Virus record (IMG/VR): IMGVR_UViG_3300043496_000104
Location: 1 to 38,216 of that record
Length of the DNA stretch: 38,216 bases
From: a virus
Direction: 5' to 3' (one strand)
The notes beneath the pieces are model-generated. The model did not search any database. It was not told the origin of the DNA and saw nothing but the letters and a program-made list of their open reading frames with translations. A program made the translations under genes and the position numbers. This document shows, piece by piece, positions 1 through 38,216 of the stretch. Each line of letters begins with the position of its first letter. Positions within the stretch are counted from its first letter, which is position 1.

Positions 1-102
1 ATCGTCCGTCTCGCGCGGGCGCTGGGCGTCGAGACCGAGCTGCTCTTTCCGGTCCCGGATCAGACGCGATTGGAGAAGACCGAACAAAGCGCGACCCGAT
101 AA
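1..102 (+). CDS. 3' end of Cro-like XRE regulator (partial copy)
   Basis: This is the carboxy-terminal 33 codons of the XRE-family protein that is complete at 37,955-38,191, present a second time only because the contig ends overlap. It reads in frame +1 from base 1 to the TAA at 100-102 and carries the end of the HTH domain and the tail ending EQSATR. It should not be counted as a separate gene. Confidence 0.93.
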   Translation: MVRLARALGVETELLFPVPDQTRLEKTEQSATR

Positions 103-111
103 CCGGGTCGC
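91..111 (+). terminator. Hairpin over the cro-like stop codon
   Basis: GCGACCCG (91-98) pairs perfectly with CGGGTCGC (104-111) around a 5-base loop that contains the TAA stop. There is no T-tract after it, so it is not a classical intrinsic terminator. It could be an RNA 3'-end stabiliser, a pause site or an antitermination element between the cro-like gene and the early operon. The structure is seen; the role is inferred. Confidence 0.4.
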
Positions 112-182
112 AAGGCGCGCGGCGCCGTCGCTGAAACGACGAACGCCGCGCTAACACCGACGCGCCACAGGAGGGCGCGCCC

Positions 183-491
183 ATGCTGAACCCGAATGTT
201 ACGCACTATGCCCCGTGGACGGAAGACGATCACGCGCCCGACTTCGCCGTGTGCGGCGCGCGCATGGTCCTCGGGGACCTCACGCACTCCCTGCAACCCA
301 CCTGCGCGCGGTGCGTGGCGATCATGATCGCGGAGGACGCCCGCGCCGACATGAACGCCGCGCTCGATGCGCAGGACGACGGCACCGCCGCCATCGTCGG
401 CGCCTCCTCGCCCCGCGTCTCGTCCGTCGCCGCCGACCTCTTCGCCTACGCCGTCGCCCTCAACCGCCTCGCCGCGAAGGGAGGCCGCTGA
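183..491 (+). CDS. Small Cys-containing phage protein, first gene of the early operon
   Basis: This 102-residue protein starts at an ATG preceded by a strong AGGAGGG ribosome site. The amino-terminal half contains VCGAR and, 16 residues on, PTCARC, a spacing compatible with a small zinc knuckle; the rest is Ala-rich and probably helical. Its stop overlaps the start of the ssDNA-binding-like gene (TGATG), so the two are translationally coupled. I do not recognise a named family. Position directly after the Cro-like gene makes it an early gene. Confidence 0.8.
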   Translation: MLNPNVTHYAPWTEDDHAPDFAVCGARMVLGDLTHSLQPTCARCVAIMIAEDARADMNAALDAQDDGTAAIVGASSPRVSSVAADLFAYAVALNRLAAKGGR

Positions 492-973
492 TGTCCGTCA
501 TGGCGCGCCTCCCGCAACGCAACGACACCCCCGCGCCGGCGGGGGTGCACCAGGCCGTCTGCGTCGATGTACAGAACCTCGGGCTCGTGGCCGGCGCGTG
601 GGGCCAAAAACACAAGGTCCGGCTCGTGTGGCAGCTGCCGATCATGGACGACGCCGCGGGCCGGCGTTTCGAGGTCGCGCGGCTCTATACGCTGTCACTG
701 CACGAGAAGGCGGCGCTGCGCCAGGACCTCGAGCGGTGGCGCGGGAAGAAGTTCACCGACCAGGAACTGCACGCCGGCTTCGACCTCGAGAAGCTGATCG
801 GCGTCAACTGCCAGATTCAGGTCACGCACGATCTCGGCGACGACGGCAAAACGTGGGCGAACGTCTCGACGGTGCTGCCGGCGCCGCCGCGCGTGCCCAA
901 GCTGGCGCCGACGGAGTTTGTCCGCCTCAAGGACCGCGCCTCACAGACCGGAGGCGCTCATGCCGCGCGCTAA
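491..973 (+). CDS. Phage ssDNA-binding-like protein
   Basis: This 160-residue protein matches from memory a phage family often annotated as single-stranded DNA-binding or hypothetical and found next to RecB/Cas4-type exonucleases. Hallmarks are an early GVHQAVCVDVQNLG strand, QKHKVRLVWQLP, then FEVARLYTLSLHEKAALRQD, GFDLEKLIGVNCQIQVTH and TWANVSTVLP, consistent with a small beta-barrel (OB-like) fold. The ATG at 491 was chosen over upstream in-frame ATGs because it overlaps the previous stop. The gene overlaps the exonuclease by 14 bp, suggesting the pair works together in recombination or replication. Family assignment is moderately sure; OB fold is inference. Confidence 0.75.
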   Translation: MSVMARLPQRNDTPAPAGVHQAVCVDVQNLGLVAGAWGQKHKVRLVWQLPIMDDAAGRRFEVARLYTLSLHEKAALRQDLERWRGKKFTDQELHAGFDLEKLIGVNCQIQVTHDLGDDGKTWANVSTVLPAPPRVPKLAPTEFVRLKDRASQTGGAHAAR

Positions 974-1913
974 GACCGTCAAGCCGCTCGAGAACGTCCT
1001 GCGCGCTGATGGGCGCACGGGCCGCTACTACATCATCCCCAGCGAGACACCGGACGGCACGCCGGACCGCGTGCCATCGGTGACCAACGTCCTCGGCGTC
1101 ATCAACAAGCCCGCGCTCATCCCGTGGGCGGCGAAGGAAGAGCGGACGGCCGTCATCGAGGCGGCGGCCGACTTCTACGAGGCGCTCCAGGCGTTGCCGA
1201 CGCCGCTGCCGCGCGCGGGGTTCGTCGTGACGCTCCTCGGCCGTTTGACCGCGCGCAAGGCGCATCAGAAGACGCTCGACGCCGCGTGCGAGATTGGCAG
1301 TCAGACGCACGCGCGCATCGAGTGGGAGCTCAAGCGCGGCCTCGGCCTGGTCGTCGGGCCGGAACCGGCACTCGTCCCCGAAGCGCGCCTCGCGTTCGAC
1401 GCCTGGCGCGTGTGGGCCGACGCGGTGCAGTTGACGCCGAAGCACATCGAACAGGTCGTCTACAGCCGCACGCACCGCTACGCGGGCACGCTGGACCTGG
1501 TCGCGACCTTCCGCGGGCCGCGGCTGCTGGCGGTGCTGCAGGCGCAGGGACCGGTCGCGCCGGACCTCGCGCGCTGGCTCTGGTCGGCCGACACGGTCAC
1601 CGCCGTGATCGACTTCAAAACCGGCAAAGCCATCTACCGCGAAAGCCACCTCCAGAGCGTCGCGTATCAGCGCGCGCTCGCCGAGATGGGGCACGGGCGC
1701 GTCGATGGCGGGCTGATCGTGCGGCTCCCGAAGGTGGCGACGGACCCGGGCTTCGAAGTCGTGGTGGTGCCGCCGGCGCGGGACCTGTTCCCGGTGTTCC
1801 TGGCGACGCGGCTGCTGTGGGACTGGCAGGAGGTCGGCGAGGCTGAGTATCGCGCGCGGCAAAAGGCGCCGGCCGCGCCGGACGTGCTCACGCCGGTGGA
1901 GGTGGCGTCGTGA
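960..1913 (+). CDS. PD-(D/E)XK exonuclease, RecB/Cas4 type
   Basis: This 317-residue protein carries the PD-(D/E)XK nuclease core used by phage exonucleases to process double-stranded ends. Visible motifs are GSQTHARIE with H117 (motif I), YAGTLDLV with D179 (motif II), VIDFKTGK with D218 and K220 (the D-X-K of motif III), and HLQSVAYQRAL (motif IV, Gln/Tyr). There is no four-Cys iron-sulfur cluster as in Cas4 or AddB. The start at 960 is supported by a GGAGG-type site (ccggaggcgctc). It follows the ssDNA-binding-like gene with a 14-bp overlap; no Beta/RecT/Erf annealase is seen nearby. Confidence 0.88.
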   Translation: MPRAKTVKPLENVLRADGRTGRYYIIPSETPDGTPDRVPSVTNVLGVINKPALIPWAAKEERTAVIEAAADFYEALQALPTPLPRAGFVVTLLGRLTARKAHQKTLDAACEIGSQTHARIEWELKRGLGLVVGPEPALVPEARLAFDAWRVWADAVQLTPKHIEQVVYSRTHRYAGTLDLVATFRGPRLLAVLQAQGPVAPDLARWLWSADTVTAVIDFKTGKAIYRESHLQSVAYQRALAEMGHGRVDGGLIVRLPKVATDPGFEVVVVPPARDLFPVFLATRLLWDWQEVGEAEYRARQKAPAAPDVLTPVEVAS

Positions 1914-1937
1914 CGGCGCGCCGCGGGAAGGCGGGTA

Positions 1938-2468
1938 GTGTCTTATAGGCCCGTCTGCGATACGTGGATTCTCGCGCGCCCGAAGGTGCCGTACTACGGG
2001 GCCTACCCGAACGGCTTCCTCGAGCGCGCGGTGATTCTCCTCGGCGTGTCGCCCACCGACGCGCTGCTCCACGTCTGCGGCGGGCACGCGAAGGCGTACC
2101 CCGCCTGGAACCGCCTCTGCCCCCACGGGCGCACCCTCGACCTCGACCCTGCCACCGACCCCGACTTCTGCCAGGACGCGCGCCTGCCGCTGCCGCCGAT
2201 CCTCAACGGCTGGCCGGCGATTCTGATCGACCCGCCCTACACCGACGCCGACGCGACGCACTACGCGCCTGGCGCGGCCGCGCGTCCGACCGCGCGTGAG
2301 CTCCTCGCCCATGCGCTCGACGCGGTGAAGGTGCATGGACGGATTGGCATCCTGCACTACCTCTGGCCACGCCCGCCGACCGCCGCGAAAGCGCTCGCGT
2401 GCGTCTCGGTTGTCGCCGGCTACAACAACCGGCTGCGCTGCTTCAGCGTGTACGAAAGGACGCTATGA
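1938..2468 (+). CDS. DNA methyltransferase-like protein (DPPY motif)
   Basis: This 176-residue protein begins at GTG. LLHVCGGHAKAYPA resembles an SAM-binding motif I, DLDPATDPDFCQDA an acidic motif II/III, and ILIDPPY (DPPY at 98-101) is the catalytic motif IV of N6-adenine or N4-cytosine amino-methyltransferases. GRIGILHYLWPRPP could be motif VI. There is no obvious target-recognition domain and no restriction gene beside it, so it would be a small orphan methylase, perhaps protecting phage DNA. It ends in an ATGA overlap with the next gene. Activity and target base are not predictable from sequence alone. Confidence 0.78.
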   Translation: MSYRPVCDTWILARPKVPYYGAYPNGFLERAVILLGVSPTDALLHVCGGHAKAYPAWNRLCPHGRTLDLDPATDPDFCQDARLPLPPILNGWPAILIDPPYTDADATHYAPGAAARPTARELLAHALDAVKVHGRIGILHYLWPRPPTAAKALACVSVVAGYNNRLRCFSVYERTL

Positions 2469-2671
2469 GAGATCGGCTCACGCGCGACTTGACGACCGCG
2501 GAACGTCAGGCGGTGCAGGAGGTGGCCGGCCATCTCTGTGAGGAGCTCGTCAGCGGCGGCCCGCTGCCGATCGGGGTGGTGCTCGGCTACGCCGTGCAGC
2601 TGGCGGTGACCGTCGATCCCGAAACCACGCTCGATGACGTGCTGGTGATGGCGAAGGCGCGCCGGCCATGA
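2465..2671 (+). CDS. Small early protein, unknown function
   Basis: A 68-residue protein whose ATG overlaps the methyltransferase stop (ATGA) and whose stop overlaps the next ATG in the same way, so it is translated within the operon chain. The sequence is acidic-to-neutral and largely helical (TTAERQAVQEVAGHLCEELV and ETTLDDVLVMAK). No family is recognised. Confidence 0.65.
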   Translation: MRDRLTRDLTTAERQAVQEVAGHLCEELVSGGPLPIGVVLGYAVQLAVTVDPETTLDDVLVMAKARRP

Positions 2672-2907
2672 GGGCGACGCTGCTCGCCATCCTCGGCGCC
2701 GCGACGGGCTGCGCCGCGCACTCCTCAATGGGCATCAACGTCGGCCGCCCGATGCCGATCCAGGGCGTCTGCAGCGACGGTGCGCCGCCGCGCCTGTTGC
2801 TGCATCCGTCGTGCGCGCCGGAGGGGGTCTGCGGCTACTCCTGTTTGCCCGGACGCTGGGAGACGCGCGAGGGCGAGGGCGAGTCATGTGTGAAGGTTGG
2901 CCGTTGA
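2668..2907 (+). CDS. Putative small lipoprotein, Cys-rich
   Basis: This 79-residue protein begins MRATLLAILGAATGC, which looks like a short signal peptide with a weak lipobox (ATG-C; Leu is expected at -3, so processing is uncertain). The mature part has five further Cys in a short chain (GVCSDG, PSCAPEGVCGYSC, ESCV), suggesting disulfides in the periplasm. Small phage lipoproteins act in superinfection exclusion or as outer spanins; neither role can be assigned here. It is linked to the upstream gene by ATGA and overlaps the next gene by 22 bp. Confidence 0.6.
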   Translation: MRATLLAILGAATGCAAHSSMGINVGRPMPIQGVCSDGAPPRLLLHPSCAPEGVCGYSCLPGRWETREGEGESCVKVGR

Positions 2908-3086
2908 TCGTGTGGCGGGTGCCGTGCTGGCTGCTCGGCGGGCATGTGCCGCTGTTGACGCAGGCGCGTGACGACCAGGGCGCGCTCGTTGTGCCGCACC
3001 GCTTGGTGTGGCGCTGTCGGCGCTGTGGCAAGGAGCTCGGGCAGACGGTGCTGCGCGTCGAGACGCGCGCGCCGGCGAGTAAGTGA
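2886..3086 (+). CDS. Small protein with one CxxC motif
   Basis: A 66-residue protein starting at an ATG inside the end of the lipoprotein gene, with GAGGGCGAG upstream as ribosome site. It has a hydrophobic start (WPLIVWRVPCWLLGGHVPLL) and WRCRRCGKE near residue 45, possibly half of a zinc ribbon. An in-frame start at 2,811 exists but lies deep in the preceding gene. Function unknown. Confidence 0.55.
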   Translation: MCEGWPLIVWRVPCWLLGGHVPLLTQARDDQGALVVPHRLVWRCRRCGKELGQTVLRVETRAPASK

Positions 3087-3100
3087 CAAGGGGGGCAGCG

Positions 3101-3457
3101 ATGGGGACGCGTGCCAAGGCGCCGGCCTTTCAGTTTTATCCGCGCGATTTTTTGATGGACGGACCCGTGCTGGCGATGTCGCTCGCGGAGAAGGGCGCCT
3201 ACATCACCCTGCTGTCGGTGTGCTGGCTCGAAGGCGCCATCCCCGACGACGCGTCACAGCTGGCGCGGATCCTCGGGGTGCCGGTGGGCGAGTTTCGGAA
3301 GGTGTGGCCGGCGCTGGCGCCGTGCTTTCAGCGGCGCGACGACGGCCGCCTGGTGAACAAGCGGCTCGAAGAGGAGCGGCGCAAGCAAGCGGCGTATCGC
3401 GAAAGGATGAGCGCTCGCGGGACGCAGGGCGCGGTGGGCCGCTGGGGGTCGCACTAA
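3101..3457 (+). CDS. DUF1376 (YdaU-like) protein, short form
   Basis: This 118-residue protein opens with PAFQFYPRDFLMDGPVLAMS and continues KGAYITLLSVCWLEGAIPDD, the signature of DUF1376/YdaU, a winged-helix-like amino-terminal domain found in phage replication-region proteins. Family members are usually 200-300 residues with a second domain; here the chain stops just after an RW-containing basic segment (SARGTQGAVGRWGSH). The ATG at 3,101 is chosen over GTG 3,083 because AAGGGGGGCAGCG sits just before it. The role may be replication initiation or regulation; the truncation leaves this open. Confidence 0.8.
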   Translation: MGTRAKAPAFQFYPRDFLMDGPVLAMSLAEKGAYITLLSVCWLEGAIPDDASQLARILGVPVGEFRKVWPALAPCFQRRDDGRLVNKRLEEERRKQAAYRERMSARGTQGAVGRWGSH

Positions 3458-3632
3458 TGCTTGTGCCATTGCGTAGGCATTCCCTGCGCCGTGCTCAAGC
3501 ATTGCCTGGTGGATGGCGGGGCGATGGCTCTTCGATCTGCAGTACGTACCGGCCGTGGTACATCGGTGGATCTGAGAGATCTGTCCTCCGTCTGTTGCTT
3601 ATTCGTAGATCTAGAGCCTCGCGAAGACGCGA
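3458..3632. other. Non-coding gap of lower GC with inverted repeat
   Basis: This 175-bp gap is the longest in the early operon and is visibly less GC-rich than its flanks. It holds an inverted repeat AATGCTTG (3,456-3,463) / CAAGCATT (3,496-3,503), a GTACGTAC palindrome near 3,542, and four GATCT sites in about 80 bp (3,534, 3,569, 3,578, 3,608). No clear sigma-70 promoter was found. It may be a decayed carboxy-terminal part of the DUF1376 gene, a replication origin or a control region. Confidence 0.4.
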
Positions 3633-3980
3633 ATGCCCCTAACGGCGAAAGACCAAATGCACGACGACGCGACGCAGCGCACGACGCGCCTCCTCGCGCG
3701 GATTGTGCGAACGCTGCTCGCGACCGAACACTTCGACACGCTCGCCGACCTGGTGGCGGCCGTGAAGGACCGCTGCGGACGGCTCAGGATTCGGTTCACG
3801 CCCGACGACCTGACGGCGGGGCTGACCGTGGTCGCGAGCAACACGCCGCTGCTGCTGACACAGACGCCGGCGACGCTCTGGCCGCCGCCGGAGGTGGAGG
3901 TGGTCAGCCGCGCGGACGCGGTGGCCATCCTGCAGCGCCTGGGCGTGACGGTGGACGGCTCGACGCGAGGGCGCTTATGA
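3633..3980 (+). CDS. Unknown early protein, 115 aa
   Basis: This protein is helical at its start (RLLARIVRTLLATEHFDTLADL) and ends with VVSRADAVAILQRLGVTVDG, which looks like a small HTH or helical-hairpin segment. The start could be ATG 3,633 or ATG 3,657; neither has a strong ribosome site, though GGCGAAAG precedes the latter. It ends in an ATGA overlap with the next gene. No family is recognised. Confidence 0.6.
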   Translation: MPLTAKDQMHDDATQRTTRLLARIVRTLLATEHFDTLADLVAAVKDRCGRLRIRFTPDDLTAGLTVVASNTPLLLTQTPATLWPPPEVEVVSRADAVAILQRLGVTVDGSTRGRL

Positions 3981-4186
3981 GTCACACGCAGTGGGCGCTC
4001 TGGCTGACGTTCCGCGAAGGCAGCGAGGACTACCTCCGCGACCGCACGCGCACGGGGTCGCCGCCGGTGGCGTTCGAGTCGCCCGGCGCCGCGACGCGGA
4101 AGCGCCGGCAGATCTTGACCAGCGCACAGGCGTCGGAAGTGATCGCGCTCGACGTGGTGCCGTATCCGCCCGAGTCGCAGCGGTGA
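3977..4186 (+). CDS. Unknown small protein, 69 aa
   Basis: A 69-residue protein translationally coupled to its upstream neighbour by ATGA. It contains WALWLTFREGSEDYLRDRTR and a basic middle (GAATRKRRQ). Coding potential is supported mainly by the tight overlap and the position in the operon. Function unknown. Confidence 0.55.
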   Translation: MSHTQWALWLTFREGSEDYLRDRTRTGSPPVAFESPGAATRKRRQILTSAQASEVIALDVVPYPPESQR

Positions 4187-4209
4187 CCGCCATGAAGGAG
4201 TCAGAGCCC

Positions 4210-4674
4210 ATGATCAAGATTCGACCGAGCGCAACGGCCGACACGCGCACCTGCGATTTTGCGAACGTCTCGAAAGACACCCTCCTCGCCAGCTCCAGGC
4301 AGCACATTGGCGACGTGCGGGAAGCGTTGCAGTTGTTCAGCAACAAGATCGCGGAGACGGCATTCGCCCACGACACCGACAAAATCACCGACATCGACGG
4401 GTTCCATCGTGATTTCCTCACGGGCTTTCAGCGGACCGAATGGTGGGACGCGCACCGCAAGCTCAATCGTCACCACCTCACGCACGAAGACGGCATTCCG
4501 GCCGACGTGAATCTGATCGACGTACTCGACTTCATCGCGGACTGCGTGATGGCGGGCATGGCGCGGAGCGGCAGCGTCTACGCGCTGCACCTCCCCCCGG
4601 AGCTGCTCGAGCGGGCGTTTCAGAACACGGTCGCACTGCTCACAGCGAACGTCGTGGTGGAGGCCCATGTCTGA
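4210..4674 (+). CDS. HD-like / DUF5662-like phage protein
   Basis: This 154-residue protein has an order of residues reminiscent of HD-type or DUF5662 proteins: FAHDTDKITDIDGFHRDF, WWDAHRKLNRHHLTH, and DVLDFIADCVMAGMARSG, giving clustered His/Asp that could bind metal. It may be a small nucleotide phosphohydrolase, but no classical HD signature is complete. The ATG at 4,210 is chosen over 4,192 because AAGGAG lies 7-8 bases upstream of it. It overlaps the next gene by 8 bp. Confidence 0.6.
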   Translation: MIKIRPSATADTRTCDFANVSKDTLLASSRQHIGDVREALQLFSNKIAETAFAHDTDKITDIDGFHRDFLTGFQRTEWWDAHRKLNRHHLTHEDGIPADVNLIDVLDFIADCVMAGMARSGSVYALHLPPELLERAFQNTVALLTANVVVEAHV

Positions 4675-4987
4675 GACCACCGCCGTCGTTGACTATCGCC
4701 AGCACCTGCGCGCGCGGCTCGCGGAAAGTCTGGTGCCGGCACATCTCCACGCCGGCCTCGTCGAGTACATCGCCGCGCGGCGCCCGGTCGGATCGTTCCT
4801 GACGGCGGTCCTGGCGAACGACCTGCGCGCGGCGTGCGGCCGCGGCGATGAGTGGGCGCGCGCCGGCGGGTTGTTCGCTCTAGTGACGTTTCTGTTCAAC
4901 TACGCGCCCGGTCAGTGCTGGGGCACGCCGGCGCTCGTCGAGGCCTGGTTGAGCGATCCCACCCGGCCGCCCGAGGTGTTCGAGTGA
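4667..4987 (+). CDS. Conserved phage hypothetical protein, 106 aa
   Basis: This protein has the pattern GSFLTAVLANDLRAA, FALVTFLFNYAPGQCWG, ALVEAWL, which I recognise as a recurrent small phage protein of unknown function encoded in early regions of temperate phages. It is all-helical and probably soluble. It overlaps both neighbours (8 bp upstream, TGATG downstream). Confidence 0.75.
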   Translation: MSETTAVVDYRQHLRARLAESLVPAHLHAGLVEYIAARRPVGSFLTAVLANDLRAACGRGDEWARAGGLFALVTFLFNYAPGQCWGTPALVEAWLSDPTRPPEVFE

Positions 4988-5199
4988 TGGCTGACGACGT
5001 GAACCACGAGGCCGCCCTGAACGGAGACGCGGCGATCCTGTTGCTGATGTTCTTCGTGCACGACGCCCTCAACGCGCACCGAGAGGACGCGTTCACGTTT
5101 CTCCAGTTGGACGGCACGGTGCATCGCTACATGCGCGACTCCCTGGAAGCGGCGCTCGAGGCCCTGTGGCCGGACGAGGAGGAAGCTGGTAATGGCTGA
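4987..5199 (+). CDS. Unknown small acidic protein, 70 aa
   Basis: A short acidic helical protein (NGDAAILLLMFFVHDALNAH, EAALEALWPDEEEAG) coupled upstream by a one-base TGATG overlap and downstream by an 8-bp overlap. No family is recognised. Confidence 0.6.
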   Translation: MADDVNHEAALNGDAAILLLMFFVHDALNAHREDAFTFLQLDGTVHRYMRDSLEAALEALWPDEEEAGNG

Positions 5200-5878
5200 C
5201 GTACGCACTAAACTCGGGCCGCTGCCGGCGCGGCTCCAACATCTGCCGGTGGACGCGCGCGGCTATCCCGTGCCCTGGTTCGTCGGCTGGATTGAGCGCG
5301 ACGGCGTCCAGGTGCCCGAGTTCCGCGCCATGGACCCGAAGAAATGGGTGCTGGCGATCAAGACGCGCGTGTGCTGGGTCTGCGGCGCGCCGCTGGGGCG
5401 ATGGCTCGCGTTCCCGATCGGCCCGATGTGCGCGCTGACGCGGACGACCTCGGAACCGCCCTCGCACCGCGAGTGTGCCGAGTGGGCGATTCAGCACTGT
5501 CCGTTTCTGGCGAACCCACACGCCGTGCGCCGCACGGAGGATCTGCCGCCCAACGCGAAGCCGGCGGCGGGCGCTGGCCTCGACCGCAACCCCGGCGTGA
5601 CGTGTCTTTGGATGACGCGCAGCTACTCGGTGTTCAGCGCGTATGCCGGCGAAGCGGGGCACCTGATCACGGTCGGCACGCCGGAGGTGGTCACCTGGTG
5701 GCGCGAGGGGCGCGCGGCGACGCGTGCGGAGGTCGAGGCGTCGATTGATAGCGGCTACCCGACGCTGCTGTCGGTGGCGCGGGCGGAAGGGCCGCAGGCG
5801 GTGCGCGCGCTCGAGCACTGCGCCGCGGCGGTGCGTGCGTTTCTCCCGGCCGGCGAGCCGGCGGCGGTGGACCAGTGA
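5192..5878 (+). CDS. Conserved phage hypothetical protein with zinc-like CxxC
   Basis: This 228-residue protein contains TRVCWVCGAPLGRWLAFPIG, PMCALTRTTSEPPSHRECA and QHCPFLANPHA, a Cys/His set widespread in phages of Proteobacteria and annotated only as hypothetical. The Cys pairs probably bind zinc. A GAGGAGGAA ribosome site precedes the ATG. The second half (TRSYSVFSAYAG to TWWREGR) is a mixed fold without known motifs. It is linked by a GTGA overlap to the next gene. Confidence 0.75.
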   Translation: MADVRTKLGPLPARLQHLPVDARGYPVPWFVGWIERDGVQVPEFRAMDPKKWVLAIKTRVCWVCGAPLGRWLAFPIGPMCALTRTTSEPPSHRECAEWAIQHCPFLANPHAVRRTEDLPPNAKPAAGAGLDRNPGVTCLWMTRSYSVFSAYAGEAGHLITVGTPEVVTWWREGRAATRAEVEASIDSGYPTLLSVARAEGPQAVRALEHCAAAVRAFLPAGEPAAVDQ

Positions 5879-6114
5879 CGGTGCCCATGCGGCGCTTCAT
5901 CGTGGCGGAAGTCTCGAAAAACTGGATCAACGGGGACGAGCTCGGCGTCGGCTTAGTCGCGGAGCGCTTCGAGGACGTGATCGAAGTGAACCGGCAGCGC
6001 GGGTATCGGCTGCTGACGTTCTCGCTGCATCGCCTCATCACGGCGCCGCAAGAACTGAACGAAACCATCGTCGCCGTGTTCGAGCGGAGCCCAGAGGAGC
6101 AGGGCCCCACGTGA
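5875..6114 (+). CDS. Unknown small protein, 79 aa
   Basis: It starts at a GTG overlapping the previous stop (GTGA), or at ATG 5,887. The sequence reads as a small alpha/beta protein (FIVAEVSKNWINGDELGVGL, RGYRLLTFSLHRLI, NETIVAVFER). It ends in another GTGA overlap. No family is recognised. Confidence 0.55.
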   Translation: MTVPMRRFIVAEVSKNWINGDELGVGLVAERFEDVIEVNRQRGYRLLTFSLHRLITAPQELNETIVAVFERSPEEQGPT

Positions 6115-6368
6115 TCGAGTGGACGCGCGCGCACCGCGATCGGATCTGCGGCCGCTGTGGCGGGCCGATTCCCACCGGCGCGCCGCTCGAAGCGCATCGG
6201 CTGATCCGCAGCGCGCGGGTCCTGGTGCGCTGCGTCTTGTGCGCGCATACGTCGCCGCCGCTCGACGTGCCGGCGCGGCCGCCGCCGGAGCTCGCGCCGG
6301 TGCGATGGACGCCGCCGGCCTCGCGGCGATCGGTGGATGTGCGCGCGCGGCAAACGAAAGACGACTAA
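6111..6368 (+). CDS. Small putative zinc-ribbon protein
   Basis: This 85-residue protein, starting at a GTG coupled to the previous stop, has RICGRCGGPIPTGAP and VRCVLCAH, two CxxC pairs spaced about 26 residues apart, as in a zinc ribbon. The tail is Pro/Arg-rich and probably disordered. It may bind nucleic acid or protein; function unknown. It is the last gene of the tightly packed early run before the integration module. Confidence 0.65.
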   Translation: MIEWTRAHRDRICGRCGGPIPTGAPLEAHRLIRSARVLVRCVLCAHTSPPLDVPARPPPELAPVRWTPPASRRSVDVRARQTKDD

Positions 6369-6379
6369 AGGGGGCAGGT

Positions 6380-6667
6380 ATGGGGGAACGAGAACGGCCA
6401 GAGGAGCACACCGAGGATCGGTTCTTCGATGTCGAAGCGCTGTCGCGCTACTGCGGGATTTCGGTCAAGACGCTACGCCGCTACATGGAAGATCCGACGC
6501 ATCCGCTCCCGAATCACCATGTGCATGTGACGGGGCTCGAGCGCGGGCGCATCTTGATCGCGAAACGCGAGTTCGACGCGTGGGTGGCGAGCTTCCCGCC
6601 GCTGCGGCTACGGCCAGCGAAGGTGGAGCGCCTGGCGCCGGCGCCAGTGGCGCGGCGCGCGCGGTGA
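6380..6667 (+). CDS. Excisionase-like HTH protein (putative Xis)
   Basis: This 95-residue protein has FFDVEALSRYCGISVKTLRR, the MerR/AlpA-like HTH of small excisionases, followed by a wing ending GRILIAKREFDAWV. Such proteins bend DNA at attP and steer the integrase toward excision. It sits two genes upstream of the integrase in the same direction. An AAAGGGGGCAGGT ribosome site precedes the ATG at 6,380. Family is quite sure; the Xis role is inferred from position. Confidence 0.8.
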   Translation: MGERERPEEHTEDRFFDVEALSRYCGISVKTLRRYMEDPTHPLPNHHVHVTGLERGRILIAKREFDAWVASFPPLRLRPAKVERLAPAPVARRAR

Positions 6668-6675
6668 GTGAAGCA

Positions 6676-6693
6676 AACCGGTTGGGTTATACT
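6676..6693 (+). promoter_or_regulatory. Candidate -10 box with AACCGGTT palindrome, near-leaderless
   Basis: TATACT (6,688-6,693) ends six bases before the ATG at 6,700, placing the transcript start on or beside the start codon, and no ribosome site is visible. A perfect AACCGGTT palindrome (6,676-6,683) lies just upstream, where a repressor would block the polymerase. The -35 region is poor. Confidence 0.5.
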
Positions 6694-6699
6694 GTGCGG

Positions 6700-7020
6700 A
6701 TGACACAGAAACCTGCGCGGACTCGGAAGGATCCCGCCGCCGTCTCGCTTGGTCGGCGCGGTGGGAAAGTGAAATCAGACGCCAAGACGCGCGCGGCGCG
6801 CCGCAATGGCAAAAAGGGGGGCCGACCGCGCAAGCCGGTCGCGTCTCTCGTGCGCTACACCCCGACGGCGGCTGACCGCTGGGCGGCGCAGGCGCGGGCA
6901 CCGAAGCGGCCGCTGCCGGATTCAAAGATCGATTTTTCGGAGATCCCGGAGGCGAGCGACGAGTGGCTCGCGCAAGCGGTGCGGGACCGCGCCGCCCGTC
7001 TGCGGGGCGGTGGGCGATGA
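6700..7020 (+). CDS. Basic GRP-motif protein, putative antitoxin or DNA-binding factor
   Basis: This 106-residue protein has a strongly basic first half (SLGRRGGKVKSDAKTRAARR, then GKKGGRPRKPV, containing the GRP core of AT-hook-like motifs) and a tail KIDFSEIPEASDEWLAQAVR like the acidic start seen in BrnA/CopG-type antitoxins. No partner toxin is next to it; the integrase ATG overlaps its stop. It could be a DNA-bending accessory factor for attP, an orphan antitoxin or an int regulator. Its likely leaderless promoter would let it and int be expressed independently of the early operon. Confidence 0.65.
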   Translation: MTQKPARTRKDPAAVSLGRRGGKVKSDAKTRAARRNGKKGGRPRKPVASLVRYTPTAADRWAAQARAPKRPLPDSKIDFSEIPEASDEWLAQAVRDRAARLRGGGR

Positions 7021-8411
7021 AAACCACCCTTCGAGTCCGGCGCGAAGGCGGCCGCTGGATCTACGCGCCGATGATCCACGGCGCGCGCAAGCCGCGTGTC
7101 GATGTCACGGAGTACGCGCTCGCGCGGGGCGGGCCGCGCACGCTGCGGACGGAAGAGACGGCGGTGCAATGGGCCGCGAAAATTCAGGCCGACTGGCTGA
7201 ACGGCCGCGACCCCCGGAAGACGCCGACCGAACAAGCGACGACGACGCGCGCCCACACGGTCGCCGACCTGGTCGCCGCCTATCGCCGCGCGAACGCCGC
7301 GCACCCGGTGCTCGACGCCGATGACGACGGCAAGGCCCCGGCGCCGCGCCTGAAGCAGCCGGCCGTCGTCTGGAGCGAACTCCGGCACATCAGCGAGTAC
7401 TTCGGCGACGCGGCCGTGACCGACCTCGAGGACGAGACGACGGTCGGCAAGTTCGAGGACGAGCTCGCGGAGGGCTGGGCGCCGGGCGACAAGGTCGTGG
7501 AGCGCGGCGCGTCGGGCGTGCGGCACCTCCTGGTGCGGCTGCGCGCGGTCGTCCGGTGGGGGATGGGGCAGCGCACGCCGTGGCTGCGCCGCTCCCCGTT
7601 CCACCGGCACGGCGTCGCCATCACCGACCTGGACGACACCCGCAGCCGCCGGTTGAAGCCGCGCCTCTTCAGCGGGCTGAGTGAAGAGGCGGCGCTCCTG
7701 GTGGCGTGCCAGGTCATGAAGGGGGAGATCCACCAGGGCGCCGGGATCGCGCTCGAGCGGCGGATCCTCGGGGCGCTCGAATTGGCGGGCCGGGGCAGCG
7801 ACCTCAACCGGGTGCGCGTCGAGCATGTCGTGCTCAAACCTCTCAAGGGCCAGCCCTATGTCACGTTCCTCGGCCGGTCGCGCGGGGGCGGCAAGGCGAA
7901 GCAGGATCGCCGGGTGCCATTCGATCCGGCCGGGCCGCTCGCCCAGGTCCTGGCGGGGCAGCTGTGCGTCCTCGCGGCGGGCGACTACGTCTTCGGGGAC
8001 GACAACGGCCGGGTGGTGAGTCACTATCGGGCGTGGCGCACGGCGCGCCTGCTCGCCTACGGCATGATCACCGCCGACGGCCGGGGGCGCACCGCCGAGA
8101 GCGATCACAAGCTCCTGCAAGGGATCGATCTGCAGTTCCGGGATCTGCGGCGCGAGTGCGCGTCACGCTGGTGGCAGGCGGGCCTCGACCTCCGGCGGAT
8201 TCAGCTGCTGCTCGGGCATTCCACCCTGCTCATGACGCAGCGCTACCTGCAGCTGCCCGAGGGCGAGGATGACGGGGCCGCGGTCGCGGCGGCGATGGGT
8301 TGGGACGCTGACGCGGCGCCGGCAAGTACCCAGAAACCCGTACGAAGTACCCAGCAAGTACACAAAACGGCCAACCGAGGCAAAATGCTAAGCGGCGGAT
8401 CGAAGAGGTAA
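7017..8411 (+). CDS. int: Tyrosine integrase
   Basis: This 464-residue site-specific recombinase would insert and, with Xis, excise the prophage at a tRNA-Phe gene. The catalytic domain shows R259 (GRGSDLNRVRVEH), the strand region with GGGKAKQDRRVPF supplying the likely Lys, FRDLRRECAS (R375 to R379), LLLGHSTLLMTQRYLQL with H401 and nucleophile Y410. The box II histidine (usually HxLR) is R375 here. The start at 7,017 overlaps the previous stop (ATGA). The last codons overlap the left arm sites of attP. Tyrosine recombinase identity is secure. Confidence 0.95.
   Translation: MKTTLRVRREGGRWIYAPMIHGARKPRVDVTEYALARGGPRTLRTEETAVQWAAKIQADWLNGRDPRKTPTEQATTTRAHTVADLVAAYRRANAAHPVLDADDDGKAPAPRLKQPAVVWSELRHISEYFGDAAVTDLEDETTVGKFEDELAEGWAPGDKVVERGASGVRHLLVRLRAVVRWGMGQRTPWLRRSPFHRHGVAITDLDDTRSRRLKPRLFSGLSEEAALLVACQVMKGEIHQGAGIALERRILGALELAGRGSDLNRVRVEHVVLKPLKGQPYVTFLGRSRGGGKAKQDRRVPFDPAGPLAQVLAGQLCVLAAGDYVFGDDNGRVVSHYRAWRTARLLAYGMITADGRGRTAESDHKLLQGIDLQFRDLRRECASRWWQAGLDLRRIQLLLGHSTLLMTQRYLQLPEGEDDGAAVAAAMGWDADAAPASTQKPVRSTQQVHKTANRGKMLSGGSKR
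8324..8365 (+). repeat. Left attP arm-type repeats (3 copies)
   Basis: AAGTACCCAG at 8,324 and 8,345 and AAGTACACAA at 8,356 lie inside the 3' end of int. The spacings of 21 and 11 bp are two and one helical turns, and a degenerate slot sits between the first two. They match the right-hand set in sequence and orientation, as expected for integrase arm-binding sites. Confidence 0.75.
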
Positions 8412-8437
8412 GTGGTGGATTCTAGAGGGGTTGTCGG

Positions 8438-8485
8438 TGGTGGCGAGGGCCAGAATCGAACTGGCGACACTACGATTTTCAGTCG
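8438..8485 (-). other. attP: attP core: 3' end of a tRNA-Phe gene
   Basis: Read on the minus strand, 8,485-8,438 is the 3' part of a tRNA: last three bases of the 5' anticodon stem, loop CTGAAAA with anticodon GAA (Phe), 3' anticodon stem TCGTA, variable GTGTC, T-stem GCCAG/CTGGC around TTCGATT, acceptor strand CCTCGCC, A73 and encoded CCA. The 5' half is missing and the anticodon stem mismatches outside the core, so it is not a functional tRNA but phage DNA that restores the host gene after integration. It lies 26 bp after int between two arm-site clusters. Confidence 0.9.
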
Positions 8486-8597
8486 GGTAACTCCGGTAGT
8501 CATCTGTATCGATGACTATTCCTCTCCTGTTTTTCCTAACAAACTCACCCACTTACACCTTCTTATCGGGAGATGAATAGTGATGAGTTCCCGATCG

Positions 8598-8629
8598 AAG
8601 TACGCAGCAAGTACACAGGAAGTACACAG
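8598..8629 (+). repeat. Right attP arm-type repeats (3 copies)
   Basis: AAGTACGCAG (8,598), AAGTACACAG (8,609) and AAGTACACAG (8,620) are in direct orientation with exact 11-bp steps. Together with the left set they bracket the tRNA-derived core. An AT-rich stretch (about 8,510-8,590) lies between core and right arm and could hold accessory bending sites. Confidence 0.75.
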
Positions 8630-8654
8630 GGCCTGTGGTCCGAGGGGTGCGTCA

Positions 8655-8915
8655 ATGCCGACGAAGTCCTGCGCGTGGGTGATCAAAGAGGGCCAGAGTC
8701 CGCTCGGGATCCGGGGCGCGCTCCGGTGTGCCGCGCTGGCGGTGGCGGGGTCGAGTTACTGCCCCGTCCATCGGCGCCTGGCGACGGGGGGGGGGAGACA
8801 TGCAGCCGTCCGTCGCGCGTCGCGCGAAACCGACGCTCGACCTCGACGTGTTGCCGTGGGACGCCGAGGCGGTGGCGGCGTTCGCGTCCACGGGGACGGC
8901 GCGCCCACGGCGTGA
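8655..8915 (+). CDS. Small Cys/His protein with GcrA-like end motif, possibly frameshifted
   Basis: The first 45 residues read KSCAWVIKEG, LRCAALAVAGSSYCPVHRRL, a C..W...C...YC..H order like the carboxy-terminal domain of GcrA-family regulators. GAGGGG lies 8 bases before the ATG. After a run of ten G (8,786-8,795) the frame turns into low-complexity Arg/Gly text. One G fewer would join it to the 8,800-8,919 frame and give an 87-residue protein. The real product is therefore uncertain after residue 47. Confidence 0.55.
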   Translation: MPTKSCAWVIKEGQSPLGIRGALRCAALAVAGSSYCPVHRRLATGGGRHAAVRRASRETDARPRRVAVGRRGGGGVRVHGDGAPTA

Positions 8916-8919
8916 GTGA
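8800..8919 (+). CDS. Small ORF, 39 aa, or second half of the preceding gene
   Basis: It begins MQPSVARRAKPTLDLDVLPW after GGGGGAGAC, which could serve as ribosome site. The composition looks more protein-like than the overlapping frame. It may be an independent tiny gene or the true carboxy-terminal part of the 8,655 gene if the G10 run is miscounted or slippery. Confidence 0.4.
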   Translation: MQPSVARRAKPTLDLDVLPWDAEAVAAFASTGTARPRRE

Positions 8920-9018
8920 GGCGCCAGGATGCCCGTAGGGATGCGCGGCTGGGCGGGCGTGCGAGGGGGCGTGCCGGTCGCGCCGCTGCGCTGGGGCATC
9001 AGCCTGGAGGGATTACCG

Positions 9019-9204
9019 ATGGTGCTCGAGGACGACCCGGAGATCGCGGCGGCGGTCGGTGCGACGCTCAGCCCGGCCGCCGTCGTCGCCGAATGCGACC
9101 GGGTGGTCGCGCAGCTGGGCGTCGTCGTCGTGGAGGTGCGCGCGCTGATCGATCGCGTCAACAGCCTGGCCGCGGCGGCGCGGCGGCTCGAACGGAGGCC
9201 GTGA
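9019..9204 (+). CDS. Small helical protein, 61 aa
   Basis: GGAGG (9,006-9,010) stands eight bases before this ATG, which decides the start over upstream in-frame ATGs. The protein is almost wholly helical with heptad-like hydrophobics (VVAECDRVVAQLGVVVVEVR and LIDRVNSLAAAARRLE), suggesting a short coiled coil. Its stop overlaps the next ATG. Function unknown. Confidence 0.65.
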   Translation: MVLEDDPEIAAAVGATLSPAAVVAECDRVVAQLGVVVVEVRALIDRVNSLAAAARRLERRP

Positions 9205-9935
9205 TGGACACATTCGCTGACACGATGGCCGTTGAGGTGCCGAACCAGCAACTAGTCGCGCTCTCGCCGCAGGAACTGCCGCTGGTGCAGCGCCAGGTGT
9301 ACGACTGGTGCCGCGCCAAGATCGTCGCGCTGTCGCTCGAGCTCCGTGAGCAGCGGGCGAATAGCCGCGAAGCGGCGCGGATGCTCTGGCGGAACCACTG
9401 GCCGGCGGCGGCGAAGCGGACCATCAAGCGGATGGTCTACTACGCGAAGATTCAGGCGGCGGTCAAGGCCGGTTACCTCATCGTCCCAAACTTCAACGTC
9501 GATGTCCTGGCGGTGCGGGTGGCGCGCCGGACGCCGAAGCAGGAGACGCGCACCTACGAAGCGGTGCCGGTGACGCCCGACCTCGCCCCGCCCGGCCGGG
9601 GCCGCTACGTCGATGAGCTCTGCAAGATGCGCGATGACTCCTACGACCAAAAACAGACCGACGGCGGGAAGGTCCGCAAGGACTTGTTCACGGCGGTGGG
9701 CTACGACGAGCAGATCGAATTCCCGCACGCGCTGGTCAAGCCGGCGATTCTCGACGCGACCGACCGCGCGATGGCGCTCAACATCTTCGACCGCATCGGC
9801 GTCGTGAAAGCGCCGCGGCGCAGCGACCCGATTGTCGTCGGGCAGATTGTTGATCCGCGCGAGAAGTACTCCGTGCATTACACCCGCTGCGTGACGTTCT
9901 TCATCGCCTGGTGGCTCGACACCAAGGATCTCTAG
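9204..9935 (+). CDS. Unknown phage protein, 243 aa
   Basis: A good ribosome site (AACGGAGGCCGTG) precedes the ATG. The amino-terminal part is helical and basic (VQRQVYDWCRAKIVALSLEL, REAARMLWRNHWPAAAKRTI, MVYYAKIQAAVKAGY) and the carboxy-terminal part mixed, with FDRIGVVKAPRRSDPIVVGQ and HYTRCVTFFIAWWLDT. I recognise no named domain. Its place between int and the packaging genes and its fair size suggest a DNA-metabolism or regulatory role. Confidence 0.75.
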   Translation: MDTFADTMAVEVPNQQLVALSPQELPLVQRQVYDWCRAKIVALSLELREQRANSREAARMLWRNHWPAAAKRTIKRMVYYAKIQAAVKAGYLIVPNFNVDVLAVRVARRTPKQETRTYEAVPVTPDLAPPGRGRYVDELCKMRDDSYDQKQTDGGKVRKDLFTAVGYDEQIEFPHALVKPAILDATDRAMALNIFDRIGVVKAPRRSDPIVVGQIVDPREKYSVHYTRCVTFFIAWWLDTKDL

Positions 9936-9946
9936 AGGAGGCACCG

Positions 9947-10126
9947 ATGGGACTGCTCGAACTGATCATCGTGCTCGTTGTCGTCGGCGTGGCGCTCTAC
10001 CTGATCGAGACGTACATCCCGATGTCGCCACCGATCAAGACCGTGCTTCGGGTGATCGTGATCATCGTCCTGGCGGTCTGGCTGCTGCGGCTGTTTGGGA
10101 TCGGCGACATTCCGCTGCGAGGGTAG
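9947..10126 (+). CDS. Small inner-membrane protein, Thivi_2564-like
   Basis: This 59-residue protein has two hydrophobic segments (LLELIIVLVVVGVALYLI and VLRVIVIIVLAVWLLRLF) separated by ETYIPMSPPIKT, the pattern of the Thivi_2564 family of small membrane proteins found in phages and bacteria. The ribosome site AGAGGAGGCACCG is near ideal, implying strong translation. Function of the family is unknown; a holin-like role is possible but unproven. Confidence 0.8.
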   Translation: MGLLELIIVLVVVGVALYLIETYIPMSPPIKTVLRVIVIIVLAVWLLRLFGIGDIPLRG

Positions 10127-10172
10127 CCGCCAACACTTACTGAGCTCCGTCAACCGTGAAAGGGAGGACCGT

Positions 10173-10337
10173 ATGCCTGACCGTCCAGAACACCCGATTG
10201 CTGACCGCCCCGACCGCCCGACCGGGCCGGAGCGCCCGACTGACGACCGCCCCGGCCGCCCGGAGCAACTGCCGGCCGACAAGCCCAGCGGGCCGGGCTC
10301 GACGCCTGGGAAGCCGCACCCCGAGCCACGTAAATAG
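10173..10337 (+). CDS. Pro/Asp/Arg-rich disordered peptide, 54 aa
   Basis: It starts after the strong site AGGGAGGACCGT. The sequence is built from repeated DRP/ERP/GRP units (ADRPDRPTGPERPTDDRPGR) and about a third of its residues are proline, so it should be extended and disordered. No family is recognised; the strong ribosome site argues that it is really made. Confidence 0.6.
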   Translation: MPDRPEHPIADRPDRPTGPERPTDDRPGRPEQLPADKPSGPGSTPGKPHPEPRK

Positions 10338-10408
10338 ATCGCACGTCAACAGCGCGTAGGGCTCGGCATTGTCGCGCGGCGGCGGTGCCGAGCCGCGGGG
10401 AGGAGCAG

Positions 10409-10648
10409 ATGGCCGTCACGAAGAAGGAGCCGCGCGTCGCCGTGTTCTGCCGGTGCGGTGCGGCCTGGTTTGGCAAGTACGTGCGCGACAACGACGTGAT
10501 CGCCGCGCATCAAGCGAAGAAGGGCTGCGGGCCGCTGATCACCGCCGACGAGTACGAGCAGGGCACCTACGGCGAGGCGCGGAAGATTAAGTGGCCGGCC
10601 GGCTGGACGCCGGAGGAGCAGGCCGCCGTGCGCGCCGGCGCGGCGTAG
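10409..10648 (+). CDS. Small Cys-containing protein, 79 aa
   Basis: GGGGAGGAGCAG precedes the ATG. VFCRCGAAWFGKYV with KKGCGPLI suggests a small metal-binding site like a degenerate zinc finger. The remainder is hydrophilic. Function unknown; it stands seven bases before the next gene. Confidence 0.65.
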   Translation: MAVTKKEPRVAVFCRCGAAWFGKYVRDNDVIAAHQAKKGCGPLITADEYEQGTYGEARKIKWPAGWTPEEQAAVRAGAA

Positions 10649-10654
10649 CGGTCA

Positions 10655-11518
10655 ATGGTGGATCGGCCGTGGATGGTGGCGTTGGAAGAGCAATTCGCTG
10701 CGCTGCGCAGCACGCGGCAGTTATTGCGGGACGACCCGAAGGCACCCGAGTGGTTTCATCAGGTGCGGGACCATCTGCGCCAGGCCTCATGCTACGCCTG
10801 GAACACTGAAACGACGGCGGCGCTCGTGAGCGCCGCCCGCACGGTACCCCCGGCGACGCTATTCCAGCGCGCGGTATTGCCGTCGCCGCTCGGGTGGTGG
10901 TGGTTCGAGGCGCCCGTGAAATTGCCGCATCGCATTGACGACAGTATCGACCACATCGTGGCGCTCCTGTGGGGACCGGCGGGCCCTGAGGAGCCGGCTG
11001 GGATCGTCGTCCGCATGTTTGTGCGGGCCCGCTTCACGTTCGTAGACCCGTTCCCCTTCGCGCAGATCCACATTCGCGATGGCGACCGATTAGATGTCAC
11101 GCTCTCCGCGGTCCAACTTGAGAGTGACCCCGAATTTAAGGAAGCGGAATTACACGCGGCCGTCTGGATTCTCAGTGTGCTCATGGCCGGCGCGACCTGG
11201 CTCCAGTCGCGGGTCGTGTCCTGGACGAGCGGCCACATCGAGCGGCATCGGCGAAAGCAGTTGGCGCGCGAAGCCAACGCGCCGCTGCCGAGTGATGTGA
11301 AGGTGATTGAACTGCGGCGCGCTGAGTCGATGGCACGGGCGCCTGACGGGAGCGGCGAGGTGGTGGACTGGTCGTGTCGCTGGGTGGTCGATGGGCATTG
11401 GCGAAACCAGCCCTACAAGGATGAGCACAAGCTCGTCTACATCATGCCCTACGTGAAAGGGCCGGCGGATAAACCGCTCAAGGTGCCGGCGCATACCGTG
11501 TTTGCGGTGAGGCGCTGA
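10655..11518 (+). CDS. Conserved protein with HWRNQ-Y-KGP carboxy-terminal motif
   Basis: This 287-residue protein ends with CRWVVDGHWRNQPY and VYIMPYVKGPADKPLKVP, a motif I recall from uncharacterised phage and actinobacterial proteins; no function is known. The body has alternating strands and one hydrophobic helix (AAVWILSVLMAGATW) followed by a basic stretch (IERHRRKQLARE). The start may be ATG 10,655 or ATG 10,673. GC content is a little lower than around it. It overlaps the next gene by one base. Confidence 0.75.
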   Translation: MVDRPWMVALEEQFAALRSTRQLLRDDPKAPEWFHQVRDHLRQASCYAWNTETTAALVSAARTVPPATLFQRAVLPSPLGWWWFEAPVKLPHRIDDSIDHIVALLWGPAGPEEPAGIVVRMFVRARFTFVDPFPFAQIHIRDGDRLDVTLSAVQLESDPEFKEAELHAAVWILSVLMAGATWLQSRVVSWTSGHIERHRRKQLAREANAPLPSDVKVIELRRAESMARAPDGSGEVVDWSCRWVVDGHWRNQPYKDEHKLVYIMPYVKGPADKPLKVPAHTVFAVRR

Positions 11519-11757
11519 TGTCGGGCCGTTTGAAACCGGGCCTCTGCTGCCCGATGTGCGGCAAATCGGTGCTCATGGTCTTTCACGAATGGCGCGGGGG
11601 CGAGGACCAGGCGCTGTTCGAGTATCACCACCATGAGGACGCCGCCAAGGCGCGCCGGGGCGGCGAGCCGACTCCATGTACGGTGGTTATGCCCTACGAC
11701 GAAGGGTTGACGCGCTACGTCGAGGAATCGGCGGCCGCCGAGAGCACACCGCATTGA
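11518..11757 (+). CDS. Small zinc-finger-like protein, 79 aa
   Basis: Residues 9-15 read LCCPMCG, followed by FHEWRGG and EYHHHEDAAK, giving Cys and His suitable for one metal ion. It is coupled upstream by TGATG and lies just before the terminase genes. Function unknown; a DNA- or RNA-binding helper is possible. Confidence 0.6.
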   Translation: MSGRLKPGLCCPMCGKSVLMVFHEWRGGEDQALFEYHHHEDAAKARRGGEPTPCTVVMPYDEGLTRYVEESAAAESTPH

Positions 11758-11770
11758 CAGGACAGGTCCT

Positions 11771-12307
11771 ATGACGAGCAAGCAAGCCCGGTTTGTGGTC
11801 GAGTATTGCGTCGATTGGAACGGGACGCAGGCCGCGATCCGCGCCGGCTTTAGTGAGAAGGGCGCGCGCGTGGAGGCGTGTCGGTTGCTAACAAATGCTG
11901 CCATCCGCGCGGCGATCGAGGCGCGCATCGCGGAGCTCGACCAGGCCGCCGAGATCACCGGCGCTCGGATTCTGCTCGAGCTGAAGCGCGTCGCCCTGTC
12001 GAACGTGCGCGACCTGTTTGACGCCGAGGGGCGCCTCCTACCGCCGACGCAGCTCGGCCGGGAGGTCGGGCCGACGGTCAAGAAGGTCAAGGTGGTCACG
12101 CGCACGCTCGCCGGCGACCCGATGGAGGTCGAGTACGTGCACGAGATCGAGCTGCACGCGAAGATGCCGGCGCTCGAGCTCCTGGGCAAGCGCGAGCGGC
12201 TGTGGGCGGATCGCGTCGTCCTGGACACGACCGGGCAGAAACCGCTGAACGTGCGGATCGTGCATGAGGCGCTCGCGCCCGACCCACCGGAGCCGCCCGA
12301 GTCATGA
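11771..12307 (+). CDS. terS: Terminase small subunit (Terminase_2 family)
   Basis: This 178-residue protein opens SKQARFVVEYCVDWNGTQAA, IRAGFSEKGARVEACRLL, the HTH signature of Terminase_2 (PF03592), which recognises phage DNA for packaging. The middle (TGARILLELKRVALSNVRDL) is the oligomerising helix region and the end is Pro-rich. It overlaps the large subunit by four bases (ATGA). Confidence 0.93.
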   Translation: MTSKQARFVVEYCVDWNGTQAAIRAGFSEKGARVEACRLLTNAAIRAAIEARIAELDQAAEITGARILLELKRVALSNVRDLFDAEGRLLPPTQLGREVGPTVKKVKVVTRTLAGDPMEVEYVHEIELHAKMPALELLGKRERLWADRVVLDTTGQKPLNVRIVHEALAPDPPEPPES

Positions 12308-13803
12308 GTCCGCCCGCGCCGGCGGTCGCCGAGCGGGAGGTGCGCATGCGCTGGGGGCCGAAGCAGTACGCGGCCCTGACCGACACGACGCACGCGCTCA
12401 ACGTCGAGGGCTCGCTCCGCTCCGGCAAAACCACGATGGCGCTCTGGAAAGAACTGAGCGCCCTGGTCGATCACCCCGGCCTCTTCACGATCCTGTCGCG
12501 CTGGACCGAGGACGCGACGCACGCGCTGCTCAAGCCGCTCTGGCGCGCGGTGCTGCGCAACGCCGGCGTCAGCGCCGTGTGGAACGGCGAGGAGCACTAC
12601 GACGAGCTCCCGAATGGGTCGCGCGCCTACATCCGCGGCCTCAAGGCCCAGGACGCCCACACCCGGTACGGCAAGTTTCGCGGGCTGACGTTGTCGCGCG
12701 CGTATGTCGATCAGGCTGAGGAGATGCCGCACGACGTGTACCTCGAGCTCAAGGCGCGGCTCTCGCAGAAGGGCTACCCGCATCAGATCACGATCACGCC
12801 GCAGGCGGTCGAGGTGACGCACTGGATCGCGCACGAGTTCCCCGAGAGCAACGCGATTCCCGACCGCCGCTACCTCTGGCTGAGCGTCTACGACAACGCG
12901 CCGAACCTGGACGCCGACACGATCCGCCACCTCGAGGCGACCTATCCGCTCGGCCATCCGAAGCGGAAAACGCTCGTGGACGGGCGCCGCGGACTGAACG
13001 TGATCGGCGTGCCGGTCTACAAGGGCATGTTCAACCGGGCGCTGCACGAGCGGCCGCTGGCCTGGAACCCGGCGCTCCCGCTCTACGAGGCGTACGACTT
13101 CGGCAAGCATCATCCGTGTTGGCTGGCGGCGCAGTTCCCGATCGGCGGCGGCATCGTGCTCCTGGGCGGCGTGCTCGGGATGGATCTCTTCCTCGAGGAC
13201 TTCCTGCCGCTCGTCCAGGGCTACCGCGCGGCCTGGTTTCCGAAGCTGATCGACCTGCGCACCTGTTGCGACCCCGCCGGCACGCATGCCCACAGCCACG
13301 GGACGCGCGAGAACGCGCTGAGCGTCCTCCGCGCCGCCTACGCCGAGGGGCACCTGATCGAGTACCGCGAGAACAGCAACGCGCCGGATGTCCGCGGCGC
13401 GATGGTCGAGCGCTTGGCCGGCCAGATGCGCCGGCGCACGCCGTGGGGCGAGGCCTTCGGGATCGACGGGACCAAGGACCACGACGAGCAGATGACACGC
13501 TGGTGGCGCGTCGGCGCGGGCGGGCCGGTGCCGTGGGCGTTCCTGGCGGATGGCTGCGAGGCTGGTTACGTCTGGGACGAGCACTACGTGTCGGTCGGCT
13601 CGAAGCAGGTGCGTAAGCCGAAGAAGGACGGCTGGTACGAGCACGGGCAGAACTGTCTCGAGTATCTCGAGCTGAATTTCGGCGGCGGCCAGGCGACGGC
13701 GGCGGAAGAGGACGCGCGGGACCGCGCCAGGCGCGCGGCCGAGGAGGCGGCGCGGCAGCGGGGGCCGCAGTCGCCGGAGGTCGGGACCGGGTGGATGGGG
13801 TAA
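12304..13803 (+). CDS. terL: Terminase large subunit
   Basis: This 499-residue packaging motor has the ATPase domain with Walker A GSLRSGKTT (36-44) and Walker B AYVDQAEE (133-140), followed by a coupling-like ITITPQ segment. The RNase H-like nuclease includes YEAYDFGKHH (D265) and CCDPAG (D323) plus DHDEQ near residue 397. It converts ATP hydrolysis to DNA translocation at the portal and cuts concatemers. The last 30 residues form a charged helix. Start overlaps TerS. Confidence 0.95.
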   Translation: MSPPAPAVAEREVRMRWGPKQYAALTDTTHALNVEGSLRSGKTTMALWKELSALVDHPGLFTILSRWTEDATHALLKPLWRAVLRNAGVSAVWNGEEHYDELPNGSRAYIRGLKAQDAHTRYGKFRGLTLSRAYVDQAEEMPHDVYLELKARLSQKGYPHQITITPQAVEVTHWIAHEFPESNAIPDRRYLWLSVYDNAPNLDADTIRHLEATYPLGHPKRKTLVDGRRGLNVIGVPVYKGMFNRALHERPLAWNPALPLYEAYDFGKHHPCWLAAQFPIGGGIVLLGGVLGMDLFLEDFLPLVQGYRAAWFPKLIDLRTCCDPAGTHAHSHGTRENALSVLRAAYAEGHLIEYRENSNAPDVRGAMVERLAGQMRRRTPWGEAFGIDGTKDHDEQMTRWWRVGAGGPVPWAFLADGCEAGYVWDEHYVSVGSKQVRKPKKDGWYEHGQNCLEYLELNFGGGQATAAEEDARDRARRAAEEAARQRGPQSPEVGTGWMG

Positions 13804-13814
13804 AGGGGGACGCG

Positions 13815-14114
13815 ATGGGGGCAGCGTACGAAGTGACCTGGAACGGCGCGCACAACGGGCGCGACGACGATCTGCTGCACGCGACGCGGAACACGGCCAA
13901 GGTCTACCCGGTGCGCGCGGCGCGCGCGACCGTCACGTCGGTGGACCAGGTGCTCGCAGCGCTCGCGGGCGGCCGCGCGCTGACGATGCGCGAGATCGTG
14001 GCGGCGACCGGCCTGCCGCTGTCGGCGGTGAACACGTCGATCTACGGGCTCCGCGGGCGCATCGAGCGGACGGGCGCGGTGCGGCAGAGCGTCTACCGGC
14101 TGGTCGCGCACTGA
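13815..14114 (+). CDS. Winged-helix DNA-binding protein
   Basis: AAAGGGGGA lies five bases before this ATG, chosen over an in-frame ATG at 13,791 within terL. In the 99 residues, SVDQVLAALAGGRALTMREI, VAATGLPLSAVNTSIYGLRG and VYRLVA form a winged helix. It follows terL directly and ends at a convergent hairpin before the leftward P63C gene. It may regulate late genes or the neighbouring P63C promoter; inference only. Confidence 0.75.
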   Translation: MGAAYEVTWNGAHNGRDDDLLHATRNTAKVYPVRAARATVTSVDQVLAALAGGRALTMREIVAATGLPLSAVNTSIYGLRGRIERTGAVRQSVYRLVAH

Positions 14115-14116
14115 GG

Positions 14117-14132
14117 CGCTCACCGCTGAGCG
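14117..14132. terminator. Hairpin between convergent genes
   Basis: CGCTCA (14,117-14,122) and TGAGCG (14,127-14,132) form a perfect six-base stem with a CCGC loop in the 20-bp gap between the rightward wHTH gene and the leftward P63C gene. There is no T-run on either side, so termination may be weak. Position suggests a two-way transcription end. Confidence 0.45.
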
Positions 14133-14134
14133 AG

Positions 14135-15169
14135 TTACTTCGCCGCATCCAGCGCGTTCCCAGCGCCAATGTATGGAAGCTGCGGCTGTTTGCCAAACAG
14201 CGTCTTAAACTGCTGCTCAAAGACGGCCTTCGACGCCGAGAGTTGCATGATGGTCAGAACGGTGGTGATTTGGCGATCCAGGTGGGGGATGCCGGTACCA
14301 ATTGTCATCGTTTGCCACAACTTCGCGCGGCGATTGCCGTTCTCGTTCTTTGGCAGGAGGCGCTTCATTTCCGCGGGGACTCCAGGCGGCAGCGGGTCGT
14401 AGATGTACTTGTTAATAAATTTACCAAGATACTGCGGGTGCTTCACGGACCCCGACTTGTACTCCCATCCGTGCAGGCGGTACGTTTCTCGGAAAAACTC
14501 GTGCGGGAATCTGCGCGTCCATGGCATCAAGCTAGGAGCGATGTAGAGCGCGATGATCTTCAGCGCGTCCTCTCGCGCCTTATCGGCCTGATAGCCGGTC
14601 GCGAGATCTACCATCGCACGGATGCCGTCCTTGGCGAGTGCGCGGGTCAGGGTGTCGCAGGCCGTCACGATGTGCGCGTACTTCGTCGGGACGCGCTTGT
14701 TCTTCTCGTAGTACCAGTCGCGGAGTTTCAGGTAGACCTCTGCGACCATTGGCAGCAGGAGCGCGTCGTAGCCCACTGTGCGCTGCCCGTTCCGAAGCCT
14801 GAACAGGATCGGAGTCGTCGACAACACCAACTCCTCAGACACAAAGGGCTTAAGCTCCTCTGCCTGCAAGAAAAAGGGGAGATCGTCGACAGTCGAGAAG
14901 CCGCCTGTTCCGGCCTTCGGCGTGCGCGAGCGCCCGATAGCCTGAAGGAACGTGCCCTGACTCAGGAGTCGCTTACCGTTGCCAAGGACGGCTGCGATCA
15001 AGGTGCGATCCCCCAGCTGCATAGCGCCGTCGTGCGTGGCCTGTGGAAGATCGGCGTTCCAGCGAGCCAAGGCCGCCGTTCGCCCGGCCGCTGCGAGTTC
15101 CTCCTTGGTGAGCACCGTCGCGCGAGTCTTGCCGCCCTTCGACTGCCTGCTGATACTATTGTCGGACAT
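14135..15169 (-). CDS. P63C-domain protein, leftward moron
   Basis: This 344-residue protein matches the P63C domain (PF10546): RTLIAAVLGNGKRLLSQGTF, LPFFLQAEELKPFVSEEL, GYDALLLPMVAEVYLKLRDW, IRAMVDLATGYQ, RFPHEFFRETYRLHGW, IYDPLPPGVPAEMKRLLPKN. The family's biochemical role is unknown; it is widespread in phages and plasmids. It begins with a basic disordered stretch. It runs against the late genes between TerL/wHTH and portal, has visibly lower GC than them, its own ribosome site (AGGAGCAGGC) and its own TTGACA promoter: a textbook moron. Domain call is confident, role unknown. Confidence 0.88.
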   Translation of the reverse strand: MSDNSISRQSKGGKTRATVLTKEELAAAGRTAALARWNADLPQATHDGAMQLGDRTLIAAVLGNGKRLLSQGTFLQAIGRSRTPKAGTGGFSTVDDLPFFLQAEELKPFVSEELVLSTTPILFRLRNGQRTVGYDALLLPMVAEVYLKLRDWYYEKNKRVPTKYAHIVTACDTLTRALAKDGIRAMVDLATGYQADKAREDALKIIALYIAPSLMPWTRRFPHEFFRETYRLHGWEYKSGSVKHPQYLGKFINKYIYDPLPPGVPAEMKRLLPKNENGNRRAKLWQTMTIGTGIPHLDRQITTVLTIMQLSASKAVFEQQFKTLFGKQPQLPYIGAGNALDAAK

Positions 15170-15191
15170 GCCTGCTCCTGTTGTGGTTTGG

Positions 15192-15231
15192 ATGCGTGCT
15201 TAGAGTCTCAGCACGCATGGGCTGTTGTCAA
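15192..15231 (-). promoter_or_regulatory. Promoter and palindromic operator of the P63C gene
   Basis: On the minus strand TTGACA (15,231-15,226) is followed after 18 bp by GACTCT (15,207-15,202), a weak -10 with an upstream TG. ATGCGTGCT (15,192-15,200) and AGCACGCAT (15,210-15,218) form a perfect nine-base inverted repeat with a nine-base spacer that covers the -10. A dimeric repressor there would shut the promoter. The same sequence can form a hairpin in rightward transcripts. Confidence 0.65.
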
Positions 15232-15350
15232 GCCAGGTATGCGGCCGTCAGGCGCGAAGGCGCGGGCACGGAGAGTGGGGCAGTAGTACCGCCGCCGCGC
15301 GACTGTGCCACAATCCTGCCTCGCAGGCGTGGGGGCGCCTGGGGAGGGCC

Positions 15351-17744
15351 GTGCCCGACACGCCAGAACGCTACGCCCCACAAACCGCCGCGCTCGCCGG
15401 CGCCCCCCCGGATGCCGAGAAGAAGACGAAGCGCACCCGCGCCGAGGAGGAGGACTACCTCACCCGGTCGCGCGAGCGCTTCCGCCTGGCGGCCGACGCC
15501 GAGAGCGAGCTCCGCAAGTTGGGCCTCGAGGACGACAAGTTCCGGGCCGGCGACCACTGGCCGACCAGCATCAAGGACGCCCGCAACCGCGACGGCCGCC
15601 CCTGCCTCACGATCGACAAACTGTCGCAGCCGATCCGGATGGTCACCAACCGCGAGCGCCAGGCGCGGCCCGCGATTCAGATCAACCCGGTGGGCGAAGG
15701 CGCCGACCAGGCGACCGCCGAGATCGTGCAGGGGCTCATCCGCCAAATCGAAGCGCAGAGCTACGCCGATGTCGCCTACGACTGGGCGTTCGACGGCGCC
15801 GTTTCGCGCGGCTGGGGCTACTTCCGCATCCTGACTGAGTACGAATCGGACGACTCCTTCGATCAAGAGGTCAAGATCGAGTGGATCGAGAACCCCTACA
15901 CGGTCTACTTCGACCCGGCCTCGCGCCACTGGAACCGGAGCGACGCGCGGTGGTGTCACATCGTGCAGGACCTGACGCCCGATGAGTACGACGCGCGCTT
16001 CGGCAAGGGGAAGGCGGCCGCGAGCCTGGCGTCGTTCCAGAGCCAGGGCGACGAGGTCGGACGCTGGTTCCCGAGCGGCAGCGTGCGCGTCGCGGAGTAC
16101 TTCCACGTCGAGGACGTGCCCGCGCGCCTGGTGCGGTTGACGAGCGGCGAGACGTTGATGCTCACCAAGGGCGAATCCCTCCCCGAGGGCGTTGAGGTGC
16201 TGCAAGAGCGCGATGTGCGCCAGCGCGTCATCAAGTGGTGCTTGCATTCGGGCACGGACATCCTCGAGGAGCGGGAGTGGGCCGGGAAGTTCATTCCGGT
16301 GGTCGAGGTCGAGGGTGAACGGCTCGTCACCAACGGCCAGCGCACCAAGCGCGGCCTGGTGCGCGCGGCGATTGACCCGCAGCGCATGTACGACTACTGG
16401 GTCAGCACCGCGACCGAGGTCACCGCGCTTGCGCCGCGCGCGCCCTGGCTGATGTATGAAGGCCAGGACGCCGGCTACGAGACGATGTGGGCGAACGCCA
16501 ACACGCAGGCCTACTCGTCGCTGAAGTTTCGCGGGAAGACGACCGCCACCGGGGATCAGATCCTGCCGCCGCCGTCGCGCAACACCGTCGAGCCGCCGAT
16601 TCAGGCGATCATGATCGGCATCAAGCAAGCCGACCAGGATCTGCGCTCGGTGACGGCGTTCTACGATGCGAGCGACCCGTCGCGGTCCGACACTGAACAG
16701 AGCGGCCGCGCCATCCTCGCGCGCCGGGAGCAGGGCAGCGAGACGAATGCGAACTTCCTCGCCAACTTCGGGCGCTCACTGCGCTACCTCGGGGAGATCC
16801 TGCTGGATCTCCTGCCCAAAATTTACGACCGGCCGGGGCGCGTGGTGCAGATCCTTGGCCTCGATGACGAAGTGCGCGCGGTAATGCTCGGCCAGGCGTT
16901 CCAGGCCGGGCAGGACGGCGCGCCGCAGCCGGTGGGGCCGCCAGGCGCGCCGCCGCCCGGTCAGGGGGCCGCCCCCGGTTCTGGGATGCCGGGTGCCCCA
17001 AGTGGCCCGCCGCCGGCAGGCGCGCCTGGTGCGCCCCCGCCGCAGGCCGGGCCGGGCGCGGGGATGCCGCAGGCGCCCATCGCCGGCGCCCCGGCCGGCA
17101 CCCTCCGGCAGGGGCTCGCGGAGTTCTACGACCTCGGCAAGGGCCGCTACGCAGTGACGGTGTCGGTGGGCGCGAGCTACACCACGCGGCGCCAGGAGGC
17201 CGTGTCGTCCATCCTCGAGCTCGTCCAGGCGGCGCCCGGCATCGCGCCGGCAGCCGCCGACATCATGGTCAAGAACATGGACTGGCCCGGGGCGCCGGAG
17301 CTCGCGGAGCGGCTCAAGAAGATGCTGCCGCCGGAACTGCAGGACACCCAAGGGAAGGGCGGCCCCTCGCCGGAACAGATGCAGCAGCAGCTGGCGGCGC
17401 TCGGGCAGCAGCATGAGGCCCTGATCAAGGTCGTGGAAGAGCAGACGATGATGATCAAGACCGACGCGGCGAAGGTCGCGAGCGAGGAGCGCATCAAGGC
17501 GGCCGACCGGGAGTCGCGCGAGCGGATCGCCCTGGTCACCGAACAGACGAAGCGCCTCATCGCCGCGGAGCAGATCGAGGCCGACATGAACGTGCAGAGC
17601 CTACGCGCCTCGATCGACGAACTGAAACTCAAGGTGCAAATGGTCGGATCACCCCCCGAGCTCGACCCGGCGCTTGTGATGGGCGGGCCGGCTGGGCAGA
17701 ATAACGGCCAGGGCGCCGCCGCGCCCGAACTCTCGACCGAGTAA
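15351..17744 (+). CDS. Portal protein, P22 type
   Basis: This 797-residue protein forms the dodecameric DNA gate of the head. P22-portal features include an early DDKFRAGDHWP, RPCLTIDKLSQPIRMVTNRE, the ENPYTVYFDPASRHWNRSDA region, and SVTAFYDASDPSRSDTEQSG. The GTG at 15,351 is chosen because GGGGAGGG stands just before it; in-frame upstream codons overlap the P63C promoter. Around residues 520-585 there is a collagen-like Gly/Ala/Pro insert, and the last 110 residues form a long coiled coil (QQHEALIKVVEEQTMM onward). Slightly longer than P22 gp1 (725). Confidence 0.93.
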   Translation: MPDTPERYAPQTAALAGAPPDAEKKTKRTRAEEEDYLTRSRERFRLAADAESELRKLGLEDDKFRAGDHWPTSIKDARNRDGRPCLTIDKLSQPIRMVTNRERQARPAIQINPVGEGADQATAEIVQGLIRQIEAQSYADVAYDWAFDGAVSRGWGYFRILTEYESDDSFDQEVKIEWIENPYTVYFDPASRHWNRSDARWCHIVQDLTPDEYDARFGKGKAAASLASFQSQGDEVGRWFPSGSVRVAEYFHVEDVPARLVRLTSGETLMLTKGESLPEGVEVLQERDVRQRVIKWCLHSGTDILEEREWAGKFIPVVEVEGERLVTNGQRTKRGLVRAAIDPQRMYDYWVSTATEVTALAPRAPWLMYEGQDAGYETMWANANTQAYSSLKFRGKTTATGDQILPPPSRNTVEPPIQAIMIGIKQADQDLRSVTAFYDASDPSRSDTEQSGRAILARREQGSETNANFLANFGRSLRYLGEILLDLLPKIYDRPGRVVQILGLDDEVRAVMLGQAFQAGQDGAPQPVGPPGAPPPGQGAAPGSGMPGAPSGPPPAGAPGAPPPQAGPGAGMPQAPIAGAPAGTLRQGLAEFYDLGKGRYAVTVSVGASYTTRRQEAVSSILELVQAAPGIAPAAADIMVKNMDWPGAPELAERLKKMLPPELQDTQGKGGPSPEQMQQQLAALGQQHEALIKVVEEQTMMIKTDAAKVASEERIKAADRESRERIALVTEQTKRLIAAEQIEADMNVQSLRASIDELKLKVQMVGSPPELDPALVMGGPAGQNNGQGAAAPELSTE

Positions 17745-17753
17745 GAGCCTGAG

Positions 17754-17809
17754 TCTCGCGCGCTAGCGGTTGCAACGCGAACGCCGCCCCCCAGCGGCTG
17801 CGTGCGAGA
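17754..17809 (+). ncRNA. First hairpin of a structured leader before the scaffold gene
   Basis: TCTCGCGCGC (17,754-17,763) pairs with GCGTGCGAGA (17,800-17,809) through ten pairs including one G-U. Inside, GCCGC (17,783-17,787) can pair with GCGGC (17,794-17,798). It begins nine bases after the portal stop. No known RNA family is recognised; the pairing is seen, the function unknown. Confidence 0.45.
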
Positions 17810-17824
17810 GACAAGGGGACATCG

Positions 17825-17888
17825 AATAGGGGCGATGGACGCCTGCCGACTGAAACCCGGCAGGACGCACTGTCGCCCCTATTTTTTT
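17825..17888 (+). terminator. Two-tier intrinsic terminator between portal and scaffold
   Basis: AATAGGGGCGA (17,825-17,835) pairs with TCGCCCCTATT (17,873-17,883); inside it CCTGCCG (17,842-17,848) pairs with CGGCAGG (17,858-17,864) around a nine-base loop. A run of seven T (17,882-17,888) follows, giving a strong intrinsic terminator on the plus strand. The internal loops are asymmetric. It ends 17 bases before the scaffold GTG, so it may act as an attenuator or RNA-processing site setting portal-to-capsid stoichiometry. Confidence 0.8.
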
Positions 17889-17905
17889 GTCCCTGAGGAG
17901 TGTGA

Positions 17906-18952
17906 GTGGCTGATCCCGTCGCCCCCGCCGCGCCCGCGTCGCCGACCACGCCCGCCCCCGAGGCGCCGGCGCTCGACGCGTTGCCGCTCGGCGAATTTGT
18001 GCGGCAGCGGAACGACGGCGCGAAGCCGCCGGTCCCGCCGCCGGTAGGGGATGGCGACGCCGGTGAGACGGAAGACGGTGAGGCCGACGGTGGGGCGGCC
18101 GACCCGCTTACCGCCTCGCCGGCCGCCAAAGCGAGCCGCACCCGCGGCGAGCTCCAAAAACGGATCGACACGCTGGTACGCAAGGCGGCGGACGCCGAAC
18201 GGCTGCACGGCGCGTCGTCGCAGCGCGTGCAGGCGCTCGAGCAGGAGCTCGCGACGCTGCGGAACGGCCACGGGCACGCGCGGCCACCGGAACCGGCGGC
18301 CCCGCCGCGCGCGGCCGACGGGGCACCCCACACGCCGCCGCTCGCGGACCCCGCGCCCGAACTCGACCAGTACCTGCAGGAGGGCAAAAGTTACGAGCAG
18401 TGGGTGCGGGAGTCCGCGCGCTGGGAAAGCCGCCAGGAGATCGCGGCGGCCTTCGCGGCGGAACAGCAGCGCCGGCAGGCCGAGGCGGCCCAGCAGGCGT
18501 TTCAGCAGCAAGTGAACGGATTCCCGGAGCGCGCCGCGGCCGTGCGCGCGACCCATCCCGATTTCGATCACGTCGTCCAGAACGATAGTGTCGTGCTCTC
18601 GCCGGTCATGCAGGACGTGTGTCTCCGGTCGCCGCAGGGCGCGGAGATCATGTACTGGCTCGGCACGCACCCGGAGGCCGCCAACGAGATCGCGCAACTC
18701 TCGCAGGCGTACCCGCCGCAGGCGTTTCCCCTCATCGAACGACATCTCCTCGCGCTCGCTGGCTCCGCAGGGACCCCCGCACCAACCGGCACGGGGCCAG
18801 CGACGACTCCTGTCACCCGTGCGCCCGCTCCAATCTCGCCGGTTGGGGGTGGAGGCACGCAAACAAGCCGCAGCCTGGACGAAGTGCCGCTCAGCGAATT
18901 CATCCAACGTCGGAACGCTGAAGTGGCTCGCCGTCGAGGAGGTGGCCGGTGA
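17906..18952 (+). CDS. Scaffold protein
   Basis: This 348-residue, helix- and Ala/Pro-rich acidic protein lies between portal and coat as P22 gp8 does. GAGGAG precedes the GTG start. The centre is coiled-coil (GELQKRIDTLVRKAADAERL and QEIAAAFAAEQQRRQAEAAQ). The amino end has LDALPLGEFVRQRN and the carboxy end LDEVPLSEFIQRRNAEVARR: the same motif at both ends. The basic carboxy-terminal helix is the usual coat-binding element of scaffolds; the copy at the start is unusual. Assignment rests on position and composition more than on clear homology. Confidence 0.85.
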   Translation: MADPVAPAAPASPTTPAPEAPALDALPLGEFVRQRNDGAKPPVPPPVGDGDAGETEDGEADGGAADPLTASPAAKASRTRGELQKRIDTLVRKAADAERLHGASSQRVQALEQELATLRNGHGHARPPEPAAPPRAADGAPHTPPLADPAPELDQYLQEGKSYEQWVRESARWESRQEIAAAFAAEQQRRQAEAAQQAFQQQVNGFPERAAAVRATHPDFDHVVQNDSVVLSPVMQDVCLRSPQGAEIMYWLGTHPEAANEIAQLSQAYPPQAFPLIERHLLALAGSAGTPAPTGTGPATTPVTRAPAPISPVGGGGTQTSRSLDEVPLSEFIQRRNAEVARRRGGGR

Positions 18953-18958
18953 TCAGGC

Positions 18959-20173
18959 ATGCCGAACACGAACCTCACGATCAACATGATCACGCGCGAG
19001 GCCGCGCGGTTACTCGTTAACACCCTCCGACTCGCCGGTTTCGTCAATCGCGACTACGACGATCAATTCGCCAAGAGCGGCGCGAAGATCGGCTCCGTCC
19101 TCAACGTGCGGATGCCCGTGAAGTACACGCTGCGGCGCGGCCAGGCGCTGCAACCGCAGAACACCGTCGAGACGAGCGTGCCGGTCGCGATTCAGTTTCA
19201 GACCGGCGTCGATCTGCAGTTCTCGACCGCCGAGCTCCTGCTCGACATTGACGACTACAGCAAGCGGTACATCGCGCCGGCGGTGGCGACCGTGGTCAAC
19301 GATGTCGATTGGCAGATCGGCCAGCAGTACAAGGAGATCTACAACGCGGTCGGCGTGCCGGGCGTCATCCCGTCCTCGAACCTCACCTACATGGAAGCGG
19401 GCGCGATGCTCGACAAGACGGCGACGCCGCGCGACGGCGAACGGCACATGGTGCTCAGCGAGGACCAGATGCCCGCCATCGTCAACGCCAACCAAGCGCT
19501 CTTCAATAGCGCCCCGCAGATCAGCAAGCAGTACCGCACGGGCCAGTTCAGCGGCGAGACGCTGGGCTGGGATACGTGGTCGATGGACCAGAACGTCGCG
19601 CGCCACACCGTCGGCCCGCTCGGCGGCTCGCCCGCCGTCACCACCGCCGGCCAGACCGGCGCGGCGCTCGCGGTCAACGGCTGGACCGCCGCGGTCGGCC
19701 CGCGGCTCAATCGCGGCGACGTGTTCACCATCGCTGGCGTCTACGGCGTCAACCCGGTGTCGCGGCAGACGACCGGCAAGCTCCAGCAGTTTGTGGCGCT
19801 CGCCGATGTCGCCTCCGATGTCACCGGCGCGGCGACGATTCCCATCTCACCCGCGATCATCCCGGCCGGGGTCAATCAAACGGTCACGGCGGCGCCAGGT
19901 GCAGGCGCGCCGCTCACCGTGCTCGGCGCCGCCGGCGCCACCGGCCCAGTCGGGCTCGGCTTCCATGAAGACGCGATCACCCTGGTGATGGCGGACCTCC
20001 CACTGCCCGGCGGCGTCTGGATGGCCGACCGCGTGTCGGACAAACAGCTGGGCATCTCGGTGCGCGTCATCAAGGCCTACGACATCCAGACCGATTCACA
20101 ACCGGCGCGTCTCGACATCCTCTGGGGCGTCAAGACGATCCGGCCGGAGATGGCCGTCCGCATTCACGGCTAA
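18959..20173 (+). CDS. Major capsid protein, P22 coat family
   Basis: This 404-residue protein begins MPNTNLTINMITREAARLLV and has VNRDYDDQFAKSGAKIGSVL and VRMPVKYTLRRGQALQPQN, typical of the P22 coat family (HK97 fold, PF11651). The segment about residues 220-325, rich in Gly, Ala and Thr (GQTGAALAVNGWTAAV), corresponds to the inserted beta domain of that family. It follows scaffold with a six-base gap. The nearest GGAGG is 16 bases from the ATG, a weak site for the most abundant virion protein. Confidence 0.93.
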   Translation: MPNTNLTINMITREAARLLVNTLRLAGFVNRDYDDQFAKSGAKIGSVLNVRMPVKYTLRRGQALQPQNTVETSVPVAIQFQTGVDLQFSTAELLLDIDDYSKRYIAPAVATVVNDVDWQIGQQYKEIYNAVGVPGVIPSSNLTYMEAGAMLDKTATPRDGERHMVLSEDQMPAIVNANQALFNSAPQISKQYRTGQFSGETLGWDTWSMDQNVARHTVGPLGGSPAVTTAGQTGAALAVNGWTAAVGPRLNRGDVFTIAGVYGVNPVSRQTTGKLQQFVALADVASDVTGAATIPISPAIIPAGVNQTVTAAPGAGAPLTVLGAAGATGPVGLGFHEDAITLVMADLPLPGGVWMADRVSDKQLGISVRVIKAYDIQTDSQPARLDILWGVKTIRPEMAVRIHG

Positions 20174-20212
20174 CGCGCAGTGGCCGTGCGGATGCATGGC
20201 TAGGAGGCTCAC

Positions 20213-20620
20213 ATGGCAGTCACGATGAATGAAACGACGCTGGGCGCCGCGCTGCAGCCGATGGACGACCGCATTCTGCTCGTCTCCGGCGCGACCGTGG
20301 TGCCCGGCCAGGTCGCCTACGTAGACCGCGAGGCGATCGACATCCTGGCGCGCGTCTTCGAGACCAACGACAAGCTCTACCTGGTGAAGCGCGGCGTGCA
20401 CGGCACGGCCGCGGTCGCGCACAACGCCGGCGCGAAGATCAAGACGGCGCCGGCGAGTTACTACGGCAAGTACGACAAGTCGGGCGCGGCGAACGGCACC
20501 AACGAGCTCGCGGTGCCGTGGATCAACGTCTACAGCGGCAACGTCTTCGACATCAACGCGAACGCCTGGCGTCAGGTGGGGTTCAATGGCGTCGCGCAAG
20601 GCGCGCCGGCCTGGCCGTAA
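20213..20620 (+). CDS. Putative head decoration or minor capsid protein
   Basis: This 135-residue protein follows the coat gene with a strong TAGGAGGCTCAC site. It is beta-rich (DDRILLVSGATVVPGQVAYV, NDKLYLVKRGVHGTAAVAH) and has no charged tail or HTH. Position after coat and composition suggest a capsid-surface protein; no family is recognised. Confidence 0.65.
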   Translation: MAVTMNETTLGAALQPMDDRILLVSGATVVPGQVAYVDREAIDILARVFETNDKLYLVKRGVHGTAAVAHNAGAKIKTAPASYYGKYDKSGAANGTNELAVPWINVYSGNVFDINANAWRQVGFNGVAQGAPAWP

Positions 20621-20630
20621 CGCTGTCACG

Positions 20631-20653
20631 CGGCGCGCGTCGCGCGCGCGCCG
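20631..20653 (+). terminator. Strong GC hairpin after the putative decoration gene
   Basis: CGGCGCGCG (20,631-20,639) pairs perfectly with CGCGCGCCG (20,645-20,653) around a five-base loop and is followed by CCTTCTTTCC, a broken T-tract. It may be a partial terminator reducing expression of downstream genes after coat and decoration. Confidence 0.5.
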
Positions 20654-20690
20654 CCTTCTTTCCGAGACACAGTTCAATAAGGGGGCAGTG

Positions 20691-21182
20691 ATGGCGGGAT
20701 CGAATCACCCACACGACGAAAAAGGCGAGAAGGACCGACTCAAAGCCGAGAACGACGAGGCGCGCGCCAGTGGACGCAGCAAGGCGACCGGGCGGATCGG
20801 CTACCAGGAGGATGAGTATCCGCGGACGCTCGTCCACCGGACCGCGAGCGCGCCTGGCGCGCTGACGACACGCACCGTCAACACGCCGGAGGAAGAAGCC
20901 GCGCTCGACGGCGACTGGGTGCATGTCAGCGAGCTGCCGTTCGAGACGGCGCCCGAGGCGAGCCTCGGCCCGCTCTACGGCGGGATGCGGCGCGTCGTGG
21001 TGGACGGCGAGGACCAGGGACCACCCCGGATCGACCGGCCGCTCGGCACCGGCCGCAGCAGCATCGATGACCCGGCGGCGCCGGGTCGGCTGATCGGCTC
21101 GGAGCGGCACATCCCGGCCGCGCGCGTGACCACCGCGACCGAGGCGGTCGCGACGCCGAAAGCGGAGAAGCGGACCCCGTAA
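20691..21182 (+). CDS. Unknown charged virion-region protein, 163 aa
   Basis: AAGGGGGCAGTG precedes this ATG. The start is highly charged and likely disordered (DEKGEKDRLKAENDEARASG); the middle includes PEEEAALDGDWVHVSELPFE and the end is Pro/Arg/Thr-rich. No family is recognised. It overlaps the spike-base pair by one base, suggesting a structural or assembly role. Confidence 0.65.
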   Translation: MAGSNHPHDEKGEKDRLKAENDEARASGRSKATGRIGYQEDEYPRTLVHRTASAPGALTTRTVNTPEEEAALDGDWVHVSELPFETAPEASLGPLYGGMRRVVVDGEDQGPPRIDRPLGTGRSSIDDPAAPGRLIGSERHIPAARVTTATEAVATPKAEKRTP

Positions 21183-21424
21183 TGGGGACGACGGTTTACA
21201 ACAGCTGGGCGCTCATCACGCCCAGCGACACCGTCGATCTGCCGTGGGTCACCCAGGCGATCTGGGTCGGGTCGCCCGGCGGCGTCGTGGTCGCCGTGCT
21301 GCCCGACAACAGCGTCGTCTCCTTCAAAGGGCTGAACATCGGCACGCTGCTGCCGGTCGCGGCGAAGCGCATCAACGCCACCGGCACGACCGCCGGCGAG
21401 CTCGTCGCGCTGCGCGAGGTGTAA
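21182..21424 (+). CDS. Head spike base protein-like, copy 1 (RCAP_Rcc01079 family)
   Basis: This 80-residue beta-barrel-like protein has ALITPSDTVDLPWVTQAIWV, VLPDNSVVSFKGLNIGTLLP and AKRINATGTTAGELVAL, the order seen in the RCAP_Rcc01079 spike base family of alphaproteobacterial phages and gene transfer agents. It would mount at capsid vertices. It starts at TAATGG overlapping the previous stop and is followed three bases later by a second, divergent copy. Confidence 0.78.
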   Translation: MGTTVYNSWALITPSDTVDLPWVTQAIWVGSPGGVVVAVLPDNSVVSFKGLNIGTLLPVAAKRINATGTTAGELVALREV

Positions 21425-21427
21425 CCC

Positions 21428-21673
21428 ATGCCGCAAGAACCGATCACGGGCGGCTACTGGCGCCCGGCGGTGCCGTCGGATGTGCTCGACGTGCGTGGCC
21501 CGGTCGCCGGCGTCTACGTCGGCGGCGGCACCGGGCAACTGATGCTCGTCTCCGGGCGCGAGGCGCCGGTGAAGTTCCGCGCGCTGCCGGGGACGTTCCT
21601 GCCGGTGGCGCCGACGCGCATCATGGCCGCGAGCACGACGGCCACCGACATCCTGCTGTGGATGGACACGTAA
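21428..21673 (+). CDS. Head spike base protein-like, copy 2
   Basis: This 81-residue protein repeats the plan of its neighbour: PAVPSDVLDVRGPVAGVYVG, MLVSGREAPVKFRALPGTFL, PVAPTRIMAASTTATDILLW. Identity to copy 1 is modest, so the duplication is old. Two forms may build a hetero-oligomeric base or occupy different capsid sites. Confidence 0.75.
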   Translation: MPQEPITGGYWRPAVPSDVLDVRGPVAGVYVGGGTGQLMLVSGREAPVKFRALPGTFLPVAPTRIMAASTTATDILLWMDT

Positions 21674-22417
21674 GTGGTCAGTGCCCTGGCGCGCACGGCG
21701 CGCGACCTCATCACGACCAGTTACAAGCGGCTCGGCGTGATCGCCGGCACGGAGACGCCGGCCGCCGACCTCGCGGCCGACGGGCTCGACCGGTTGCGGG
21801 ATCTCCTGGCGACGTGGAGCACCGAGTCGTTGGTGCTCTGGACGCAGACGACGCTCGACGCGCCCGCGCCGCTCGTCGCGCGCCCGTTCTACACCGTCGG
21901 CCCGGGCGGCGACTTCGACGTGCCGATCCGGCCGCCGTGGATCGACGCGGTGCGGACGGTCCAGGCCGGCACGCCGAACTTCGAGATCAAGCAGGTGCTC
22001 GCGTCGCGCCAGGCGTGGAACAACGAGCGGCAGAAGACGATGGCCTCGACCATCCCGACGGCGGCCTACTACGACGCCGCGTGGCCGCTCGCGGTGCTGC
22101 ATCTCTGGCCGGTCTACAGCGGCGGCGCGCTGGTCACCCTGCGGTTGTATCTGCCGGCGCCCCTCGTCCTCGAGGACCTGACGCTCAACACCGTGCTCGA
22201 CTTTCCGCCCGGCTACTTCCGCGCGCTGCGGGATGCGCTCGCGATGGAGCTCGCGCCGGAGGTCGGCCGCCCGATCGATCCGATGCTGATGAAGATCGCG
22301 ACCGACGCCAAGGCGCAACTCGAGCGCGTCAACCTCGCGCCCGTCGTGCTCGCGATGCCGGCAGCGCTGCCGGGGTCGGTCGGCGGCTACGATTGGCGCA
22401 CCGATGAGGGCGGCTGA
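21674..22417 (+). CDS. Head-tail adaptor, P22 gp4-like
   Basis: This 247-residue protein begins at a GTG directly after the previous stop. ALARTARDLITTSYKRLGVI, DGLDRLRDLLATWSTESLVL, the aromatic PFYTVGPGGDFDV and the late FPPGYFRALRDALAMELAPE are typical of P22 gp4-like tail accessory factors that join portal to tail hub. It is followed by the gp10-like gene with a one-base overlap, the same order as in P22. Confidence 0.88.
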   Translation: MVSALARTARDLITTSYKRLGVIAGTETPAADLAADGLDRLRDLLATWSTESLVLWTQTTLDAPAPLVARPFYTVGPGGDFDVPIRPPWIDAVRTVQAGTPNFEIKQVLASRQAWNNERQKTMASTIPTAAYYDAAWPLAVLHLWPVYSGGALVTLRLYLPAPLVLEDLTLNTVLDFPPGYFRALRDALAMELAPEVGRPIDPMLMKIATDAKAQLERVNLAPVVLAMPAALPGSVGGYDWRTDEGG

Positions 22418-23844
22418 TGGCGCGGATCCCGCTCGTCGGCCCGACCTACGAGTCGCGCAGCGTCGCGGTGGACGCCCAGCGCACGATTAACTTTTATCCC
22501 GAACAGGTCGAGTCGGGCGCCGGCAAGGCCGCCGTCGTGTTCTACCCGACGCCGGGGCTGACGGCGTTCTGCGCGCTGCCGGACCACCCGGTGCGCGGCC
22601 TCTACGCGGATCTTGGCCGCTGTTGGGCGGTGGCCGGCGGCACGCTCTGCGAGATCGATGCGCTCGGCGTCGTGACCGTGCGCGGCACCGTCGAGAACGA
22701 CGGCCGGCCGGTGACGATGCGCACCAACGGGCTCGGCGCGCAGCAGCTGTTCGTCGTCTCGGGCCTCTACGGCTACATCCTCGACCTCCGCACCCACGTG
22801 CTGACGCCGCTGACGACCGTGGCGCAGTTTCCGTCGGGCGACGCGCTCATGGGCACCTTTCTCGATGGCTACTTCATCGCGGTGACGCCGACGCAGTTCC
22901 ACATCTCGGGCTTGTTCGACGGGTTGATCTGGAACGGGGAAGTGGGCGCGCACACGACCGGCACGGGCCTCGTCGCCGGCCTGGCGTCGCATCGTGAGCT
23001 GTGGCTCTGGGGCCCGGTGCGCACCGAAGTCTGGTACAACGCCGGCGCGGCAAATTTTCCCTTCGCGCCGATTCCGAGTGTGTCGATTGAGTATGGCGTC
23101 GGTGCGCCCGGCTCGGTCGTGCGGTTCGACAACGCGCTCGCGTGGCTCGCGCAAAACCGCGACGGCGACACCCTCGCCGTCTTCGCCCCGCAGTATGTGC
23201 CCCAGCGGATCTCGACGCACGCCTGCGAGACGGCGTGGCGGCGCTACGCGACGACGAGCGATGCGCTCGGCTACGCCTACCAGGACGAGGGGCACACGTT
23301 CTACGTCCTCACCTTCCCGACCGGCGGCGCGACCTGGGTCTACGACGCCGCGACGCGCCTCTGGCATGAGCGGGCCTACTGGGACGACGAGCACGGGCTG
23401 TTCACGGCGCATCGCGGCCGCTGCCATGCGCAAGCGTTCGAACGGCACCTGGTCGGCGACCTGGAGAACGGCACGGTTTACGAGATGACGCTGGAGGCGG
23501 TCGATGATGTCGGCCACCCGATCCGGCGGCTGCGCCGGCTGCCGCATCTGAGCCAGGAGAACGCGCGCGCGTTCTTCACGCGGCTCGAGGTGGACCTCGA
23601 GACCGGGCTCGCCGGCGCGACGCAGACCGAACCGCAGCTGATGCTGCGCTGGTCGAACGACCGCGGACACACCTGGTCCTCGGAGCAGTGGCGCGGCGCC
23701 GGCCGGATGGGCGCCTACATGGCGCGCGCGCAGTGGGACCGCCTCGGGTCGGCGCGCGACCGCGTGTTTGAGATCACCGTGACGGACAAGGTGCCGTGGC
23801 GGTTGATCGACGCCTACCTCACCGTCGAAGGCGGGCGGCACTGA
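22417..23844 (+). CDS. Tail hub / DNA stabilisation protein, P22 gp10-like
   Basis: This 475-residue protein opens MARIPLVGPTYESRSVAVDA, QRTINFYPEQVESGAGKAAV, the hallmark start of P22 gp10-like proteins that plug the portal and carry the tailspikes. It continues as a beta-propeller-like chain (GTFLDGYFIAVTPTQFHISG, YAYQDEGHTFYVLTFPTGGA, TWVYDAATRLWHERAYW). Length agrees with gp10 (472). Confidence 0.92.
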   Translation: MARIPLVGPTYESRSVAVDAQRTINFYPEQVESGAGKAAVVFYPTPGLTAFCALPDHPVRGLYADLGRCWAVAGGTLCEIDALGVVTVRGTVENDGRPVTMRTNGLGAQQLFVVSGLYGYILDLRTHVLTPLTTVAQFPSGDALMGTFLDGYFIAVTPTQFHISGLFDGLIWNGEVGAHTTGTGLVAGLASHRELWLWGPVRTEVWYNAGAANFPFAPIPSVSIEYGVGAPGSVVRFDNALAWLAQNRDGDTLAVFAPQYVPQRISTHACETAWRRYATTSDALGYAYQDEGHTFYVLTFPTGGATWVYDAATRLWHERAYWDDEHGLFTAHRGRCHAQAFERHLVGDLENGTVYEMTLEAVDDVGHPIRRLRRLPHLSQENARAFFTRLEVDLETGLAGATQTEPQLMLRWSNDRGHTWSSEQWRGAGRMGAYMARAQWDRLGSARDRVFEITVTDKVPWRLIDAYLTVEGGRH

Positions 23845-24341
23845 TGCCCGAATTCGATCCCCGCAAGCTGCGCCGGCCGAAAGCCGAGGACCCGGAGGGG
23901 TTCCTGTACCTGCCAGAGCAGGACCCGGTGACGATCCCGACGCAGGGCGTGATGACGCGCCCCTGGCTCGACTGGGCGCGCCGCCTGACGATGAAAGTGG
24001 GGCAGATGGCCGGCGCCGGGGGCGGGGGCGGGACGCCGCCGAGTCTGCACCATGCGACGCATGAACCGGGCGGCCTCGATGTGCTGCGGCTCGGCGCCGC
24101 GGCGCGGCTCTTCGGGCGCGGCAGCAGCGGCGCGGGGCCGATGCAGGAGATCACGCTCGGCGCGGGCCTCGCGATGACCGGGACCGTGCTGGCGGTCGGC
24201 CAGGCGGGCCTCGGCGCGTGGCTCCCGGTCACCAATGGCCGGCCGGCCTCGCCGGAGCTCGTCTTCGATGACCGGGGCGACGTGATCGTGACCTGGGTCG
24301 ATGACGTGGCGACCTGGACCTTTGCGCGGGGCACCGTGTAA
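23844..24341 (+). CDS. Short tail-fibre-like protein
   Basis: This 165-residue protein starts at TGATG after the hub gene. It has a helical start, a Gly-rich linker (GAGGGGGTPPSLHHATHEPG) and a small beta end (DDRGDVIVTWVDDVATWTFA). The HHATHEPGG motif recurs in the next two genes, so it belongs to the same modular fibre or collar set. It could be a fibre adaptor or chaperone. Confidence 0.7.
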   Translation: MPEFDPRKLRRPKAEDPEGFLYLPEQDPVTIPTQGVMTRPWLDWARRLTMKVGQMAGAGGGGGTPPSLHHATHEPGGLDVLRLGAAARLFGRGSSGAGPMQEITLGAGLAMTGTVLAVGQAGLGAWLPVTNGRPASPELVFDDRGDVIVTWVDDVATWTFARGTV

Positions 24342-25429
24342 TGCCGATCTTTGCCGACTGCATCCGGCGCGGGACCCGGGCGGCGCAGCCGCTCCCGGCG
24401 CACGTCACGACCGGCACGCTCTACTTCGTGACCGATGAAGGCGTCACCGAACGCTCGAGCGGTGCGGCGTGGGAGGTCTACAGCGGCGCCGGCGGCGGCG
24501 GGGGAGGCGTGCCCCTCCCGCACGCGCCGTCGCACGCGGCCGCCGGCAGTGACGCGCTCGCGGTGACGGCGCTCAGCGGCTACCCCGGGGACGGCGGGCT
24601 GTTCCTCAACGGGCTGGGTGCCTTCACCGCGCCTCCGACGGGCGGCGGCGGGGGCGGCGTGGTGACCATCCCGGCGGGCACGCTGGCCGCGCAGCCGACC
24701 GGGCTCGGGCCGGCCGATGCGGGCCGGCTCTACATGGTGCTCGCGCCCTACTTCCACTGCTGCCGCTGGGACGGCGCGAAGTGGACCTTTGCGCCCGGCG
24801 ACCCCGGCAACGGCTTCGTCGCCTACCGGCCGCTCGCGCCGCAGGAGCCCGGCTGGGTCATCTGCGGCGGCGGCGTGACCGACTACCTCTTGACCGGCGG
24901 GCCGACGCTGACGGCGGCGGCGTTCACGCTGCCGGACATGGTCGGCAACCAGGTCTATTTCAAGGCCGGCGCGACCTATGACCCGACGATCTTTCCGCCC
25001 TTCTTCGGGCAGACAGGACCGGGCGGCGGCTTGGCGGGGGTGAGCGGGGCGGGCGGTGCGCACAGTCACGGCGGCGCGACGGCGGGCGACGGAGGGCACA
25101 CGCACACGGCGGCGGCGGCCCCGGTGGGCGACCACCAGCACAACGTCCCCGGCATGGGGATGACCGGGCCCAGCGCGTCGCAGAACGCCGACAGCGGCTC
25201 GTCGTTTGGCGCCGCGCGCAGCGACCACACGCACACGACGATCCCGACGGCGACCGACCCCGCCGGCGCGCACGGCCACCCGGTGACGGTCGATCCGGTC
25301 GGCGCGCACGCGCACGGCGTGTCGGTCGAGGCGGCGCACACCCACAGTGTCGCGCTGCCGGACCATGTGCACCTGGCGGGCGCGTATGAACCGCAGCGTA
25401 TGGCGATGCCCGTCTATTTCCGACGGTGA
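24341..25429 (+). CDS. Tail fibre/needle with repeated HxH metal sites
   Basis: This 362-residue protein has module RRGTRAAQPLPAHVTTGTLY, FVTDEGVTERSSG near the start, two Gly6 linkers, a collar-like domain (YRPLAPQEPGWVICGGGVTD, ...FTLPDMVGNQ) and then eight HxH/HxHxx motifs: HSH, HTH, HQH, HTH, HGH, HAH, HTH, HVH between about residues 245 and 346. In trimeric fibres such as T4 gp37, HxH pairs coordinate iron along a needle, so a metal-threaded tip is likely. It may serve as the cell-wall-contacting tip or needle. Confidence 0.8.
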   Translation: MPIFADCIRRGTRAAQPLPAHVTTGTLYFVTDEGVTERSSGAAWEVYSGAGGGGGGVPLPHAPSHAAAGSDALAVTALSGYPGDGGLFLNGLGAFTAPPTGGGGGGVVTIPAGTLAAQPTGLGPADAGRLYMVLAPYFHCCRWDGAKWTFAPGDPGNGFVAYRPLAPQEPGWVICGGGVTDYLLTGGPTLTAAAFTLPDMVGNQVYFKAGATYDPTIFPPFFGQTGPGGGLAGVSGAGGAHSHGGATAGDGGHTHTAAAAPVGDHQHNVPGMGMTGPSASQNADSGSSFGAARSDHTHTTIPTATDPAGAHGHPVTVDPVGAHAHGVSVEAAHTHSVALPDHVHLAGAYEPQRMAMPVYFRR

Positions 25430-25432
25430 GCG

Positions 25433-26374
25433 ATGATGCCCGTGTATGAAACCCCGACGATTTTCGTCCCCTACCATGAGGTGGACACCCTCACGCGCCG
25501 GGGCCCGCGCGCGGCGCAGCCGCCGGCCGACGAGGTCACGCCAGGGACGATCTACTTCGTCACCGACGAAGGCCTGACGGAACGCAGCGACGGCGTGATC
25601 TGGGCGGCGTATAGCGCGGCGCCCGGGGGTGGCGTGCCCGGCCCGCATCACGCCTCGCATGAGCCGGGCGGGAGCGATGCGCTGGTCGCGCTCGATGCCG
25701 GGATCCTGACGAGCGGCACGCTCCCCGACGCGCGCCTCTCGGCGAACGTCGCGCGCCGCGACCTCGTGAACACCTTTGTGGCCGCGCAGACGATCACCGC
25801 GCCCGGCGGTCTGCGCGTGAGCGCGCCCGCGCCGGTCGTGCAGTTGAACGAGGCGGCGGCGCCGGCGGATGCCCGGCTCTGGTATGCCCTGGTGTCGGGG
25901 CAAGGGCTACGGTTTCAGACGGCCAACGATGCCGGCGCCGTGCAGGGCACCCCGTTGCGGGTGGACCGGCTCGGGAATGCCGTCGTCGCGCTCGACGTGT
26001 ACGAGAAAGGGCGCGCGGCGCCGATGGGGCACTACACCACCGGGGACTGCGCGACCTTTATGGCGCCGGCCGGCGTGACCGGCCCGATCCACTGGGCGTT
26101 TGTCGGCAAGACGATGTTTGTCGCCGGGATCGGGACGATGAACTTCGGCGCGCCGGTGAGCGGGATCACGCTGACGCTGCCGGGCGGCGCGTCAGGACTG
26201 CTCGGGGGCTGGACGATGCCACTGATGTCCTACCTTGCGACGGCGCCGGGGTGGCAAACGGGGTTCGCGTCGGCCGCCGCCGGGCCGACGATGACGTTGT
26301 ACCCGTATCAGCAAGTGGCCTGGCCGGCGGGGACCAGCTACGTGTCGTTCTCGTTGGTGTTCCCGATTCAGTAA
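25433..26374 (+). CDS. Tail fibre protein sharing modules with neighbour
   Basis: This 313-residue protein (start ATG 25,433 or 25,436) carries RRGPRAAQPPADEVTPGTIY, FVTDEGLTERSDG, nearly the module of the preceding gene, then GGGVPGPHHASHEPGGSDAL, a helical/beta stalk (DARLSANVARRDLVNTFVAA) and a carboxy-terminal beta domain ending YVSFSLVFPIQ. Probably a trimeric receptor-binding fibre or its shaft. Confidence 0.78.
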   Translation: MMPVYETPTIFVPYHEVDTLTRRGPRAAQPPADEVTPGTIYFVTDEGLTERSDGVIWAAYSAAPGGGVPGPHHASHEPGGSDALVALDAGILTSGTLPDARLSANVARRDLVNTFVAAQTITAPGGLRVSAPAPVVQLNEAAAPADARLWYALVSGQGLRFQTANDAGAVQGTPLRVDRLGNAVVALDVYEKGRAAPMGHYTTGDCATFMAPAGVTGPIHWAFVGKTMFVAGIGTMNFGAPVSGITLTLPGGASGLLGGWTMPLMSYLATAPGWQTGFASAAAGPTMTLYPYQQVAWPAGTSYVSFSLVFPIQ

Positions 26375-26386
26375 AGGCGGTCCTGC

Positions 26387-27418
26387 ATGGCAATCGGCAG
26401 TGTGTCCCCGGTCGGCGTGCAGCAGTTCTTCGATGCGAACGGCGACCCGCTGAGCGGCGGCACGCTCGGGTTCTTCCTCGCGGGGACTGACACGCCGACG
26501 CCGGTGTATGCCGACTTCGCGCTGAGTGTCGCGCTCCCGAACCCGGTCGTGCTCGACGCCGCCGGCCGCGCGCCGCAGCTCTTCCTCGCGGCGGTCAGTT
26601 ACAAGCAAGTCCTCAAGGACGCGCAGGGCGTCACGATCTGGACCGCCGACAACATCGTCACGCCGACGGCGCTGCGGAGCACCGCCGAGAGCATCAGTCT
26701 CACGGGCCTGCAGCACGATGTGCCGGTGCCGGCCGGCGTGATCAGTTTCCTCTCGCTGCGGAACGCGTCGCCGCTGACGATTGATGGCTTTGCGAACGGC
26801 ACGCCCGGCCAGGTGCTGGTGCTGCGCGCGCTCGGGACCGGGCCGGTGTATCTCGCGCCGCCGGCGGGCTCGGGCTCGCGGCCGGAGAACCAGTTGATCA
26901 ACTTTGTGAACTCCGGCCCGACGCCGCTGGCGCCCTTCACCGGCGCGAGCGGCTGCGGCACGGCGATGTACACCAAGGCCGGGGACGGGCCGTGGATTCT
27001 CGTCGCGCATGAGCAGGGCGGCTGGCTCCCGCTCGATTTCGCGGCGCTCACGTTTCGCGCCGCCGATACGAGCGGCACGACCATCGGCGCGTGGACGGTG
27101 CCGCTCGGCAGCGTGCAGCAGGGGCACTACCGCCTGAGCGGCGCCAACCTGCTCCTCAGTCTCGCGTTCATCGGCACGACGGTCGCGCCCACGGGCGCCT
27201 TTCTGCTGATGATGAACGGGCTGCCCTATCAGGTGCGCACGACGAGTTACGGCTTGCCGGCCTTCGCGCTCGACGGCGGCGCGACCGAATACAAACCGGG
27301 CCAGATGTACTGGCCGACGCCGACGCGCGAGCTCGGGTTCTATCGGGGGAACGACCAACCGTGGACGCCGACGACGCAGCACCAGTTGTATGCGCAGGCG
27401 ACGTTCGACGTGCAATGA
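26387..27418 (+). CDS. Tailspike/fibre with head-binding-type amino terminus
   Basis: This 343-residue protein begins QQFFDANGDPLSGGTLGFFL, AGTDTPTPVYADF, NPVVLDAAGRAPQLFL, YKQVLKDAQGVTIWT, the recurrent particle-binding domain of phage tailspikes and fibres. The rest is beta-rich with a final HQLYAQATFDVQ. No beta-helix hydrolase is evident, so it may bind rather than cleave surface glycan. Confidence 0.85.
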   Translation: MAIGSVSPVGVQQFFDANGDPLSGGTLGFFLAGTDTPTPVYADFALSVALPNPVVLDAAGRAPQLFLAAVSYKQVLKDAQGVTIWTADNIVTPTALRSTAESISLTGLQHDVPVPAGVISFLSLRNASPLTIDGFANGTPGQVLVLRALGTGPVYLAPPAGSGSRPENQLINFVNSGPTPLAPFTGASGCGTAMYTKAGDGPWILVAHEQGGWLPLDFAALTFRAADTSGTTIGAWTVPLGSVQQGHYRLSGANLLLSLAFIGTTVAPTGAFLLMMNGLPYQVRTTSYGLPAFALDGGATEYKPGQMYWPTPTRELGFYRGNDQPWTPTTQHQLYAQATFDVQ

Positions 27419-27813
27419 CGGCCCGGCTCCTCGACCCTTTGGAATGGCCGCGTCTCGAGGGCACGGAGCTCGGGGAAGTGTGGCCGCTGCTGCCGCCGGG
27501 GTCGCTGGTGATCGCCGTCGAGGATCAGGGCGGGGCGATCGTCGGCTGCTGGGCGCTGTTGCAGTGCTGGCACGTCGAGGGGCTCTGGGTGGCGCCGCCG
27601 CATCGCGGCCGCTCGGCGGTGATCCGGCACCTCTGGCGCGGGGTGAAAGCCATCGGCGCCGCGCTCGGCGTGCGCGAGGTGCTCACCGGGGCGCTGACGC
27701 CGGAGATCGAGCGCCTGCTCGCGCACGTCGGCGCGCGCGCAGTACCGGGGGGCACGTTTGTCGTACCGTTGACGCAGCCGCGAGGCCGCGCCGTTCAGGA
27801 AAGGGTGATGTAA
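27415..27813 (+). CDS. GNAT-like acetyltransferase, short phage form
   Basis: This 132-residue protein has strand GGAIVGCWALLQCWHVEGLW, VAPPHRGRSAVIRHLWRGVK (a plausible acetyl-CoA loop in place of Q/RxxGxG/A), helix KAIGAALGVREVLTG and late strand GTFVVPL. Short GNAT proteins are common beside podovirus ejection genes; substrate unknown. It is coupled to the tailspike by ATGA and abuts the next gene. Confidence 0.72.
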   Translation: MTARLLDPLEWPRLEGTELGEVWPLLPPGSLVIAVEDQGGAIVGCWALLQCWHVEGLWVAPPHRGRSAVIRHLWRGVKAIGAALGVREVLTGALTPEIERLLAHVGARAVPGGTFVVPLTQPRGRAVQERVM

Positions 27814-28272
27814 ATGCCAGCCGCGATTGCGATACCGCTGATCATGGGCGCGACGACCGGGATGCAGTTGTACGGCGCGCACAAGCAGAGCCAAGCCGCG
27901 AAGGGCGCCGCGAAGACGCAGACCGACGCCGCCAACCAGGCGATGCAGATGCAGTATCAACTGGCGCAGCAGGCGCTGGGCGTGCAGCAGCAGCAGGCCG
28001 ACCGGATGTATTCGCAGTATGCGCCGCTGGCGCAATTCGGCGGGCAGACGCTCGGCGCGCTGGCGCGGGGGGTCGGGTTGCCGGGCGACGTGCGCACCGG
28101 GAGTGGCCTGGTGGCGGGCGGCGCGGGGCAGGGCGGGATGGCCCCGCCGGCGCCGCCGCTGCCGGCGCCGCCCGGGATGCCGCCCGCCTTCGGCTTGAAC
28201 CAGCGACCGGCGTGGTTGCCCGGCGGCGCACAGCCGCTCAGCCGCGTGTTCGCCGCCGGCGGGGGGAGGTAA
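27814..28272 (+). CDS. Putative ejection protein A (small)
   Basis: This 152-residue protein has a hydrophobic start (AAIAIPLIMGATTGMQLYGA) and a long Ala/Gln helix (KQSQAAKGAAKTQTDAANQA, QYQLAQQALGVQQQQADRMY), then a Gly/Pro-rich tail. Size, composition and place fit the smallest of the three P22-like internal proteins ejected with the DNA. It starts right after the GNAT stop with AAAGGGTG upstream. Confidence 0.7.
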   Translation: MPAAIAIPLIMGATTGMQLYGAHKQSQAAKGAAKTQTDAANQAMQMQYQLAQQALGVQQQQADRMYSQYAPLAQFGGQTLGALARGVGLPGDVRTGSGLVAGGAGQGGMAPPAPPLPAPPGMPPAFGLNQRPAWLPGGAQPLSRVFAAGGGR

Positions 28273-28275
28273 AGC

Positions 28276-29598
28276 ATGGCGGTCCCGGCCGGCTACACCT
28301 ACACACCGCAGGGCGCGGCGACCCCGCAGTACGTGACGCACGACCCGTTCGCCCCGGGCTACACCGATCCCTACGGCGGGCTCCCGCAGCAGGGCTACGC
28401 GTACTACGCGACGCCGTTCTGGCCCGACAACAGCCGCACGCCGCAGCCTGACTCGCCGCTCTACGCGGCGTGGCTCTCGTATCAGTCGCCGGCGATTCAG
28501 GCGAATGCGCCGCGTCCGGTCGGTCAGCAGCTGTCGCGCGAGGGCGCGTATGCGGCGGCGGGCCGCGACGAGATGGGGCGCCACGTCCCGACGCCGGCGA
28601 ACGGCGAGTACGGCATGTACGACTGGAGCCTCAACCCAGCGACGAACGGGACCGCCCCGGCCGGCACACCCACGGCGACCGGCGGCATCCCGGAGGGTGG
28701 CTGGCAGGCGTGGTTTCAGGGCCTCACCGGCGGCCGCGCGCCCAGCCCGGGCGAGCTCGAGGCGCTGCTCCCGGAGCTCCAGAAGTACGGCGTCACGCTC
28801 GGGAACAAGAACGCGATGGGGATCGCCGACTCGATCATCCTGCCGGGCGGCCAGGTGGTCGATGTCGGGTCGAGTTTCAGCAGCGGCGACCCGGCGCGCA
28901 TGGGCTGGTCGTGGCAAGTCGAGGACGGCAGCAGCGGCGGCGGTCCCGGCGGCGGCGACCTGGTCGCGCCGTGGACCGAGAAGTTCGCCTACGACCCGTT
29001 CACTGCGCCGACGACGGTCAACGAGAGCAACTCGCCCGGCTTCGATGCGCGGCTGAAGGCCGGACAGACCGCGCTCGAACGCTCGGCGTCGGCGAAGGGC
29101 ACGCTGCTCACGAGCGGCACGCTGAAGGACCTCGAGACCTTCGCGCAGGACTACGGCAAGAACGAATACCAGAACCTCTACAACAACAAATTCAACGAGT
29201 GGAAAACGGGCTACGACAAGGCGGCCGGCGAGTACACGCAGCGCTACAACGAATTCCAGAACCAGCAGGGCAACGCCTACACGCGCATGCTGGGCGTCGC
29301 GCAGCTGGGCCTCGGCGCGCAGAATTCGATGGCGCAGTACGGCCAGGGCTACGCCAACAACATGGGGAACATCTACGGCGACTACGGCCGCTCGCTGAAC
29401 GACCTGATCACGGGCGCGGGCAACGCGAACGCGGCCGCGGGGATCGCCGGGACGAACGCGTGGCTCAACGCCGGGAACAACATCGTGAACACCGGCGTCG
29501 GCCTCTACGGCTCGTATCAGGGGATGCAACAGCCGACGAACAACTACGGCCGCCCGAACTGGAGCATGAACGGACAACCCGCCGGGGTGTTTGGGTAA
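28276..29598 (+). CDS. Putative ejection protein B
   Basis: This 440-residue protein is Gln/Asn/Tyr/Gly-rich with an amino third full of Tyr-Pro turns and a carboxy half of helices rich in Asn and Tyr (LETFAQDYGKNEYQNLYNNK, YDKAAGEYTQRYNEFQNQQG). It ends with Gly-Asn-Ala repeats (NANAAAGIAGTNAWLNAGNN). Strong ribosome site GGGGGAGGTAAAGC. No homologue recalled; role inferred from operon position. Confidence 0.7.
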   Translation: MAVPAGYTYTPQGAATPQYVTHDPFAPGYTDPYGGLPQQGYAYYATPFWPDNSRTPQPDSPLYAAWLSYQSPAIQANAPRPVGQQLSREGAYAAAGRDEMGRHVPTPANGEYGMYDWSLNPATNGTAPAGTPTATGGIPEGGWQAWFQGLTGGRAPSPGELEALLPELQKYGVTLGNKNAMGIADSIILPGGQVVDVGSSFSSGDPARMGWSWQVEDGSSGGGPGGGDLVAPWTEKFAYDPFTAPTTVNESNSPGFDARLKAGQTALERSASAKGTLLTSGTLKDLETFAQDYGKNEYQNLYNNKFNEWKTGYDKAAGEYTQRYNEFQNQQGNAYTRMLGVAQLGLGAQNSMAQYGQGYANNMGNIYGDYGRSLNDLITGAGNANAAAGIAGTNAWLNAGNNIVNTGVGLYGSYQGMQQPTNNYGRPNWSMNGQPAGVFG

Positions 29599-29602
29599 CG
29601 CT

Positions 29603-31027
29603 ATGCCGATTGATCCTTCGATCCCGGGGCGCATCGGCGTCGGCGTCACGCCGCTCAATGACCCGATGCAGACGCTCGCGCAGTTCTCGGAGCTCGCGAA
29701 TCGGCGGCGGCTGACCGACGTGGCGGAAGCGGACCGCCTCCAGCAGATCCAGAGCCGGGAGCAAGCGACGGCGGACCAGCAGCAAACCGCGGAGGCGTAT
29801 CGCGCCGCCTGGAAGCAGCAGCCCGACGGCACCTACGAGCTCGACACGAACGAACTCATGAAGCGCGTTCCGGCGGCGGGCATTCCCGGCGTCATTCAGC
29901 ACGCCCAGGCGGCGACCACGGCGGCGGCCGCCAGACGCTCGGCGCAGCAGGCCGCGAAGAAAGCCGAACAGGCGATGATCGCCAACGCCGCCGAGGGGCT
30001 AGCGAAGGCGAACTACGACCCCGCCTACTGGCGCGTCACGCTCAAGGGGTTGCTGGATGCGGAGTGGCTGGAGCCGGAGGCCTACGAGCGGCTCAGCAGA
30101 CTGACGGACCCGGTGCAGATCGAGTCCATCGTGAAGACCGCCATGCAGCAGGCGGGAATCAAGCCGATCGAGCCGAAACTGGAACGCGTGACGACGGTGG
30201 ACGCCCAGGGCAACCCGGTGACGCAGTTCGTCACGCCGACGCCCGGCGCGTCCTTCCCGGTGGTTCCGCCGAAACCGCCGACGCCACAGTCCGTCTCGAC
30301 CGTCGATGCACAGGGGCGGCCCGTGACCCGGTTCGTCACGCCGGAGGCGGGCGCGTCGTATCCCACGCCGCCGCCGCGCCAAGCGCCCCCGAGTCCGGTC
30401 CAGGTGCAGACGGTGGACGCCCAGGGCAACCCCGTGACGCAGTTCGTCACGCCGACGCCTGGCACGGCGTATCCCCGGCCACCGACGGCCGCCGCGTCGC
30501 GCCCCTCCACCGGCGCGGAACGGAAAGACCTCGGGTTCTACAACCGCATGAAAGAGGCGCTCGATACCCTGGGCACCGCCGGCCCTGGGGGGGCGGGCAC
30601 CCTAGAGGATCAGGTTGGCAGTAGTTATTTGGCGCAGGCGGGCCTCAAGGTCCTGCCGAATGTGGCGCAGAGCACGGTGCAGCAGCTCTACAACCAGGCG
30701 CAACGCGCCTTTACCGAAGCGCGGCTGCGGAAAGAGTCAGGCGCCGCGATTCCCGAACATGAGTACGCGAACGACGCGCGCACCTACTTTGTCCAGCCGG
30801 GCGACACCCCAGAGGTCATCGCGCAGAAGCGGGCGGCGCGCCAAGGGGTGCTTGAGAGCGTCGGGTTTTCGGCTGGGAAAGCCTACGAGGAGTATTACGG
30901 CGAGCCGGCCCCGCGCGCGGCGGCGTCGGCGGCTCCGAAGGACGGCGCGAAGATGGAGATCCCTGGGCACCCTGGCACAGAGCAAACCTACAACGCCAAA
31001 ACTGGGAAGTGGATCAGGACAAAGTAA
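29603..31027 (+). CDS. Putative ejection protein C with three internal repeats
   Basis: This 474-residue protein has an amino-terminal helical part (RRLTDVAEADRLQQIQSREQ), a central set of three repeats (DAQGNPVTQFVTPTPGAS and variants) and a helical end. The ATG at 29,603 has no strong ribosome site but follows the previous stop by four bases. Its stop overlaps the next start. Internal virion role is inferred. Confidence 0.7.
   Translation: MPIDPSIPGRIGVGVTPLNDPMQTLAQFSELANRRRLTDVAEADRLQQIQSREQATADQQQTAEAYRAAWKQQPDGTYELDTNELMKRVPAAGIPGVIQHAQAATTAAAARRSAQQAAKKAEQAMIANAAEGLAKANYDPAYWRVTLKGLLDAEWLEPEAYERLSRLTDPVQIESIVKTAMQQAGIKPIEPKLERVTTVDAQGNPVTQFVTPTPGASFPVVPPKPPTPQSVSTVDAQGRPVTRFVTPEAGASYPTPPPRQAPPSPVQVQTVDAQGNPVTQFVTPTPGTAYPRPPTAAASRPSTGAERKDLGFYNRMKEALDTLGTAGPGGAGTLEDQVGSSYLAQAGLKVLPNVAQSTVQQLYNQAQRAFTEARLRKESGAAIPEHEYANDARTYFVQPGDTPEVIAQKRAARQGVLESVGFSAGKAYEEYYGEPAPRAAASAAPKDGAKMEIPGHPGTEQTYNAKTGKWIRTK
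30194..30475 (+). repeat. Three tandem imperfect repeats within the 29,603 gene
   Basis: Units begin at 30,194, 30,299 and 30,410, i.e. 105 and 111 bp apart, each encoding T-VDAQG-PVT-FVTP--G followed by a Pro-rich spacer. Units 1 and 3 are more alike than either is to unit 2. They look like extended Pro-linked strands, perhaps binding sites. Confidence 0.85.
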
Positions 31028-32556
31028 TGGGCCAACAGAAACGGTTGCCGCCCATCGGCGCGGAAGTACCGCAGGACGACCTCCCGCCCGTCGGGGGCGA
31101 GGTCCAAATTGGCGCGTGGACTGCGCGCGAAGCCCCGCCTAAGCCCGCCGCCGCGCCCGCCCCAGCCGAGGACACCTGGGGCGGGATGTTCGCCGACCTC
31201 GGGATCGGGATGGTGAAAGGCGCGACCGGGACGTTCGTCAACCTCGGCGAACTCGTTCACAAAATCCCGGGCGTGTCGTCGGCCATCGATGCGCTCTACG
31301 GCGTGCCCGGCCTCTCGGCGCAGAGCTTCGAGCAGGGGCACCAGGTCACGACCCCGTCGAACACGACGCAGTCGGTCGGGAAGGCCGCCGAACAGGTCGC
31401 CGAGATGTTGGTCCCAGGGCGCGCCATTACCAGTGCGGCGACCGCGACCGCGGCACGCGCGGCGCCCAGCCTAGCGCCGGTGATCGGCCGGGCGGCGGCC
31501 CAGGTGCTCCCGCGTGCCGTAGTCGAAGGCGTCGGCGGGGCCGCGATGGCGGCCGCGCAAGGCGGCAGCCCAGTCGTCGGCGGCGTGCTCGGCGGCACCT
31601 TGCCGGTGGCGGGGTCGCTGGTCGGCGCGGCGGCGCCAGGCCTCAAGGAGAAGGCCGTCGAGAAGGTCGTGCAGGCGCTCGGGCCGACCAAGGAACGCTT
31701 TAAAGCCATCGCAGCGCGCATCGCGCCGGAGATGCTCAAGCGCGGCCTCGGCGGCAGCCGGGAGGCGCTCCAGGCCCAAGCCGAAGAGATGCTCGAACAG
31801 GTCGGCACCAACCTCGACACCGCGCTCGCGCAGTATGGCGGGCAGGGGGTGACCTCGACGCAGCCGATTGTGGCCGCGCTCGAAGCGGCGAAGGACCCCT
31901 TCCGGACCGTCGTGCAGGGGGCGAAGGGCCCGACCACCGTGGTGTTTGATGACCGCGTCGTGGGGCAGTTGACCCGCCTCCAGGACACCGTGACGCAACT
32001 GGGCCCGAACCCGACCGTCAATCAACTCCGGGCGCTCCGCATGGCGTGGGACAAGATCGTGGACCAGGCGGGCGGCTTCGCACACCGGGCGGGCGGCGCG
32101 ATTGGCGTGCCGCTCAAGGACCAGAGCGAGGCGTGGGCGAAGCGCGAAGGCGCGGGCGCGATCCGCGAGCTCCTCGCCGCCGAGGTCCCCGACCTCGCGG
32201 CCATCAACAAGGAATGGTCGTTCTGGAAAAACCTGGATGACGTGGTGACGCAGACGCTGCAGCGGACGCAGCCGCAGGGCCCCGGGCTCGGGCAGGCGGT
32301 GGCGAAGAGTGGGCTCGCGGCGGCAGGCGCGGCGGTCGGCGCGCCGAGTGGCGTCCTCCCCGCGGCCGGCGGCGCGGTGCTCGCGGGCCAACTCGGGGGC
32401 ATGATTCGCGCGGCCGTGACCTCGCCGCGCTGGCGGCTGGTCGATGCGCGGCTGCGCAACCAGCTCGCGGACGCCCTGATGACGGGCAAGCCGCAAGCGA
32501 TCACGACGGCGCTCGGGCAGATTACCGCGGTGACGGGGGCGAAGGCGGCGCGCTAG
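31027..32556 (+). CDS. Putative ejection protein D / largest internal virion protein
   Basis: This 509-residue protein has several Ala/Gly-rich hydrophobic helices (FADLGIGMVKGATGTFVNLG, VVEGVGGAAMAAAQGGSPVV, LPVAGSLVGAAAPGLKEK) and a helical amphipathic rest, as in proteins that form the trans-envelope channel for DNA. The last 35 bp overlap the convergent two-TM gene. Assignment by position and composition. Confidence 0.72.
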   Translation: MGQQKRLPPIGAEVPQDDLPPVGGEVQIGAWTAREAPPKPAAAPAPAEDTWGGMFADLGIGMVKGATGTFVNLGELVHKIPGVSSAIDALYGVPGLSAQSFEQGHQVTTPSNTTQSVGKAAEQVAEMLVPGRAITSAATATAARAAPSLAPVIGRAAAQVLPRAVVEGVGGAAMAAAQGGSPVVGGVLGGTLPVAGSLVGAAAPGLKEKAVEKVVQALGPTKERFKAIAARIAPEMLKRGLGGSREALQAQAEEMLEQVGTNLDTALAQYGGQGVTSTQPIVAALEAAKDPFRTVVQGAKGPTTVVFDDRVVGQLTRLQDTVTQLGPNPTVNQLRALRMAWDKIVDQAGGFAHRAGGAIGVPLKDQSEAWAKREGAGAIRELLAAEVPDLAAINKEWSFWKNLDDVVTQTLQRTQPQGPGLGQAVAKSGLAAAGAAVGAPSGVLPAAGGAVLAGQLGGMIRAAVTSPRWRLVDARLRNQLADALMTGKPQAITTALGQITAVTGAKAAR

Positions 32557-32767
32557 TCGGCCAGGCGCGCCAGACGGCGTACAGAAACGGCGCGACGAAG
32601 AGCCAGATCGTGGTCGCCCAGCCCCACGTCATGACGTAGTGGCCGACGAAGAGATACGCGCCCAGCCCGGCGAGGGACCATTTCACGGTGCGCCAGAGCG
32701 GCTGGAAGCGGCGCGGCACGCGGGCGTCCCAGCGGGTACTCCACGGGGACGGCGTCGGGGCAGCCAT
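32522..32767 (-). CDS. Small two-TM membrane protein, third gene of the MazEF cassette
   Basis: This 81-residue protein has two predicted membrane helices (about residues 30-47, WSLAGLGAYLFVGHYV, and 48-68, TTIWLFVAPFLYAVW) and a basic amino end. CGGAGGTGTG gives a strong ribosome site, and its ATG overlaps the mazF stop (ATGA), so it is made with the toxin. It could be a holin-like, exclusion or TA-associated membrane protein; family not recognised. Confidence 0.7.
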   Translation of the reverse strand: MAAPTPSPWSTRWDARVPRRFQPLWRTVKWSLAGLGAYLFVGHYVMTWGWATTIWLFVAPFLYAVWRAWPTSAPPSPPSPR

Positions 32768-33111
32768 CACACCTCCGGCGCGACCGCGAAGAGGGTTTGG
32801 AGCGTTTCCAGGACCGCGGTGACCGTCTCCGCTGGGAGCCGGCCGAGGCGCTGGACGAGCCGGCGGCGATCGACGGTGCGGATCTGATCCAGCACGAGCA
32901 GACCCGCCCGCCGCTGAAAGCGACAGGGGACGCGCCACGGCGCGGGATGGCTCCCCGTCGTCAGCGGCACCACAATGACCGTCGCGAGATGCGCGTTCAG
33001 CGTATCGGGCGACACGAGGAGGCAGGGACGTGTCTTCTGGATCTCATGGCCTTCGGTCGGGTCGAGCCGGACGAGATGCACCTCGCCGCGCCGAACGGTT
33101 ACCACGTCCAC
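32767..33111 (-). CDS. mazF: MazF/PemK-type toxin (endoribonuclease)
   Basis: This 114-residue protein has RRGEVHLVRLDPTEGHEIQK, TRPCLLVSPDTLNAH, VIVVPLTTG and LLVLDQIRTVDRRRLVQRLG, the complete MazF/PemK order including the RGEV start and the basic end. Such toxins cut mRNA at short sequences when the antitoxin is degraded. It overlaps mazE by 13 bp. Full-length, apparently intact. Confidence 0.93.
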   Translation of the reverse strand: MDVVTVRRGEVHLVRLDPTEGHEIQKTRPCLLVSPDTLNAHLATVIVVPLTTGSHPAPWRVPCRFQRRAGLLVLDQIRTVDRRRLVQRLGRLPAETVTAVLETLQTLFAVAPEV

Positions 33112-33353
33112 TCGGTGTGATCGAAGGTGGTGGCGACGGCCGGATCGAGCAGCGTATCGCCGCCGGCCGCGTGCAGCGCTTTGGCGGCGTCTGCCCAGCC
33201 GCGCTGGGACTGGCGCACGGCGCGGATCGTCACCTGGCCGGGCACGGCCTCCAGTTCGAGCTCGTCGCCGAGGCCGGCCTGTTCGATCACGGCCCGCGGG
33301 AGGCGCACGCCGCGCGAATTGCCGATCGGGATGAGATGCGTACGGATCGCCAT
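33099..33353 (-). CDS. mazE: MazE-like antitoxin (AbrB fold)
   Basis: This 84-residue protein begins MAIRTHLIPIGNSRGVRLPR, AVIEQAGLGDELELE, the swapped-hairpin AbrB domain of MazE, and ends with an acidic tail (LDPAVATTFDHTEWTW) for toxin binding. ATG 33,353 was chosen at the domain start. No Shine-Dalgarno is visible; the promoter -10 is nine bases before the ATG, suggesting a near-leaderless mRNA. Confidence 0.92.
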   Translation of the reverse strand: MAIRTHLIPIGNSRGVRLPRAVIEQAGLGDELELEAVPGQVTIRAVRQSQRGWADAAKALHAAGGDTLLDPAVATTFDHTEWTW

Positions 33354-33362
33354 CGTGGGTCT

Positions 33363-33392
33363 ATTGTAATTACATAGGGTCGGGGGAGTCAA
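33363..33392 (-). promoter_or_regulatory. mazE promoter with TGTAATTACA operator
   Basis: On the minus strand TTGACT (33,392-33,387) and TACAAT (33,368-33,363) are 18 bp apart. TGTAATTACA (33,365-33,374), a perfect palindrome typical of AbrB-fold sites, overlaps the -10, fitting MazE autorepression. The -35 overlaps the region just before the rightward gene at 33,397. Confidence 0.75.
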
Positions 33393-33396
33393 CGCG

Positions 33397-34158
33397 ATGC
33401 CTGAGTACACCGAAACCGACCCGCGCACGGGGCGTACGCTCATCTTCCGCGGGCCGACGAAGCCGTCGCCCGCGGTGGTCGCGGCCGCGTTCGCGAAACT
33501 GGAGAAGGCCGCGCGCGGCGACCCGCGGGCCGATGTGCCGGGGCATCCCGGCTACTCCGATCTGTTGAACCGCGACGTGGGGCCGCTGACGATCACGCCG
33601 ATGGAGCCACACAACCTGGCCGACCCGATGGTGTATCAGCCGCTCGAGGCGCCGTCGCGCGCCCGTGCGGCGGCTCCGGTCGTGAGTGCCCGTGAGGCCG
33701 CGAACGCGCGCCGGGCGCCGGCCGCCGGTCGGGGCGCCCCGCCGCTCGGCGCGGACGAGGCGGCCTTTCAGCGGTACTACGCGAACTGGGCGGGACCGAA
33801 CCAGATGAACCCCAACCCAGACGACCCCCTGCAGCAGTACGACTACCGCGCTGCGTTCCGCCAGGGCATCAGGCCCCCGCCGCCGGGCGGGCATTGGCCG
33901 TCGCCGAATAAAGCCGCCGGCCATCCCAACCTGATCGTCGGCGGGTTCCACACGCAGACGGGCGAGCGAGTACCGGGGACGCCCCGCGCCGATGAGGCCG
34001 AACTTGTCCGGCTCGGGTGGGCGCCCGAGGACGCGGCGCGCCTCGCGCAGACGCCGGAGCCGGAGGACAGCGTGTTGCCGGTGATGCGTCCGCTCGCAGC
34101 GGTCGCCGCCGCGGGCGCTCGACGCGGCGGCCCCGATCGATCCCCGCGGCGACAGTAG
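33397..34158 (+). CDS. Conserved phage protein with DYRAAFRQG-HWPS motif
   Basis: In this 253-residue protein, LQQYDYRAAFRQG, GGHWPSPNKAAGHPN is a motif I know from podophage structural-region proteins. The amino end (MPEYTETDPRTGRTLIF) and Pro/Ala linkers are likely extended. GGGGGAG precedes the ATG. It resumes the late rightward genes after the MazEF insertion, and is probably an internal or minor structural protein. Confidence 0.72.
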   Translation: MPEYTETDPRTGRTLIFRGPTKPSPAVVAAAFAKLEKAARGDPRADVPGHPGYSDLLNRDVGPLTITPMEPHNLADPMVYQPLEAPSRARAAAPVVSAREAANARRAPAAGRGAPPLGADEAAFQRYYANWAGPNQMNPNPDDPLQQYDYRAAFRQGIRPPPPGGHWPSPNKAAGHPNLIVGGFHTQTGERVPGTPRADEAELVRLGWAPEDAARLAQTPEPEDSVLPVMRPLAAVAAAGARRGGPDRSPRRQ

Positions 34159-34182
34159 TACTACGACCCGCCGCTGTGGCAT

Positions 34183-34201
34183 CCTCGCGGCCGAAGCGAG
34201 G
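34183..34201 (+). promoter_or_regulatory. Hairpin overlapping the ribosome site of the next gene
   Basis: CCTCGC (34,183-34,188) pairs with GCGAGG (34,196-34,201) around a seven-base loop. Its 3' arm includes the start of the Shine-Dalgarno GAGGGG for ATG 34,210, so the hairpin could limit translation. No T-run follows. Confidence 0.45.
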
Positions 34202-34209
34202 GGCTACAC

Positions 34210-35943
34210 ATGGGAAAGGTCGTTACCTTCATCGCGCCGCCCTGGTGGGACGAGGCGCTCGCGTTTTTCTGCCGCCTCCAGGACCGGCCGCAGCCTCCGG
34301 ATCCAAATCCCTCGCCTCCGGATCAGGAGTGGCAACTCGGCATCACCGTGACGCCGGCCGACGCGACCGTGACGGTGCGCCAGCAGCGCGCGCGCGTGAC
34401 CGGCGTGCGCGAGGGTGACAGCGCGCACTACCTGATCGCGATGCACGCGCCGCCGTTCGAGATCGGCGCGTTTGGCCGCTTGGTGGTCGAGGCGCCCGGC
34501 TATGTCACCTACGACGAGCCGTTGCCGGTCACCGGCCGCCCTGACGAACTGCCGGCGGTGACGCTCGAGGTGACGGAGCAGTCCTGGGCGCTCGGCCTCT
34601 CGGTCAGCCCCGAGGACGCACATGCGTTCATGGACACCGGTGGCCAGCGCGTCGAGGGCGTCGTGGATGCCGGCGGCGGCGCGCATCGCCTGCTGCACTT
34701 CGAGGCCCCGCCGTGCGCGCCGAATGCGCCCGGTCAGCTGACGGTCGAAGCGCCTGGCCATGCCACGTCGATCACGTCGATGGCGATTGGTCCCGACCAG
34801 CCGGCCGGCTTTCCGCACTGGCCCGAACTCCCGATGGTGACGCTCGAGCGGGTCGCGCCGGTCCTCACGCCGCTCCGCATCAACGGCAAGTTTTTCGAGC
34901 AGCAGGACGGCACGCCGCACGCGCGGATCGCCTGTTCCGACTTCGGGCTGATCCGGCTCATGGCCGCGGGCCAGGACATCGTGCCGATCCTGCGCGAGCG
35001 GGTGCAGCTCGGGTTCAACGAGGTGCGCGTGTTCTCGATGATGTGCGGCACGCTCGGCCGGCTCCTCCCGACGGAGATCCCCGACTACTACACGAAACTG
35101 CTGCCGACGTTCCTCGCGCTCGCGGAGGCGGAAGGCCTGCGCGTTGAGCTTACCGCGCTGGTCGATGCGAACGGCGACAGCAGCAACGGGGCGCACTGGT
35201 CGCAGCAGCAGCGCATCGAACACTTTGAGCAGTGCGCGGCGATCCTCCGCGCGCGCGCCGGCGTGCCGCACTTTCTCGAGCGCGTGAATGAAAACGATCA
35301 ACTGATGAACGCGACGCCGATGGACGGCTTCCTGCGCCCGGTGGGGATCTGGGCCTGCAGCGGTAGTTACGGCGCCGACGTGATCCCGCCGGTCTACGCC
35401 CCGCAGTGGGACTACGGCACGATTCATCCGGCGCGGCCGCCGGACTGGCCGCGCAAGGCGGTCCACAACCCGATGGAGGACATCGCCGACCGCTGCGGCA
35501 TCCCGGCGACGGCGAACGAGCTCTGCCGGCCCGACCAGGGCCGCGGCCCGGTGCCGGGCGACCACTTCGACTGCGGCGCCGGCATGCTGCTGCTCCACAA
35601 CGGCGGCTGCTTCCATAGCGAGGCGGGGAAGTACTCGACGCTGCTCGCGCACAACGGCACCGAACTCAGTTGCGCGCAGGCGTTCATCGCGGGCGTGCGC
35701 GCGGTGCCGCTCGACTATCGCTACGGCCAGTACACGGCGGGCCATCTCTCGGAGATGCCGATCGAGACGCACCCGGCCGGCGGCGAGGACCCGCTCGTCT
35801 GGAACAGCCGCGCGTATGCGCGGATCGTGGGCGGCCAGGCGTGCGCGGTGGTGATTCAGCGGACCGAGGCGTTCGAGGTCAAGCCGCTCAACGGCTGGAC
35901 GATTGTCGAGCAAATCGAGTCGGTGTTCTACTGCACGCGCTAG
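34210..35943 (+). CDS. Large protein: two PEGA-like repeats and glycosidase-like barrel
   Basis: This 577-residue protein has two similar beta modules at roughly 43-120 and 128-220 (TVTPADATVTV..., LVVEAPGYVTYDEPLPVTG; SVSPEDAHAFM..., LTVEAPGHATSITSMAIG), like PEGA/carboxypeptidase-regulatory folds. From about 225 a TIM-barrel-like part begins INGKFFEQQDG, with VRVFSMMCGTLGRL, VELTALVDANGDSSNG, FLERVNENDQ (E361 in the N-E pair of clan A glycosidases) and IPATANELCRP (E437, a candidate nucleophile). It could degrade host polysaccharide as a virion depolymerase. Family inferred from pattern; not certain. Confidence 0.68.
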   Translation: MGKVVTFIAPPWWDEALAFFCRLQDRPQPPDPNPSPPDQEWQLGITVTPADATVTVRQQRARVTGVREGDSAHYLIAMHAPPFEIGAFGRLVVEAPGYVTYDEPLPVTGRPDELPAVTLEVTEQSWALGLSVSPEDAHAFMDTGGQRVEGVVDAGGGAHRLLHFEAPPCAPNAPGQLTVEAPGHATSITSMAIGPDQPAGFPHWPELPMVTLERVAPVLTPLRINGKFFEQQDGTPHARIACSDFGLIRLMAAGQDIVPILRERVQLGFNEVRVFSMMCGTLGRLLPTEIPDYYTKLLPTFLALAEAEGLRVELTALVDANGDSSNGAHWSQQQRIEHFEQCAAILRARAGVPHFLERVNENDQLMNATPMDGFLRPVGIWACSGSYGADVIPPVYAPQWDYGTIHPARPPDWPRKAVHNPMEDIADRCGIPATANELCRPDQGRGPVPGDHFDCGAGMLLLHNGGCFHSEAGKYSTLLAHNGTELSCAQAFIAGVRAVPLDYRYGQYTAGHLSEMPIETHPAGGEDPLVWNSRAYARIVGGQACAVVIQRTEAFEVKPLNGWTIVEQIESVFYCTR

Positions 35944-36284
35944 CGCGCCGCTTTGGGGCGGCCGCCGAGCCGCCCATTCGCGCGCGAGCTGGCCGCTTTC
36001 CGCCGGCTGGTCCGCTGGCCCAGTAGGGCGGCGGCGCTCATGAGGGCCACGCGCGCCCGGCGTGGACGCGCGCCGTCCTGCACGGTCGCGACCTGAATCT
36101 GCGTGCGCGCCGCCGGGAGCGGCGCCCCGTCCTCGCGCAACCCGTCCACATGCGCGGCAATCGCGGCCCGGATCAGCCGCTGCGCCTCCTGTAGGGTGCG
36201 GCCCACGGCGACACAGCCGGGGAGATCGGGCACACTCGCCCCGTAACTCGTCGGTCCCTGTTCGATGACGACGGCGTAGGTCAT
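35940..36284 (-). CDS. hicB: HicB-type antitoxin
   Basis: This 114-residue protein begins MTYAVVIEQGPTSYGASVPD, LPGCVAVGRTLQEAQRLIRA, the partial RNase H fold of HicB. The carboxy part is not a clear HTH but a basic stretch (SRRKAASSRANGRLGGRPKA) that may bind DNA. Its ATG overlaps the hicA stop. The stop codon shares a CTAG with the convergent 34,210 gene. Confidence 0.9.
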   Translation of the reverse strand: MTYAVVIEQGPTSYGASVPDLPGCVAVGRTLQEAQRLIRAAIAAHVDGLREDGAPLPAARTQIQVATVQDGARPRRARVALMSAAALLGQRTSRRKAASSRANGRLGGRPKAAR

Positions 36285-36475
36285 AACTCCTCCCAGCCTG
36301 CTTGTTTAGCGATGCTCTTCAGCGTCCCGATGGGGAGATCCTGATTGGCCCCGTGAAACGCGATCGTGACGCGGCCCGGTTTCCTCGGGTGCTTCAACTG
36401 CCGGTGACTCCCGGAACTCTTCACGGTGACCCAGCCCTCGGCGGCTAAGCGCGTCAACACCTCGCGCACTTTCAT
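36281..36475 (-). CDS. hicA: HicA-type mRNA interferase toxin
   Basis: This 64-residue protein has KVREVLTRLAAEGWVTVKSS, GSHRQLKHPRKPGRVTIAFH and DLPIGTLKSIAKQAGW, the double-stranded-RNA-binding-like HicA fold with catalytic His in GSH. ATG 36,475 begins at the domain and follows a TATACT box by eight bases with no Shine-Dalgarno. Toxin precedes antitoxin, as usual for hicAB. Confidence 0.93.
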   Translation of the reverse strand: MKVREVLTRLAAEGWVTVKSSGSHRQLKHPRKPGRVTIAFHGANQDLPIGTLKSIAKQAGWEEL

Positions 36476-36483
36476 ACCCAGAG

Positions 36484-36512
36484 AGTATAACCTATCGCTA
36501 GGTTTTATGCAA
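36484..36512 (-). promoter_or_regulatory. hicAB promoter with AACCTA-TAGGTT operator
   Basis: On the minus strand TTGCAT (36,512-36,507) and TATACT (36,489-36,484) are 17 bp apart. AACCTA GCGA TAGGTT (36,489-36,504), a perfect 6+4+6 inverted repeat, fills most of the spacer and touches the -10: a clear autoregulatory operator. Confidence 0.75.
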
Positions 36513-36531
36513 GTCGTGCGGCGCGCGGCCG

Positions 36532-36810
36532 CTAATCGGGGAAGGGCAGCGGCTGGATCCCGGCGCACTGCAGGCAGATGCGCGGCACGTCGGGAAACGG
36601 GCCGCGCGTGTCATAGACGATCAAGGCGCTGCAGCGGTGGCAGGTGTCCAGGTCGGCGCCCGGCGGGAGCGGTTGGCCGAAGGGATAGTCCACAACGCGC
36701 CGGCAGATCACCACGTCCGGCGTCCGGCCGCCGGCGGGCACCTCGGTGAGCTCGTCGGGCTGGCGCTCGTAGAAACGGCCGCCGCTCGTCTCGCGCGTCT
36801 TCTTGGTCAT
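36532..36810 (-). CDS. Small putative zinc-binding protein, 92 aa
   Basis: DTCHRCSALIVYD and RICLQCAG provide two CxxC pairs about 20 residues apart, a zinc-ribbon spacing. The amino part is basic and polar (MTKKTRETSGGRFYERQPDE). It is coupled to the upstream gene by an ATGA overlap. Function unknown; part of a leftward operon that may be expressed in the lysogen. Confidence 0.65.
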   Translation of the reverse strand: MTKKTRETSGGRFYERQPDELTEVPAGGRTPDVVICRRVVDYPFGQPLPPGADLDTCHRCSALIVYDTRGPFPDVPRICLQCAGIQPLPFPD

Positions 36811-37004
36811 GCGCGCCGCGGTCCAAAGAGGTGGTCGATGAAGCGGAGAGCGTCGAGGAACGCGGCGCGCTGGTGCGGAGGCATCGCGCGGAAGGCGCCG
36901 ATCAACAGCGCCTCCGCCTCGGTCACTTCGATCGCGATCTGGTCGTCAGGCGGGTAGTCAGGGATGTCGGGCGGTGGGGGTGGTGGAGGCGGCTCGTCAG
37001 GCAT
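36807..37004 (-). CDS. Small Pro-rich plus helical protein, 65 aa
   Basis: After an octaproline segment (PDEPPPPPPPPDIPDYPPDD) a helical domain follows (VTEAEALLIGAFRAMPPHQR, AAFLDALRFIDHLF). The helix pair resembles small interaction domains seen at ends of phage regulators, but no family is firmly recognised. Coupled to the zinc-like gene. Confidence 0.55.
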   Translation of the reverse strand: MPDEPPPPPPPPDIPDYPPDDQIAIEVTEAEALLIGAFRAMPPHQRAAFLDALRFIDHLFGPRRA

Positions 37005-37036
37005 CGTACTACTCGCCTAAGGCGCTGTTAAAACTA

Positions 37037-37282
37037 CTAGTCATCGAGCGAAGTCGAAGATCGCCCCCGCCCCTTCGCCATGACCGGCGCGTGAGGGGCT
37101 TCGTTCAAGAATTGCCGGATTAAACGGTCAACGAGATCCGCTTTTACCGGGCTGCGGCGTTCCAGCTGTTCAAGGCGCCGCCCTCGTTCCTCGGCGGTTG
37201 TTCGTACAGCCGCTGCCGCGGCCGCGCGCGTCGTCGCCAACGTGTCGCGAGATCCGCTATGAAATCGCAAGACTTTCGACAT
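37037..37282 (-). CDS. Unknown small basic protein, 81 aa
   Basis: A basic helical protein (TLATTRAAAAAAVRTTAEER, LEQLERRSPVKADLVDRLIR) ending in a polar tail. It lacks a visible ribosome site; GATAAT lies 12 bases upstream of its ATG, which could be a -10. Position next to the repressor suggests lysogenic expression. Moderate doubt that it is translated. Confidence 0.5.
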   Translation of the reverse strand: MSKVLRFHSGSRDTLATTRAAAAAAVRTTAEERGRRLEQLERRSPVKADLVDRLIRQFLNEAPHAPVMAKGRGRSSTSLDD

Positions 37283-37333
37283 TGTGGATCGCCGATTATC
37301 CGCCAGTCGGTTAAAGGCAGTCTCTGTGGTTCG

Positions 37334-37849
37334 CTAGCCGGTTTTATCATCACGATCTTCTAAATCTTTGAGCTGTGTTACCAGTTCAGTGACGAGCTGG
37401 CGGCGTTCTTCGGTGAGCCGCGCGATGCTGGTCGCAAGCGCTGAGAGCTCGTCGGTCGTTGGTTCACTGGGGCGCTGCGGCTCACGATCACGCAGGAGTC
37501 GGCGCGCATGATCGCGCACGGCTGTCGAGGCCTCGTGATAAGCGCGGGCGATTTCGAGATCCTCACGATTGAGACCTTTGAGTAGTGGGTCCGTCGGGTT
37601 GATGTGCGGTTTCTGCTCCAGGGCCGCGAGGGTCGTGCCCAGAACGCGCGCCACGGCATCAATGTTCTCGTCTTTATTCTTGCGGATGCCCCATTCGATC
37701 GTTTGGACCGTGCCTGTAGAGATCTTGGCCCGCTTGGCGAGTTCGATCTGATCCAACCCCTGCTCGATGCGTAGGGATCGGAGGCGGCCCCCAATTCGCT
37801 TCCGTTGCGCGTCGTCCAGCACGCGCTCATTGTTTCGAAGGTTAGGCAT
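37334..37849 (-). CDS. CI-like repressor, XRE HTH without peptidase domain
   Basis: In this 171-residue protein GGRLRSLRIEQGLDQIELAK, RAKISTGTVQTIEWGIRKNK is an XRE HTH. The second part (LNREDLEIARAYHEASTAVR, DHARRLLRD) occurs in other phage repressors, and the end is a coiled coil (LSALATSIARLTEERRQLVT). There is no LexA/S24 serine-lysine peptidase region, so induction by RecA-driven self-cleavage is not expected. It is divergent from the Cro-like gene across the switch region. Confidence 0.85.
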   Translation of the reverse strand: MPNLRNNERVLDDAQRKRIGGRLRSLRIEQGLDQIELAKRAKISTGTVQTIEWGIRKNKDENIDAVARVLGTTLAALEQKPHINPTDPLLKGLNREDLEIARAYHEASTAVRDHARRLLRDREPQRPSEPTTDELSALATSIARLTEERRQLVTELVTQLKDLEDRDDKTG

Positions 37850-37886
37850 CGCGGTTGATGCATAGTGAACTCGTTGCGCACACGTC

Positions 37887-37955
37887 GATTATTACGATAA
37901 TCCTGTGCTTGACAATAGTCAATTGATTACATAAGCTAACTGTGGTCGTTAACGA
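37887..37955. promoter_or_regulatory. Lysogeny switch: face-to-face promoters and operators
   Basis: TTGACAATAGTCAA (37,909-37,922) is a perfect 5+4+5 palindrome. Its left arm is the -35 of a rightward promoter (TTGACA, 17 bp, TAAGCT at 37,932-37,937) toward cro; its right arm read on the minus strand is the -35 of a leftward promoter (TTGACT, 17 bp, TATCGT at 37,899-37,894) toward cI. GATTAT TACG ATAATC (37,887-37,902) covers the leftward -10, and TCGTTAACGA (37,946-37,955) covers the cro start. Both polymerases cannot bind at once. Confidence 0.78.
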
Positions 37956-38191
37956 TGAACCTGAAGATCGCGCGCCAAATTGCACACCTTACGCAACGGC
38001 AGCTCGCCAGGCGGGCGGGTGTGGATGAAGCGACCATTTCGCTCCTTGAGCGCGGCGAACGCGACTATGCGCAGGCCGGCTATGCCGCGATCGTCCGTCT
38101 CGCGCGGGCGCTGGGCGTCGAGACCGAGCTGCTCTTTCCGGTCCCGGATCAGACGCGATTGGAGAAGACCGAACAAAGCGCGACCCGATAA
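37955..38191 (+). CDS. Cro-like XRE regulator
   Basis: In this 78-residue protein MNLKIARQIAHLTQRQLARR, AGVDEATISLLERGERDYAQ, AGYAAIVRLARALGV is an XRE HTH followed by a short tail. It would repress the CI-like gene and open the early operon that continues at base 183 after circular closure. No clear Shine-Dalgarno precedes the ATG; the palindrome TCGTTAACGA touches the start codon. Confidence 0.88.
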   Translation: MNLKIARQIAHLTQRQLARRAGVDEATISLLERGERDYAQAGYAAIVRLARALGVETELLFPVPDQTRLEKTEQSATR

Positions 38192-38216
38192 CCGGGTCGC
38201 AAGGCGCGCGGCGCCG
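38090..38216. repeat. Terminal direct repeat, right copy
   Basis: Identical to bases 1-127; see the left copy. Joining the two ends makes the Cro-like gene continuous with the early operon and gives a 38,089-bp circle. Confidence 0.95.

What the first reader, a model, noticed from the sequence alone, without database searches (positions are those of the whole stretch)
8324..8629. Complete attP: tRNA-Phe 3' end between two sets of helically phased arm sites
The core restores bases from position 29 through CCA of a tRNA-Phe. Three copies of AAGTAC-CAG lie on each side, spaced 21/11 and 11/11 bp, in the same orientation. The left set is inside the int coding sequence, so the integrase carboxy terminus is constrained by DNA function. 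The core gives a 48-nt probe for the host: the host tRNA-Phe acceptor strand should begin GGCGAGG.
Basis: partly seen in the sequence, partly recalled or inferred. Interest (0 to 1): 0.7.

Follow-up and report, generated by a model that had tools for sequence, protein, structure and literature searches.

The report
Phage attP in tRNA-Phe gene
This is the docking site a phage uses to insert itself into a bacterial tRNA-Phe gene without breaking it: a complete but ordinary lambda-style attachment site, whose one uncommon trait, shared by its relatives, is that half of the integrase's own binding sites lie inside the end of the integrase gene.

Summary
All six exact copies of AAGTACNCAR in the 38-kb window lie between 8324 and 8629, three on each side of a 48-nt sequence that is the reverse complement of tRNA-Phe positions 29 to CCA. 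The left copies are in the 3' coding end of a tyrosine integrase gene (7017-8411). Best reading: a lambda-type attP that crosses over in the anticodon loop and restores the host tRNA-Phe. Related phages (same terminase family) support it: most carry int, a tRNA fragment (Glu, fMet, Thr, Arg and others) and their own, different direct repeats. In six of these the left repeats also lie in the int tail after the catalytic tyrosine; in one they straddle the int stop.

The host prediction is only partly supported. The 48-mer matches none of 84,980 reference genomes. A relaxed probe found 34 loci, nearly all Thermoleophilia, whose intact tRNA-Phe genes begin GGCGAGG as predicted (best: 1 mismatch in 44). 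But these lack the encoded CCA that the attP carries, and the phage family's terminase is almost absent from that class, so the host is unidentified. Closest published systems: attP of cluster J mycobacteriophages and of Pixie. New member of a known kind.

The parts
7017..8411 (+). int, tyrosine recombinase, 464 aa; N-terminal beta-hairpin plus helix domain (about residues 1-66), catalytic domain ending near residue 413, Tyr410, 54-residue tail
   Evidence: PF00589 E 8.4e-8, above cut-off; N-terminal domain predicted with pLDDT about 90; catalytic Tyr by motif
8324..8333 (+). left arm-type site 1, AAGTACCCAG, inside int
   Evidence: -155 to -147 from the centre of the anticodon loop (first 9 bases)
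8345..8354 (+). left arm-type site 2, AAGTACCCAG, inside int
8356..8365 (+). left arm-type site 3, AAGTACACAA, inside int, other reading frame than sites 1 and 2
   Evidence: frame from coordinates
8438..8485 (-). attP common core: tRNA-Phe positions 29-76 (CCA included)
   Evidence: sequence; matches bacterial tRNA-Phe at 43 of 44 body positions
8473..8485 (-). inferred crossover site: 7-bp anticodon loop (8476-8482) between 3-bp inverted stem arms
   Evidence: sequence; analogy to tRNA-directed tyrosine integrases (PMC8371274); crossover not measured
8598..8607 (+). right arm-type site 1, AAGTACGCAG
   Evidence: +119
8609..8618 (+). right arm-type site 2, AAGTACACAG
8620..8629 (+). right arm-type site 3, AAGTACACAG
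8390..8420 (+). weak candidate accessory (excisionase or bending protein) sites: AAGCGGCGGAT 8390-8400 and AAGTGGTGGAT 8410-8420, with an inverted relative at 8549-8562
   Evidence: not above chance in the window as a whole (5 matches, 2.58 expected)
6380..6667 (+). candidate recombination directionality factor (small helix-turn-helix protein, 95 aa) upstream of int
   Evidence: HTH_17 E 1.9e-5 but 25.3 bits, below the 27-bit cut-off

Best explanation
The region is the attP of a temperate phage that integrates like lambda. The integrase is thought to bind the AAGTACNCAR arm sites with its N-terminal domain and the anticodon-stem half-sites with its core-binding and catalytic domains, and to recombine the 7-bp anticodon-loop sequence with the same sequence in a host tRNA-Phe gene. 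The phage supplies positions 29 to CCA, so an intact tRNA-Phe is rebuilt at the int-side junction and the host's own 3' half is displaced to the other end. int is read towards the rebuilt tRNA. The left arm occupies the last 29 codons of int, which extend beyond the catalytic domain. Shown: sequence anatomy, non-chance repeats, int family, the same layout in relatives. Inferred: binding, crossover point, host, tRNA restoration in vivo.
For: Six repeats only here. Both flanks of the core carry phage genes and repeats and there is no whole tRNA, so it is attP rather than attL/attR. int is a PF00589 member. Among 11 integrase-bearing records with related terminases nine have a tRNA fragment just after int and several have their own tandem repeats on both sides: L129, L132, L133 0 of 300 random sequences as good, L134 4, L135 5. 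In L130-L135 the left repeats are inside int, 145-186 or 54-73 bp from the anticodon loop. Unrelated bacteria of class Thermoleophilia have truncated tRNA-Phe copies that start at the same place, position 28-32 (L014, L029, L006), so tRNA-Phe is used as an attachment site at this point by other elements.
Against: No integrated copy and no bacterial genome with the exact core. The integrase itself has no detectable relatives in viral contigs or phages at tblastn level. Arm binding is inferred from repeats alone; the N-terminal domain gave no significant structural match. The window geometry (114-155 and 119-150 bp) differs from the 145-186/50-88 bp of most relatives.
Confidence: 0.93

Rival explanations
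1. A degenerate or relic attP: the integrase or the arms are no longer functional.
For: No prophage found; first His of the HxxR motif reads Arg (RDLR) in this integrase (sequence).
Against: int is intact over 464 codons with R, K, R, H and Tyr motifs in order; six arm sites nearly identical; 48-nt core without a break. Substitution of that His is known among tyrosine recombinases (own knowledge).
Confidence: 0.04
2. The AAGTAC repeats are operators of a repressor or other regulator, and only the core belongs to recombination.
For: Direct repeats near gene ends can be operators; two HTH repressor-like genes are in the window.
Against: Repeats flank the core on both sides at arm-like distances, none elsewhere in the genome, and relatives with other cores have the same layout with other repeat sequences, as expected if repeats track each integrase.
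Confidence: 0.04
3. The repeats are protein-level repeats of the integrase tail (STQ motifs) and have no DNA role.
For: Left sites 1 and 2 are 21 bp (7 codons) apart and encode the same STQ.
Against: Site 3 is 11 bp on and in another frame (QVH), and the three right copies lie outside int.
Confidence: 0.01
4. The host is a member of Thermoleophilia (Actinomycetota).
For: A probe with five free positions found 34 loci, titled almost all Thermoleophilia/Solirubrobacterales; best two differ from the core body at one position, 43.
Against: These tRNA genes do not encode CCA, the attP does; the terminase family has only one remote match in 399 genomes of the class; a virus record (L140) holds a CCA-encoding tRNA-Phe with the same last 33 nt; cores of most relatives also include CCA. 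The probe could only find tRNAs that differ at the freed positions.
Confidence: 0.3

Closest known systems
attP of cluster J mycobacteriophages (Omega, BAKA; PMC3706429)
   Same: Tyrosine integrase gene followed by a tRNA-derived core (44 bp, tRNA-Leu) about 100 bp from the end of int, flanked by pairs of 10-bp direct arm-type repeats on both sides; tRNA rebuilt
   Different: Different tRNA, repeat sequence (TGCATAC...) and host; two copies each side instead of three; core 26 bp from int here, left arm inside int
attP of mycobacteriophage Pixie (PMC3203893)
   Same: 47-bp tRNA-Lys core with direct arm-type sites, a pair left and three right
   Different: A sixth site is inverted in Pixie; here 3+3 all direct; integrase not detectably related
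Bacteriophage lambda attP/Int (PMC4880445)
   Same: Heterobivalent integrase, arm sites on both sides of a core, 7-bp overlap; left set at -155 to -114 is at a lambda-like distance
   Different: Lambda core is not a tRNA gene; lambda's right arm is nearer the core; IHF/Xis sites are known in lambda and not identified here
Suicide integrases of archaeal fuselloviruses (PMC8371274)
   Same: Attachment-site DNA overlaps int coding sequence, anticodon-loop crossover
   Different: There the core is inside int and integration splits the gene; here only the arm sites are inside and int stays whole

Membership tests
lambda-type tyrosine integrase attP | tyrosine recombinase gene adjacent | tested here: met
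   PF00589 8.4e-8, Tyr410
lambda-type tyrosine integrase attP | repeated arm-type sites on both sides of the core | tested here: met
   3+3 direct repeats, 0 of 300 random
lambda-type tyrosine integrase attP | N-terminal arm-binding domain in the integrase | tested here: inconclusive
   separate strand-helix domain predicted with confidence, no significant structural match
lambda-type tyrosine integrase attP | integrase binds the arm sites | not testable with these tools
   needs footprinting
lambda-type tyrosine integrase attP | directionality factor and bending-protein sites | tested here: inconclusive
   HTH_17 protein below cut-off; no IHF-consensus excess
tRNA-restoring attachment site (anticodon-loop type) | core equals the 3' part of a tRNA gene through the acceptor end | tested here: met
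   positions 29-CCA of tRNA-Phe; 43 of 44 body positions equal to bacterial tRNA-Phe
tRNA-restoring attachment site (anticodon-loop type) | identical sequence in a host chromosome | tested here: not met
   48-mer absent from 84,980 species genomes; the host may simply not be sequenced
tRNA-dependent lysogeny (short core plus phage tRNA gene) | short core that does not rebuild the tRNA, cognate tRNA gene in the phage | tested here: not met
   48-nt core rebuilds the tRNA; no tRNA gene in the window

The most novel reading that the evidence does not exclude
In this phage lineage the 3' tail of int is a standing home for the left arm of attP, so that integrase, its arm sites and the tRNA core form one compact cassette that is exchanged as a unit between tRNA targets, with the protein tail a by-product of DNA function.
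Probability: 0.4. Interest if true: 0.4.

Novelty: new member of a known kind. Interest (0 to 1): 0.3.

Why it matters
It marks the phage as temperate, gives its integration target and a probe for its unknown host, and places int plus attP (about 7017-8640) as a candidate integration cassette for bacteria that have no genetic tools. The comparison with relatives shows a phage lineage that has changed tRNA target repeatedly (Phe, Glu, fMet, Thr, Arg and others), each time with a different arm-site sequence.

Tried and rejected
Exact 48-mer and 45-mer in genome and viral contigs: nothing. A degenerate core in viral contigs: nothing. The doubled arm repeat in viral contigs: two chance matches in a structural gene and a non-integrase region. 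Integrase relatives in viral contigs, phages, or six Thermoleophilia genomes: none or only weak partial hits. Phage DNA similarity: none. Full-length integrase model without an alignment: too poor outside the N-terminal domain. Foldseek on that domain: no significant match. IHF-like sites: no excess. My first repeat scan on single 8-mers was not discriminating for several relatives; the paired-site test replaced it and is negative for L126, L128, L130 and L131, so the left repeats of L130 and L131 rest on visible tandem copies only (8-mers GGGTCATC and GGGGGTAC). Identifying L140's bacterial host was not possible.

Full report
The window is a 38,216-base virus record with terminase, portal-like and capsid genes and two repressor-like HTH genes. 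No end repeat of 12 bases or more at the lengths tried was found, so it may be linear, permuted or incomplete.

Observation. AAGTACNCAR occurs exactly six times, all at 8324-8629 on the + strand, three on each side of 8438-8485. The 48 bases 8438-8485 are the reverse complement of tRNA-Phe(GAA) from position 29 to the CCA end: 3 bases of the anticodon stem, the CTGAAAA loop, TCGTA, GTGTC, GCCAG-TTCGATT-CTGGC, CCTCGCC, A, CCA. The window holds no whole tRNA, and both flanks are phage DNA, so this is attP and not a prophage junction. int runs from ATG 7017 to TAA 8409-8411 and is a phage integrase. The three left repeats fall in its last 29 codons, after the catalytic Tyr410. G+C drops from about 70% in int to 42-60% in attP.

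DNA rather than protein. Left sites 1 and 2 share a frame, site 3 (11 bp on) is in another, and three further copies lie beyond the gene. One repeat read in two frames plus noncoding copies means the DNA is what is kept. The tail begins where the catalytic domain ends, so it is best seen as a frame that runs on into the phage arm.

Relatives. The terminase led to 74 related loci in viral contigs and the capsid protein to 10. Of 43 of these records searched, 11 carry a phage integrase. Nine have a tRNA fragment right after int: Thr (L128), Glu (L129, L134, L135), fMet (L130, L132), a long-arm tRNA (L131), a Ser-like end (L126) and the 5' half of tRNA-Arg (L133); L136 has an fMet fragment upstream of int and L127 none that I found (tRNA names are my reading). 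Requiring two tandem copies (10-14 bp apart) on each side, random sequence matched the observed identity in 0 of 300 trials for the window, L129, L132 and L133, 4 for L134 and 5 for L135; it was negative for L126, L128, L130 and L131. L130 (GGGTCATCC) and L131 (GGGGTAC) nevertheless have visible copies on both sides. In L130 to L135 the left copies are inside int, and in L129 they straddle the stop. The repeat sequences are all different, as are the integrases (mostly 22-40% identical, L134/L135 59%). In L130-L133 and L135 the arms sit 134-186 bp from the anticodon loop on one side and 50-88 bp on the other; L134, whose tRNA points the other way, mirrors this. The window differs: 114-155 and about 119-150 bp, with three sites a side.

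Mechanism. tRNA-directed tyrosine integrases use the 7-bp anticodon loop and its palindromic stem as overlap region and half-sites (PMC8371274). In lambda the N-terminal domain holds arm sites and the other domains the core (PMC4880445). By analogy the phage recombines at 8476-8482 and supplies the tRNA 3' half, giving tRNA-Phe followed after 26 bp by int in the opposite direction. Binding and crossover are inferred, not shown. A small HTH protein upstream of int (6380-6667) could be the excisionase but is below Pfam's cut-off.

Host. The exact core is in no reference genome. The best (L015, L037) differ at position 43 only. In 399 genomes of that class only those two are within one mismatch. 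Against this class as host: no encoded CCA in its tRNA-Phe, whereas the attP has it, and the terminase family gives just one remote match. L140, a virus record, has a whole tRNA-Phe with CCA and the same last 33 nt. The host is therefore open.

Known systems. Cluster J mycobacteriophages have int, a 44-bp tRNA-Leu core downstream and paired 10-bp direct arm repeats on each side (PMC3706429); Pixie has a tRNA-Lys core with two plus three direct sites (PMC3203893). The present case is one more of that kind. I found no paper in the library stating that arm sites lie inside the int coding tail, but the searches were limited and much of the older literature is not held.

Noticed in passing
L133 (record G429), oriented 2085-2124: A related phage carries the 5' half of a tRNA-Arg(TCT) in its attP instead of a 3' half, and the int stop codon TAG is the TAG of the tRNA's own GTAGCTC; its arm repeats TGGGACGAC are 2+2.
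   Followed up: partly
L140:1639-1714: A 59-kb virus record has a complete CCA-encoding tRNA-Phe whose last base abuts the stop codon of a convergent integrase, with TTTTGATCCACTT repeats on the other side; single copy in the record.
   Followed up: partly
L014:7378 and L017:2066 (same contig JAUJNT010000002.1); also L029 and L006: Thermoleophilia genomes with truncated tRNA-Phe copies starting at position 28-32, in L014/L017 about 10.7 kb from the whole gene in the same orientation: remnants of other elements integrated at tRNA-Phe.
   Followed up: partly
L136 (record G400): The relative with the closest terminase has its fMet fragment upstream, not downstream, of int, so the cassette has been rearranged within the group.
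   Followed up: no
window 8497-8518: Perfect 8-bp inverted repeat TAGTCATC/GATGACTA beside the core; could be a terminator for int or a protein site.
   Followed up: no
window 35940-36568, - strand: HicA toxin gene (Pfam E 1.3e-19) with a HicB-like reading frame next to it.
   Followed up: partly
window 32767-33443, - strand: A MazF-like reading frame preceded by a MazE-like one, judged by eye only.
   Followed up: no
window 14135-15169, - strand: P63C-domain protein (Pfam E 3.3e-29) of unknown role on the strand opposite to the structural genes.
   Followed up: no

Follow-up and report, generated by a model that had tools for sequence, protein, structure and literature searches.

How do two divergent phage regulators divide the use of one short control region when a single palindrome supplies the -35 boxes of both their predicted promoters, and should such a palindrome be read as an operator? 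The question is raised by a viral contig 38,216 bases long (IMG/VR record IMGVR_UViG_3300043496_000104, positions 1 to 38,216), which was analyzed at its full length and is referred to here as the window. Near its right end, two XRE genes on opposite strands point away from each other, one leftward and one rightward, across a 105-bp gap. Both proteins carry an HTH_3 domain, and the pair heads one leftward and one rightward gene group in a phage that has an integrase. The intergenic region is 43% G+C, compared with 69% G+C for the genome.

The phage and its divergent regulator genes

PHROG and Pfam assignments placed an exonuclease, a tyrosine integrase (6963-8411, plus strand; phrog_1/PF00589), a terminase (phrog_979, 2e-7), a P22-type portal (phrog_156, 3.7e-111) and a major head protein (phrog_283, 6.6e-72) in the window. 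The portal, head protein, terminase and integrase expected of a P22-like temperate podovirus were therefore all found. An exact 127-bp direct repeat stands at the two ends of the window (1-127 = 38090-38216), which points to a genome of 38,089 bases that is probably either circular or terminally redundant. The right end of the window would then continue into its left end, and the repeat duplicates the last part of the cro-like gene. Portal relatives in bacterial genomes were mostly from alphaproteobacteria, many of them Phenylobacterium and Caulobacteraceae, which suggests this group for the host; the phage probably infects an alphaproteobacterium. Two further features of the gene order were recorded. 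The integrase gene sits inside the rightward gene set, not beside the repressor, and a 344-aa P63C-domain protein (phrog_2384, PF10546) is encoded at 14135-15169 on the minus strand, opposite to and between the terminase and portal genes. The latter gene has a lower G+C content at codon positions and looks like an inserted extra gene.

The leftward gene (37334-37849, minus strand) occupies the position of a cI-like repressor and encodes a 171-aa XRE regulator with an N-terminal HTH_3 domain (residues 23-76, Pfam 4.5e-8) and matches to PHROG transcriptional regulator/repressor families. No S24/LexA-type peptidase domain, the kind associated with self-cleavage and oligomerization, was detected in this protein using Pfam. 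A single-sequence AlphaFold2 model reached a pLDDT of only 52 overall, too poor for a fold search, with a long C-terminal helix (residues 132-170, pLDDT about 74-83) and a poorly modeled remainder. The rightward gene, in the cro position (37955-38191, plus strand), encodes a 78-aa XRE regulator (Pfam HTH_3, 3.9e-10). Its HTH is 45% identical to that of the D3 CI protein over 58 residues and resembles F10 CI too, whereas comparison of the 171-aa protein with D3 CI gave no match. No Shine-Dalgarno sequence is apparent before the rightward gene, whose predicted leader is only about 11 nt. A 10-bp G+C-rich stem-loop lies across the cro-like stop codon (38179-38201) and was scored as a minus-strand terminator.

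Searches for the 171-aa repressor found no relatives in IMG/VR or among the INPHARED phages, and only one weak local HTH match in portal-related viral records. Among 35 proteobacterial genomes with portal relatives, one weak match to the repressor was obtained and set aside, as it lies among chromosomal genes and not in a prophage. A DNA search with the switch region gave no match in phages, and the closest portal relatives (56-62%) are fragments that do not include the switch. Since the rightward HTH resembles D3 CI, and the leftward protein has neither an S24 domain nor a phage relative that we could find, the names cI and cro, which were assigned by position only, are provisional.

Predicted back-to-back promoters around a 14-bp palindrome

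Promoters were predicted with a sigma-70 weight matrix built from E. coli frequencies, and its scores should be read with the probable alphaproteobacterial origin of the phage in mind. Applied to lambda, the scan recovered PR (TTGACT-17-GATAAT) and PRM (TAGATA-17-TAGATT) exactly, with starts 83 bp apart as known. In the window, the best plus-strand promoter (12.1 bits) combines a -35 box TTGACA at 37909-37914 with a -10 box TAAGCT at 37932-37937, giving a predicted rightward start at about 37944. The best minus-strand promoter (11.6 bits; 9/12 by consensus scan) combines TTGACT at 37917-37922 with TATCGT at 37894-37899, and its predicted start at about 37887 is 57 bp from the rightward one. 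Both -35 boxes are contained in a 14-bp palindrome, P2 (TTGACaataGTCAA, 37909-37922), for which there is no second exact copy in the window. The left arm plus an A spells TTGACA, and the right arm read on the other strand spells TTGACT. The two hexamers abut inside P2, 2 bp apart and with no base common to both, and the whole arrangement is symmetrical, [-10]-N9-TTGACnnnnGTCAA-N9-[-10], with nine bases from each -10 box to the palindrome. The original prediction that one palindrome supplies both opposing -35 boxes, each 17 bp from a -10 box, is therefore borne out by the coordinates and by the ranking of the two promoters on their strands. Its description of the -10 boxes as plausible holds for the 17-bp spacing of both, but less well for the cro -10 box, which is weak and matches the consensus at only 3/6 positions.

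Such a pairing is rare in this genome and in shuffled sequence. Strong promoters on both strands were found in only 3 of 1,524 overlapping 125-bp scanning windows across this genome, all three covering P2, and the next best place for paired promoters scored 8.6 and 8.9 bits. Among 20,000 dinucleotide shuffles of this intergenic sequence, 0.22% produced divergent promoters with at most 14 bp in common (P = 0.0022). The pattern TTGACN4GTCAA, which was chosen post hoc, arose in 0.005% of the same number of shuffles of this region. On either strand of the 38-kb window, TTGACA occurs three times and TTGACN4GTCAA once. Given the top scores on both strands and this rarity elsewhere in the genome and in shuffles, the promoter pair at P2 is probably real.

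It could be argued that only the rightward TTGACA uses P2 as described, with the leftward gene transcribed from elsewhere and the leftward TTGACT incidental. One possible source is a second minus-strand candidate, TTGTCA-16-AATAAT (37915-37888), which matches the consensus at 10/12 positions, and PY54 offers a reported precedent in a promoter that lies inside the cro-like gene (PMC4488713). We consider this alternative unlikely: TTGACT-17-TATCGT is the better promoter by weight matrix (11.6 vs 9.1), and the TTGTCA candidate would itself still fall on P2.

Probable polymerase competition and candidate operators

If both predicted promoters are used, their spacing has consequences for polymerase binding. 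The footprint of RNA polymerase usually extends from about -55 to +20, and on this assumption the two footprints overlap over about 54 of 75 bp (about 70%), each covering the -35 box of the other promoter. The footprints had been said to overlap completely; with predicted starts 57 bp apart, they do not. The accompanying claim that promoter choice is mutually exclusive even before any repressor acts can fairly be drawn from the presence, in one palindrome, of the -35 boxes of the best promoters on both strands, and mutually exclusive polymerase binding is likely. We thus judge it reasonably probable that the early-promoter region works by competition. Each of the two divergent XRE regulators would have its own sigma-70-type promoter, the two promoters lying back to back with adjoining -35 boxes within P2, and a polymerase on one promoter would cover the opposite -35 box, such that the promoters would compete for occupancy. 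The symmetry of P2 would arise mainly because two consensus -35 boxes point away from each other, and the two XRE proteins would then bias promoter choice from candidate sites somewhere in the 105-bp region. Read this way, the switch is well suited to asking how much of a lysogeny decision can be carried by promoter occlusion alone.

Two further palindromes had been described over the cI -10 box and the cro start codon, and both were located, each unrelated in sequence to the other and to P2. P1 (GATTATtacgATAATC, 37887-37902) lies over the leftward -10 box and start. P3 (TCGTTAACGA, 37946-37955) lies downstream of the predicted rightward start and extends to the first base, A, of the cro-like start codon at 37955. 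Dyads with 6-bp arms, as in P1, were present in 18% of shuffles (P 0.18), and perfect 10-bp palindromes, as in P3, in 16% (P 0.16); dyads with 5-bp arms and a 4-bp gap, as in P2, were present in 12%. Since P1 and P3 are at chance level in the shuffles, they are unproven as sites and are treated here as candidate operators only. No copy of P1 with fewer than 3 mismatches exists elsewhere in the window, and P3 has no convincing further copy in the genome; for both, imperfect copies are scarce or no more frequent than by chance. Copies of P2 that differ at two positions are somewhat more numerous than expected (14 against 7), and are scattered and G+C-rich. No direct repeats were found in 37840-37970, and no example of the P1+P2 double-palindrome pattern in IMG/VR. 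The suggestion of one site per regulator is not supported, as neither P1 nor P3 exceeds chance or has convincing further copies in the genome.

P2 might nevertheless be a true operator. Along the lines first proposed, an XRE dimer (of one regulator, or of each in turn) would bind TTGACnnnnGTCAA and shut both promoters, leaving P1 and P3 to act separately in the remaining functions. In its size P2 resembles an operator dyad, of the kind to which XRE dimers generally bind, and the centers of P1 and P2 are 21 bp apart, or two helical turns. The symmetry is already accounted for by the two -35 boxes, since two consensus boxes placed back to back spell TTGACnnnnGTCAA whatever binds there. The three palindromes are also unrelated in sequence, with P1 and P3 no better than chance and no convincing further genome copies of any, and in D3 the annotated operators are placed next to the predicted shared -35 hexamer and do not cover it, which speaks against the shared -35 being the operator. 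We therefore regard an operator at P2 as unlikely. The stronger proposal, that the palindrome with the two -35 boxes also acts as the operator and that a single dimer site plus promoter exclusion replaces the multi-operator logic of lambda, seems more doubtful still; if true, it would make P2 a minimal one-palindrome lysogeny switch.

The occurrence of the motif elsewhere bears on the same point. With a -10 box on both sides, TTGACnnnnGTCAA was found in 22 IMG/VR stretches at the functional N9 spacing, as against 4 at a mis-spaced N6, although the 22 include near-duplicate loci and several lie inside ORFs. The strict form of the motif was found in 4 IMG/VR stretches, three of them between divergent non-regulator genes with a packaging-ATPase-like gene on one side. 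Since the strict motif lies there between non-regulator phage genes, TTGACN4GTCAA evidently occurs as a promoter pair where there is no lysogeny operator. The palindromy of P2 is therefore not supported as a sign of an operator, being explicable by the -35 boxes and by a motif that recurs between such genes, and TTGACnnnnGTCAA palindromes should not be taken as operators by default. One match to the symmetric motif that at first looked lysogeny-like was rejected, as its ORFs, among them a small XRE gene, suggest a plasmid-type locus.

Sites of the loose TTGA-N6-TCAA class are known from alphaproteobacteria. P2 could on this basis be a site for a host FNR/FixK/NnrR-type regulator that would tie the switch to host physiology, and TTGACAATAGTCAA does fit the loose class. 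That fit follows automatically from the -35 boxes, however; the site would have its center near -28.5 relative to both promoters, where binding would repress, and the promoter-linked form TTGACN4GTCAA-N9-TANNNT did not occur in any of 18 proteobacterial genomes, nearly all of them alphaproteobacterial. We consider a host-regulator site very improbable, and competition between the two promoters remains the preferred reading.

Comparison with known switches

The tight back-to-back layout is not new in kind, being predicted in D3-type phages and published for plasmid pLS20. The Pseudomonas phages D3, F10, JBD44, VB_EV13 and PP9W2 were scanned because their CI resembles the 78-aa protein of the window. 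As in the window, they have a divergent XRE pair, in their case with an intergenic region of 87 bp, in which one self-complementary TTGCAA, identical in the five genomes, is the predicted -35 box of the top promoter on both strands. The spacers are 18 bp and the starts 67 bp apart, all of these being predictions and not mapped starts. The same six bases would thus serve both promoters in these phages, whereas the 14-bp palindrome of the window holds two adjoining hexamers. Three 14-bp operators, spaced 24 bp apart, are annotated in D3, whereas no repeated operator is visible in the window. What the window shares with the D3 type is the layout only, one palindrome forming the best -35 box on both strands; the -35 sequence differs, homologous operators and a homologous repressor were not found, and only the HTH of the 78-aa protein is alike. 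The comparison suggests that abutting or shared -35 boxes arose more than once in cI/cro regions. In all five Pseudomonas phages, the predicted cI start coincides with the first base of the ATG or adjoins it, as for a leaderless transcript. By the same scan, phi297 did not show the layout, and an XRE pair in a Mesorhizobium prophage was discarded for having no shared -35 box.

The window resembles lambda OR in its divergent repressor and cro genes and in the length of the intergenic region (100 bp in lambda, 105 bp in the window). In lambda, the starts are 83 bp apart and the -35 boxes separate, compared with 57 bp and abutting boxes here, and the three related operators OR1-3 stand against three unrelated palindromes. 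The window thus has the divergent XRE genes of a lambda-type switch, but neither three related operators nor an S24/LexA-type repressor domain was found in it. The layout had been called more compact than that of lambda OR. This is correct for the distance between starts, but the compactness is not unusual, since predictions for the D3-type promoters make their -35 region no less compact, and the promoters of pLS20 are packed more tightly still.

The immB region of phage PY54 has divergent cI and cro genes, a single Cro operator and leaderless cI and cro mRNAs that were mapped (PMC4488713). The same study reports that a cI promoter readily found in silico proved only weakly active (PMC4488713), which weighs against the promoters predicted here. 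PY54 is like the window in its few operators, very short leaders and divergent cI/cro genes, but its cI promoters do not appear to have a -35 palindrome in common with cro, unlike the predicted promoters of the window (PMC4488713).

The motif itself is shared with phages whose neighboring genes are of a different kind. In phages that are phi29-like by their packaging-ATPase-like genes, and in other IMG/VR phages, the exact [-10]-N9-TTGACnnnnGTCAA-N9-[-10] arrangement lies between divergent genes as it does in the window. The neighbors at these loci are packaging-ATPase-like and small membrane-type proteins, whereas in the window they are putative lysogeny regulators. In four phages with phi29-like packaging-ATPase genes, the symmetric divergent promoter sharing TTGACnnnnGTCAA adjoins that gene; in a separate phage family, represented by six loci, the symmetric promoter motif is upstream of a large tail-fibre-like gene.

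A published counterpart is the conjugation switch of pLS20 (Pr/Pc, RcoLS20), in which the divergent promoters of a regulator and of the operon that it controls overlap (PMC4207663). There, each promoter has its -10 box at the -35 box of the other, and DNA looping is involved (PMC4207663). The pLS20 promoters thus coincide fully, whereas in the window only the -35 region is shared.
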